32,780 nt of DNA from Desulfobacca sp. (GTDB lineage: Bacteria; Desulfobacterota; Desulfobaccia; Desulfobaccales; Desulfobaccaceae), in NCBI GenBank assembly GCA_020725545.1, contig DYEV01000018.1:1-32780 (forward strand). Direction: 5' to 3'. A model generated the notes under the pieces. The model ran no database searches and was not told where the DNA came from. It was given only the letters and a program-made list of their open reading frames with translations. Numbering within the stretch: position 1 is the first letter of the stretch; the number at the start of each line of letters is the position of its first letter. Made by a program: the position numbers and the translations under genes. Positions 1-32,780 of this stretch are shown here, piece after piece.

Positions 1-2
1 AC

Positions 3-2024
3 ATGGCCGAGGAGAAAAAGGAGAAGAAACTGGATCCAAAAGCGTGTTCGGTGGATCCGGTAACCGTAGAAATGATCGAAAAGGCCCAGGCTGAGGGTAT
101 TGAAACCATTTGGGACCGGGCCGAGAAGATGAAACCCTGTCCCATTGGGGCGGAGGGTTCCTGTTGCCGCATCTGTTCCCAGGGGCCCTGTCGGATTCCC
201 AAGCCCAAGAAGGCCGGCGAAGAAGCCAAAGCTCGCATGGGTCTGTGCGGCGCCACGGCCGAGACCATTGCCGCCCGGAACTTTGCCCGCATGGTGGCCG
301 CGGGTTCCGCCTCCCACAATGACCACTCCCGGGGCGTGGCCCTGCTTTTCAAGGAAGTGGCCCATGGCCGGGCGCAAGGCTATCAGATCAAGGACGTGGC
401 CAAATTAAAGAAGATCGCCAAGGACTGGGATGTGGCCATCACCGAGGGTGAAGGGGACGAGAAGAAACCCCGGAGCGTGGAGGCCATTGCCCAGGAGATG
501 GCCGAGAAGGTCCTGAAGGTCTTCGGACAGCAGGAAGGCGAGATTCCCTATATCAACCGGGCTCCCAAGAAGCGCCAGGAGATCTGGCGGGCCGAGGGCG
601 TGGTGCCCCGGGGCTGCGACATTGAGATCGTGGAGCTCATGCACCGCACCCACATGGGCGTGGACCAGGAATACCACAACATTATTAAGCAATGCACCCG
701 CACGGCCCTGTCCGATGGCTGGGGCGGCTCCATGATTTCCACGGACCTGCAGGACGTTCTCTTCGGTTGTCCGGTGCCGGTGGCCGGTGAGATCAACTTG
801 GGCGTGCTCAAGGAAGACCACGTCAATATCGTCATCCACGGCCATGAGCCCCTGCTGCCGGAGATGATCTATGTGGCCTCCCAGGAACCGGAGCTGGTCC
901 AGTATGCCCAGAGCAAAGGCGCCAAGGGCATCCAGATGGCGGGGATGTGCTGTTCGGCCAATGAGATCCTCATGCGCCACGGCATTCCGGTGGCCGGCAA
1001 CTACCTGCAGCAGGAGTTGGCCATCATCACCGGTGCGGTGGACGCCATGGTGGTGGACGTGCAGTGCGAGATGCAGTCTCTGGCCAACGTGGCCAAGTGC
1101 TACCACACCAAGCTGATCACCACGGACAAGCGGGCCCGCATCGAAGGCGAGACCATGCATATCCCCTTTGATGACCACCATGCCCTGGACATCGCCCGGC
1201 AGGTGGTGCGGGAAGCCATTGACAACTTCCCGAACCGCAAGGCGCCGGTGCTCATCCCCTCGGGTCATACGCCGACGGTGGTGGGTTTCAGCTATGAGAC
1301 CATCCAGTATTTGTTGGGCGGTTCCATCCGGGGTTCGTATTACACCCTGAACGACAACGTCATCGGCGGTCGGATCCGGGGCGTGGCCGGGGTGGTGGGC
1401 TGCAACAACTGCCGGTCGGTGCACGACAATGCTCATCTGACCCTGATCAAGGAGCTGTTGAAGAACGACGTCATCGTTCTGACCACCGGCTGCTCGGCCA
1501 TGGCCTGCGGCAAGTATGGACTGTTGACGCCGGAAGCGGCCACCCAGTATTGCGGTCCCGGCCTGGCGGAGGTCTGCGAGACGGTGGGCATCCCGCCGGT
1601 GTTGCACATGGGTGCCTGCGTGGACAACTCCCGGATTCTGATGGCGGCCACGGCCTGTGTCAAGGCGGGCGGTTTGGGCAATGACATTTCCGACCTGCCG
1701 GTCGCGGGGGCGGCGCCCGAGTGGATGAGTGAGAAGGCCATTGCCATCGGCCATTACTTTGTCACCTCCGGGGTCTACACATTGTTCGGCGTCACCTTCC
1801 CCACCACCGGTGCGGATCTCCTCACCGACTACCTCTTCCAGGGCATCGAAGAGGTCTACGGCGGCAAATGGGATTTCGTGGAAGATCCCATGGAAATGGC
1901 CAAGAAGATGATCGCCCACATTGACAAGAAGCGGGCCGCCCTGGGCATCGATAAGGCCCGGGAACGGGTGCTCTTCGATATGGAAATGCGACGCCAGATG
2001 GATGCCGCGGCCGCGGCGGAGTAA
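3..2024 (+). CDS. cooS: Anaerobic Ni-Fe carbon-monoxide dehydrogenase, catalytic subunit
   Basis: Catalyses reversible oxidation of CO to CO2 as a cytoplasmic homodimer, passing electrons to ferredoxin-type partners. The 673 residues match the usual CooS length. The N-terminal cysteine group that binds the B and D Fe-S clusters is visible (C46, C54, C55, C58, C63, in CPIGAEGSCCRIC). Further on are the C-cluster regions: a His in HGHEP, the Cys pair in GMCCSANE, GCNNC, TTGCSAMACGKYG and HMGACVDNSR. The ATG lies at the window edge, so the ribosome-binding site and any upstream partner cannot be seen. A strong terminator follows directly, so this is the last or only gene of its transcript. No cooF, cooC or acetyl-CoA synthase genes are in view, so a role in CO oxidation, CO2 reduction or the Wood-Ljungdahl pathway cannot be decided here. 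Family assignment is very secure. Confidence 0.97.
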   Translation: MAEEKKEKKLDPKACSVDPVTVEMIEKAQAEGIETIWDRAEKMKPCPIGAEGSCCRICSQGPCRIPKPKKAGEEAKARMGLCGATAETIAARNFARMVAAGSASHNDHSRGVALLFKEVAHGRAQGYQIKDVAKLKKIAKDWDVAITEGEGDEKKPRSVEAIAQEMAEKVLKVFGQQEGEIPYINRAPKKRQEIWRAEGVVPRGCDIEIVELMHRTHMGVDQEYHNIIKQCTRTALSDGWGGSMISTDLQDVLFGCPVPVAGEINLGVLKEDHVNIVIHGHEPLLPEMIYVASQEPELVQYAQSKGAKGIQMAGMCCSANEILMRHGIPVAGNYLQQELAIITGAVDAMVVDVQCEMQSLANVAKCYHTKLITTDKRARIEGETMHIPFDDHHALDIARQVVREAIDNFPNRKAPVLIPSGHTPTVVGFSYETIQYLLGGSIRGSYYTLNDNVIGGRIRGVAGVVGCNNCRSVHDNAHLTLIKELLKNDVIVLTTGCSAMACGKYGLLTPEAATQYCGPGLAEVCETVGIPPVLHMGACVDNSRILMAATACVKAGGLGNDISDLPVAGAAPEWMSEKAIAIGHYFVTSGVYTLFGVTFPTTGADLLTDYLFQGIEEVYGGKWDFVEDPMEMAKKMIAHIDKKRAALGIDKARERVLFDMEMRRQMDAAAAAE

Positions 2025-2054
2025 GCTTCTCAGCACTATCCGAAAATCTCAACA

Positions 2055-2084
2055 GGGCGGGTTTCCCCCGCCCTTTTTTTTTTT
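2055..2084 (+). terminator. Rho-independent terminator after cooS
   Basis: A perfect 7-bp GC stem (GGGCGGG at 2055-2061 with CCCGCCC at 2067-2073, loop TTTCC) is followed directly by eleven T residues (2074-2084). It is a textbook intrinsic terminator 31 bases after the cooS stop. Confidence 0.93.
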
Positions 2085-2530
2085 CTCCTGAGGCTCCGAT
2101 GTTCCCTTCCCCCGGATGTGGTTAAGATACACCGCGCGGCGCCGTTTCCTGGGCCAGGGCGCGTTCGTGTTTGTGAACGTCGCTGAGCAATCGGGCAATC
2201 ATTGCATTTTGGTTGGGGGGGCTGCCCACGATTCTCTTGCCCGAGGGTGGCGCCAGGCATTGCCTGGCATTACAGCAATAGCAAAATGATCAATATGTTA
2301 AAAAAATTACTTGCAGAAGGGAGATTTATTCTTTAAATACTTAACAAGCCATGACAAGGCGTCCAAGCTTATTCGCCGATCCCCCAACTGTCGGAATGTC
2401 AATTTCTCGGACAGATCGTTCAATATTTTGAACATAAAACGGCCGAGTTCGGAGCACCGTTGCGGCGCAGATAAAAATATTAATTATAATTTTAAAGAGA
2501 TAGAGAGAAGTAAGCGACCTCTCACATTTC
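2085..2530. other. Long AT-richer intergenic region upstream of the PilZ gene
   Basis: No convincing gene was found over about 450 bases. Base composition changes from the GC-rich surroundings to AT-rich between about 2270 and 2560. It contains a small hairpin (GCCAGGC-ATT-GCCTGGC, 2252-2268) and a palindrome at 2418-2433 listed separately. An open frame running 2311-2646 has no ribosome-binding site, has untypical composition and spans the promoter, so it is not called. Confidence 0.5.
2418..2433. promoter_or_regulatory. Palindrome, candidate enhancer site for a sigma-54 activator
   Basis: GTTCAA-TATT-TTGAAC is a perfect inverted repeat with 6-bp arms. Its centre lies about 130 bp upstream of the predicted transcription start of the sigma-54 promoter at 2531-2545, a usual distance for enhancer-binding proteins. 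The function is inferred from position only. Confidence 0.35.
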
Positions 2531-2545
2531 GGCACGGCACTTGCA
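2531..2545 (+). promoter_or_regulatory. Sigma-54 (RpoN) type promoter
   Basis: GGCACGGCACTTGCA carries the invariant GG (2531-2532) and GC (2543-2544) exactly 10 bases apart. It closely matches the -24/-12 consensus TGGCAC-N5-TTGCA. Predicted start is near 2556, giving a leader of about 120 bases to the PilZ start at 2677. Transcription would need an AAA+ enhancer-binding protein that is not encoded in this window. Confidence 0.65.
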
Positions 2546-2676
2546 TAATTCTAATGACAGTACATCAGGAGTTGGACGAAATCTCCGGCGATCAATTTTA
2601 TGATCCGCAGCGTGATAGCATGATTGATTTTGCCAGCTTTTTATAATAATCAAGACCTTCATGCAGCTGATAACTT

Positions 2677-3030
2677 ATGGTCACTTGGTTCGAAAAACGC
2701 CGCCACCACCGTCTGACCGCTGCCCTGCAGTTATATTATGAAAGGGCCGGGTCAGAGACCAATTCTCCGCAGTTACAACGGGGTTTTACCGAAAACATTA
2801 GCATGGGAGGATTGTATTTTATCTGCCGGGAACCTCAGGTAAAGCAGTTGGATGTGGATGACGTTCTTACCATCAACATAAAAATTCCCCGCCATAACTA
2901 TGACTTATCTTGGACGAACACCCTGCAGGCCCGAGGCCAGGTGGTGCGCATCGAACCGGTGCCGAACCGTCCTGACACCTATGGCATTGCCCTGAAATTC
3001 CTCGAAGATCTCCGCTTCGTCAATTCTTAA
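2677..3030 (+). CDS. PilZ domain protein (c-di-GMP receptor)
   Basis: A single-domain PilZ protein of 117 residues, expected to bind cyclic di-GMP in the cytoplasm and pass the signal on by protein contact. The N-terminal arginine motif RRHHR (R8-R12, the RxxxR c-di-GMP clamp) and the NxSxxGG motif (ENISMGG, N40, S42, G44, G45) are both intact. The rest is the expected beta-barrel, with alternating hydrophobic residues up to GIALKF. No transmembrane segment or output domain is present. The ribosome-binding site is weak (GCAGCTGATAACTT before ATG). The gene follows a sigma-54-type promoter and stands alone, so the process it controls (motility, exopolysaccharide or other) cannot be read from context. 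c-di-GMP binding is well supported by the motifs. Confidence 0.88.
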   Translation: MVTWFEKRRHHRLTAALQLYYERAGSETNSPQLQRGFTENISMGGLYFICREPQVKQLDVDDVLTINIKIPRHNYDLSWTNTLQARGQVVRIEPVPNRPDTYGIALKFLEDLRFVNS

Positions 3031-3204
3031 GCTCCTTCTTGCTCTCAGCCGGTGCCCAGGCCTGCGGCGCCATGTCTCTGCTGCCGTCGGGGAGAGATCT
3101 GCCGTGGCGAATCTTTTTTTTCATGGCCGTCCAGGTTATGATGACAGAAAAAATAGTGCGGCCTCCATCAATGTTCAAATTATTAAACATAATATTTTAT
3201 CTCA

Positions 3205-4266
3205 ATGGCGGCGATGCGTTCCGATTCTAAACAAGCGGCGGTGGCCTTGAGCGGTGGCCTGGACAGTGCCGTGGCGGCCGTTCTCTTGCTGGAACAGGGT
3301 TGGCGGGTTTCAGGGGTGCATCTGCGGCTGACCGATCAAGCGGCGGCCGTTGACCTGACAGCTTTAGGTCGTTTTTTAGGGATCGAGGTACGTCAGGTTG
3401 ATCTGCGGCAGGAGTTCCGGCGTCTGGTCATCGATTATTTCCGCCACGCCTACAGTAACGGCAAAACTCCAAACCCCTGCGTGCGCTGCAATGAACAGAT
3501 CAAGTTCGGGCACCTGTTGGCGATCGTGCAGTCCTGGGGCTACCCATTTTTGGCCACCGGGCATTATGCCCGGCTTGCTCCCGCCGAGGATGGCGGTTGG
3601 GGGCTGTATCGGGGCGTTGATCGAAGCAAGGAGCAATCCTACTTTCTGCACCGTTTACCTCGCCACACGTTGGCAAACCTCCTGTTTCCCTTGGGAGAAT
3701 GGACCAAAGACCAGGTCCGGGCCAAGGCCGCGGCTTTGGGGCTCCTGCCCTATATCCTTCCCCGGGAAAGTCAGGAGTTGTGTTTTGTGTCAGGGAAATA
3801 TGGAGATTATCTGGCGTCACGGTTGCCGGCCGGGCAGAATCAACCTGGACCCATTGTCAATCGGCAGGGGGTCATTTTGGGCAGGCATCGCGGTTTGCCA
3901 TACTATACCGTGGGCCAGCGCCAGGGTTTGGGGATTGCGGCCGCAGCGCCTTATTATGTCCTGGAATTAATCCCGGAGGCCAATCAGCTTGTGGTAGGCG
4001 CCAAAGAAGACCTGCTGGCTGAGGTGGTCGAGGTGGAGGAGGTCAATTGGCTGACAGCAACGGAGCCCACGGCTTTAAGGGCTGAGGTACGCCTGCGCTA
4101 CCGCCATCCCGGCGTGGGTTGCCTGATCCAGCCCCGTCCTGACGGCCGCGCCTGGATAACCCTGGAGCACCCGCAAGCTGCCGTCACTCCGGGCCAGGCC
4201 GCGGTCTTTTACCAGGGTGCAAGGGTCCTGGGCGGCGGCTGGATTAGACGGGGAGGCAAAGGATGA
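3205..4266 (+). CDS. mnmA: tRNA-specific 2-thiouridylase MnmA
   Basis: Thiolates U34 of Lys, Glu and Gln tRNAs using ATP and a persulfide sulfur. Visible motifs are the PP-loop ALSGGLDSAVAA (near residues 14-25), NPCVRCN with the first catalytic cysteine C95, GHYARL, EQSYFL and SQELCFV with the second catalytic cysteine C193. The C-terminal beta-barrel follows (YYTVGQRQGLG). At 353 residues it is slightly short for the family. An extra cysteine, C92, makes a CxxC at the first active site. No clear Shine-Dalgarno precedes 3205, and the in-frame ATG at 3214 is an alternative start. The stop overlaps the mtaB start (ATGA at 4263-4266), so the two tRNA-modification genes are translationally coupled. 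Confidence 0.93.
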   Translation: MAAMRSDSKQAAVALSGGLDSAVAAVLLLEQGWRVSGVHLRLTDQAAAVDLTALGRFLGIEVRQVDLRQEFRRLVIDYFRHAYSNGKTPNPCVRCNEQIKFGHLLAIVQSWGYPFLATGHYARLAPAEDGGWGLYRGVDRSKEQSYFLHRLPRHTLANLLFPLGEWTKDQVRAKAAALGLLPYILPRESQELCFVSGKYGDYLASRLPAGQNQPGPIVNRQGVILGRHRGLPYYTVGQRQGLGIAAAAPYYVLELIPEANQLVVGAKEDLLAEVVEVEEVNWLTATEPTALRAEVRLRYRHPGVGCLIQPRPDGRAWITLEHPQAAVTPGQAAVFYQGARVLGGGWIRRGGKG

Positions 4267-5597
4267 GCGCCTCCCGGCCGCTGCGACCAGCGGGCCAGCG
4301 CCTAGCAGTGCTGACGTTCGGCTGTAAAGTCAATCAATACGAATCGGCCTTCCTGATTGAGCAGGCAGAAGCCGCGGGTTGGCAGGTGGCTGCTCCTGAG
4401 ACCGCGGATCTGGTGGTGATCAATAGCTGTACTGTTACCGGGCGGGCTGATCGACAGGTCCGGCAGGTCCTGCGCCAGGCCGTCCGGCGCCCACATCCCC
4501 CCCGGCTGGTGGTGACGGGCTGTTATGCCCAACGGTCTCCCGAAGAGCTCGCCGGTTTTCCTGGCGTTCAGGCGGTGCTTGGCAACGCTGCGAAGGCCTT
4601 TTGGCCGCAGATCGCCGCCCGGTTACAAAGGGACGAACAACCCTGGCAGCAGGTCTCGCCCATGGACCTTTGCCGCCAGTTTCAGCCCCTGCCCATCCGT
4701 CAGTTTGCCGGCCACACCCGGGTCTTTGTCAAGATCCAGGACGGCTGTGGTCATCAGTGCAGTTATTGTATCGTGCCGCTGGTGCGCGGCCCGGAACGGA
4801 GTCTGCCCCTTGATCAGGTTCTGGAACAGCTCCAGTTACTGGTCAAAGGGGGCTGCCAGGAGCTGGTCCTGACAGGCATCAACCTCTCCCGCTATGGCTG
4901 CGATTTGGCGGCGTCCGTTAATTTGGCAAGCCTCTGCCGTTCCCTCCAGGAAAATGCCTGGCCGGTGCGGATTCGACTCAGTTCTTTGGAACCACTGGAT
5001 CTTACCGCCGATCTCCTGGCGGCCCTGGAGGATTGGCAACAGTTCTGTCCCCATTTCCATATACCGTTGCAGAGCGGCGCTGACGAGGTCCTGCAGGCCA
5101 TGGGGCGCCCCTACCGGGCCGCCTGGTTTGTGGAGATGTTCCAGGAGATCTGCGCACGTTTCCCCAACGCCGCCATCGGTCTGGATGTTTTGGTGGGATT
5201 TCCCACGGAAACTGCCGCTGAGTATGCCCGAACCCGGCAGTTGCTGGCCAGCTTACCGCTGGCCTATCTACATATCTTTCCCTTTTCGCCCAGACCCGGG
5301 ACGCCAGCCGCTTCTCTAACCCCCCGGGTCGATCGTCGGCAGATTGACGTCTGGGCCCGGGATCTGCGGACGTTGGCGGCGGAAAAAAAAAGGGCCTTTT
5401 ATCAGCGCCAGGTAGGACAGGTCGTTGAGGTGCTGGTGGAGGGAGAGGTGGCCGGTCGGCCTGGCCTGGTTACCGGTCTGACGGCCAATTATCTCCGGGT
5501 CCACTGTCCGGGGCCGCCGACCTGGGCTAATCAGGTGGTGCGGGTCAGGCTGGCAGAACTGTCCGGATCGGTCCTGAGCGGGGTTCCGGTAACCTGA
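4263..5597 (+). CDS. mtaB: tRNA t6A37 methylthiotransferase MtaB
   Basis: A radical SAM enzyme that adds a methylthio group to t6A37 of ANN-decoding tRNAs, giving ms2t6A. The order is an N-terminal UPF0004 domain with C21 (TFGCKVNQYE, diagnostic for MtaB against MiaB/RimO), C56 (NSCTV) and C87 (TGCYAQ) for the auxiliary 4Fe-4S cluster. The radical SAM motif CGHQCSYC follows (C162, C166, C169), then a C-terminal TRAM domain from about residue 375. Length 444 is typical. It overlaps mnmA by 4 bases, and both modify the anticodon loop. RNA-modifying specificity rather than protein-modifying (RimO) is judged from the CKVNQYE signature. Confidence 0.93.
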   Translation: MSASRPLRPAGQRLAVLTFGCKVNQYESAFLIEQAEAAGWQVAAPETADLVVINSCTVTGRADRQVRQVLRQAVRRPHPPRLVVTGCYAQRSPEELAGFPGVQAVLGNAAKAFWPQIAARLQRDEQPWQQVSPMDLCRQFQPLPIRQFAGHTRVFVKIQDGCGHQCSYCIVPLVRGPERSLPLDQVLEQLQLLVKGGCQELVLTGINLSRYGCDLAASVNLASLCRSLQENAWPVRIRLSSLEPLDLTADLLAALEDWQQFCPHFHIPLQSGADEVLQAMGRPYRAAWFVEMFQEICARFPNAAIGLDVLVGFPTETAAEYARTRQLLASLPLAYLHIFPFSPRPGTPAASLTPRVDRRQIDVWARDLRTLAAEKKRAFYQRQVGQVVEVLVEGEVAGRPGLVTGLTANYLRVHCPGPPTWANQVVRVRLAELSGSVLSGVPVT

Positions 5598-5697
5598 CCC
5601 CCCGCTGGTTTCAGACTTGCTTGGGGGACCTCTGCCCAGGCCCAGAATGCTTAGGCAGGGTTACCGGGAGGGCCGCGGAGGTCTGGAGAAAAGTTGA

Positions 5698-5720
5698 GGG
5701 CGGACCTTGGAGGCCCGCCC
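5698..5720 (-). terminator. Hairpin downstream of lpxC (possible terminator)
   Basis: GGGCGG (5698-5703) pairs with CCGCCC (5715-5720). Read on the minus strand, the stem is followed by a short T-rich stretch (CAACTTTTC), as expected for a weak intrinsic terminator of lpxC. It lies between the convergent mtaB and lpxC genes and may serve both. Confidence 0.4.
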
Positions 5721-5753
5721 TTGAGGAGCAAGGACGCAGAATAGGAAATCTGC

Positions 5754-6677
5754 TCAGGCCATGGCAGTGCGCAACCGCAGCGGTTGGGGCACGGGGAGGG
5801 TCGGCCGCCAGGCCGGTTGGGTTTCCGGAATCCATAGCCGCCAGGCATCCTGCTGCTGCAGGAGGGTCTCCATGAACTTCTGATGCAGGGCGTGAGAGCC
5901 CTTATGGACCTGGAGGTGGCCGACCAGGGGCCAACCCAAGAGGGCCAGATCGCCGATGAGATCCAGCATTTTATGGCGGACGAATTCATCGGGGAAGCGC
6001 AGGCCTTCGGGATTGAGGACGCCGGTAGTATCAAGTACGATGGCGTTTTCCAGGGAACCTCCCAGGGCCAGGCCGTTGGCCTGCAACCGCTGGACCTCGT
6101 GCAGGAAGCCAAAAGTCCGAGCCGGAGCGATCTCCCGGCAGAAGGCCTTGGCGCGTGGGACAAAGGTGAGTTTCTGACAGCCGATTTTGGGATGCGGAAA
6201 ATCAATGCTGTAGGTGAACTTTATGGCCGGGGCCGGTTCTACCCGGATGTATTTGTCGCCGTCAATAATTTCCAAGGGCCGTTGCAGGAGAAAAAAGGCC
6301 CGGGGCCACCGCAGGGTCTTGATGCCAGCTTTCTGCAGCAGGGCGGCGAAAGGCCCGGCACTGCCATCCAGGATCGGCACCTCGGGGCCCGCGACCTCGA
6401 TGCGGGCATTATCAATCTGCAAACCGGCCAAGGCGGCCAGCAGGTGTTCCACCGTAGAGACATAGGCCTGATCGTTCCCCAAGGTGGTGGCCAGACTACT
6501 GTCTACCACCCGGGAGGAGCGGGCCGGAATGACCGGACTGCCGGGGAGATCGGTACGCACGAAGAGAATACCGCTGTTGGCCGGGGCGGGTTTGATGATT
6601 ACATGAGCCGGTCGGCCGCCATGAATGCCAATCCCTTGGCAGGCAATGGGGCGTTTCAGAGTCTGTTGAAATTGCAT
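5754..6677 (-). CDS. lpxC: UDP-3-O-acyl-N-acetylglucosamine deacetylase
   Basis: A zinc enzyme for the committed step of lipid A synthesis, deacetylating UDP-3-O-acyl-GlcNAc in the cytoplasm. The 307 residues span both LpxC beta-alpha domains. The zinc ligands and catalytic residues are visible: E77-H78 in TVEHLLAAL, H235 and D239 in HKMLDLIGDLALLG, and the general acid H262 in HKGSHALH. The ATG at 6677 follows a good Shine-Dalgarno (GGAGGT). A promoter with an extended -10 element lies about 40 bases upstream. The gene stands alone between oppositely oriented neighbours. It implies an LPS-containing outer membrane. Confidence 0.96.
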   Translation of the reverse strand: MQFQQTLKRPIACQGIGIHGGRPAHVIIKPAPANSGILFVRTDLPGSPVIPARSSRVVDSSLATTLGNDQAYVSTVEHLLAALAGLQIDNARIEVAGPEVPILDGSAGPFAALLQKAGIKTLRWPRAFFLLQRPLEIIDGDKYIRVEPAPAIKFTYSIDFPHPKIGCQKLTFVPRAKAFCREIAPARTFGFLHEVQRLQANGLALGGSLENAIVLDTTGVLNPEGLRFPDEFVRHKMLDLIGDLALLGWPLVGHLQVHKGSHALHQKFMETLLQQQDAWRLWIPETQPAWRPTLPVPQPLRLRTAMA

Positions 6678-6711
6678 ACACTACCTCCGCTGCCTACTGA
6701 ACCATGCAATC

Positions 6712-6720
6712 ATTATACCA
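6712..6720 (-). promoter_or_regulatory. Extended -10 promoter for lpxC
   Basis: On the minus strand TGGTATAAT is an exact extended -10 element (TGnTATAAT). It lies about 35 bases upstream of the lpxC ATG. No good -35 hexamer accompanies it, as is usual for this promoter class. Confidence 0.6.
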
Positions 6721-6818
6721 GATAAACAAAGCCTCGGGCATTTTTATATTTCAAGTATATCAAATGGTTAGATAATCATTTGGGCGAACCGGCCCCAGGA
6801 CCGAGGGCTGTTTGTGGA

Positions 6819-6870
6819 AAAAATGACACAAAAATTCCAAACTTCGGCAAAAATGACACAATGTTCCAAA
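6819..6870. repeat. Pair of direct repeats, 30-bp period
   Basis: AAAAATGACACA followed by an A/T-rich spacer and TTCCAAA occurs twice: 6819-6841 and 6849-6870. The copies differ by one base in length and by a couple of spacer bases. The reverse complement begins TTGTGTCATTTTTGCC. Repeated AT-rich motifs of this kind occur at the ends of IS21-family elements, but no transposase gene is nearby. The repeat could equally be an operator for the ykgJ gene. Confidence 0.55.
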
Positions 6871-6919
6871 GACAGTCAGGTGCTTATCCCTGGCAGCGGC
6901 AGCAGGCCCAAGGTTATTG

Positions 6920-6949
6920 TTGGTCCATTGGGGCAATTCGTTGTATAGT
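6920..6949 (+). promoter_or_regulatory. Possible promoter for the ykgJ-type gene
   Basis: A -10-like TATAGT (6944-6949) lies 18 bases after a weak -35 TTGGTC (6920-6925), about 45 bases before the ATG at 6996. The score is modest. Confidence 0.35.
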
Positions 6950-6995
6950 AATAGCTGACGGTGTACCGACCGTCTATTTTATCAGGGAGATTGAG

Positions 6996-7796
6996 ATGAC
7001 TGGAAATGATTCCCAGGAATTGGCGCCCATTACCTTAACCCATGAAACCCGCTTTTCCTTTCGCTGCCATCCTGGCGTCCCGTGTTTTAATGACTGCTGT
7101 GCCCAGACGACCATTATTTTGAGCCCCTATGATGTCCTGCGCCTGAAGAAGCGCCTGCAGCTGTCGGCCGCGGCATTTTTGGAGCGCTACACGCAACGGC
7201 TGGAAGATGACTTTTCCGGCCTGCCTTTGGTGATTCTGGACTTTCAGGGTGAAGACAAGGTGTGTCCTTTTGCCTCCCCGGCTGGTTGTCAGGTCTATGA
7301 GGATCGGCCGGCCACCTGCCGCTTTTATCCGGTGGGGGTAGCCAGCGGTTGGACGGCTGAGGGTTTGGCAGAAACCTATGTCTATATTCAGGAAGATCTC
7401 TGTCTGGGCTTTGCTGAGACCGGTGATTGGACGGTGCAGACCTGGATTGCGGATCAGGGCTTGGAGCCGTATCTGGATCTGGACCGACAGTGGAAGACCA
7501 TCATGATGCAGATTGGCCTGCGGACCGGCAAGCCCGTCAGTGCTAGGTTTAAAGACCATTATTTCCAGGCCGCTTATGACCTGGACTGGTTCCGCCGATA
7601 TGTGTTTGACACCGATTTTCTGAAGGTGTTTGCGGTGGAGCCGGACCTCCAGGGCCGTATGCAGGCGGACGATGAGGAATTATTACGTTTTGCCTTTCGG
7701 TATCTGACCTACATGCTGCGTCTAGGCCAGACGCTGACGGTGCGGGCACCCCGGACCTGTCCTGGGGCCGCCTGTTCCCAGGGGGAAGCAACATGA
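6996..7796 (+). CDS. YkgJ-family cysteine-cluster protein
   Basis: A protein of 266 residues with the YkgJ-type zinc/iron-chelating cysteine cluster. Cysteines are at C24, C30, C34 and C35 (FRCHPGVPCFNDCC), then C90 (VCPF), C98 (GCQVYEDRPATC) and C108 (CRFYPVG). The biochemical role of this family is not established beyond metal binding. No membrane segment is evident. The ATG at 6996 is chosen because AGGGAGA precedes it and homology begins there; the frame remains open upstream to 6780 but crosses repeats and the promoter. The stop overlaps the next gene's ATG (ATGA at 7793), so the two are translationally coupled and start a plus-strand run to panE. Confidence 0.82.
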   Translation: MTGNDSQELAPITLTHETRFSFRCHPGVPCFNDCCAQTTIILSPYDVLRLKKRLQLSAAAFLERYTQRLEDDFSGLPLVILDFQGEDKVCPFASPAGCQVYEDRPATCRFYPVGVASGWTAEGLAETYVYIQEDLCLGFAETGDWTVQTWIADQGLEPYLDLDRQWKTIMMQIGLRTGKPVSARFKDHYFQAAYDLDWFRRYVFDTDFLKVFAVEPDLQGRMQADDEELLRFAFRYLTYMLRLGQTLTVRAPRTCPGAACSQGEAT

Positions 7797-8206
7797 CCGA
7801 ACCAGAAATACAAGAGGCGGAGATCGCTTCCATCGTTAGGCAATATCGGACCGTTGCCGTGGTGGGGCTGTCGCCTGAGCCGAGCCGGCCCAGCTATCAG
7901 GTGGCAAAGTATCTGCAAGACTGGGGCTATCGCATCATCCCGGTGAACCCCAAATGCCAGGAGATTCTGGGGGAACGGTGCTACCCCGATCTCCGGGCTA
8001 TTCCCGGACCGGTAGACATTGTCGATATCTTCCGGCAGGCGGAGGCCATCCCCGGCATCGTCGATGAGGCCATTGCCATCGGCGCCAAGGTGGTCTGGAT
8101 GCAGTTGGGCCTGGAACACCCAGAGGCTGCGGCCCGGGCCCGGCAGGCCGGCCTCCAGGTGGTTATGAACCGTTGCCTAAAGGTGGAACACAGCCGATTG
8201 TCCTGA
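7793..8206 (+). CDS. CoA-binding domain protein (YccU family)
   Basis: A small Rossmann-fold protein of 137 residues, of the CoA_binding_2 type. Landmarks are the nucleotide-binding strand and loop VAVVGLSPEPSRPSYQVAKYL (about residues 21-41), then IIPVNP, the VDIVDIFRQ segment, WMQLG and the final NRCLKVEH. Family members bind CoA in vitro, and some modify or sense CoA pools, but no reaction is established. It overlaps the preceding cysteine-cluster gene by 4 bases. The cyclase gene follows after 94 bases, which leaves room for a separate promoter. The length is normal. Confidence 0.88.
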   Translation: MTEPEIQEAEIASIVRQYRTVAVVGLSPEPSRPSYQVAKYLQDWGYRIIPVNPKCQEILGERCYPDLRAIPGPVDIVDIFRQAEAIPGIVDEAIAIGAKVVWMQLGLEHPEAAARARQAGLQVVMNRCLKVEHSRLS

Positions 8207-8300
8207 GGAGGGAATTGCCCTCCGGAGCGGTGGTGAGCAAAGCTACCGGCGGCGCTGCCCCCAGACCGATGATAGCACACAAACCAGCAAGGATGGGCGC

Positions 8301-9137
8301 ATGTCAGAACTCGATATTATTCAGGCTATTGAGTTGGCCATCTCCCATGAAATGGAAGCCCGCCGGGCCTATTTGGACTTGAGTGAGCAGGCCGACGACC
8401 CGGAACTGAAACGGCTGCTCAAAGAAATTGCCCAGGAAGAGATGGGCCACGAAGCCTCCCTGCGCAGCCGCCTGCGTCTCTATCAGCAAAAGCATTTGCT
8501 CCGGGATACCATTTCCCGCTATGTCAGCCCCCACGTCTGTGAGGAGATCTTAAAAGACCCGCAGTTGCTGCAATTGGGCGGCAAACGGCAGCGGGTGACG
8601 GTGCTCTTTGCTGATATTTGGGGGTTTACCAGCATGTCGGCGAGACTGGCCCCTGAGATGGTGGTGGAGATGCTCAACCGCTTTTTTACGGCCATGGTGG
8701 ATATTGTCTTTGAGCACGAAGGCACCCTGGACAAGTTCATCGGCGACAATATTATGGCCGTCTTCGGTACGCCCTTGGAGATTGAGCAGCCTGCGCTCCA
8801 AGCGGCCCGCTGCGCCCTGGCCATGCAACGGCGGCTGCGGGAAATGCAGCAGGAGTCCTGTCAGATCGGTCGCGTCGGCATCGGCATCAACACCGGCGAG
8901 GTCATCGCCGGCAACATCGGTTCACCCCGCCACATGGATTTTACGGTCATCGGTGACGCGGTCAACATTGCCGCCCGTTTGGAAAGCCTCACCCGGGAAT
9001 TGAACGCCGACATCTTGGTCGGCCCCGAAACCCAGGCGGAATTAGCCGCCCATTTCCATCTGGAGGCTTGCCAGCCGGTAGTCCTGAAAGGCCGTCGGGA
9101 ACCTTTGCCGGTCTATCGCCTGTTGGGGGAAACATAA
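8301..9137 (+). CDS. Class III adenylate cyclase with an N-terminal rubrerythrin-like half-domain
   Basis: A predicted soluble nucleotide cyclase of 278 residues. Residues 5-62 form two helices resembling one half of a rubrerythrin/ferritin-like diiron fold: E17-M-E-A-R-R-A-Y24 (compare ExQAxxxY) and E47-M-G-H50 (the ExxH ligand pair). A short linker (ISRYVSPHVCEEIL) leads into a class III cyclase domain from about residue 97 to the end. Metal-binding aspartates D105 (FADIWGFT) and D149 (KFIGD), substrate lysine K145, and transition-state N222 and R226 (VNIAARLE) are all present. T215 sits where most adenylate cyclases have Asp, as in bicarbonate-responsive class IIIb enzymes. AAGGA precedes the ATG. 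The product is probably cAMP. That iron, oxygen or peroxide gates it is inference. Confidence 0.88.
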   Translation: MSELDIIQAIELAISHEMEARRAYLDLSEQADDPELKRLLKEIAQEEMGHEASLRSRLRLYQQKHLLRDTISRYVSPHVCEEILKDPQLLQLGGKRQRVTVLFADIWGFTSMSARLAPEMVVEMLNRFFTAMVDIVFEHEGTLDKFIGDNIMAVFGTPLEIEQPALQAARCALAMQRRLREMQQESCQIGRVGIGINTGEVIAGNIGSPRHMDFTVIGDAVNIAARLESLTRELNADILVGPETQAELAAHFHLEACQPVVLKGRREPLPVYRLLGET

Positions 9138-9168
9138 GGAAAGGGAGAAGGAAGGAAAGGAAAGCGCC

Positions 9169-9957
9169 ATGACGCTGCCCAGCAGTGCCCACGAGACGCT
9201 GGCCTATCACCTGCAGACCCGGCCCGGTGAGCTGGCGCGCTTTATCCTGACCTCCGGTTCACCGGAGCGCATCCGTCGGCTGGCCGGTTTCCTGGATACA
9301 GTGACGTTGACACGCCAACATCGGGAATTTTTGACCATCACCGGGACCTATAAGGAGATTCCGGTGAGTGGTCTGGCCACCGGTATCGGCGCGCCGCCCA
9401 CCGTCATTGCCATCGTCGAGGCGGTGCAGTGCCAGCCCCAGGCCACCTTCATCCGTTTGGGCAGTTGCGGCAGCCTGCAGCCCCAGATTCAGGTGGGTGA
9501 CCTGGTCATCAGCAGCAAGGCCCTGCGGCACGATGGGGTAACGCCGTTTTATGCGCCGCCGGAGCTGGAGGCCACGGCCGATCCCGAGGTGACGGCGGCC
9601 CTGGAAGCAGCCGCCCGCCAGCTGGGGGTGAGCCATCATACCGGCCTGACCCGCACGGCTGCGGATTTCTATCATGCCCAAGGCCGGCCGGCGCCGGGAT
9701 TCAGCGGTTTTGATCCGTCGCTGCTCTCCCGCTTGCAGGCTCAGGGCGTCTTGAACCAAGAAATGGAGATGGCCGTGTATCTGACCCTGGCCCGGGTCTG
9801 CCAGCACCCCATCCGGGCCGGCGGCTGCGCCGTGGTCTTTGCCGATCGCTACCGGGATGTCTTTATCGAGCCGGATGCCATGGCGGCCGCCGAAGACCTG
9901 ATCTGTCGGGTCGGCCTGTTGGCGGTGGAATTGTTGGCGGCCTCGGCCACGGCCTAA
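9169..9957 (+). CDS. Nucleoside phosphorylase (PNP/UDP family)
   Basis: A phosphorylase of the purine/uridine (NP-I) family that cleaves nucleosides with phosphate to a base and ribose-1-phosphate. Among its 262 residues are the phosphate-binding GSPERIRRL, the VSGLATGIGAPPTVIAIVEA strand-loop, the IRLGSCGSLQP core, and NQEMEMA, the conserved Glu-Met-Glu that contacts ribose. The family's usual DTF/Y base-recognition segment is less clear, so uridine against purine preference cannot be assigned. A strong Shine-Dalgarno (GGAAAGGAAAG) precedes the ATG. It starts 31 bases after the cyclase stop and is probably co-transcribed with it. A salvage role is assumed. Confidence 0.82.
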   Translation: MTLPSSAHETLAYHLQTRPGELARFILTSGSPERIRRLAGFLDTVTLTRQHREFLTITGTYKEIPVSGLATGIGAPPTVIAIVEAVQCQPQATFIRLGSCGSLQPQIQVGDLVISSKALRHDGVTPFYAPPELEATADPEVTAALEAAARQLGVSHHTGLTRTAADFYHAQGRPAPGFSGFDPSLLSRLQAQGVLNQEMEMAVYLTLARVCQHPIRAGGCAVVFADRYRDVFIEPDAMAAAEDLICRVGLLAVELLAASATA

Positions 9958-10032
9958 ATTGGTCGCCTCTGCTGAATGTCTCGGTTGTGGTTACCTCCAC
10001 CATGGGGTACCTCCCCTGGAGAGATGCCTGCC

Positions 10033-10956
10033 ATGAAAATAGCCATTATCGGCCCTGGAGCCATGGGCCTGTTTTTTGCGGCCCGGCTGCAGCTGGCGAG
10101 CCAGGACGTTTGGCTCCTGGATCACCGTCCGGAACGGGCCGCCAGATTGGGGCGAGATGGCCTGATCCTCGAGGAACTGGACGGCACCACCCAGCATCTG
10201 CCCCTCAAAGTAGTCGTCGATCCTGCCCTGATCGGTCCTGCTGACCTGACCCTCCTGTTGGTCAAGGCCCATCAGACCCAGAGTGCGGTCCAGGCATTGC
10301 CGCACCTCTTGGCGGGGGACGGGGTTGCCCTGACGCTGCAAAATGGCATCGGCAATCTGGAAAGCATGGCTCAGGTGGCGGGACCCGAGCGCCTCTTGGC
10401 AGGAGTCACCATGCTGGGCGTCACCAAGGTTGCTGAGGGGCATATTCGCCATGCCGGTCAAGGGCCGGTGATCCTGGGCATCCCGCCCCATTCCCGGATA
10501 ACATCCCAAGAACTTGCCGACCTGGTTCACATCTTTAGCCGGGTTGGCTTGGACTGCCGCTCGGCCCCCGATATCGTCATGGTCCTGTGGCAGAAGCTCC
10601 TCATCAATGTGGGCATCAATCCGGTGACGGCCTTGACCCGGCTGCCCAATGGCCGCCTGCCGGAAATTCCCGGGGCCTGGGAGGTAGTCAGCGCCGCGGT
10701 CCAGGAGGCCCAAACCGTGGGTCTGGCCGCCGGCCTGCCGCTGCCGCCCGACCCCGTGGCCAGAGTCCGTCAGGTCTGCCAGGCCACTGCCGCCAACCGT
10801 TCCTCCATGCTCCAGGACATCCTGAATCATCGCCCCACGGAAATCGAGGCTCTGAACGGCCAGATCGTCGTCCAGGGGCGCAGACTGGGTCTGGCGACGC
10901 CCGTCAATACCCTCCTCACCAATCTGATCAAGGCTCTGGAAAACGCCCCCCAATAA
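10033..10956 (+). CDS. panE: 2-dehydropantoate 2-reductase (ketopantoate reductase)
   Basis: NADPH-dependent reduction of ketopantoate to pantoate in pantothenate/CoA synthesis. The 307 residues start with the Rossmann motif MKIAIIGPGAMG. They continue with the catalytic-lysine region VKAHQT, TLQNGIGN, the second conserved lysine region WQKLLINVGINPVTALT, and the C-terminal SSMLQDILNHRPTEIEALNG, which holds the substrate-binding Ser/Glu. The ATG at 10033 is preferred over 9976 because GGAGAG lies 9-10 bases upstream and the family begins at MKI. Substrate specificity across this superfamily varies, but the TEIEALNG motif supports genuine PanE. It is the last gene of the plus-strand run. Confidence 0.9.
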   Translation: MKIAIIGPGAMGLFFAARLQLASQDVWLLDHRPERAARLGRDGLILEELDGTTQHLPLKVVVDPALIGPADLTLLLVKAHQTQSAVQALPHLLAGDGVALTLQNGIGNLESMAQVAGPERLLAGVTMLGVTKVAEGHIRHAGQGPVILGIPPHSRITSQELADLVHIFSRVGLDCRSAPDIVMVLWQKLLINVGINPVTALTRLPNGRLPEIPGAWEVVSAAVQEAQTVGLAAGLPLPPDPVARVRQVCQATAANRSSMLQDILNHRPTEIEALNGQIVVQGRRLGLATPVNTLLTNLIKALENAPQ

Positions 10957-11249
10957 CGACAAGACTGCCGGGCCGTGGTTATGGGCCTGCGGCGGCGCCA
11001 CATGCCAAAGGGTGCAGGTGCAGCCGTCGGTTGGGCGGGAGATTGCGAGTTGTTGGCCGGCAGCCTTACCCTTTCCTCAATTTGGGCCGGCTGGGCACTG
11101 GAAGAGCGTTCGGGAGGGCAAAAACGGCTTTAGTCATCCCCCCACCCTATCCCTCTCCCCAGAGGGGAGAGGGAATTGAAGAGAAATATCAGTTGGTTAT
11201 AAGGCAGGGGGAGGCTTCGGTCGGTGTCGGGAGGGGTGGCCAGGCTGGT
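10957..11249. other. Convergent intergenic region between panE and rho
   Basis: No gene is recognised. The main feature is the GC-rich hairpin repeat at 11136-11173, listed separately. The rest has no clear promoter or T-rich terminator. Confidence 0.5.
11136..11173 (-). repeat. GC-rich hairpin repeat, copy 1 (REP-like)
   Basis: CCCTCTCCCC (11151-11160) and GGGGAGAGGG (11164-11173) form a perfect 10-bp stem with loop AGA. The adjoining CCCCCCACCCTAT completes a unit that recurs, in the opposite orientation and partly diverged, at 16293-16329. It lies between the convergent panE and rho genes and could also act as a transcription barrier, although there is no T tract. Confidence 0.6.
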
Positions 11250-12497
11250 TTACCGGCTCATGGAAGCCAAAAATTCGGCGTTGTTCTTGGTGCCGCGCAT
11301 TTTTTCCAAAAGAAATTCCATGCTGTCGATGGGGTTGAGCGGCGAGAGAAGTTTGCGCAGGATCCAAACCCGGTTGAGATCTTCGGGGGGCAGCAGGAGT
11401 TCTTCTTTGCGGGTCCCCGAACGGTTGATATCGATGGAGGGAAAGATGCGTTTTTCCACCAGCTTGCGGTCCAGATGGATTTCCATGTTGCCGGTGCCTT
11501 TGAATTCCTCAAAGATGACTTCATCCATGCGGCTGCCGGTGTCGATGAGGGCGGTGGCAATGATGGTCAGGCTGCCACCCTCTTCAATGTTGCGGGCGGC
11601 ACCGAAGAAGCGTTTGGGACGGTGCAGGGCGTTGGAATCCACGCCGCCGGACAGGATCTTGCCACTGGGCGGTACCACCGTATTATAAGCCCGGGCCAGG
11701 CGGGTGATGGAGTCCAACAAGATGACCACATCCCGTTTATGCTCCACCAGACGTTTGGCTTTCTCCAACACCATTTCGGCTACCTGCACATGGCGTTGGG
11801 CCTGTTCATCGAAGGTGGAACTGACCACTTCGGCATCGACGGAGCGCTGCATATCGGTCACTTCTTCGGGCCGCTCATCGATGAGGAGGACAATGAGGAT
11901 CACTTCCGGATGGTTCGTGACGATGCTGTTGGCCATACTCTGCAGCAGCATGGTCTTGCCGGTGCGGGGGGCGGCCACGATGAGGCCGCGCTGGCCCTTG
12001 CCAATGGGCGTCATGAGGTCCATGATGCGGCCGGAATAATTCTCGGGCTCGGTCTCTAATCGCAGTCTTTCATTGGGATAGAGCGGCGTGAGGTTGTCAA
12101 AGAGGATCTTGTCCCGGGCGCTTTCCGGTTCTTCAAAATTGATGGATTCTACTTTCAGCAGGGCGAAGTAACGTTCCCCCTCTTTGGGCGGTCGGATCTG
12201 CCCGAAGACCGTATCGCCGGTGCGCAGATTGAACCGGCGGATCTGAGAGGGAGAGACATAAATATCATCGGGGCCGGGAAGATAATTATAGTCTGGACAC
12301 CGCAAAAAACCGAACCCATCAGGCAGTATCTCCAAGACCCCTTCTCCAGAAATAAAACCATTTTTTTCTATCAGGGCCTGCAGAATGGCAAAAATCAACT
12401 CTTGCTTGCGCAGTCCGGCCGCCCCTTCGATATTGAATTCGCGAGCCAAGCCGGTTAACTCGCCGATCTTTTTTTCCTTTAATTCTGTTAAATTCAT
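11250..12497 (-). CDS. rho: Transcription termination factor Rho
   Basis: Hexameric RNA-dependent ATPase/helicase that ends transcription. The 415 residues include the N-terminal helical Rho_N region ([14 protein letters not shown]), a cold-shock-like RNA-binding domain ([22 protein letters not shown]), the Walker A motif AAPRTGKT (about residues 175-182), Walker [11 protein letters not shown], and the Q- and R-loop regions of the secondary RNA site ([10 protein letters not shown]). It lacks the long basic or acidic N-terminal insertions seen in some phyla. ATG at 12497 is chosen because GGGGAG precedes it; a GTG seven codons upstream (12518) has no ribosome-binding site. A long intergenic region upstream separates it from coaE, so it probably has its own promoter. 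Confidence 0.97.
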
Positions 12498-12918
12498 AAA
12501 CTCCCCAGTAATGGCCACAATTATTCCCCCCGCCTTTTTGCCGGCAGTAAACCTGCAATCTGGCGTTGCAATAATAAATGAATGGAAGCTGTAAGATTAA
12601 TAAAATTGTCTGATCTAATTTTGACTATAGTTCACCACGGCCCCTGGTCTATCCAGGTGTCAGGATACAGATGCGATGTTCCGAAGGGATGAGGGAAAGT
12701 TTACCTTGTTGTTGTCACGCTCACTCGGGCGCACCGGTTTGCCGGTTCTCATCTCACGGCAACGGCAAAACGAGTCTGACGATTGGCAACGGAGCCTTTG
12801 ATTGCCTGATCCACCGGAAATTATTGGATTGTAATACTGCGGAAAAGGATAAACCTGATTTATATATCGGTTGGAAACCGTATTTCCTGAAGGCAGGCCT
12901 AATTTCACGGTAAACTTT
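12498..12918. other. 421-bp intergenic region between coaE and rho
   Basis: No supported gene was found. It presumably contains the rho promoter and leader. Visible structures include the hairpin ACCGG-TTTG-CCGGT near 12733-12746, CCTGG-TCTAT-CCAGG at 12643-12657, and the octamer GGCAACGG repeated at 12758-12765 and 12785-12792. Open frames here lack ribosome-binding sites and recognisable products. Confidence 0.5.
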
Positions 12919-13530
12919 TTAGCCTGCTTTGTCAAGCAGTTTTCGCAGGGCCGAGACGATCTTTTTGACCTGGCGGCGAGTGGCTGCCTCATCGCCGGAA
13001 TTATCCACCACAAAGTCGGCCTGCCCCGCCTTGGCAGCCAGAGGTGCCTGGGCGGCCAGGATGCCGTCGATTTCCACCTCGGGTCGGCCATCCCGCTGGG
13101 CCAGCCGTTGTTTCTGGGCCGCGGTATCTGCTGTGACGACGATGACCGCATCATAGAGAGATTCCAGCCCCAACTCATAGAGGAGCGGGATCTCCACCAC
13201 CACCAGGGGCTCACCCTGGGCCGCCAGATCCGCCAGGCGGGTGTGGAGTGCCCGGCTGATCCAGGGGTGGACAATCTCGTTCAAGCGGCGCCGGGCAGCG
13301 GGCCGGGTAAAGACATGGCGGGCCAGGGCGGCTCGGTCCAAGGAGCCGTCGGCCGCAAAGAATTCCTCACCAAAGGCCTGCCGTAGGGCCTGCCAGGCCG
13401 GTTGCCCGGGGGCCACGACCTCCCGGGCTATGGCATCGCTGTCCAAGACCGGCAGCCCGGCCTCTCGCAAGAGCGCCGCGACCGTGCTTTTTCCAGAGGC
13501 AATGCCGCCGGTAAGGGCTATTTTTAACAT
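12919..13530 (-). CDS. coaE: Dephospho-CoA kinase
   Basis: Phosphorylates the 3'-hydroxyl of dephospho-CoA with ATP, the last step of CoA synthesis. The 203 residues carry the P-loop GGIASGKST (residues 8-16), DSDAIAREVV with the catalytic aspartate, IVHPWI, and the VVEIPLLYELGLE strand typical of CoaE, with the lid-type segment QKQRLAQRDG. Its start lies inside the end of the rluD-like gene (7-base overlap), so they are co-transcribed and coupled. The standard length and intact motifs make the assignment secure. Confidence 0.95.
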   Translation of the reverse strand: MLKIALTGGIASGKSTVAALLREAGLPVLDSDAIAREVVAPGQPAWQALRQAFGEEFFAADGSLDRAALARHVFTRPAARRRLNEIVHPWISRALHTRLADLAAQGEPLVVVEIPLLYELGLESLYDAVIVVTADTAAQKQRLAQRDGRPEVEIDGILAAQAPLAAKAGQADFVVDNSGDEAATRRQVKKIVSALRKLLDKAG

Positions 13531-14483
13531 GGCAGACGGGCCAGAAAATCCAGAACGTCTTGAAAATCCGGCGGCAAAGGTGCTTCCAGTTTCAAAGTTG
13601 CCCCGGTCCTTGGGTGCCGAAACTGCAGGAACCGGGCGTGCAGCAGTTGCCGGGTTACCAGGGTGCCCAGGGGTGTTAAGGCCTCCGGCAGGTTGGCAAG
13701 CCGTTTCTCTCCCCCACCATACACGTTATCTCCCACCACCGGATGCCCGGCCGCGGCCATGTGGACCCGGATCTGGTGCGTCCGACCGGTGTGCAGGGTG
13801 AGTTCCAGGAGGCTGAATGGCCCCGGAAACTCCCGCAGACATTGCCAAGAGGTGGCTGCCTCCCGCCGCCGCCGGCCGATAACGGCCATTTTATGGCGCT
13901 GGCTGGGATGGCGGCCGATGGCCAGGGTGATCGTGCCACTGGCCTCGGGCCAACGGCCCCAGACCAAGGCCAGGTAGCGCTTAACCACCTGCCGGGCTTG
14001 GAATTGGGCCTGCAAGTTTTGGAGCGCCAGAGCGGACTTGGCCACCACCATGACGCCGCTGGTGTCTTTATCCAAGCGGTGGACCAGGCCGGGACGCTGG
14101 ATATCGCCGATGCCCTCGAGATCAGGGCAATGATGGATCAGGGCATTCACCAGGGTGCCCTGACGCTGACCGGCGCCGGGGTGCACCGTCATGCCCGGGG
14201 GTTTATTAAGGGCCAGCAGGTCGGCGTCTTCGTAGAGGATGTCCAGGGCAATGGCTTCGGACGCCAGGTGCCAGGGTTGGACCGGCGGTATGGTGCAGGT
14301 GAGATAATCACCCGCCCGGACCCGATAATGGGCCGACCGGATACTATCGTTGACCCGGACGAGACCCTCTTTGATCCATTGCTGCACCCGGGCGCGGGAA
14401 CAGGAAGCCAATTTTTGGGCCAGGAATTGATCCAGCCGGATGCCCTGATCAACGGCCTCAACGCGCCAGGCCTCTTGGGTCAT
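13524..14483 (-). CDS. rluD: RluA/RluD-family pseudouridine synthase
   Basis: Converts specific uridines of large-subunit rRNA (or tRNA) to pseudouridine. The 319 residues have an N-terminal S4 RNA-binding domain (RLDQFLAQKLASCSRARVQQWIKEGLVRVN), then the catalytic domain with LNKPPGMTVHPG and HRLDKDTSG, where D138 is the catalytic aspartate. It ends with RTHQIRVH and VGDNVYGG. The S4 plus HRLDKDTSG arrangement is that of RluD, but RluC-type specificity cannot be excluded. Its stop overlaps the coaE start, and its start follows the PIN/TRAM gene by a few bases, so it is part of the minus-strand run. Confidence 0.9.
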   Translation of the reverse strand: MTQEAWRVEAVDQGIRLDQFLAQKLASCSRARVQQWIKEGLVRVNDSIRSAHYRVRAGDYLTCTIPPVQPWHLASEAIALDILYEDADLLALNKPPGMTVHPGAGQRQGTLVNALIHHCPDLEGIGDIQRPGLVHRLDKDTSGVMVVAKSALALQNLQAQFQARQVVKRYLALVWGRWPEASGTITLAIGRHPSQRHKMAVIGRRRREAATSWQCLREFPGPFSLLELTLHTGRTHQIRVHMAAAGHPVVGDNVYGGGEKRLANLPEALTPLGTLVTRQLLHARFLQFRHPRTGATLKLEAPLPPDFQDVLDFLARLPC

Positions 14484-14491
14484 GGGGACGG

Positions 14492-15511
14492 TTAGGAGCG
14501 GACCTGGTTGTGGCCATCTTCGCGGATTTCTGTAAAAATCATCCGCCCGGCGGTGGTCTGCAGGACGCTGGTCACCGCCACGTTCACCTCTTTGCCGATG
14601 AATTGCCGGGCGTTTTCAATGACCACCATGGTGCCGTCATCCATATAGGCAATGCCCTGGCCTTGGGATTTGCCTTCCCGGAGGATCTGCACCTGCATCA
14701 TCTCTCCCGGCAAGACCGCGGATTTGAGAGAGTTGGCCAAGTGGTTGATGTTCAAAACCTCAATGCCCCGCAACTGGGCCACTTTACTAAGGTTGAAGTC
14801 GTTGGTGACGATCTTGGCCCGGAGCTGCAAGGCCAACTCCATGAGCTTGGAGTCCACGTCCATGCGGTCGATGTCCGTATCCAGAAACTCCACCCGCAGG
14901 CGATTCTGTTTCTGGATGCGATGCAGGATGTCCAGACCTCGCCGCCCCCGGGTGCGCTTGAGATCATCGGCGGAATCTGCGATGTACTGCAATTCCTTCA
15001 GGACGAATTTCGGGACGATCAACGATCCTTCGAGAAAGCCCGTCTCGCAGAGATCAGCAATGCGCCCGTCAATAATGACGCTGGTATCCAGGATCTTGGG
15101 AGCCTGCCGGCCGTATTTGGGCCCCTCCAGAAAATTCGGGGCCGAGATTTCGTCCATCTTTTTGCTGCCCAACATCATGCCGATATAACCGAAGATGGCA
15201 GAGAGAAAGATATAGAGGGGAATCTGCAGATTGGGCAGCTCGAGAAATTGGTCAAAAGGATAGCTGGCCAGTTTGGCAATGGCCAAACCGGTAAAAAGGC
15301 CAAGGGTACCGCCGATAATGGTTTTCAGGGGCACCCGTTTAATAATCTGTTCCAATTGGATGGTAAGGATTGCCAGACTCAGACCGATGAGGCTTCCTGC
15401 CCAGCCGGCCCACCAAAATTTTTGCAGGTGTGGGATCTGGCTACCGATGAGATAGCCGCTGACGGCGCAGATACTTCCGAGGATCCCTCCCACCAGAATT
15501 TTCTGCAGCAC
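14492..15511 (-). CDS. Membrane-anchored PIN/TRAM domain protein (YacL type)
   Basis: A putative ribonuclease with an N-terminal membrane region of about four hydrophobic segments in the first 115 residues (for example GGILGSICAVSGYLIG and IPLYIFLSAIFGYIG). A PIN domain follows with acidic residues in ILDTSVIIDGRI, VLKELQ, DVDSKLM and TNDF, and a C-terminal TRAM domain after about residue 275 (GEMMQVQILREGKSQGQGIAYMDDG). Such proteins often follow carD, as here. No RNA target is known. The codon at 15517 is TTG, but GAGGTG sits too close to it. GTG at 15511 has ideal spacing and is chosen, giving 339 residues. The gene is co-transcribed with carD and rluD. Confidence 0.87.
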   Translation of the reverse strand: MLQKILVGGILGSICAVSGYLIGSQIPHLQKFWWAGWAGSLIGLSLAILTIQLEQIIKRVPLKTIIGGTLGLFTGLAIAKLASYPFDQFLELPNLQIPLYIFLSAIFGYIGMMLGSKKMDEISAPNFLEGPKYGRQAPKILDTSVIIDGRIADLCETGFLEGSLIVPKFVLKELQYIADSADDLKRTRGRRGLDILHRIQKQNRLRVEFLDTDIDRMDVDSKLMELALQLRAKIVTNDFNLSKVAQLRGIEVLNINHLANSLKSAVLPGEMMQVQILREGKSQGQGIAYMDDGTMVVIENARQFIGKEVNVAVTSVLQTTAGRMIFTEIREDGHNQVRS

Positions 15512-15580
15512 CCGCAATCACCTCTATTTCTTATGGGTATTCGGGGTTGGAAACGGCGGCGCCGACCAGCGGCAGCACCG

Positions 15581-16075
15581 TCACGCCAAGGAGGTTCGCT
15601 CCAGCAGCGTGTTGATCTTTTCTTCGATCTTCTCTTCTCCCTTTTGCTCAGCGATGGAAAGTTCTTTGACCAGGAGATTCCTGGCCGTGTCCAGCATTTT
15701 GCGTTCCCCGAACGATAGGTCCTTGTCAGATTTCAGGAGAGTGAGGTCCCGAAGAACTTCGGCCACGTGGACCAGGGAACCAGTTTTGATCTTTTCCATA
15801 TAGTCCCGATAGCGGCGGTTCCAGGTTTGATGCTCCACCACCCGCTCTTTTTTGGCGAGAATCTCGTAGATTTGCGTTACGGCCTGATTGTCGATGATGC
15901 TGCGCAGGCCGACATTCATGGCCTGGCGGGTGGGAATCATGATGATCATATTGGTGTCAAGAATCCGCATGATGTAAAATTTTTGAGGTTGTCCCGAAAT
16001 CTCTTTGTCTTCGATGGATTCGATTACCCCTACGCCATGGGCCGGATAAACCGCTAAGTCACCAAGTTGGAACAT
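15581..16075 (-). CDS. carD: CarD-family transcriptional regulator
   Basis: Binds the RNA polymerase beta subunit and stabilises open promoter complexes. The 164 residues begin with the CarD/TRCF RNAP-interaction domain (MFQLGDLAVYPAHGVGVIESIEDKEI). A helical DNA-contacting C-terminal domain follows, containing the conserved NRRYRDYMEKIKTGSLVHVAEVLRDL. The ATG at 16075 is chosen over 16090 because GGGAGGT precedes it and the family starts there. The gene has a good sigma-70 promoter and leads the minus-strand run with the PIN/TRAM gene. The length is standard. Confidence 0.95.
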   Translation of the reverse strand: MFQLGDLAVYPAHGVGVIESIEDKEISGQPQKFYIMRILDTNMIIMIPTRQAMNVGLRSIIDNQAVTQIYEILAKKERVVEHQTWNRRYRDYMEKIKTGSLVHVAEVLRDLTLLKSDKDLSFGERKMLDTARNLLVKELSIAEQKGEEKIEEKINTLLERTSLA

Positions 16076-16104
16076 AACTCTACCTCCCACTCCTAATTAC
16101 CAAA

Positions 16105-16133
16105 ATTATATCAGATTTTTCCTCTGGCGCCAA
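16105..16133 (-). promoter_or_regulatory. Sigma-70 promoter for carD
   Basis: On the minus strand TTGGCG (-35) and a perfect TATAAT (-10) are separated by 17 bases. The -10 lies about 30 bases upstream of the carD ATG. Confidence 0.7.
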
Positions 16134-16168
16134 GGAATTTTCCGGACCTGAGTAAGTTGCGAAATCAT

Positions 16169-16197
16169 TTGCGAATCGTAGCTGGCTATGTTAGCAT
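16169..16197 (+). promoter_or_regulatory. Possible sigma-70 promoter for the xseA operon
   Basis: TTGCGA (16169-16174) and TAGCAT (16192-16197) are 17 bases apart, each matching consensus at four of six positions. TTGCGAA also occurs just upstream as a direct repeat (about 16157). The leader to xseA would be about 155 bases and includes the REP-like hairpin. Confidence 0.4.
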
Positions 16198-16238
16198 GTA
16201 GTACATTTTATTAGAACTTGTTGTAAAACCCCTTTTCG

Positions 16239-16272
16239 GGATAGTGGGCATTCTGATAGAGAGCAACTATCC
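16239..16272. repeat. Inverted repeat upstream of xseA
   Basis: GGATAGT (16239-16245) and ACTATCC (16266-16272) are perfect 7-bp inverted arms around a 20-base loop, next to the REP-like unit at 16293. It may be part of the same repeat or of the xseA leader. Confidence 0.35.
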
Positions 16273-16292
16273 TGTCAATTCCTTTGGATCCG

Positions 16293-16329
16293 CTCCCCTA
16301 GGCAGGGGGAGAGGACTAAGGTGAGGGGG
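16293..16329 (+). repeat. GC-rich hairpin repeat, copy 2 (REP-like)
   Basis: CTCCCCTAGGCAGGGGGAG followed by AGGACTAAGGTGAGGGGG resembles the reverse complement of the unit at 11136-11173 (CTCCCCTCTGGGGAGAGGG, then ATAGGGTGGGGGG). Both therefore share a hairpin plus a G-rich tail containing AxGGTG. It lies in the untranslated leader of xseA. Confidence 0.55.
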
Positions 16330-16359
16330 TTTTGCAATAGCATCTGGGCAACCAAAAGC

Positions 16360-17727
16360 ATGCAGGCCGAATTCCCCCAAATTTATTCCGTCGGTCAATT
16401 AACCAAAATGATTAAAAGCCGCCTGGAGGGGGAATTTGCCTTGGTCTGGGTCAGCGGCGAAATTTCCAATGTGCGTTATCCGCAGTCGGGCCATTGTTAT
16501 TTTACCTTAAAGGACCAGACCAGTCAGATCCGGGTGGTTATTTTTCGCAGCAGTCTGCAGGCTTGCCGCTTAAAGCCAGCCGATACGCTGAAGATCATCT
16601 GCCGGGGGCAATTGACGGTGTATGAACCCCGGGGTGAGTATCAGCTTATTGTTGATTACCTGGAACCCTTGGGGATGGGCGCCTTGGCCCAGGCCTTCGA
16701 GGAGTTGAAAAACCGCTTGGCGGCCGAGGGCCTGTTCGACGCCCGTCATAAAAAGCCCATTCCGTTCCTGCCTCGACGCCTGGGTGTGGTCACTTCTCCC
16801 AGCGGCGCGGCGATTCGAGATTTTTTACAGGTTTTGAGCCGCCGCTTCCCCAATGTGGAGGTGCTGATCTATCCGGTGCGGGTCCAGGGGCCGGGAGCGG
16901 CCGCAGAGATCGCCGCGGCCATCCAGGCCCTCAACGCCTGGCCGGATATGGATGTTATTATCCTGACTCGGGGAGGCGGTTCCCTGGAGGACCTGTGGGC
17001 CTTCAACGAGGAGATCGTCGCCCGGGCCATTTTTGCTGCCGCCGTGCCGGTGATTTCAGCCGTGGGCCATGAAATTGACGTCACCATTGCGGATTTTGTG
17101 GCGGACCTGCGGGCGCCGACGCCTTCCGCGGCGGCCGAATTGGTGGTCCGCCGCCAGGAAGAACTGCGCCAACAGCTCAACCGGTTGGCGGTGGCCATGT
17201 ATCGGCGGTTGCTGGCCCTGCGCCAGCAATGCCAGGAGCGGCTCCGGCTGCTGGCGGCCCGGCTGAGCGATCCCCGGCGTCGGCTGGCCGATATGCGGCT
17301 GCGGCTCGACGACCGGTTGGAGCAACTCTTGCGGCTCTGGTACAACCGCCGCCGGGAGGGCGCCGTTCGCCTGAAGCTGGCCGGCGCCCGTTTGAACCTT
17401 TTGAGCATCCGCCGGCAGAGTGAGCAGCAGCGGCTCCTGTTGACGCGCCAAGCCCAGACCTTAGACCGCCTGTGGACCTGGCGTCTGGAGGAATGGCGTC
17501 GTCTGGTGTCTCATTACCAGACCCGTTTAGAACATCTCAATCCCAGTGCCATTCTGGCCCGGGGCTATGCCATCGCGGCGGCGCTGCCGGACGGGGCGAT
17601 CCTCCGGGACGCCGGCCAAGTCCGGCTGGGGAGTGATATTTTGGTATACTTATCCCAAGGGGCCCTGCAATGCCAAGTAACCCGGCAGTGGCCGGAGAGG
17701 AAATATTCCCCGAGAGACCATGTCTGA
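16360..17727 (+). CDS. xseA: Exodeoxyribonuclease VII large subunit
   Basis: Catalytic subunit of ExoVII, which degrades single-stranded DNA to oligonucleotides during repair. The 455 residues contain an N-terminal OB-fold (VSGEISNVRYPQSGHCYFTLKD), then the nuclease domain with LGVVTSPSGAAIRDF, TRGGGSLEDLWAFNEE and SAVGHEIDVTIADFVADLRAPTPSAAAE. A long coiled-coil region, residues about 275-400, binds the small subunit. ATG at 16360 is preferred because the upstream GTG at 16321 lies within the repeat and adds non-conserved residues; the ribosome-binding site is weak either way. It overlaps xseB by 8 bases and heads the xseA-xseB-ispA-dxs operon. Confidence 0.96.
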   Translation: MQAEFPQIYSVGQLTKMIKSRLEGEFALVWVSGEISNVRYPQSGHCYFTLKDQTSQIRVVIFRSSLQACRLKPADTLKIICRGQLTVYEPRGEYQLIVDYLEPLGMGALAQAFEELKNRLAAEGLFDARHKKPIPFLPRRLGVVTSPSGAAIRDFLQVLSRRFPNVEVLIYPVRVQGPGAAAEIAAAIQALNAWPDMDVIILTRGGGSLEDLWAFNEEIVARAIFAAAVPVISAVGHEIDVTIADFVADLRAPTPSAAAELVVRRQEELRQQLNRLAVAMYRRLLALRQQCQERLRLLAARLSDPRRRLADMRLRLDDRLEQLLRLWYNRRREGAVRLKLAGARLNLLSIRRQSEQQRLLLTRQAQTLDRLWTWRLEEWRRLVSHYQTRLEHLNPSAILARGYAIAAALPDGAILRDAGQVRLGSDILVYLSQGALQCQVTRQWPERKYSPRDHV

Positions 17728-17968
17728 GCCCAGTTTCGAAGAAAATCTCCACAAATTGGAAGAAATTCTCCAAGAGTTGGAACACGGCAATCTGCCCCTG
17801 GAAACTGCCTTGGCCAAGTTTGAGGCCGGCATGCAGCTCATCCGTCGCTGTAATCAACAGTTGGACGCCGTGGACCGCCGGGTGGAAATTCTTTTACGGG
17901 ATGCCGACGGCAAGCTGACGCCCCAACCGTTTATTCCTCCTGGAGACGGCAACGACGGCCAGGCTTAA
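17720..17968 (+). CDS. xseB: Exodeoxyribonuclease VII small subunit
   Basis: The 82-residue partner of XseA. The conserved opening SFEENLHKLEEILQELEHGNLPLETALAKFEAG is clear, and the protein forms two helices that bind the XseA coiled coil. It overlaps the end of xseA by 8 bases, as is common for this pair, and is followed by ispA after about 30 bases. Confidence 0.95.
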   Translation: MSEPSFEENLHKLEEILQELEHGNLPLETALAKFEAGMQLIRRCNQQLDAVDRRVEILLRDADGKLTPQPFIPPGDGNDGQA

Positions 17969-17997
17969 GTATCCGCCTAAGGGGCAGAGGAGCTTCT

Positions 17998-18888
17998 ATG
18001 GATTTAAAAGCCTATCTGGCAGCGCGGCAGGCTTTGGTGGACCAAGAGTTGGATCGGGTCTTGCCGGCCGGACATGGTCCCGGAGCCCGGGTGGTGGAGG
18101 CGATGCGCTATAGCCTCCTGGGAGGTGGCAAACGTCTCCGACCGATCCTTTGCCTGGCCGCGGCCGAGGCCGTGGGCAGTGCCAGTGAGCAGGTCTTGCC
18201 GGTGGCCTGTGCGTTGGAGATGATCCATACCTATTCCCTCATCCATGACGACCTGCCGGCTATGGATAACGACGATCTCCGGCGGGGCCGGCCCACCTGC
18301 CACAAACAATTTGATGAAGCCACTGCCATCCTGGCCGGCGACGGTCTGCTCACCGCTGCCTTTTTGGTCCTGGCCGAGGGGGCGGTGCGGCAACCTGCTC
18401 AGGCTGCTATCTATGCGGAAGTGATCCATCTCATTGCCCAGGCGGCCGGGCATGAGGGTATGGTGGGCGGTCAAATGGCCGATCTGCTGGCCGAGGGACA
18501 GCCCAGTTCCCTGGAGCAGGTGGAGGCCATCCATCGCCTGAAAACCGGGGCTCTGCTCACTGCCTCAGTCCGATCCGGCGCCCTGTTGGGCGGCGGCACT
18601 CCGGACCAGGTAGCCGCCTTGAGCCGCTATGGCGAAAAATTCGGCTTAGTCTTTCAGATTACCGATGATTTATTGGATGTGGAAGGCGATACCGTCGAAA
18701 TGGGCAAGCCTACCGGCATGGATGCAGTCCGGCAGAAAGCCACCTATCCCGCGGTCTTGGGCGTGGCCGGTGCCAAAACCCAGGCGCGACACCTGGTGGC
18801 GGCGGCCTTGGCCGATCTGGTCGACTTTGGTGACGCGGCCGCGCCGCTCCGGGAATTGGTCCAGTATTTATTGGTCAGACGCAAATAA
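17998..18888 (+). CDS. ispA: (2E,6E)-farnesyl diphosphate synthase (short-chain polyprenyl synthase)
   Basis: Condenses IPP with DMAPP/GPP to farnesyl diphosphate, for quinones and undecaprenyl carriers. The 296 residues contain LGGGKRLRP (about 42-50), the first Asp-rich motif [15 protein letters not shown] (D84, D85, D90) with the two-residue insert typical of bacterial FPP synthases, and the second Asp-rich motif [21 protein letters not shown] precedes the ATG. It lies between xseB and dxs, an arrangement widely conserved in bacteria. Geranylgeranyl-chain output cannot be ruled out from sequence alone. Confidence 0.93.
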
Positions 18889-18905
18889 TCTCAGGAGTTA
18901 ATCTC

Positions 18906-20870
18906 GTGAAACAAAATTCCCAGGCATTACCATTGGTGCCAAGCGCGCCTCCTGTCAGAAGGAGGCTGTTGGATACCATCAACAGCCCTGCTGATCTTAA
19001 AAAAGTGGCCGTCGAGCAACTGCCGCAATTGGCCCAAGAGATCAGGGAGCTGATCATCAGCACGGTGGCCTGTACCGGTGGACACTTGGCCCCCAACCTG
19101 GGGGTGGTGGAACTCACCATCGCCCTGCATTATGTCTTTGATTCTCCTCGGGATAAGATCGTCTGGGATGTGGGGCATCAGGCCTATACCCACAAGATTC
19201 TCACCGGCCGCAAGGACATCTTTCATACCCTGCGCCAGTCCGGTGGTATTAGCGGTTTTCCCAAAAGGTCGGAAAGCCCCCACGATGCCTTTGATACCGG
19301 CCATAGCTCCACCTCCATCTCGGCGGCCCTGGGTATGGCGGTGGGCAAATCTTTGAAGAAAGAACGACGCCGGGTGGTGGCAGTGATTGGCGACGGTTCC
19401 ATGACGGCTGGTCTGGCCTTCGAAGGCCTCAATAATGCCGGCGACCTCAACAAAGACTTGATCGTGGTCCTCAATGACAACGAGATGTCCATTTCGCCCA
19501 ATGTGGGGGCCCTGTCTTCTTTCCTCAGCCGCAAATTGACCAAACGGGCTATGGTCTATGCCCGTCGGCAGTTTGAAAATTTCCTGAAAATGGTCCCTGG
19601 TATCGGCGAGGAACTCATGCTGTGGGCCAAAAAAAGTGAGGAATCTTTTAAAACCTTCCTGACGCCGGGCATGCTCTTCGAGGCCCTGAAGTTCAATTAT
19701 CTGGGGCCCGTGCAGGGCCACCGTTTTGATCATCTTTTGGAAACGTTCCATAACGTCAAAAATCTCACCGGTCCTGTCCTGGTCCATGTGATCACCACCA
19801 AAGGGAAGGGGTATCAACCGGCCGAATGTAATCCCACCTGTTTCCACGGCTTGGGGAGCTTCGATCTGGAAACCGGGGAGGCGAAAAAGACGCTGACCGA
19901 CTTGCCCAGCTACACAGCCATCTTCGGCGACACCATGGTCAAGTTGGGGCGGGAGGACCAGCGCCTGGTGGCCATTACGGCAGCCATGCCCGACGGCACC
20001 GGGTTAGTGGATTTTCGGTTGCACTATCCGGAGAGGTTTTTTGACGTGGGTATCTGCGAGCAGCATGCCGTCACCTTTGCCGCCGGCCTGGCCTTGGAAG
20101 GCCTGCGCCCGGTGGTGGCCGTTTATTCGACCTTCCTGCAGCGGGCCTATGATCAGGTGCTCCATGACGTCTGCCTGCAGAACCTGCCGGTGGTTTTTGC
20201 CCTGGATCGAGGCGGCATTGTTGGTGAGGATGGGGAAACGCATCAAGGGGTGTTTGACCTGTCGTATTTGCGGCACCTGCCCAACATGGTCGTCATGGCC
20301 CCAAAAGACGAAGACGAATTGCGCCACATGCTCTTTACGGCCATAAACCACAAAGGCCCCATCGCCCTGCGCTACCCCCGGGGAAGCGGCGTGGGCGTGC
20401 CCCTCTCGCCGGTCCTCAAAAATATCCCCATCGGCCAAGCCGAGGTCTTGACCGCAGGCCAGGACCTGCTCATGCTGGCGGTGGGGGCTTCGGTCTATCC
20501 GGCTCTGGAGGCTGCCAACGAGTTGGCCCAACAGGGGTTTCAGGCCACTGTGGTCAACGTCCGCTTCGTGAAGCCCCTGGACCAACACACCATCCTCACT
20601 TGGGCTGCCAAATGCGGGCGGGTCCTGACCGTGGAAGAAAATGTTACGGCCGGCGGCTTTGGCAGCGCCGTATTGGAACTCCTGGCCGATCAGGGTATGT
20701 TCGGCATCCCGGTCAAGAGGTTGGGCGTGGGAGACGTCTTTCTGGAGCACGGCAGCCAGAAGATCCTCCGCCGGAAATATGGGCTGGACGCCCAGGGAAT
20801 TTTCGAGCAGGCTCTGAGCCTTTTGGGCCAGGCCAACGGCAAGAAAAACGTGGTATTCGGCAGTTTTTAG
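18906..20870 (+). CDS. dxs: 1-deoxy-D-xylulose-5-phosphate synthase
   Basis: A thiamine-diphosphate enzyme joining pyruvate and glyceraldehyde-3-phosphate, the first and rate-setting step of the DXP isoprenoid pathway. Landmarks in the 654 residues are [13 protein letters not shown], the ThDP motif [18 protein letters not shown], the transketolase central domain with [20 protein letters not shown] and [15 protein letters not shown], and the C-terminal domain ending [13 protein letters not shown]. It starts with GTG at 18906 after AGGAG, 17 bases after ispA. It is slightly longer than typical (about 620-640) because of an N-terminal extension. It is last in the operon and is followed by a long hairpin. 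Confidence 0.96.
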
Positions 20871-20876
20871 ACGGAT

Positions 20877-20924
20877 GCCTCTTGTCCCTGGCACCAGATC
20901 TTGGCTCTGCCAGGGGCAAGAGGC
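20877..20924 (+). terminator. 16-bp stem-loop after dxs
   Basis: GCCTCTTGTCCCTGGC (20877-20892) pairs with GCCAGGGGCAAGAGGC (20909-20924) with a single G-U type mismatch, starting 6 bases after the dxs stop. No T tract follows (TTGGTCC), so it may be a Rho-type end point or a 3'-stabilising hairpin rather than a classical intrinsic terminator. Confidence 0.6.
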
Positions 20925-21044
20925 TTGGTCCAACGGTTATCTGCAATTCACGGCCAGCCCGCCAGCCGCATCTCAGGCCCTGATGATCCGCGTGGCGCCT
21001 TCTGGGCCTTTTCAGCCTTCCTGCCAAAGTCCAACGATGTTCAA

Positions 21045-21197
21045 ATGAAGAAACATATGTTTAGAAAATTGAACAGGCGCAGGGACCGGGTGACGGAAAA
21101 CCCAGATATTTTGGGAAGTCCGAAATTGGCACAAAACATGAAAGGGAAAGGGGTAGAGAAAAATTCCAGCAGCGACGAGAGCGAGAACCAACAATGA
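21045..21197 (+). CDS. Possible 50-residue hypothetical protein
   Basis: A short frame encoding a basic N-terminal part (MKKHMFRKLNRRRDR) and an acidic Ser/Glu tail (SSSDESENQQ). Its stop overlaps the start of the following FlgM-like gene (ATGA at 21194), which would allow coupling. There is no good ribosome-binding site and no recognised family. A 12-bp palindrome, AAACATATGTTT, spans 21051-21062. Doubtful as a gene. Confidence 0.2.
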   Translation: MKKHMFRKLNRRRDRVTENPDILGSPKLAQNMKGKGVEKNSSSDESENQQ

Positions 21198-21400
21198 AAG
21201 AGAAAGACGCATTTTTCCACTCAGGCAGCGATCAGCCCCTGACCGAGGCGGACCGCCGGGCCCGGGTGGCGGCCATCAAGCGGGCTGTGGCCACCGGGAC
21301 CTACCGGTGTAACGATCAGGCACTGGCTGACTGCCTACTCACCGATCTGCTCTGGGAGCAATGGCAACGCCGGCGGTTGGCGAAACGTTTTGCAGATTAA
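21194..21400 (+). CDS. Small FlgM-like protein (anti-sigma-28 factor-like)
   Basis: A 68-residue hydrophilic protein. The segment RVAAIKRAVATGTYRCNDQALADCLLTDLL (about residues 24-53) resembles the C-terminal sigma-28-binding part of FlgM, whose pattern is roughly IxxLKxAIxSGTYxVDxxxIAxxLL. The N-terminus is short and polar, as in FlgM proteins that are disordered when free. No flagellar genes are in view, so this is an orphan. The assignment rests on a short motif and needs a profile search. The ribosome-binding site is weak (GACGAGAGCGAG, some distance upstream). Its stop TAA overlaps the convergent radical SAM stop in the shared tetranucleotide TTAA. Confidence 0.6.
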   Translation: MKEKDAFFHSGSDQPLTEADRRARVAAIKRAVATGTYRCNDQALADCLLTDLLWEQWQRRRLAKRFAD

Positions 21401-23268
21401 ACAGTGGTGCCGATTTCGCCCAGCGTTTGGAAATAGATGCGACGGATCAACCCAGGTTTGGCCTTAATCATCAGCCCCAATTGCATGCAAACGTTGAAAA
21501 AGAGGGTAGGAGTAAAATTCAACGGCATGGCTTTGCGGCAGGAACTCAGCAATTGCCCCAGGTCTTGTTGGACTTCCCGGGCTTTCTGGCGGACGTTTTC
21601 CAAACCGGTCCAGATGGGCAGCAAGATGAGATCCGTCTTTTCCTGCAGACGGGCGATTTCCACTCGCAGCCGGTCAGCCTGATTGGCGCCCGCGGCATCG
21701 TTATCCCCATCGCTTTCCAGCCTTTCCAGCACGATCTCCACACCCAGTTTTTCCAAAAATTTTAAGAGAAATTCTTTGGGGCCGTTTTCCCAGGCCGTCA
21801 GGCCCCAGATATCGTCGGGGATCCCCACCGTCCGGATGCGGCGGCGGGGCAACAACCGGCGCCCATCTTTGACGACACTGAAGAGTTGTTCCTTTAACTG
21901 TTGGAAGTAGCCCTGTTTGACTTCCCGGAAGGAACGACGCAGATGCAGGCGGCCATGGGCCTTGAGTTTAGCAAAGAACCAATCCCGGCGCCAGAGGCGT
22001 CGGAGTACCGACGGCCAGGTATAGAACCCCTTCATAGCCCGCAAGGTGCCTATCTGCAGTTCCAGGGGCGTCATATAGCGGGGCACAAAGACGGCGTGAT
22101 GGCCATCGTAGTATTGCCAATCCTGATGCAAGAGGCGATTTTGACTGGCCAGCTCATCATAAATGGGCGTGCCGGGAATGGGGGTCAGAATCAAGTATTG
22201 GAGGGAATCTATATCGATGTCGTGGGAAAACTTGACCGTGTCCTCCATGACCTGCAAGGTGTCTTCTTCGGAGCCAAAGACAAACATGCCGTGGACCGCG
22301 ATGCCGTAGCGGTGAAAGGTGGTCACCGCCTGTTGGATGTCGGCTACGGTCTGGCCTTTTTTAAAGGCCTTCAAGGTGGCCGGATTAATGGATTCCAGGC
22401 CGATGAAGACCATATAACAACCGCTGCGGGCCATGAGGTCCAACAATTCCTGATCTCTGGCAGCCTCTACCCGCACCTGGGCACTCCACTCCACCTTAAG
22501 CCCTTCAGCAATCATGCGGCGCAGGAGTTCTTTGCTGCGGGTCAGATCGGCGGTGAAGTTATCGTCGCAGAAGAAGATATGCTCAGCCTGACTGCCATTC
22601 TGCCGGATTTCGGCCAAGACGCGGTCGATGGAATTATAGCGGAACTTGCGGCCGAACAGAAGGATCACCGAACAGAAATGGCACCCATAGGGGCAGCCCC
22701 GGGAGGTGGCAATGGAGACGACGCTCTGTTTGCCCGGCTGCCAGCCATGAATGAGCCGATAATCGGGGATGGGGAGAGCGTCCAGGTCTTGGAAAAACGG
22801 CCGCCAGGGATTGAGGCGCACGCCAGCGTCGACGTGGTAACAGAGATTGCCGATTCCTTCAAGACCGGCATTGGCATTCAAAGCCGTCACCAATTCCGGC
22901 AAAGCTTCGTCGGCTTCACCACAGATGACGTAGTCAGCGTGGGCCAGGCTCTCCTCTGGTAAGAAACTGGGGTGCGGCCCGCCGATGACGACGGGAATAC
23001 CCTGGTTCCGATAATAATCCCCCAATCGTAGGGCCCGGGGCATGGTAGGGGTGATGGAGGAGATGCAGACCAGATCAGGGGAAAAATTTAAGGTGGCCAG
23101 GTCGGGTTGGCAAATTTCCTCAACCACGACTTTCACGTTATACCCCTGATCCCGGAGGATCGTCCCCAAGAGAACACAACCCAGGCGAGGAATGGCCACC
23201 CGGGAAAAAATATGGGGACGGGGGTTGCGAGGTTCGATAAATAAAATATTCTGAATCGGCCGGTCCAT
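21397..23268 (-). CDS. B12-binding domain radical SAM protein
   Basis: A 623-residue cobalamin-dependent-type radical SAM enzyme. Residues about 5-130 form a B12-binding Rossmann domain (PRLGCVLLGTILRDQGYNVKVV, VCISSITPTMPRAL, VVIGGPHPSFLPEE). The radical SAM domain follows, with CPYGCHFC (C192, C196, C199) after TSRG, then IFFCDDNF and FIGLESIN. From about residue 430 a further 190-residue region, basic and helix-rich, has no function I can name. The reaction (methylation, ring formation or other) is unknown. The family includes hopanoid, tetrapyrrole and natural-product enzymes. ATG at 23268 is chosen because GGAGGGAG precedes it. The gene stands alone on this strand. Confidence 0.85.
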   Translation of the reverse strand: MDRPIQNILFIEPRNPRPHIFSRVAIPRLGCVLLGTILRDQGYNVKVVVEEICQPDLATLNFSPDLVCISSITPTMPRALRLGDYYRNQGIPVVIGGPHPSFLPEESLAHADYVICGEADEALPELVTALNANAGLEGIGNLCYHVDAGVRLNPWRPFFQDLDALPIPDYRLIHGWQPGKQSVVSIATSRGCPYGCHFCSVILLFGRKFRYNSIDRVLAEIRQNGSQAEHIFFCDDNFTADLTRSKELLRRMIAEGLKVEWSAQVRVEAARDQELLDLMARSGCYMVFIGLESINPATLKAFKKGQTVADIQQAVTTFHRYGIAVHGMFVFGSEEDTLQVMEDTVKFSHDIDIDSLQYLILTPIPGTPIYDELASQNRLLHQDWQYYDGHHAVFVPRYMTPLELQIGTLRAMKGFYTWPSVLRRLWRRDWFFAKLKAHGRLHLRRSFREVKQGYFQQLKEQLFSVVKDGRRLLPRRRIRTVGIPDDIWGLTAWENGPKEFLLKFLEKLGVEIVLERLESDGDNDAAGANQADRLRVEIARLQEKTDLILLPIWTGLENVRQKAREVQQDLGQLLSSCRKAMPLNFTPTLFFNVCMQLGLMIKAKPGLIRRIYFQTLGEIGTTV

Positions 23269-23411
23269 AGGTCTCCCTCCTGAAAGAGGTAGTCTGATAG
23301 ACACACCTCAGCCGTTCAAAGTTTACCTACTTTTCGCAAAAATGTCAAAAATATTCCGACAGGACAGGAGAGTGGCTCGGCAGGCCAGCTGATCGGGGGC
23401 AGGAGCAGATA

Positions 23412-23458
23412 TTTTTGAAGCAGAGTCCTACCCTGCAGGTGGGATTCTGCTTCAAAAA
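23412..23458 (-). terminator. Long hairpin between dsrC and the radical SAM gene
   Basis: TTTTTGAAGCAGA... (23412-23432) and its near-complement ...TCTGCTTCAAAAA (23438-23458) form a 21-bp stem with two wobble-type mismatches and a 5-base loop. It lies about 67 bases after the dsrC stop. The T and A runs are inside the stem on both sides, so it can act as a bidirectional terminator. It is the only termination signal seen for dsrC. Confidence 0.6.
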
Positions 23459-23524
23459 GTGCCGGCACGACCGGGGGGCAGGAGCGAGGGCCTCACCCAC
23501 CGGTAGCCCGGTTTTCTGGGTGGC

Positions 23525-23842
23525 TTAAACGCAACCGGTGGGTTTGGCCAGGCCGGCCATTTTACAGGCGCCTTTCCCAGGTCCTGACGGGAACAGCTCA
23601 TAGATGTATTTCAGCTTGAAGCCAGTAACCTTGGAGAGAATCCGCACCATGGGGGCGATGCCGTTTTTCTTATAGTAATCCTGCAGCATGTTGATGACTT
23701 TCCAATGGTCATCGTTCAGTTCTTTGATGCCTTCAGATTCTTTCACGTAATCAACCCATTCCTGACACCATTGGTCCAGGTTTTCCAGGAAGCCGTCTTC
23801 ATCTACCTGAAAGGTTTTGCCTTTGTATTCAACTGTGGCCAT
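23525..23842 (-). CDS. dsrC: DsrC sulfur-carrier protein of dissimilatory sulfite reduction
   Basis: A small cytoplasmic protein that carries sulfite-derived sulfur as a trisulfide between DsrAB and the membrane complex DsrMKJOP. The 105 residues end in GACKMAGLAKPTGCV, with both redox cysteines, C93 and C104 (spaced by ten residues, the second penultimate). This distinguishes true DsrC from TusE or RspA types. The N-terminal VDEDGFLENLDQW is also family-typical. GGAGGATAT precedes the ATG. As often seen, it is not next to dsrAB. A strong sigma-70 promoter precedes it and a long hairpin follows, consistent with high, monocistronic expression. It is the best evidence for sulfate/sulfite reduction in this organism. 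Confidence 0.97.
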   Translation of the reverse strand: MATVEYKGKTFQVDEDGFLENLDQWCQEWVDYVKESEGIKELNDDHWKVINMLQDYYKKNGIAPMVRILSKVTGFKLKYIYELFPSGPGKGACKMAGLAKPTGCV

Positions 23843-23900
23843 AGATATCCTCCTAGTGTATTTTTAATCTAAACGATCTTAGGTCGGGGCCATGTGATTT

Positions 23901-23929
23901 TTTGTACTATAGCTTGCAACCCTTGTCAA
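23901..23929 (-). promoter_or_regulatory. Sigma-70 promoter for dsrC
   Basis: On the minus strand a perfect -35 TTGACA is followed 17 bases later by TACAAA (four of six matches). The -10 lies about 58 bases upstream of the dsrC ATG. The CTTGACAAGGG context is almost identical to the phasin promoter at 29449-29477. Confidence 0.7.
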
Positions 23930-24028
23930 TAAGGAAATTTACCACATTTTCGGAAAGGTGGCAAGATTTCTCGGAATCCCTGATTTTCGGGGAGATTCTG
24001 CCGGTCTGCAGCCAAGTGTAAAAATGGC

Positions 24029-25441
24029 TCACGATGCCGAAGCCTCAGGGCACGACGTCGGAGGAGCAAAAATCTTGCCGGGGTTCATAATATTATTGGG
24101 ATCGAAGGCCTTTTTGAGGCGGAGGCTGAGGGCGATGACGGCCTCGGACAACTCCAAACCGATATACGGCGCTTTGCTGATGCCAACGCCGTGTTCGCCG
24201 GAGAGAGTACCGTCCAGTTGCCGGACCACGGTAAAAATCTGCCCCACGGCTTTCTGGGCCGCCTCTCTTTCCCCGGGCTGGCTCCGGTCATACATGATAT
24301 TCACATGGATGTTGCCGTCGCCGGCGTGGCCGAAGCAGAGGATGGGCAAGCCGGCTTGAGCACTGATGCCCTCGATGGCGCTCACCAAGGCAGGGATCCG
24401 GCTAATGGGGACCACCACATCTTCGCTCAGTTTGTGGGGCTTAAGCTTGAAGGCGGCCGGCGACAGGACTTTGCGGGCCTGCCAGAGCCTGTCGGTCTCC
24501 GCCGGCGTCTGGGCCTCGAGCACCAGTGCCGCCTCTTGCCCCCGACAATAAGCTGCAACGGCTGCGGCTCGCTCTTGGACATCGTGGGGGTGGCCGTCCA
24601 CTTCGATGAGCAACAGGGCCTGGATGGCCTCGGGGAGCTCATAGGGCAGCCATTGGCGCACGCAGGCCAGGGAAGCACGGTCAAGGAATTCCAGGGCGCT
24701 GGGGGCCAACCGGGCCTTGAGGAGCCGCCCCACGGTTTCGGTGGCAAGCCGCAAATCTGTAAAACCCGCCAACAATGTCTGGCGGGCCGCTGGCTGCGGG
24801 ATGAGGCGGAGGATGATCCGGGTAATGATCCCCAGCGTCCCTTCCGAACCCACCAGCAGGCGAGTCAGATCATACCCCACAACTCCCTTGGCCGTCCGCA
24901 CCCCGGTATCAATAATTTCACCGGTGGGCAGGACTACCCGCAGGCCCAAAACATAATCCCGGGTCACCCCATATTGGACGGCGGCGCTGCCCCCGGCGTT
25001 TTCTGCCACATTGCCGCCGATGGTGCAAAAATTAGCACTGGAGGGATCGGGGGGATACCACAGTCCTACCTTGGCAGCCGCAGCCTTGATCTGGCCGGTA
25101 ATGACGCCGGGCTCCACCACGGCCAGAAAATTGTCCGGGTCGATCTCCAGGATCCGATTCAAGCGGGAGGTCACCACCACCAAGCCGCCCTGCACCGCCA
25201 GGGCACCACCGGTGGTGCCGGTGCCGGTGCCCCGAGGGATAACGGGAAAACGATAGTCATTGGCTATCTGGAGGATCCGGGAAATCTCGGTCTCATGGCC
25301 CGGCAAAGCCACTGCCTCGGGCACGAACAGGCCGTTGGCCGCGTCGTAGGCATAACAGTGGCGGTCGGCTGGGGCCGTCAGAAGATAATCGGGCCCCAAC
25401 ACAGTTTGCAGGGCTTGCAGGGCTTGAGGCGAAATCGTCAT
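24029..25441 (-). CDS. glcD: FAD-linked oxidase, GlcD / D-lactate dehydrogenase type
   Basis: A flavoprotein that oxidises a 2-hydroxy acid such as glycolate or D-lactate. The 470 residues have the PCMH-type FAD domain in the first half (VIPRGTGTGTTGGA at residues 67-80, WYPPDPSSANFCTIGGNVAENAGG) and a C-terminal substrate domain with CFGHAGDGNIHVNIMYD and LSGEHGVGISKAPYI. No Fe-S domain is fused, and no GlcE/GlcF or LldG-type partner is adjacent, so the electron acceptor is unknown. No good ribosome-binding site precedes the ATG. It is transcribed in the same direction as phaB-like and dsrC, but intergenic gaps and promoters separate them. Confidence 0.9.
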   Translation of the reverse strand: MTISPQALQALQTVLGPDYLLTAPADRHCYAYDAANGLFVPEAVALPGHETEISRILQIANDYRFPVIPRGTGTGTTGGALAVQGGLVVVTSRLNRILEIDPDNFLAVVEPGVITGQIKAAAAKVGLWYPPDPSSANFCTIGGNVAENAGGSAAVQYGVTRDYVLGLRVVLPTGEIIDTGVRTAKGVVGYDLTRLLVGSEGTLGIITRIILRLIPQPAARQTLLAGFTDLRLATETVGRLLKARLAPSALEFLDRASLACVRQWLPYELPEAIQALLLIEVDGHPHDVQERAAAVAAYCRGQEAALVLEAQTPAETDRLWQARKVLSPAAFKLKPHKLSEDVVVPISRIPALVSAIEGISAQAGLPILCFGHAGDGNIHVNIMYDRSQPGEREAAQKAVGQIFTVVRQLDGTLSGEHGVGISKAPYIGLELSEAVIALSLRLKKAFDPNNIMNPGKIFAPPTSCPEASAS

Positions 25442-25506
25442 GGCGTCTGGGCAGGCCGGGTTTTGGCAGAGGATTATCGGGATATCGGCCAGAGCGGTTT
25501 TTTTTT

Positions 25507-25512
25507 ATTATA
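25507..25512 (-). promoter_or_regulatory. -10-like element upstream of glcD
   Basis: A perfect TATAAT is read on the minus strand about 65 bases upstream of the glcD start, in an AT-rich tract. No convincing -35 hexamer was found at 16-18 bases. Confidence 0.35.
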
Positions 25513-25551
25513 TATCAGAAAATCTAGCCGTTGCCATCCCCCTCAAGACCA

Positions 25552-26346
25552 TTAACCTTTAGAGCCCAGGCGCAGGCCGCCGTGGATGAAGAAGGTATCC
25601 CCGGCCAGGGCCTCGTTGCGATAGAGTTCGCCGATCAGGGAGGCCACTTCGGCGGGTTCAATAAGGCGGCCGATGGGCACCTGCTCCAGGATTTTCTCCA
25701 GGGCTTTCTGGTTCATCCCCTTGACCATGGGCGTGCCCACATATCCCGGGGCAATAGCCACGCAGCGGATCTGTCCGGCCAAACCCCGCCGAAAGAGTTC
25801 GGCAGTGATCACCTTGGGCATGACGTTCATGGCCGCCTTGGTGGAGGAATAATTGATCTGACCGGCTGTGCCCAACGAACCGGTGGAAGAAAAAAGGCAG
25901 ATGAGTCCCCGACAATTGTGGTTGATCATCCGTTCCAGACATTCCCGGACGGTAAGAAAGACGCCGGTGAGGTTGATATTGATGACGGCCTGAAAGTTCT
26001 CCAAGGACATCTTTTTGGTGACCTTTCCTGTTTCCCGGTCGGGGGCTACCAAAAGACCGTCCCGGATAATGCCGGCCGCGGGAGCCACCAGATGAATCGC
26101 CCCGAAGGTGTCGATGGCCAGATCGGCCAAGCGGGCGCAGGCGGCTTCGCTGGTGGTATCGCCGGCCAAGGTCGCCACCTGACCGCCCCCGGCCCGGAGT
26201 TCGCCGGCCACCTGCTGCAAGCCGCTCTCACTGACATCACTCAATACCACTTTGCCGCCGTGCTGGACCCAATATTTGGCCAGCTCTGCGCCGATACCGC
26301 CAGCGCCGCCGGTAATAACTGCCACTGCATCCTGAATCGTTAACAT
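25552..26346 (-). CDS. phaB: SDR-family 3-oxoacyl/acetoacetyl-CoA reductase (PhaB-like)
   Basis: A short-chain dehydrogenase of 264 residues with TGGAGGIG (12-19), catalytic Ser153/Ser154, Y166 and K170 (YSSTK). D37 at the end of the second strand (VLSDVS) points to NAD(H) rather than NADP(H). Its place downstream of phaC and the phaE-like gene, on the same strand, suggests it reduces acetoacetyl-CoA to (R)-3-hydroxybutyryl-CoA for PHA synthesis. The insertion after the AG motif (IIRDGLLVAPDRETGKVTKK) is longer than in classical PhaB, so a different 3-oxoacyl or hydroxyacyl substrate is possible. The ATG follows GAGGGA closely. Fold and catalytic class are certain; the substrate is inferred from context. 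Confidence 0.8.
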   Translation of the reverse strand: MLTIQDAVAVITGGAGGIGAELAKYWVQHGGKVVLSDVSESGLQQVAGELRAGGGQVATLAGDTTSEAACARLADLAIDTFGAIHLVAPAAGIIRDGLLVAPDRETGKVTKKMSLENFQAVININLTGVFLTVRECLERMINHNCRGLICLFSSTGSLGTAGQINYSSTKAAMNVMPKVITAELFRRGLAGQIRCVAIAPGYVGTPMVKGMNQKALEKILEQVPIGRLIEPAEVASLIGELYRNEALAGDTFFIHGGLRLGSKG

Positions 26347-26401
26347 TCCCTCGGTTATCCTTTCGTTGTAATGCCAAAGCAGATTTAAAAATTATGGAGA
26401 T

Positions 26402-26887
26402 TTAGCCCTCCGGCTTTTCAATCCTTACGGCCTCACCCAGACCTTTGAGGAATTTTTGGAACTGCTCTCCCTGTTTTTCCACCAATTTTTGAAACTCCAA
26501 AGCGGTGGCAGCCAAGCCCAGGCCTTTTTCCTCCAAGAGTTGGCGCAGAACTTGGATGGTTTCCTCCTGTGCCGCCACTTTGTCCTTGAGAGCGTCACAT
26601 TCCTTGACCAAGTCAGCGTATTGTTGTTGCGGCACCAAACCCCAAAGCTGTAGGTAATCATGATAGGCAGCCTGGAGGTTCCCGGTCATATCTTCCCATT
26701 GTTTAGAGCTGTCCGAGTCCGCGGCTTCGGGTTCAGGTGCCGACGCTGAACTGAAAAACCAGGGACAGTATTGGGCTAACAGCGGTATACTTTTTTCCTG
26801 CCAAGCCAAGAGATCTTCCAAATATTTCTGATTCCGGGCGGCCTGTAAAAAGAGTCTGCCCCAGAATTCCAAGAGGCGATAGTCCAT
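26402..26887 (-). CDS. phaE: PhaE/PhaR-type PHA synthase accessory subunit
   Basis: A 161-residue mainly helical protein with a Pro/Glu/Ser-rich linker (residues 50-62). A C-terminal coiled coil follows (residues about 90-155: LVKECDALKDKVAAQEETIQ...). This resembles the second subunit of class III/IV PHA synthases, which activates PhaC, although it is shorter than classical PhaE (about 300-400 residues). Its ATG directly follows the phaC stop with no spacer, and its Shine-Dalgarno (GGAGG) lies in the last phaC codons, so the two are translationally coupled. That supports a stoichiometric partner role. An alternative is a large phasin. Confidence 0.65.
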   Translation of the reverse strand: MDYRLLEFWGRLFLQAARNQKYLEDLLAWQEKSIPLLAQYCPWFFSSASAPEPEAADSDSSKQWEDMTGNLQAAYHDYLQLWGLVPQQQYADLVKECDALKDKVAAQEETIQVLRQLLEEKGLGLAATALEFQKLVEKQGEQFQKFLKGLGEAVRIEKPEG

Positions 26888-28660
26888 TTAATCCTCCGTC
26901 AAAGGCGTGGACGGCGAGCTCTGATCTGCCGGTTCAAGGGCGGTCGCCATCGGTGCCGCAGCAGGAGAGGCCGCAGTCCCGGTAGTCTCAGTTTCAGCGA
27001 CGGAGGCTGGAGGGGGGATGGCTGCCGACGACGATTTGGCTGTCTTGGATCGAGCCCTCTCCCTGGCTGCCTGCCGGCTGGCCGCGGCTGCGGCCTTGTC
27101 GGCTTGGTCCTCCAAGTCAAGATGGAAACGCACCGGCCCCCGAAAATCCAGGAAGCACTGATCCAGAGAACATTCACTATCCGGCAACGACCAGCTGGTG
27201 GCGATGGCAACATGGCCCTTGGGAAAGACCGTAACCTCGGCATCCACCCAAGCGGTGGGCGCCAGAGCCGATTCTTTTTCCACCAGGTCATCTTTGTCGG
27301 CCACGCAGATGAGCCAAGGCAGGCCCTTCTCCTTGACCCGGGAAAAATTCAAGGGCCGGTTGAAAAGGCGTACCGGCAACGTCCCGTCAGCGGCTACCGG
27401 GATAGTGTAGGAATCGTAACTGAGCTTGCAGATCTCCAAAGGCAGATCGGTCTGGTCATACAAGAGCCAGTAGTTGATGGCCGCCGCCGTCTTGTTGATT
27501 TTCAAGGTCCGCTCGAAGAGCTTTATATCCCGAATAAAGGTAAAGATGGGGTTGTCCTTTTCGATACTCTTCAATTTATACACCCAGCTCATGAGCCGAC
27601 CATTCACCACCCGATTGCCGTTGGGCAAGGTCTTGAGGGCGAAGCGGATATCCTCAAAGAGAGGGGGGATTTGAGCTAAGAACGCAGCCAAACCAGCGCT
27701 CTTGGTACCGTCCATGGGGGCCACACTGGTAATAAGGGCATCCACCAGACCGTCCAGTTCGCCGGAAAGATAATTGATTATGGCCGTAAAGCCGCCCTGA
27801 CAATAGCCGCAGAGGGTAGCCGGCCGTTTGTGCGCGGCGGAGATCTGCTCCAGAAAATATTTGGTATCCAGGCAATCGTCTTCGCCGGTCATGACCTGTA
27901 CGGCCGGGGTGGTGTCAATATCTTTGACGATGCGGATATACGTGGGAATCCCCTGATTGGCGAAACAATGCACAAAACTTTTGCCTTCATCCGGCAGGAA
28001 CGCCAAAATGTTGGCCCCCAGGACATAAGGCGGGATGATCAATACGGGTTTGCCGCCACTGCGGACCCGGACGTCCTTGTTACGGGGCAGGACTTGGTAG
28101 AGCAGGAACCGCTCGGTTTCAGCGGTTTTCACATAGGTGCCATCATCGAAGTGAAAGCCGTATTCCGGCTCGATGTCCCGGATGGCCTTGGGGTAATCGT
28201 GTACCACCAGTTCCAGGAGCCGGGCCTGTCTGGCCATAAAGGCAGCGATATCTTCACCGGGTTGGTCGCAGAGGGTATTGATCCAAGCCCGGTAACCCTG
28301 CTCCAACTGCTGGGCTTGGAAATCAGAAAGGGCCTTCAAGCCAATATTGAAACCTTGCCCTGTCAAACGCAGATTAAATTCCAACAGGGAGAGATGATCA
28401 AGCAGAAGCCGTTCGGGCGGTTGTTGTTCTAGGTGGTCTTTCTCTAAGGCCACAAATGATTCCAACGCCGAGAACGTGGGGGCTAAAAAATCCAGACAAT
28501 AACGGCTCAACCCCACCCAATACGTCTGCAACAGGCGGGCCTGATCAATGCTGGCCGAGATCAGCTTGGCCTGCAAATCCAAAACTTTTTCCGGCAGGAT
28601 TTCCGGCTGAGGGGCATCCTCCGCGGTCAGCAGGCGAGTCGCAACTTTCGACTCCGACAT
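26888..28660 (-). CDS. phaC: Poly(3-hydroxyalkanoate) synthase
   Basis: Polymerises (R)-3-hydroxyacyl-CoA into PHA at the granule surface. The 590 residues show the lipase-like box GYCQGG with catalytic C287, the aspartate in VADKDDL (D457 or D458), and H483 in PKGHVAI, all in an alpha/beta-hydrolase fold from about residue 165. The N-terminal 165 residues are helical and resemble the class I N-terminal domain in size. The last 70 residues are an Ala/Pro/Ser/Thr-rich, probably disordered tail (after about residue 520). The true start is ATG at 28660, after AAGGAG; the upstream frame to 28762 crosses a terminator hairpin. Class I size combined with a coupled PhaE-like gene does not fit the standard class scheme. 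Confidence 0.9.
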   Translation of the reverse strand: MSESKVATRLLTAEDAPQPEILPEKVLDLQAKLISASIDQARLLQTYWVGLSRYCLDFLAPTFSALESFVALEKDHLEQQPPERLLLDHLSLLEFNLRLTGQGFNIGLKALSDFQAQQLEQGYRAWINTLCDQPGEDIAAFMARQARLLELVVHDYPKAIRDIEPEYGFHFDDGTYVKTAETERFLLYQVLPRNKDVRVRSGGKPVLIIPPYVLGANILAFLPDEGKSFVHCFANQGIPTYIRIVKDIDTTPAVQVMTGEDDCLDTKYFLEQISAAHKRPATLCGYCQGGFTAIINYLSGELDGLVDALITSVAPMDGTKSAGLAAFLAQIPPLFEDIRFALKTLPNGNRVVNGRLMSWVYKLKSIEKDNPIFTFIRDIKLFERTLKINKTAAAINYWLLYDQTDLPLEICKLSYDSYTIPVAADGTLPVRLFNRPLNFSRVKEKGLPWLICVADKDDLVEKESALAPTAWVDAEVTVFPKGHVAIATSWSLPDSECSLDQCFLDFRGPVRFHLDLEDQADKAAAAASRQAARERARSKTAKSSSAAIPPPASVAETETTGTAASPAAAPMATALEPADQSSPSTPLTED

Positions 28661-28702
28661 GGTATACTCCTTAACAAAACTCCATACGACTTGTGTCAGT
28701 GA

Positions 28703-28745
28703 GGCAAAACACCAAGCAACCCCAAAAGGGCTGAGGTTGCTTGGT
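28703..28745 (-). terminator. Intrinsic terminator/attenuator between the phasin genes and phaC
   Basis: On the minus strand ACCAAGCAACC and GGTTGCTTGGT form a perfect 11-bp stem (28735-28745 with 28711-28721), followed by GTTTTGCC. It lies after the second phasin and before phaC. Partial read-through would give abundant phasin and less synthase from one promoter. Confidence 0.65.
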
Positions 28746-28828
28746 TGACCAATCAACCGCACGTGAGATCCGGTCCTCCGGAGTGAGCGGTATGCCTCTG
28801 ATGGGGCAGGCCACGCCTTTGCGGTGGT

Positions 28829-29119
28829 CTAATCGGTCTTGGCTTTTTCAGCCTTTTGGGCTTCGACAAAAAAAGCGTCCAGCTTTTTGAAGTTTTCATC
28901 CATGGTCTTTTTAAAATCTTCACAGCTTTTTTTGTAGGACTTATTCCATTCGGCCAGGCCTCTCTTGACATCTTCCGGCAGATTGCCCATCTGGCCAAGG
29001 AACAAGGCGCCCATGCGGTCCATCTGTTCCTGCAGCATCATCATGGCGGCATAGGAATTGTCAAAGGAGGTTTTATAAAAGTCCAACATCTGCTTGCCTA
29101 ATTTTTTAGGGTCCATCAT
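28829..29119 (-). CDS. Phasin-type PHA granule protein (second copy)
   Basis: A 96-residue amphipathic helical protein rich in Met, Lys and Asp, with a charged C-terminus (AQKAEKAKTD). It is a clear paralog of the phasin just upstream: both share DPKK, a SYxxxxxLQxQMxRxG region, GxxPE and AEWxxxYKKxCE. Phasins coat the PHA granule and control its size. No signal peptide or membrane segment is present. A good Shine-Dalgarno (GAGGAGCAACCT) precedes the ATG at 29119; the next codon is also ATG. It is probably co-transcribed with the upstream phasin. Confidence 0.78.
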   Translation of the reverse strand: MMDPKKLGKQMLDFYKTSFDNSYAAMMMLQEQMDRMGALFLGQMGNLPEDVKRGLAEWNKSYKKSCEDFKKTMDENFKKLDAFFVEAQKAEKAKTD

Positions 29120-29149
29120 AGGTTGCTCCTCGTAATGACTGGCCGCCGC

Positions 29150-29407
29150 TTAGGCTACCAGGGTTTCCAGATTTTGGAAGCCGCTGTCGACCATCGCCTT
29201 GGCCTGCTCGCATTGTTTTTTGTAGGCGGCCTGCCATTCGGCCATGTTTTTCTTCGCCTCTTCCGGGTAGCTGCCCACCTGTCCCCAGCACATCTGCCCC
29301 AACCGCTCCATCTGGGTCTGCATCAGGGTCAGAGTATTGTAGGATTGATCGAAAACCATTTTAGACATTTGAATCATTTCCAGGGTCATCTTTTTGGGAT
29401 CAAACAT
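29150..29407 (-). CDS. Phasin-type PHA granule protein (first copy)
   Basis: An 85-residue helical protein beginning MFDPKKMTLEMIQMSKMVFDQS. It is of the same family as the following phasin and probably arose by tandem duplication. The strong promoter at 29449-29477 and the Shine-Dalgarno AAGGAG suggest high expression, as expected for the most abundant granule protein. It is divergent from phaR, whose product would repress it until granules form. A cysteine pair (MCWG, KQCEQ) is present, but its importance is unknown. Confidence 0.78.
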   Translation of the reverse strand: MFDPKKMTLEMIQMSKMVFDQSYNTLTLMQTQMERLGQMCWGQVGSYPEEAKKNMAEWQAAYKKQCEQAKAMVDSGFQNLETLVA

Positions 29408-29448
29408 TGTGCTTCTCCTTGCTGCCGGTCAAGCCGGGTTTTTCTCTT

Positions 29449-29477
29449 ACTGTAACCGCTGCCACGGCCCTTGTCAA
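29449..29477 (-). promoter_or_regulatory. Sigma-70 promoter for the phasin-phaC run
   Basis: On the minus strand a perfect TTGACA lies 17 bases upstream of TACAGT (four of six matches), about 42 bases before the phasin ATG. The palindrome 29484-29500 begins 7 bases upstream of the -35 box. Confidence 0.7.
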
Positions 29478-29483
29478 GGAAAT

Positions 29484-29500
29484 ATTTTGCACTGCAAAAT
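29484..29500. promoter_or_regulatory. 17-bp palindrome, candidate PhaR operator 1
   Basis: ATTTTGCACTGCAAAAT is a perfect palindrome around a central C. It lies next to the phasin -35 box and between the divergent phasin and phaR genes. Known PhaR sites in other bacteria are TGC/GCA-rich palindromes, which this matches in style. Confidence 0.6.
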
Positions 29501-29593
29501 TTTTTTCTGGATAGAACCATCTCTCGTACTAGCTTTTTTATCAGAAGAATTTAGAAAATATGCAGGTTTCGGCCCTTCTCAAGGCAAATTAAA

Positions 29594-29622
29594 TTGCTAA
29601 CTGCAAAAAATTCCGTTACAAT
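29594..29622 (+). promoter_or_regulatory. phaR promoter with overlapping candidate PhaR operator 2
   Basis: TTGCTA (29594-29599) and TACAAT (29617-29622) are 17 bases apart, a good sigma-70 promoter 22 bases before the phaR ATG. TTGC-TAACT-GCAA (29594-29606) overlaps the -35 box and repeats the TTGC...GCAA pattern of the palindrome at 29484-29500, which would permit autorepression. Confidence 0.55.
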
Positions 29623-29644
29623 ATCATTTTTAAGGGAGAAGACC

Positions 29645-30121
29645 ATGTCTGAACCGGTGATCATCAAAAAATATGCCAATCGGCGGCTGTATGATACGGA
29701 GCATCGCGTGTTTGTGAGCCTGGGCCAGATCGCCCAGATGATCAAGAAAGGTCGGGAGGTGCAGGTCAGGGACGAGACCACCGGTGAGGATGTCACCGCC
29801 TATGTTCTGACCCAGATAGTCTTGGAGGAAGCCCGGAAGAAATCGCTGCTGCTGCCCGTGTCGTTGTTGTCGCTGCTCATCCGTTCGGGCACAACGGTTC
29901 TGAGTGAGTTTTTTGATAAGTATCTGGAGCAGGTTTTGAAAAATTATCTGGCCTACAAACAGGCTATGGACGCCCAATTCCGGACCTGGCTGGAGTTGGG
30001 CCAGGATCTGTCTACCCTCACCTCCGAGGCCATGGCCAACCTGACGCCGCTGCCGTGGCTGGATCTCTTCCCCAAGCCCAGTGCGCCGGCAGCCGAGCCG
30101 GAAAAAGAAGAACAGTCATAA
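29645..30121 (+). CDS. phaR: PHA synthesis repressor PhaR
   Basis: A DNA- and PHA-binding repressor of phasin genes. The 158 residues open with the diagnostic PHB_acc_N domain (IIKKYANRRLYDTEHRVFVSLGQIAQMIKKGREVQVRDETTGEDVTAYVLTQIVLEE, about residues 6-63). A helical region that should bind the granule surface follows, then an acidic Pro/Ala tail (PSAPAAEPEKEEQS). ATG at 29645 is chosen over 29594 because AGGGAGA precedes it and the family begins there; the longer frame would start within the promoter. The current model from other bacteria is that nascent PHA titrates PhaR off the phasin promoter. The divergent arrangement here fits that. Confidence 0.93.
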   Translation: MSEPVIIKKYANRRLYDTEHRVFVSLGQIAQMIKKGREVQVRDETTGEDVTAYVLTQIVLEEARKKSLLLPVSLLSLLIRSGTTVLSEFFDKYLEQVLKNYLAYKQAMDAQFRTWLELGQDLSTLTSEAMANLTPLPWLDLFPKPSAPAAEPEKEEQS

Positions 30122-30169
30122 ATCTCATGAAGGACGTGGGCGACCCTTGACTGGCGCCGCCCTCTGAAG

Positions 30170-30733
30170 TTATTCTTGGAGATATTTGACCATCAGGACC
30201 AGGTCCGATTCCGTCCCTTCCAGATCCTTGACAAACCCCCGCAGGTTAGCCACTTCCTTGAAGCCCATTTTTTCGAAAAGATAGAAAGCCTTGTCGAGTC
30301 GGGGTGGAATTTCGATGTGAATCTGCTCTAGACCCAGTCTCTTGGCAATATCAATGAGGTTCTGCAGGAGTAGAGTCCCCAGACCCCGCACCCGATATTG
30401 GGTGGAGGTGGTCAGCCGCAGTTCAGCCTGATGTCGGGTCCACCCTATGGGGTTAAAATGCAGGGTGGCATCGCCGACAATATCGCCATTGTGAAAGGCA
30501 ATCAGGGAGAGAATATTGTCGTAATCCAGTTCATAGATCCAGTTCTCGATGACTTTGGGATCCGAAACATCCTCTTTCAGACAGAGACGGTCCTCCTGGG
30601 GTAGGTTGGCGAAATAGGCTGCCAGTTTGGCTTCATCCTCTTTCAGCAGGGGCCGGAGGGTGACGGGCGTGCCATCGTCCAACGAAACTGTTTTGGGATA
30701 GGTGGTCGTGAGTATTTCTAGTAAGGTATCCAT
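30170..30733 (-). CDS. GNAT N-acetyltransferase (paralog A, downstream of phaA)
   Basis: A 187-residue GNAT-fold protein. The acetyl-CoA pyrophosphate loop is in YRVRGLGTLLLQNLI (R-x-x-G-x-G type), after the ELRLTTS strand. C-terminal FEKMGFKEV is also typical. It is clearly paralogous to the GNAT at 31996-32553: both share YPK, DGxxVTLRP, FFANL/YFANL, EDR, YDN, ATLH, GW-RH and a final LMVK-LQ. GGAGAAGATC precedes the ATG. It lies 48 bases downstream of the thiolase and is probably in the same operon. The substrate is unknown; lysine acetylation of a neighbouring enzyme is only a suggestion. Confidence 0.82.
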   Translation of the reverse strand: MDTLLEILTTTYPKTVSLDDGTPVTLRPLLKEDEAKLAAYFANLPQEDRLCLKEDVSDPKVIENWIYELDYDNILSLIAFHNGDIVGDATLHFNPIGWTRHQAELRLTTSTQYRVRGLGTLLLQNLIDIAKRLGLEQIHIEIPPRLDKAFYLFEKMGFKEVANLRGFVKDLEGTESDLVLMVKYLQE

Positions 30734-30781
30734 GATCTTCTCCGCGTGCTTCCTCAGTCAGGCCGTTTTCGGGGGGTATTA

Positions 30782-31975
30782 TCAGAAATACCAGCCGCGC
30801 TCCACAATCATCGCATAGCCCATGCCGCCGCCGACGCAGAGACTGGCTAGACCCACTTCCACTTGCCGTTTTTTCATCTCGTAGACCAAGGTGACGAGGA
30901 TGCGGGCGCCGCTGCAGCCAATGGGGTGGCCCAGGGCGATAGCGCCGCCGTTCACGTTGACGATTTCCGGGGATAGATGCAGTTCTTTGAGGCAGGCGAG
31001 GGACTGGGCGGCAAAGGCCTCATTAAGTTCAACCAGTTCAATTTTTTTGCCCAGCAATTCGGTGGCCTTTTCGATGGCCGCGCGGACCGCGAAGATAGGT
31101 CCGGTGCCCATCAGCTCGGGTTCGCAGCCAGCAACGCTATAGCCGACGATTTTAGCCAGGGGCCGAATCCCCATCTTTAAAGCCCGCTCTGCTGTCATGA
31201 GGAGCAGGGCGGCAGCGCCGTCATTGATGCCCGACGAGTTGCCGGCGGTAATCGTGCCGTTTTTGGCAAAGGCCGGCTTCAGCTTGGCCAACTTCTCGGC
31301 GGTGGTGCCGAAGCGGGGGAATTCATCGGTATCAAAAATGATGGGGTCGCCCTTGCGTTGGGGCACCTCAACGGGGACGATCTCGTCCCGAAACCGTCCG
31401 GATTTTATCGCGGCCTCAGCCCGCTGCTGGCTCAGAGCAGCGAATTCGTCCTGGTCCTGCCGACTTAACTGAAAGCGTTCCGCAACATTTTCGGCGGTGA
31501 TACCCATGTGGGTGTCACCGAAAGAGCACCAGAGACCGTCATGGATCATGGTATCCAAGATCTGGACGTGTCCCATGCGTGCCCCCCAGCGCACCTGGGG
31601 CAGGACAAAGGGGGCCTGGCTCATGCTCTCCATGCCGCCGGCCACGACGATTTCAGCGGCGTCAACCTGAATTTTTTGGATACCGGTAATTACCGCCTCC
31701 ATGCCGGAGCCGCAGACGGCGTTCACCGTGATGGCCGGGGTATATTGGGAGACGCCGGCCAACAGGGCAGCCTGGCGGGCCGGATTCTGTCCCTCGCCGG
31801 CCTGAAGAACATTGCCCATGACCACCAGATCAACTTTATCCTGACGAATTTTGGCCCGGTGCAAAACTTCTTTAATAACGATACCGCCCAGCTCCACCGC
31901 CGGTATCTCCCGCAAGGTACCGCCAAAGGTGCCGATGGGAGTCCGCACGGCACTGGCAATAACAACTTCTTGCAT
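30782..31975 (-). CDS. phaA: Acetyl-CoA acetyltransferase (beta-ketothiolase, PhaA)
   Basis: Condenses two acetyl-CoA to acetoacetyl-CoA, feeding PHA synthesis, or the reverse in degradation. The 397 residues contain the thiolase active-site C88 (NAVCGSGMEAV), H350 (GHPIGCSG) and C380 (SLCVGGGMG), plus GGMESMSQAPFVL. The MGIxAENVAE and NASGINDGAAA-like (NSSGINDGAAAL) stretches are those of biosynthetic thiolases. ATG at 31975 is chosen because GAGAGGGA precedes it, matching the usual MxEVVIASAVRTPIG start. It is flanked by two paralogous GNAT genes on the same strand. Linkage with the PHA genes supports the PhaA role, but a part in butyrate or fatty-acid oxidation is possible. Confidence 0.93.
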   Translation of the reverse strand: MQEVVIASAVRTPIGTFGGTLREIPAVELGGIVIKEVLHRAKIRQDKVDLVVMGNVLQAGEGQNPARQAALLAGVSQYTPAITVNAVCGSGMEAVITGIQKIQVDAAEIVVAGGMESMSQAPFVLPQVRWGARMGHVQILDTMIHDGLWCSFGDTHMGITAENVAERFQLSRQDQDEFAALSQQRAEAAIKSGRFRDEIVPVEVPQRKGDPIIFDTDEFPRFGTTAEKLAKLKPAFAKNGTITAGNSSGINDGAAALLLMTAERALKMGIRPLAKIVGYSVAGCEPELMGTGPIFAVRAAIEKATELLGKKIELVELNEAFAAQSLACLKELHLSPEIVNVNGGAIALGHPIGCSGARILVTLVYEMKKRQVEVGLASLCVGGGMGYAMIVERGWYF

Positions 31976-31995
31976 TTTTTCCCTCTCTTTTCGGT

Positions 31996-32553
31996 TCACT
32001 GTGAGGTGGATGGTTGTAATTCTTTCACCATCAGGGCGATATCGGCATACTGGGAGTTATATACGTCCTTGACATAATTTTTCAGCACGGTCATTTGGCT
32101 GAACCCCGCTTTTTCAAAGGCCGAGATGACCCCCTGGCGATTGGTGACGATCCTGGCCAGGAGCTTTTTGACGTTATGGGCAGCCGCCAGTCTGCTCAGT
32201 TCTTCAATAAGCGCCGCGCCTAACCGCCGGCCCTGGAACTCGGGAGCTACGGTCACTCGAATTTCAGCCACATGGCGGCCCCAGCCAAAGGTCTGGTAAT
32301 GCAAGGTGGCATTGGCGACGATGCGGCCGGCAAACTCCGCTAGAATGGGTAACACATTGTCATAATTCAGGTTTCTGGTCCATTTCTCTATCAGTTTCCG
32401 GTCGGTTACCACATTGCGCAAAAAGCGCCGATCTTCAGGGTCCAGGTTGGCAAAAAAACTGTACAGGGAATATTGATCATCCCTAGTCATGGGCCGCAGT
32501 GTGACCTTGCTGCCGTCTGGCAACGTAATCTGCTTAGGATATCCTTCCAACAC
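31996..32553 (-). CDS. GNAT N-acetyltransferase (paralog B, upstream of phaA)
   Basis: A 185-residue GNAT-fold protein with the acetyl-CoA loop in FQGRRLGAALIEELSRL (R-R-x-G-A type) after the EIRVTVAP strand, and FEKAGFSQM near the C-terminus. It starts with GTG at 32553 after AGGAG. The gap to the thiolase ATG is only 20 bases, so they are co-transcribed, this gene first. It is a paralog of the GNAT downstream of the thiolase. The target molecule is unknown. Confidence 0.82.
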   Translation of the reverse strand: MLEGYPKQITLPDGSKVTLRPMTRDDQYSLYSFFANLDPEDRRFLRNVVTDRKLIEKWTRNLNYDNVLPILAEFAGRIVANATLHYQTFGWGRHVAEIRVTVAPEFQGRRLGAALIEELSRLAAAHNVKKLLARIVTNRQGVISAFEKAGFSQMTVLKNYVKDVYNSQYADIALMVKELQPSTSQ

Positions 32554-32593
32554 GGGTGGCTCCTTTCTTGGGAAAAATCACCATAGTCGTTGA

Positions 32594-32628
32594 GACCTGA
32601 CCTATTGGAGTTGGCGACCTATCAGGTC
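32594..32628 (-). promoter_or_regulatory. Leader with alternative hairpins upstream of GNAT-phaA operon
   Basis: GACCTGA (32594-32600) can pair with TCAGGTC (32622-32628). The latter can instead pair locally in GACCT-ATC-AGGTC (32616-32628). The two structures exclude each other. The stretch is about 40-75 bases upstream of the GTG start. The regulatory meaning is a guess. Confidence 0.35.
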
Positions 32629-32780
32629 ACCATCCGCCCTCACAGGCTTCTTTCGTGTTAGCCATCCCTAATTTAATTATTGATATATTTAATTTATAGT
32701 AACACTTCAGTTAACTGATAGCTTCGCCTCAGGTAAAGGAGGTAAGGAACCGGTAACCACATAAATTTTGAGAGCGCTGA
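32629..32780. other. AT-rich intergenic end of window
   Basis: No gene was found. An AT-rich tract (about 32669-32705) probably contains the promoter for the minus-strand GNAT-phaA-GNAT operon. The hexamers are only weak matches and no single promoter can be picked. Confidence 0.3.

Follow-up and report, generated by a model that had tools for sequence, protein, structure and literature searches.

The window analyzed here is a stretch of 32,780 nucleotides from a Desulfobacca species (contig DYEV01000018.1), and the gene of interest, as read from the window sequence, is an intact open reading frame that starts with ATG and follows a likely ribosome-binding sequence (Table 1). Pfam assigned Rubrerythrin (PF02915) to residues 10–66 of the encoded protein with an E-value of 2.6e-7 (31.6 bits, cut-off 22.8) and Guanylate_cyc (PF00211) to residues 97–272 with an E-value of 2.2e-30. 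Together with the conservation of the catalytic residues, these matches agree with the first-pass annotation of the locus, which had described a ferritin-like half-site joined to a complete class III cyclase; the residues it had pointed to, i.e., E17 opening the motif EMEARRAY, E47-x2-H50, and D105, K145, D149, N222 and R226, are all at those positions in the sequence. When compared with the other cyclases of the same genome, the fusion protein is ~35–42% identical, and since this likeness begins only at residue 62–63, the first 61 residues constitute a distinctive module.

Table 1. Features of the half-ferritin/cyclase gene (positions in the window) and the histidine kinases carrying the same N-terminal module (positions in their own loci).
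Feature	Position	Strand	Basis
Half-ferritin / class III cyclase fusion gene, 278 aa	8301..9137	+	Open reading frame, family matches, orthologs
AGGA, likely ribosome-binding, ~7 nt 5' of ATG	8290..8293	+	Sequence reading
Half-ferritin hairpin, residues 3–61 (helices 3–30 and 34 onward)	8307..8483	+	Pfam, NCBIfam, AF2 (pLDDT 96), best PDB matches EncFtn/EncB/EncC
E17, predicted metal ligand (= EncFtn E32)	8349..8351	+	Invariant in 28 orthologs, kept in histidine kinase fusions
Y24 (= EncFtn Y39, near metal site)	8370..8372	+	Invariant
E47, predicted metal ligand (= EncFtn E62)	8439..8441	+	Invariant
H50, predicted metal ligand (= EncFtn H65)	8448..8450	+	Invariant
Helix continuation and cyclase transducer region, residues 62–96	8484..8588	+	Common to same-genome cyclase paralogs; AF2 helix; 6fht linker match from residue 64
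Class III cyclase catalytic domain, residues 97–276 (D105, K145, D149, T215, N222, R226)	8589..9128	+	PF00211; structure matches 3r5g, 6fht, CyaC; conserved residues
Half-ferritin histidine kinase (G278)	L113:4010-5209		Hairpin-profile search
Half-ferritin histidine kinase (G075)	L114:6047-7069		Hairpin-profile search
Half-ferritin histidine kinase (G106)	L115:5119-6153		Hairpin-profile search

By sequence and structure prediction the catalytic domain is complete and class IIIb-like, from which we infer adenylate cyclase activity and its substrate. D105, D149 and K145 are conserved in 28/28 orthologs, and N222 and R226 in all 27 readable sequences. T215, also present in 27/27 sequences, occupies what we take, from CyaC, to be the second substrate-specificity position. 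Threonine at the second specificity position is characteristic of class IIIb adenylate cyclases, certain members of this class being bicarbonate-responsive (PMC3383692). Structure comparison of the catalytic domain returned CyaB, CyaC and the phytochrome-linked 6fht with Z-scores of 24–26, as well as 3r5g. Assignment to the Pycsar defence cyclases was rejected: the PADLOC PycC models match the shared cyclase domain only, and the conserved neighbors are not a Pycsar effector.

The AF2 model of the N-terminus is a two-helix hairpin with a mean pLDDT of 96. Its best NCBIfam matches are encapsulated-ferritin families, at sub-threshold scores of 28–32 bits that do not reach the cut-offs of TIGR04535 and NF058679 (125 and 90, respectively). 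In a profile search of PDB sequences, the hairpin aligned without gaps to the encapsulated ferritin (EncFtn) of Pyrococcus furiosus (5n5e, 2e0z) and, as a weaker match, to that of R. rubrum (5da5), whereas rubrerythrin-type chains such as sulerythrin required a 3-residue insertion; the E-to-E spacing is 30 residues in the hairpin and in EncFtn, versus 33 in rubrerythrin. Foldseek returned 5n5e, EncC and EncB among the top matches with a probability of 1.00, the weak E-values being in line with a helical query of 65 residues, and superposition on EncFtn, EncB and EncC gave 0.8–1.4 Å over 55–61 columns for most chains. VIA-align placed 5da5 residues 16–80 on model residues 1–65, with E32, Y39, E62 and H65 falling on E17, Y24, E47 and H50. 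Because unrelated helical hairpins in the same match list also attain a structural Z of ~9, the identity of the ligands outweighs the fold score, and the E, Y and E-x2-H ligands that define the two-helix half-ferritin of EncFtn are all found in the hairpin. In EncFtn, the ligands of two chains hold two irons centrally in an antiparallel four-helix bundle; dimerization and assembly are metal-dependent, the iron site forming only on subunit pairing (PMC5012862).

Judged by sequence and model, the closest match of the hairpin is an EncFtn-type half-ferritin and not, as the first-pass annotation had suggested, one half of a rubrerythrin. The N-terminus does match ferritin-like families, by Pfam above the cut-off and by profile and structure to EncFtn, so the ferritin-like half-site stood, and the rubrerythrin identity was dropped in favor of EncFtn on the ungapped alignment and the spacing. 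A rubrerythrin is a four-helix bundle with two E/E-x2-H sets per chain; all 28 orthologs have one helix pair. None of them has a second pair upstream, which indicates that the domain is truly a half. A truncated four-helix protein or a wrongly chosen start was rejected as well: the orthologs start within a few residues of one another or carry short extensions lacking a helix pair. The second, or entry, metal site of EncFtn (E31, E34, W38) is not strictly retained in the hairpin. A role as encapsulin cargo was ruled out, as the 99.96% complete genome gave no match to encapsulin (PF04454) in a search that recovers the encapsulin of T. maritima. Pfam found no hemerythrin domain in the fusion protein, and the ligands of the hairpin are of the E/E-x2-H kind. 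Another ferritin-like fusion in the same genome joins a rhodanese to a ferritin-like domain of two helix pairs (L123; G000:C28 near 26323-26754).

The architecture recognized in the window recurs in other genomes, with full-length orthologs of the fusion in 28 of 29 Desulfobaccales genomes, including the cultured Desulfobacca acetoxidans (DSM 11109), and in none of the 30 other genomes of the phylum sampled in the same search. The exception within the order, G021 (84% complete), has a 25-residue fragment only, reflecting either gene decay or an assembly error. Downstream of this piece of the half-ferritin (L125; G021:C38 near 3442-3516), a sat-like start follows within a few hundred bases. Two N-domain peptide patterns, which would miss diverged relatives, were scanned across 84,980 species genomes and gave 25 loci, nearly all of them known members of the order. 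The exception, a cyclase contig binned in another family, JALOOY010000138 (G183:C294, L112/L037), shares 80% DNA identity over the gene with D. acetoxidans and the window; it is probably misbinned, because the contig is Desulfobacca-like while the genome to which it was assigned is 76% complete with 4% contamination. A plasmid search with residues 1–97 gave no match.

Across the 28 sequences, E17, Y24, E47 and H50, together with E11, E46 and E51, are invariant as amino acids while their codons vary, which argues that the half-site is not a product of chance. Mean pairwise identity is 79% for the hairpin and 66% for the cyclase, with a third-position divergence of 46% in both. In our judgement it is unusual for a putative sensor to be more conserved than its enzyme, and the pattern argues for a strict chemical function. 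Residues 54–61, LRSRLRLY (window positions 8460–8483), are fully invariant in 28/28 cyclase orthologs and missing from the kinase fusions described below; they place three arginines where the helix of the putative sensor passes into the cyclase linker.

Searching the phylum with the hairpin profile, we identified three histidine kinases, from three genera of another family, that carry an N-terminal half-ferritin with the E/Y/E-x2-H residues kept (Table 1) and that Pfam describes as Rubrerythrin + HisKA + HATPase. At the one locus scanned, genes for a SufC-type ABC ATPase, a SufBD core protein, a DUF166 protein and an FMN reductase/LMW phosphatase (LMWPc) fusion lie upstream of the kinase and a purL-like gene lies downstream, with genes matching by sequence at the other two loci. 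Like class III cyclases, histidine kinases function as dimers, and the repeated use of the module on kinases therefore supports its candidacy as a dimer-dependent sensor and would point to an iron or oxidant signal. A tree built on 62 columns does not resolve whether the half-domains of cyclases and kinases share an origin.

The gene in the window is flanked by genes for a CoA-binding protein and a nucleoside phosphorylase. Although the cyclase, the phosphorylase gene and panE are closely spaced, they were not accepted as operon partners, as this order is kept in the nearest relative only. The sat gene of the genome to which the window belongs is on a different contig. In the sister family, sat (ATP sulfurylase) is the next recognized gene on the same strand at 19/19 loci with enough downstream sequence, followed by aprA where contigs extend, and an aprB-like ferredoxin frame lies between the two in one locus examined in detail. 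Two ATP sulfurylases, ~28% identical, occupy the same slot downstream of the cyclase in this family (L016-L034); the sequences suggest an in-place replacement of sat.

The cyclase–sat gaps contain, in 16 of the 19 cases, a TGTGA-N6-TCACA palindrome with at least 9/10 matches, located downstream of a promoter-like TTGACA...TAAT. Near-perfect TGTGAAN4TTCACA palindromes are seen in the gaps of L016, L018-L025, L027 and L029-L034, and no exact copy was found in the window's own genome. In Desulfovibrio, the consensus found at sat and apsAB was later linked to Rex. The same palindrome consensus, upstream of these genes, had been assigned to HcpR (PMC545781). The palindrome in the cyclase–sat gaps could be a Rex, an HcpR or a CRP site; as proof of a cAMP loop it was rejected, since it fits HcpR or a Rex-type regulator equally and the window's genome has no exact copy. 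That genome encodes five cNMP-binding proteins, which are possible readers of cAMP.

We favor, with slightly better than even confidence, the explanation that the protein is a soluble adenylate cyclase with an EncFtn-type half-ferritin as its input, in which metal at the site, or oxidation of the site, alters cAMP output. In the cyclase homodimer the two hairpins would meet, and E17, E47 and H50 of both chains would hold ferrous iron or a comparable metal between them. Loading of the site, or its oxidation by O2 or peroxide, would then change the way helix 2 (residues 48–71) enters the cyclase dimer and, in turn, the cAMP output. Counting against this explanation, no neighbor of clear iron, oxygen or sat relevance is present in the window's own genus.

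The main difficulty of the proposed mechanism is geometric. In the AF2 monomer helix 2 is continuous over residues 34–71, with confidence falling to ~82 at residues 61–70, and residues 64–278 of the fusion protein align with residues 507–724 of 6fht. The two linker helices of 6fht form a coiled coil up to residue 513 (~residue 70 here), and loosening of this coil raises activity (PMC5995499). By a simple helix-geometry estimate, the two copies of residue 70 would be ~65 Å apart if the hairpins paired antiparallel with straight helices, and 10–14 Å apart if they paired parallel. Antiparallel pairing as in EncFtn thus conflicts with a straight helix 2 entering a parallel cyclase dimer, a parallel coil being the usual entry to class III cyclases, and a bend at about residues 58–64 would reconcile the two. 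The first-pass annotation had envisaged dimerization joining two half-domains into a four-helix bundle with a diiron center next to the catalytic core. EncFtn assembles its diiron site from two half-domains in just this way, metal-dependently (PMC5012862), which makes such a site realistic here, but given the ~65 Å estimate for antiparallel pairing a bundle cannot simply sit on top of the catalytic dimer unless helix 2 bends.

In view of this geometric conflict we propose a competition between pairing modes. The most plausible switch would be between a metal-free parallel coiled coil running into the cyclase and an antiparallel, metal-bridged pair of hairpins, in which helix 2 would bend or break after about residue 58–64. 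The competition of the two would constitute the switch, in which metal could either activate or inhibit. The metal might also bridge separate cyclase dimers.

It is possible, although we hold it with less conviction, that the site senses iron availability, with Fe2+ driving the pairing of the hairpins, and not oxygen or peroxide. Such a role would fit the metal-dependent assembly of EncFtn and the SUF Fe-S assembly genes adjoining the kinase fusions; however, EncFtn and rubrerythrin sites readily react with O2 or peroxide, and in an anaerobe an iron-only sensor would answer oxidants anyway. Iron-only sensing is a variant of the main explanation and not a contradiction of it.

The half-ferritin may instead be a structural module for dimerization or oligomerization, with constitutive metal that would hold cyclases together, possibly linking several dimers, and carry no signal, the input coming from elsewhere, e.g., from bicarbonate acting on the class IIIb core. 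The hairpin is conserved beyond what is usual in a sensor, and EncFtn itself uses metal mainly for assembly. Acetate oxidation yields CO2, hence the relevance of CO2 and bicarbonate here. For these acetate-oxidizing organisms (PMC3156406) CO2/bicarbonate would be a sensible signal, and T215 lies at a position where, in sAC-like cyclases, threonine has been linked to regulation by bicarbonate (PMC3383692). Nevertheless, the redox-active iron ligand set is intact down to the tyrosine, more than a site with a purely structural role would require, and half-ferritins are found on histidine kinases too; we consider a purely structural role unlikely.

A hairpin without metal, whether as a degenerate relic or as an ordinary coiled coil, is improbable: many unrelated helical proteins match two-helix hairpins at similar Z, but the family scores are significant, and the four residues E17, Y24, E47 and H50 are both invariant across varying codons and repeated in the kinase fusions. 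We give very little credence to an enzyme (a small ferroxidase or peroxidase) merely fused to the cyclase, for although the ligand set is that of the EncFtn ferroxidase center, mineral cage and encapsulin are both absent, and the protein has no rubredoxin or other electron-donor domain.

Several known systems come close to the proposed metal-dependent cyclase. EncFtn-type proteins (R. rubrum Rru_A0973, P. furiosus 5n5e, M. xanthus EncB/EncC) share the two-helix half-ferritin fold and the E/Y/E-x2-H residues at identical spacing, and some encapsulated ferritin-like proteins are likewise fused to another domain, in their case the encapsulin shell. The fusion protein differs from them in that its genome lacks encapsulin, it has no targeting peptide and a C-terminal cyclase, the entry-site residues are not strictly kept and the NCBIfam scores stay below the cut-offs. 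The hairpin scores above the Pfam cut-off of the rubrerythrin family (PF02915) but has one helix pair in place of two, a shorter E-to-E spacing and no rubredoxin part. Hemerythrin diguanylate cyclases (V. cholerae VC1216, P. gingivalis PG_0686) also carry a non-heme diiron domain on a second-messenger cyclase, there under redox or O2 control, and are a functional analog (PMC10101095); theirs, however, is a five-His, four-helix hemerythrin within one chain and their product is c-di-GMP, in contrast to a two-chain half-site on a cAMP-type cyclase. The class IIIb soluble adenylyl cyclases (CyaC, CyaB, OaPAC, Cya2/PaaC) share the catalytic domain, transducer region and helical linker, but their inputs are GAF, PAS, BLUF, CHASE2 or phytochrome domains.

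In the open-access literature we found no account of an adenylate cyclase carrying a ferritin-like or diiron domain and no experiment on a homolog, in keeping with the first-pass annotation, which knew of no named signaling family with this arrangement. Sensor-fused cyclases are already known; a half-ferritin site completed by enzyme dimerization appears to be new. A broader and tentative reading, which we do not expect to hold in full, is that EncFtn-type half-ferritins are a reusable input for dimeric signaling enzymes, in which dimerization would complete the metal site, iron or an oxidant would flip the two chains from a parallel coil to an antiparallel, metal-bridged bundle or back, and the cyclase form would, in sulfate reducers, couple cAMP to the regulation of sulfate respiration.

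The presence of an ortholog in the cultured type strain Desulfobacca acetoxidans DSM 11109, an organism of biosafety level 1, makes the proposal directly testable. If it is true, the cofactor site is a property of the dimer alone, and metal binding would itself be the event of enzyme assembly, and the half-ferritin on histidine kinases beside SUF genes suggests that the principle is a wider one. It would also add a class of non-heme iron sensors to cAMP signaling in strict anaerobes, in which the sensing of oxygen and iron is poorly understood.
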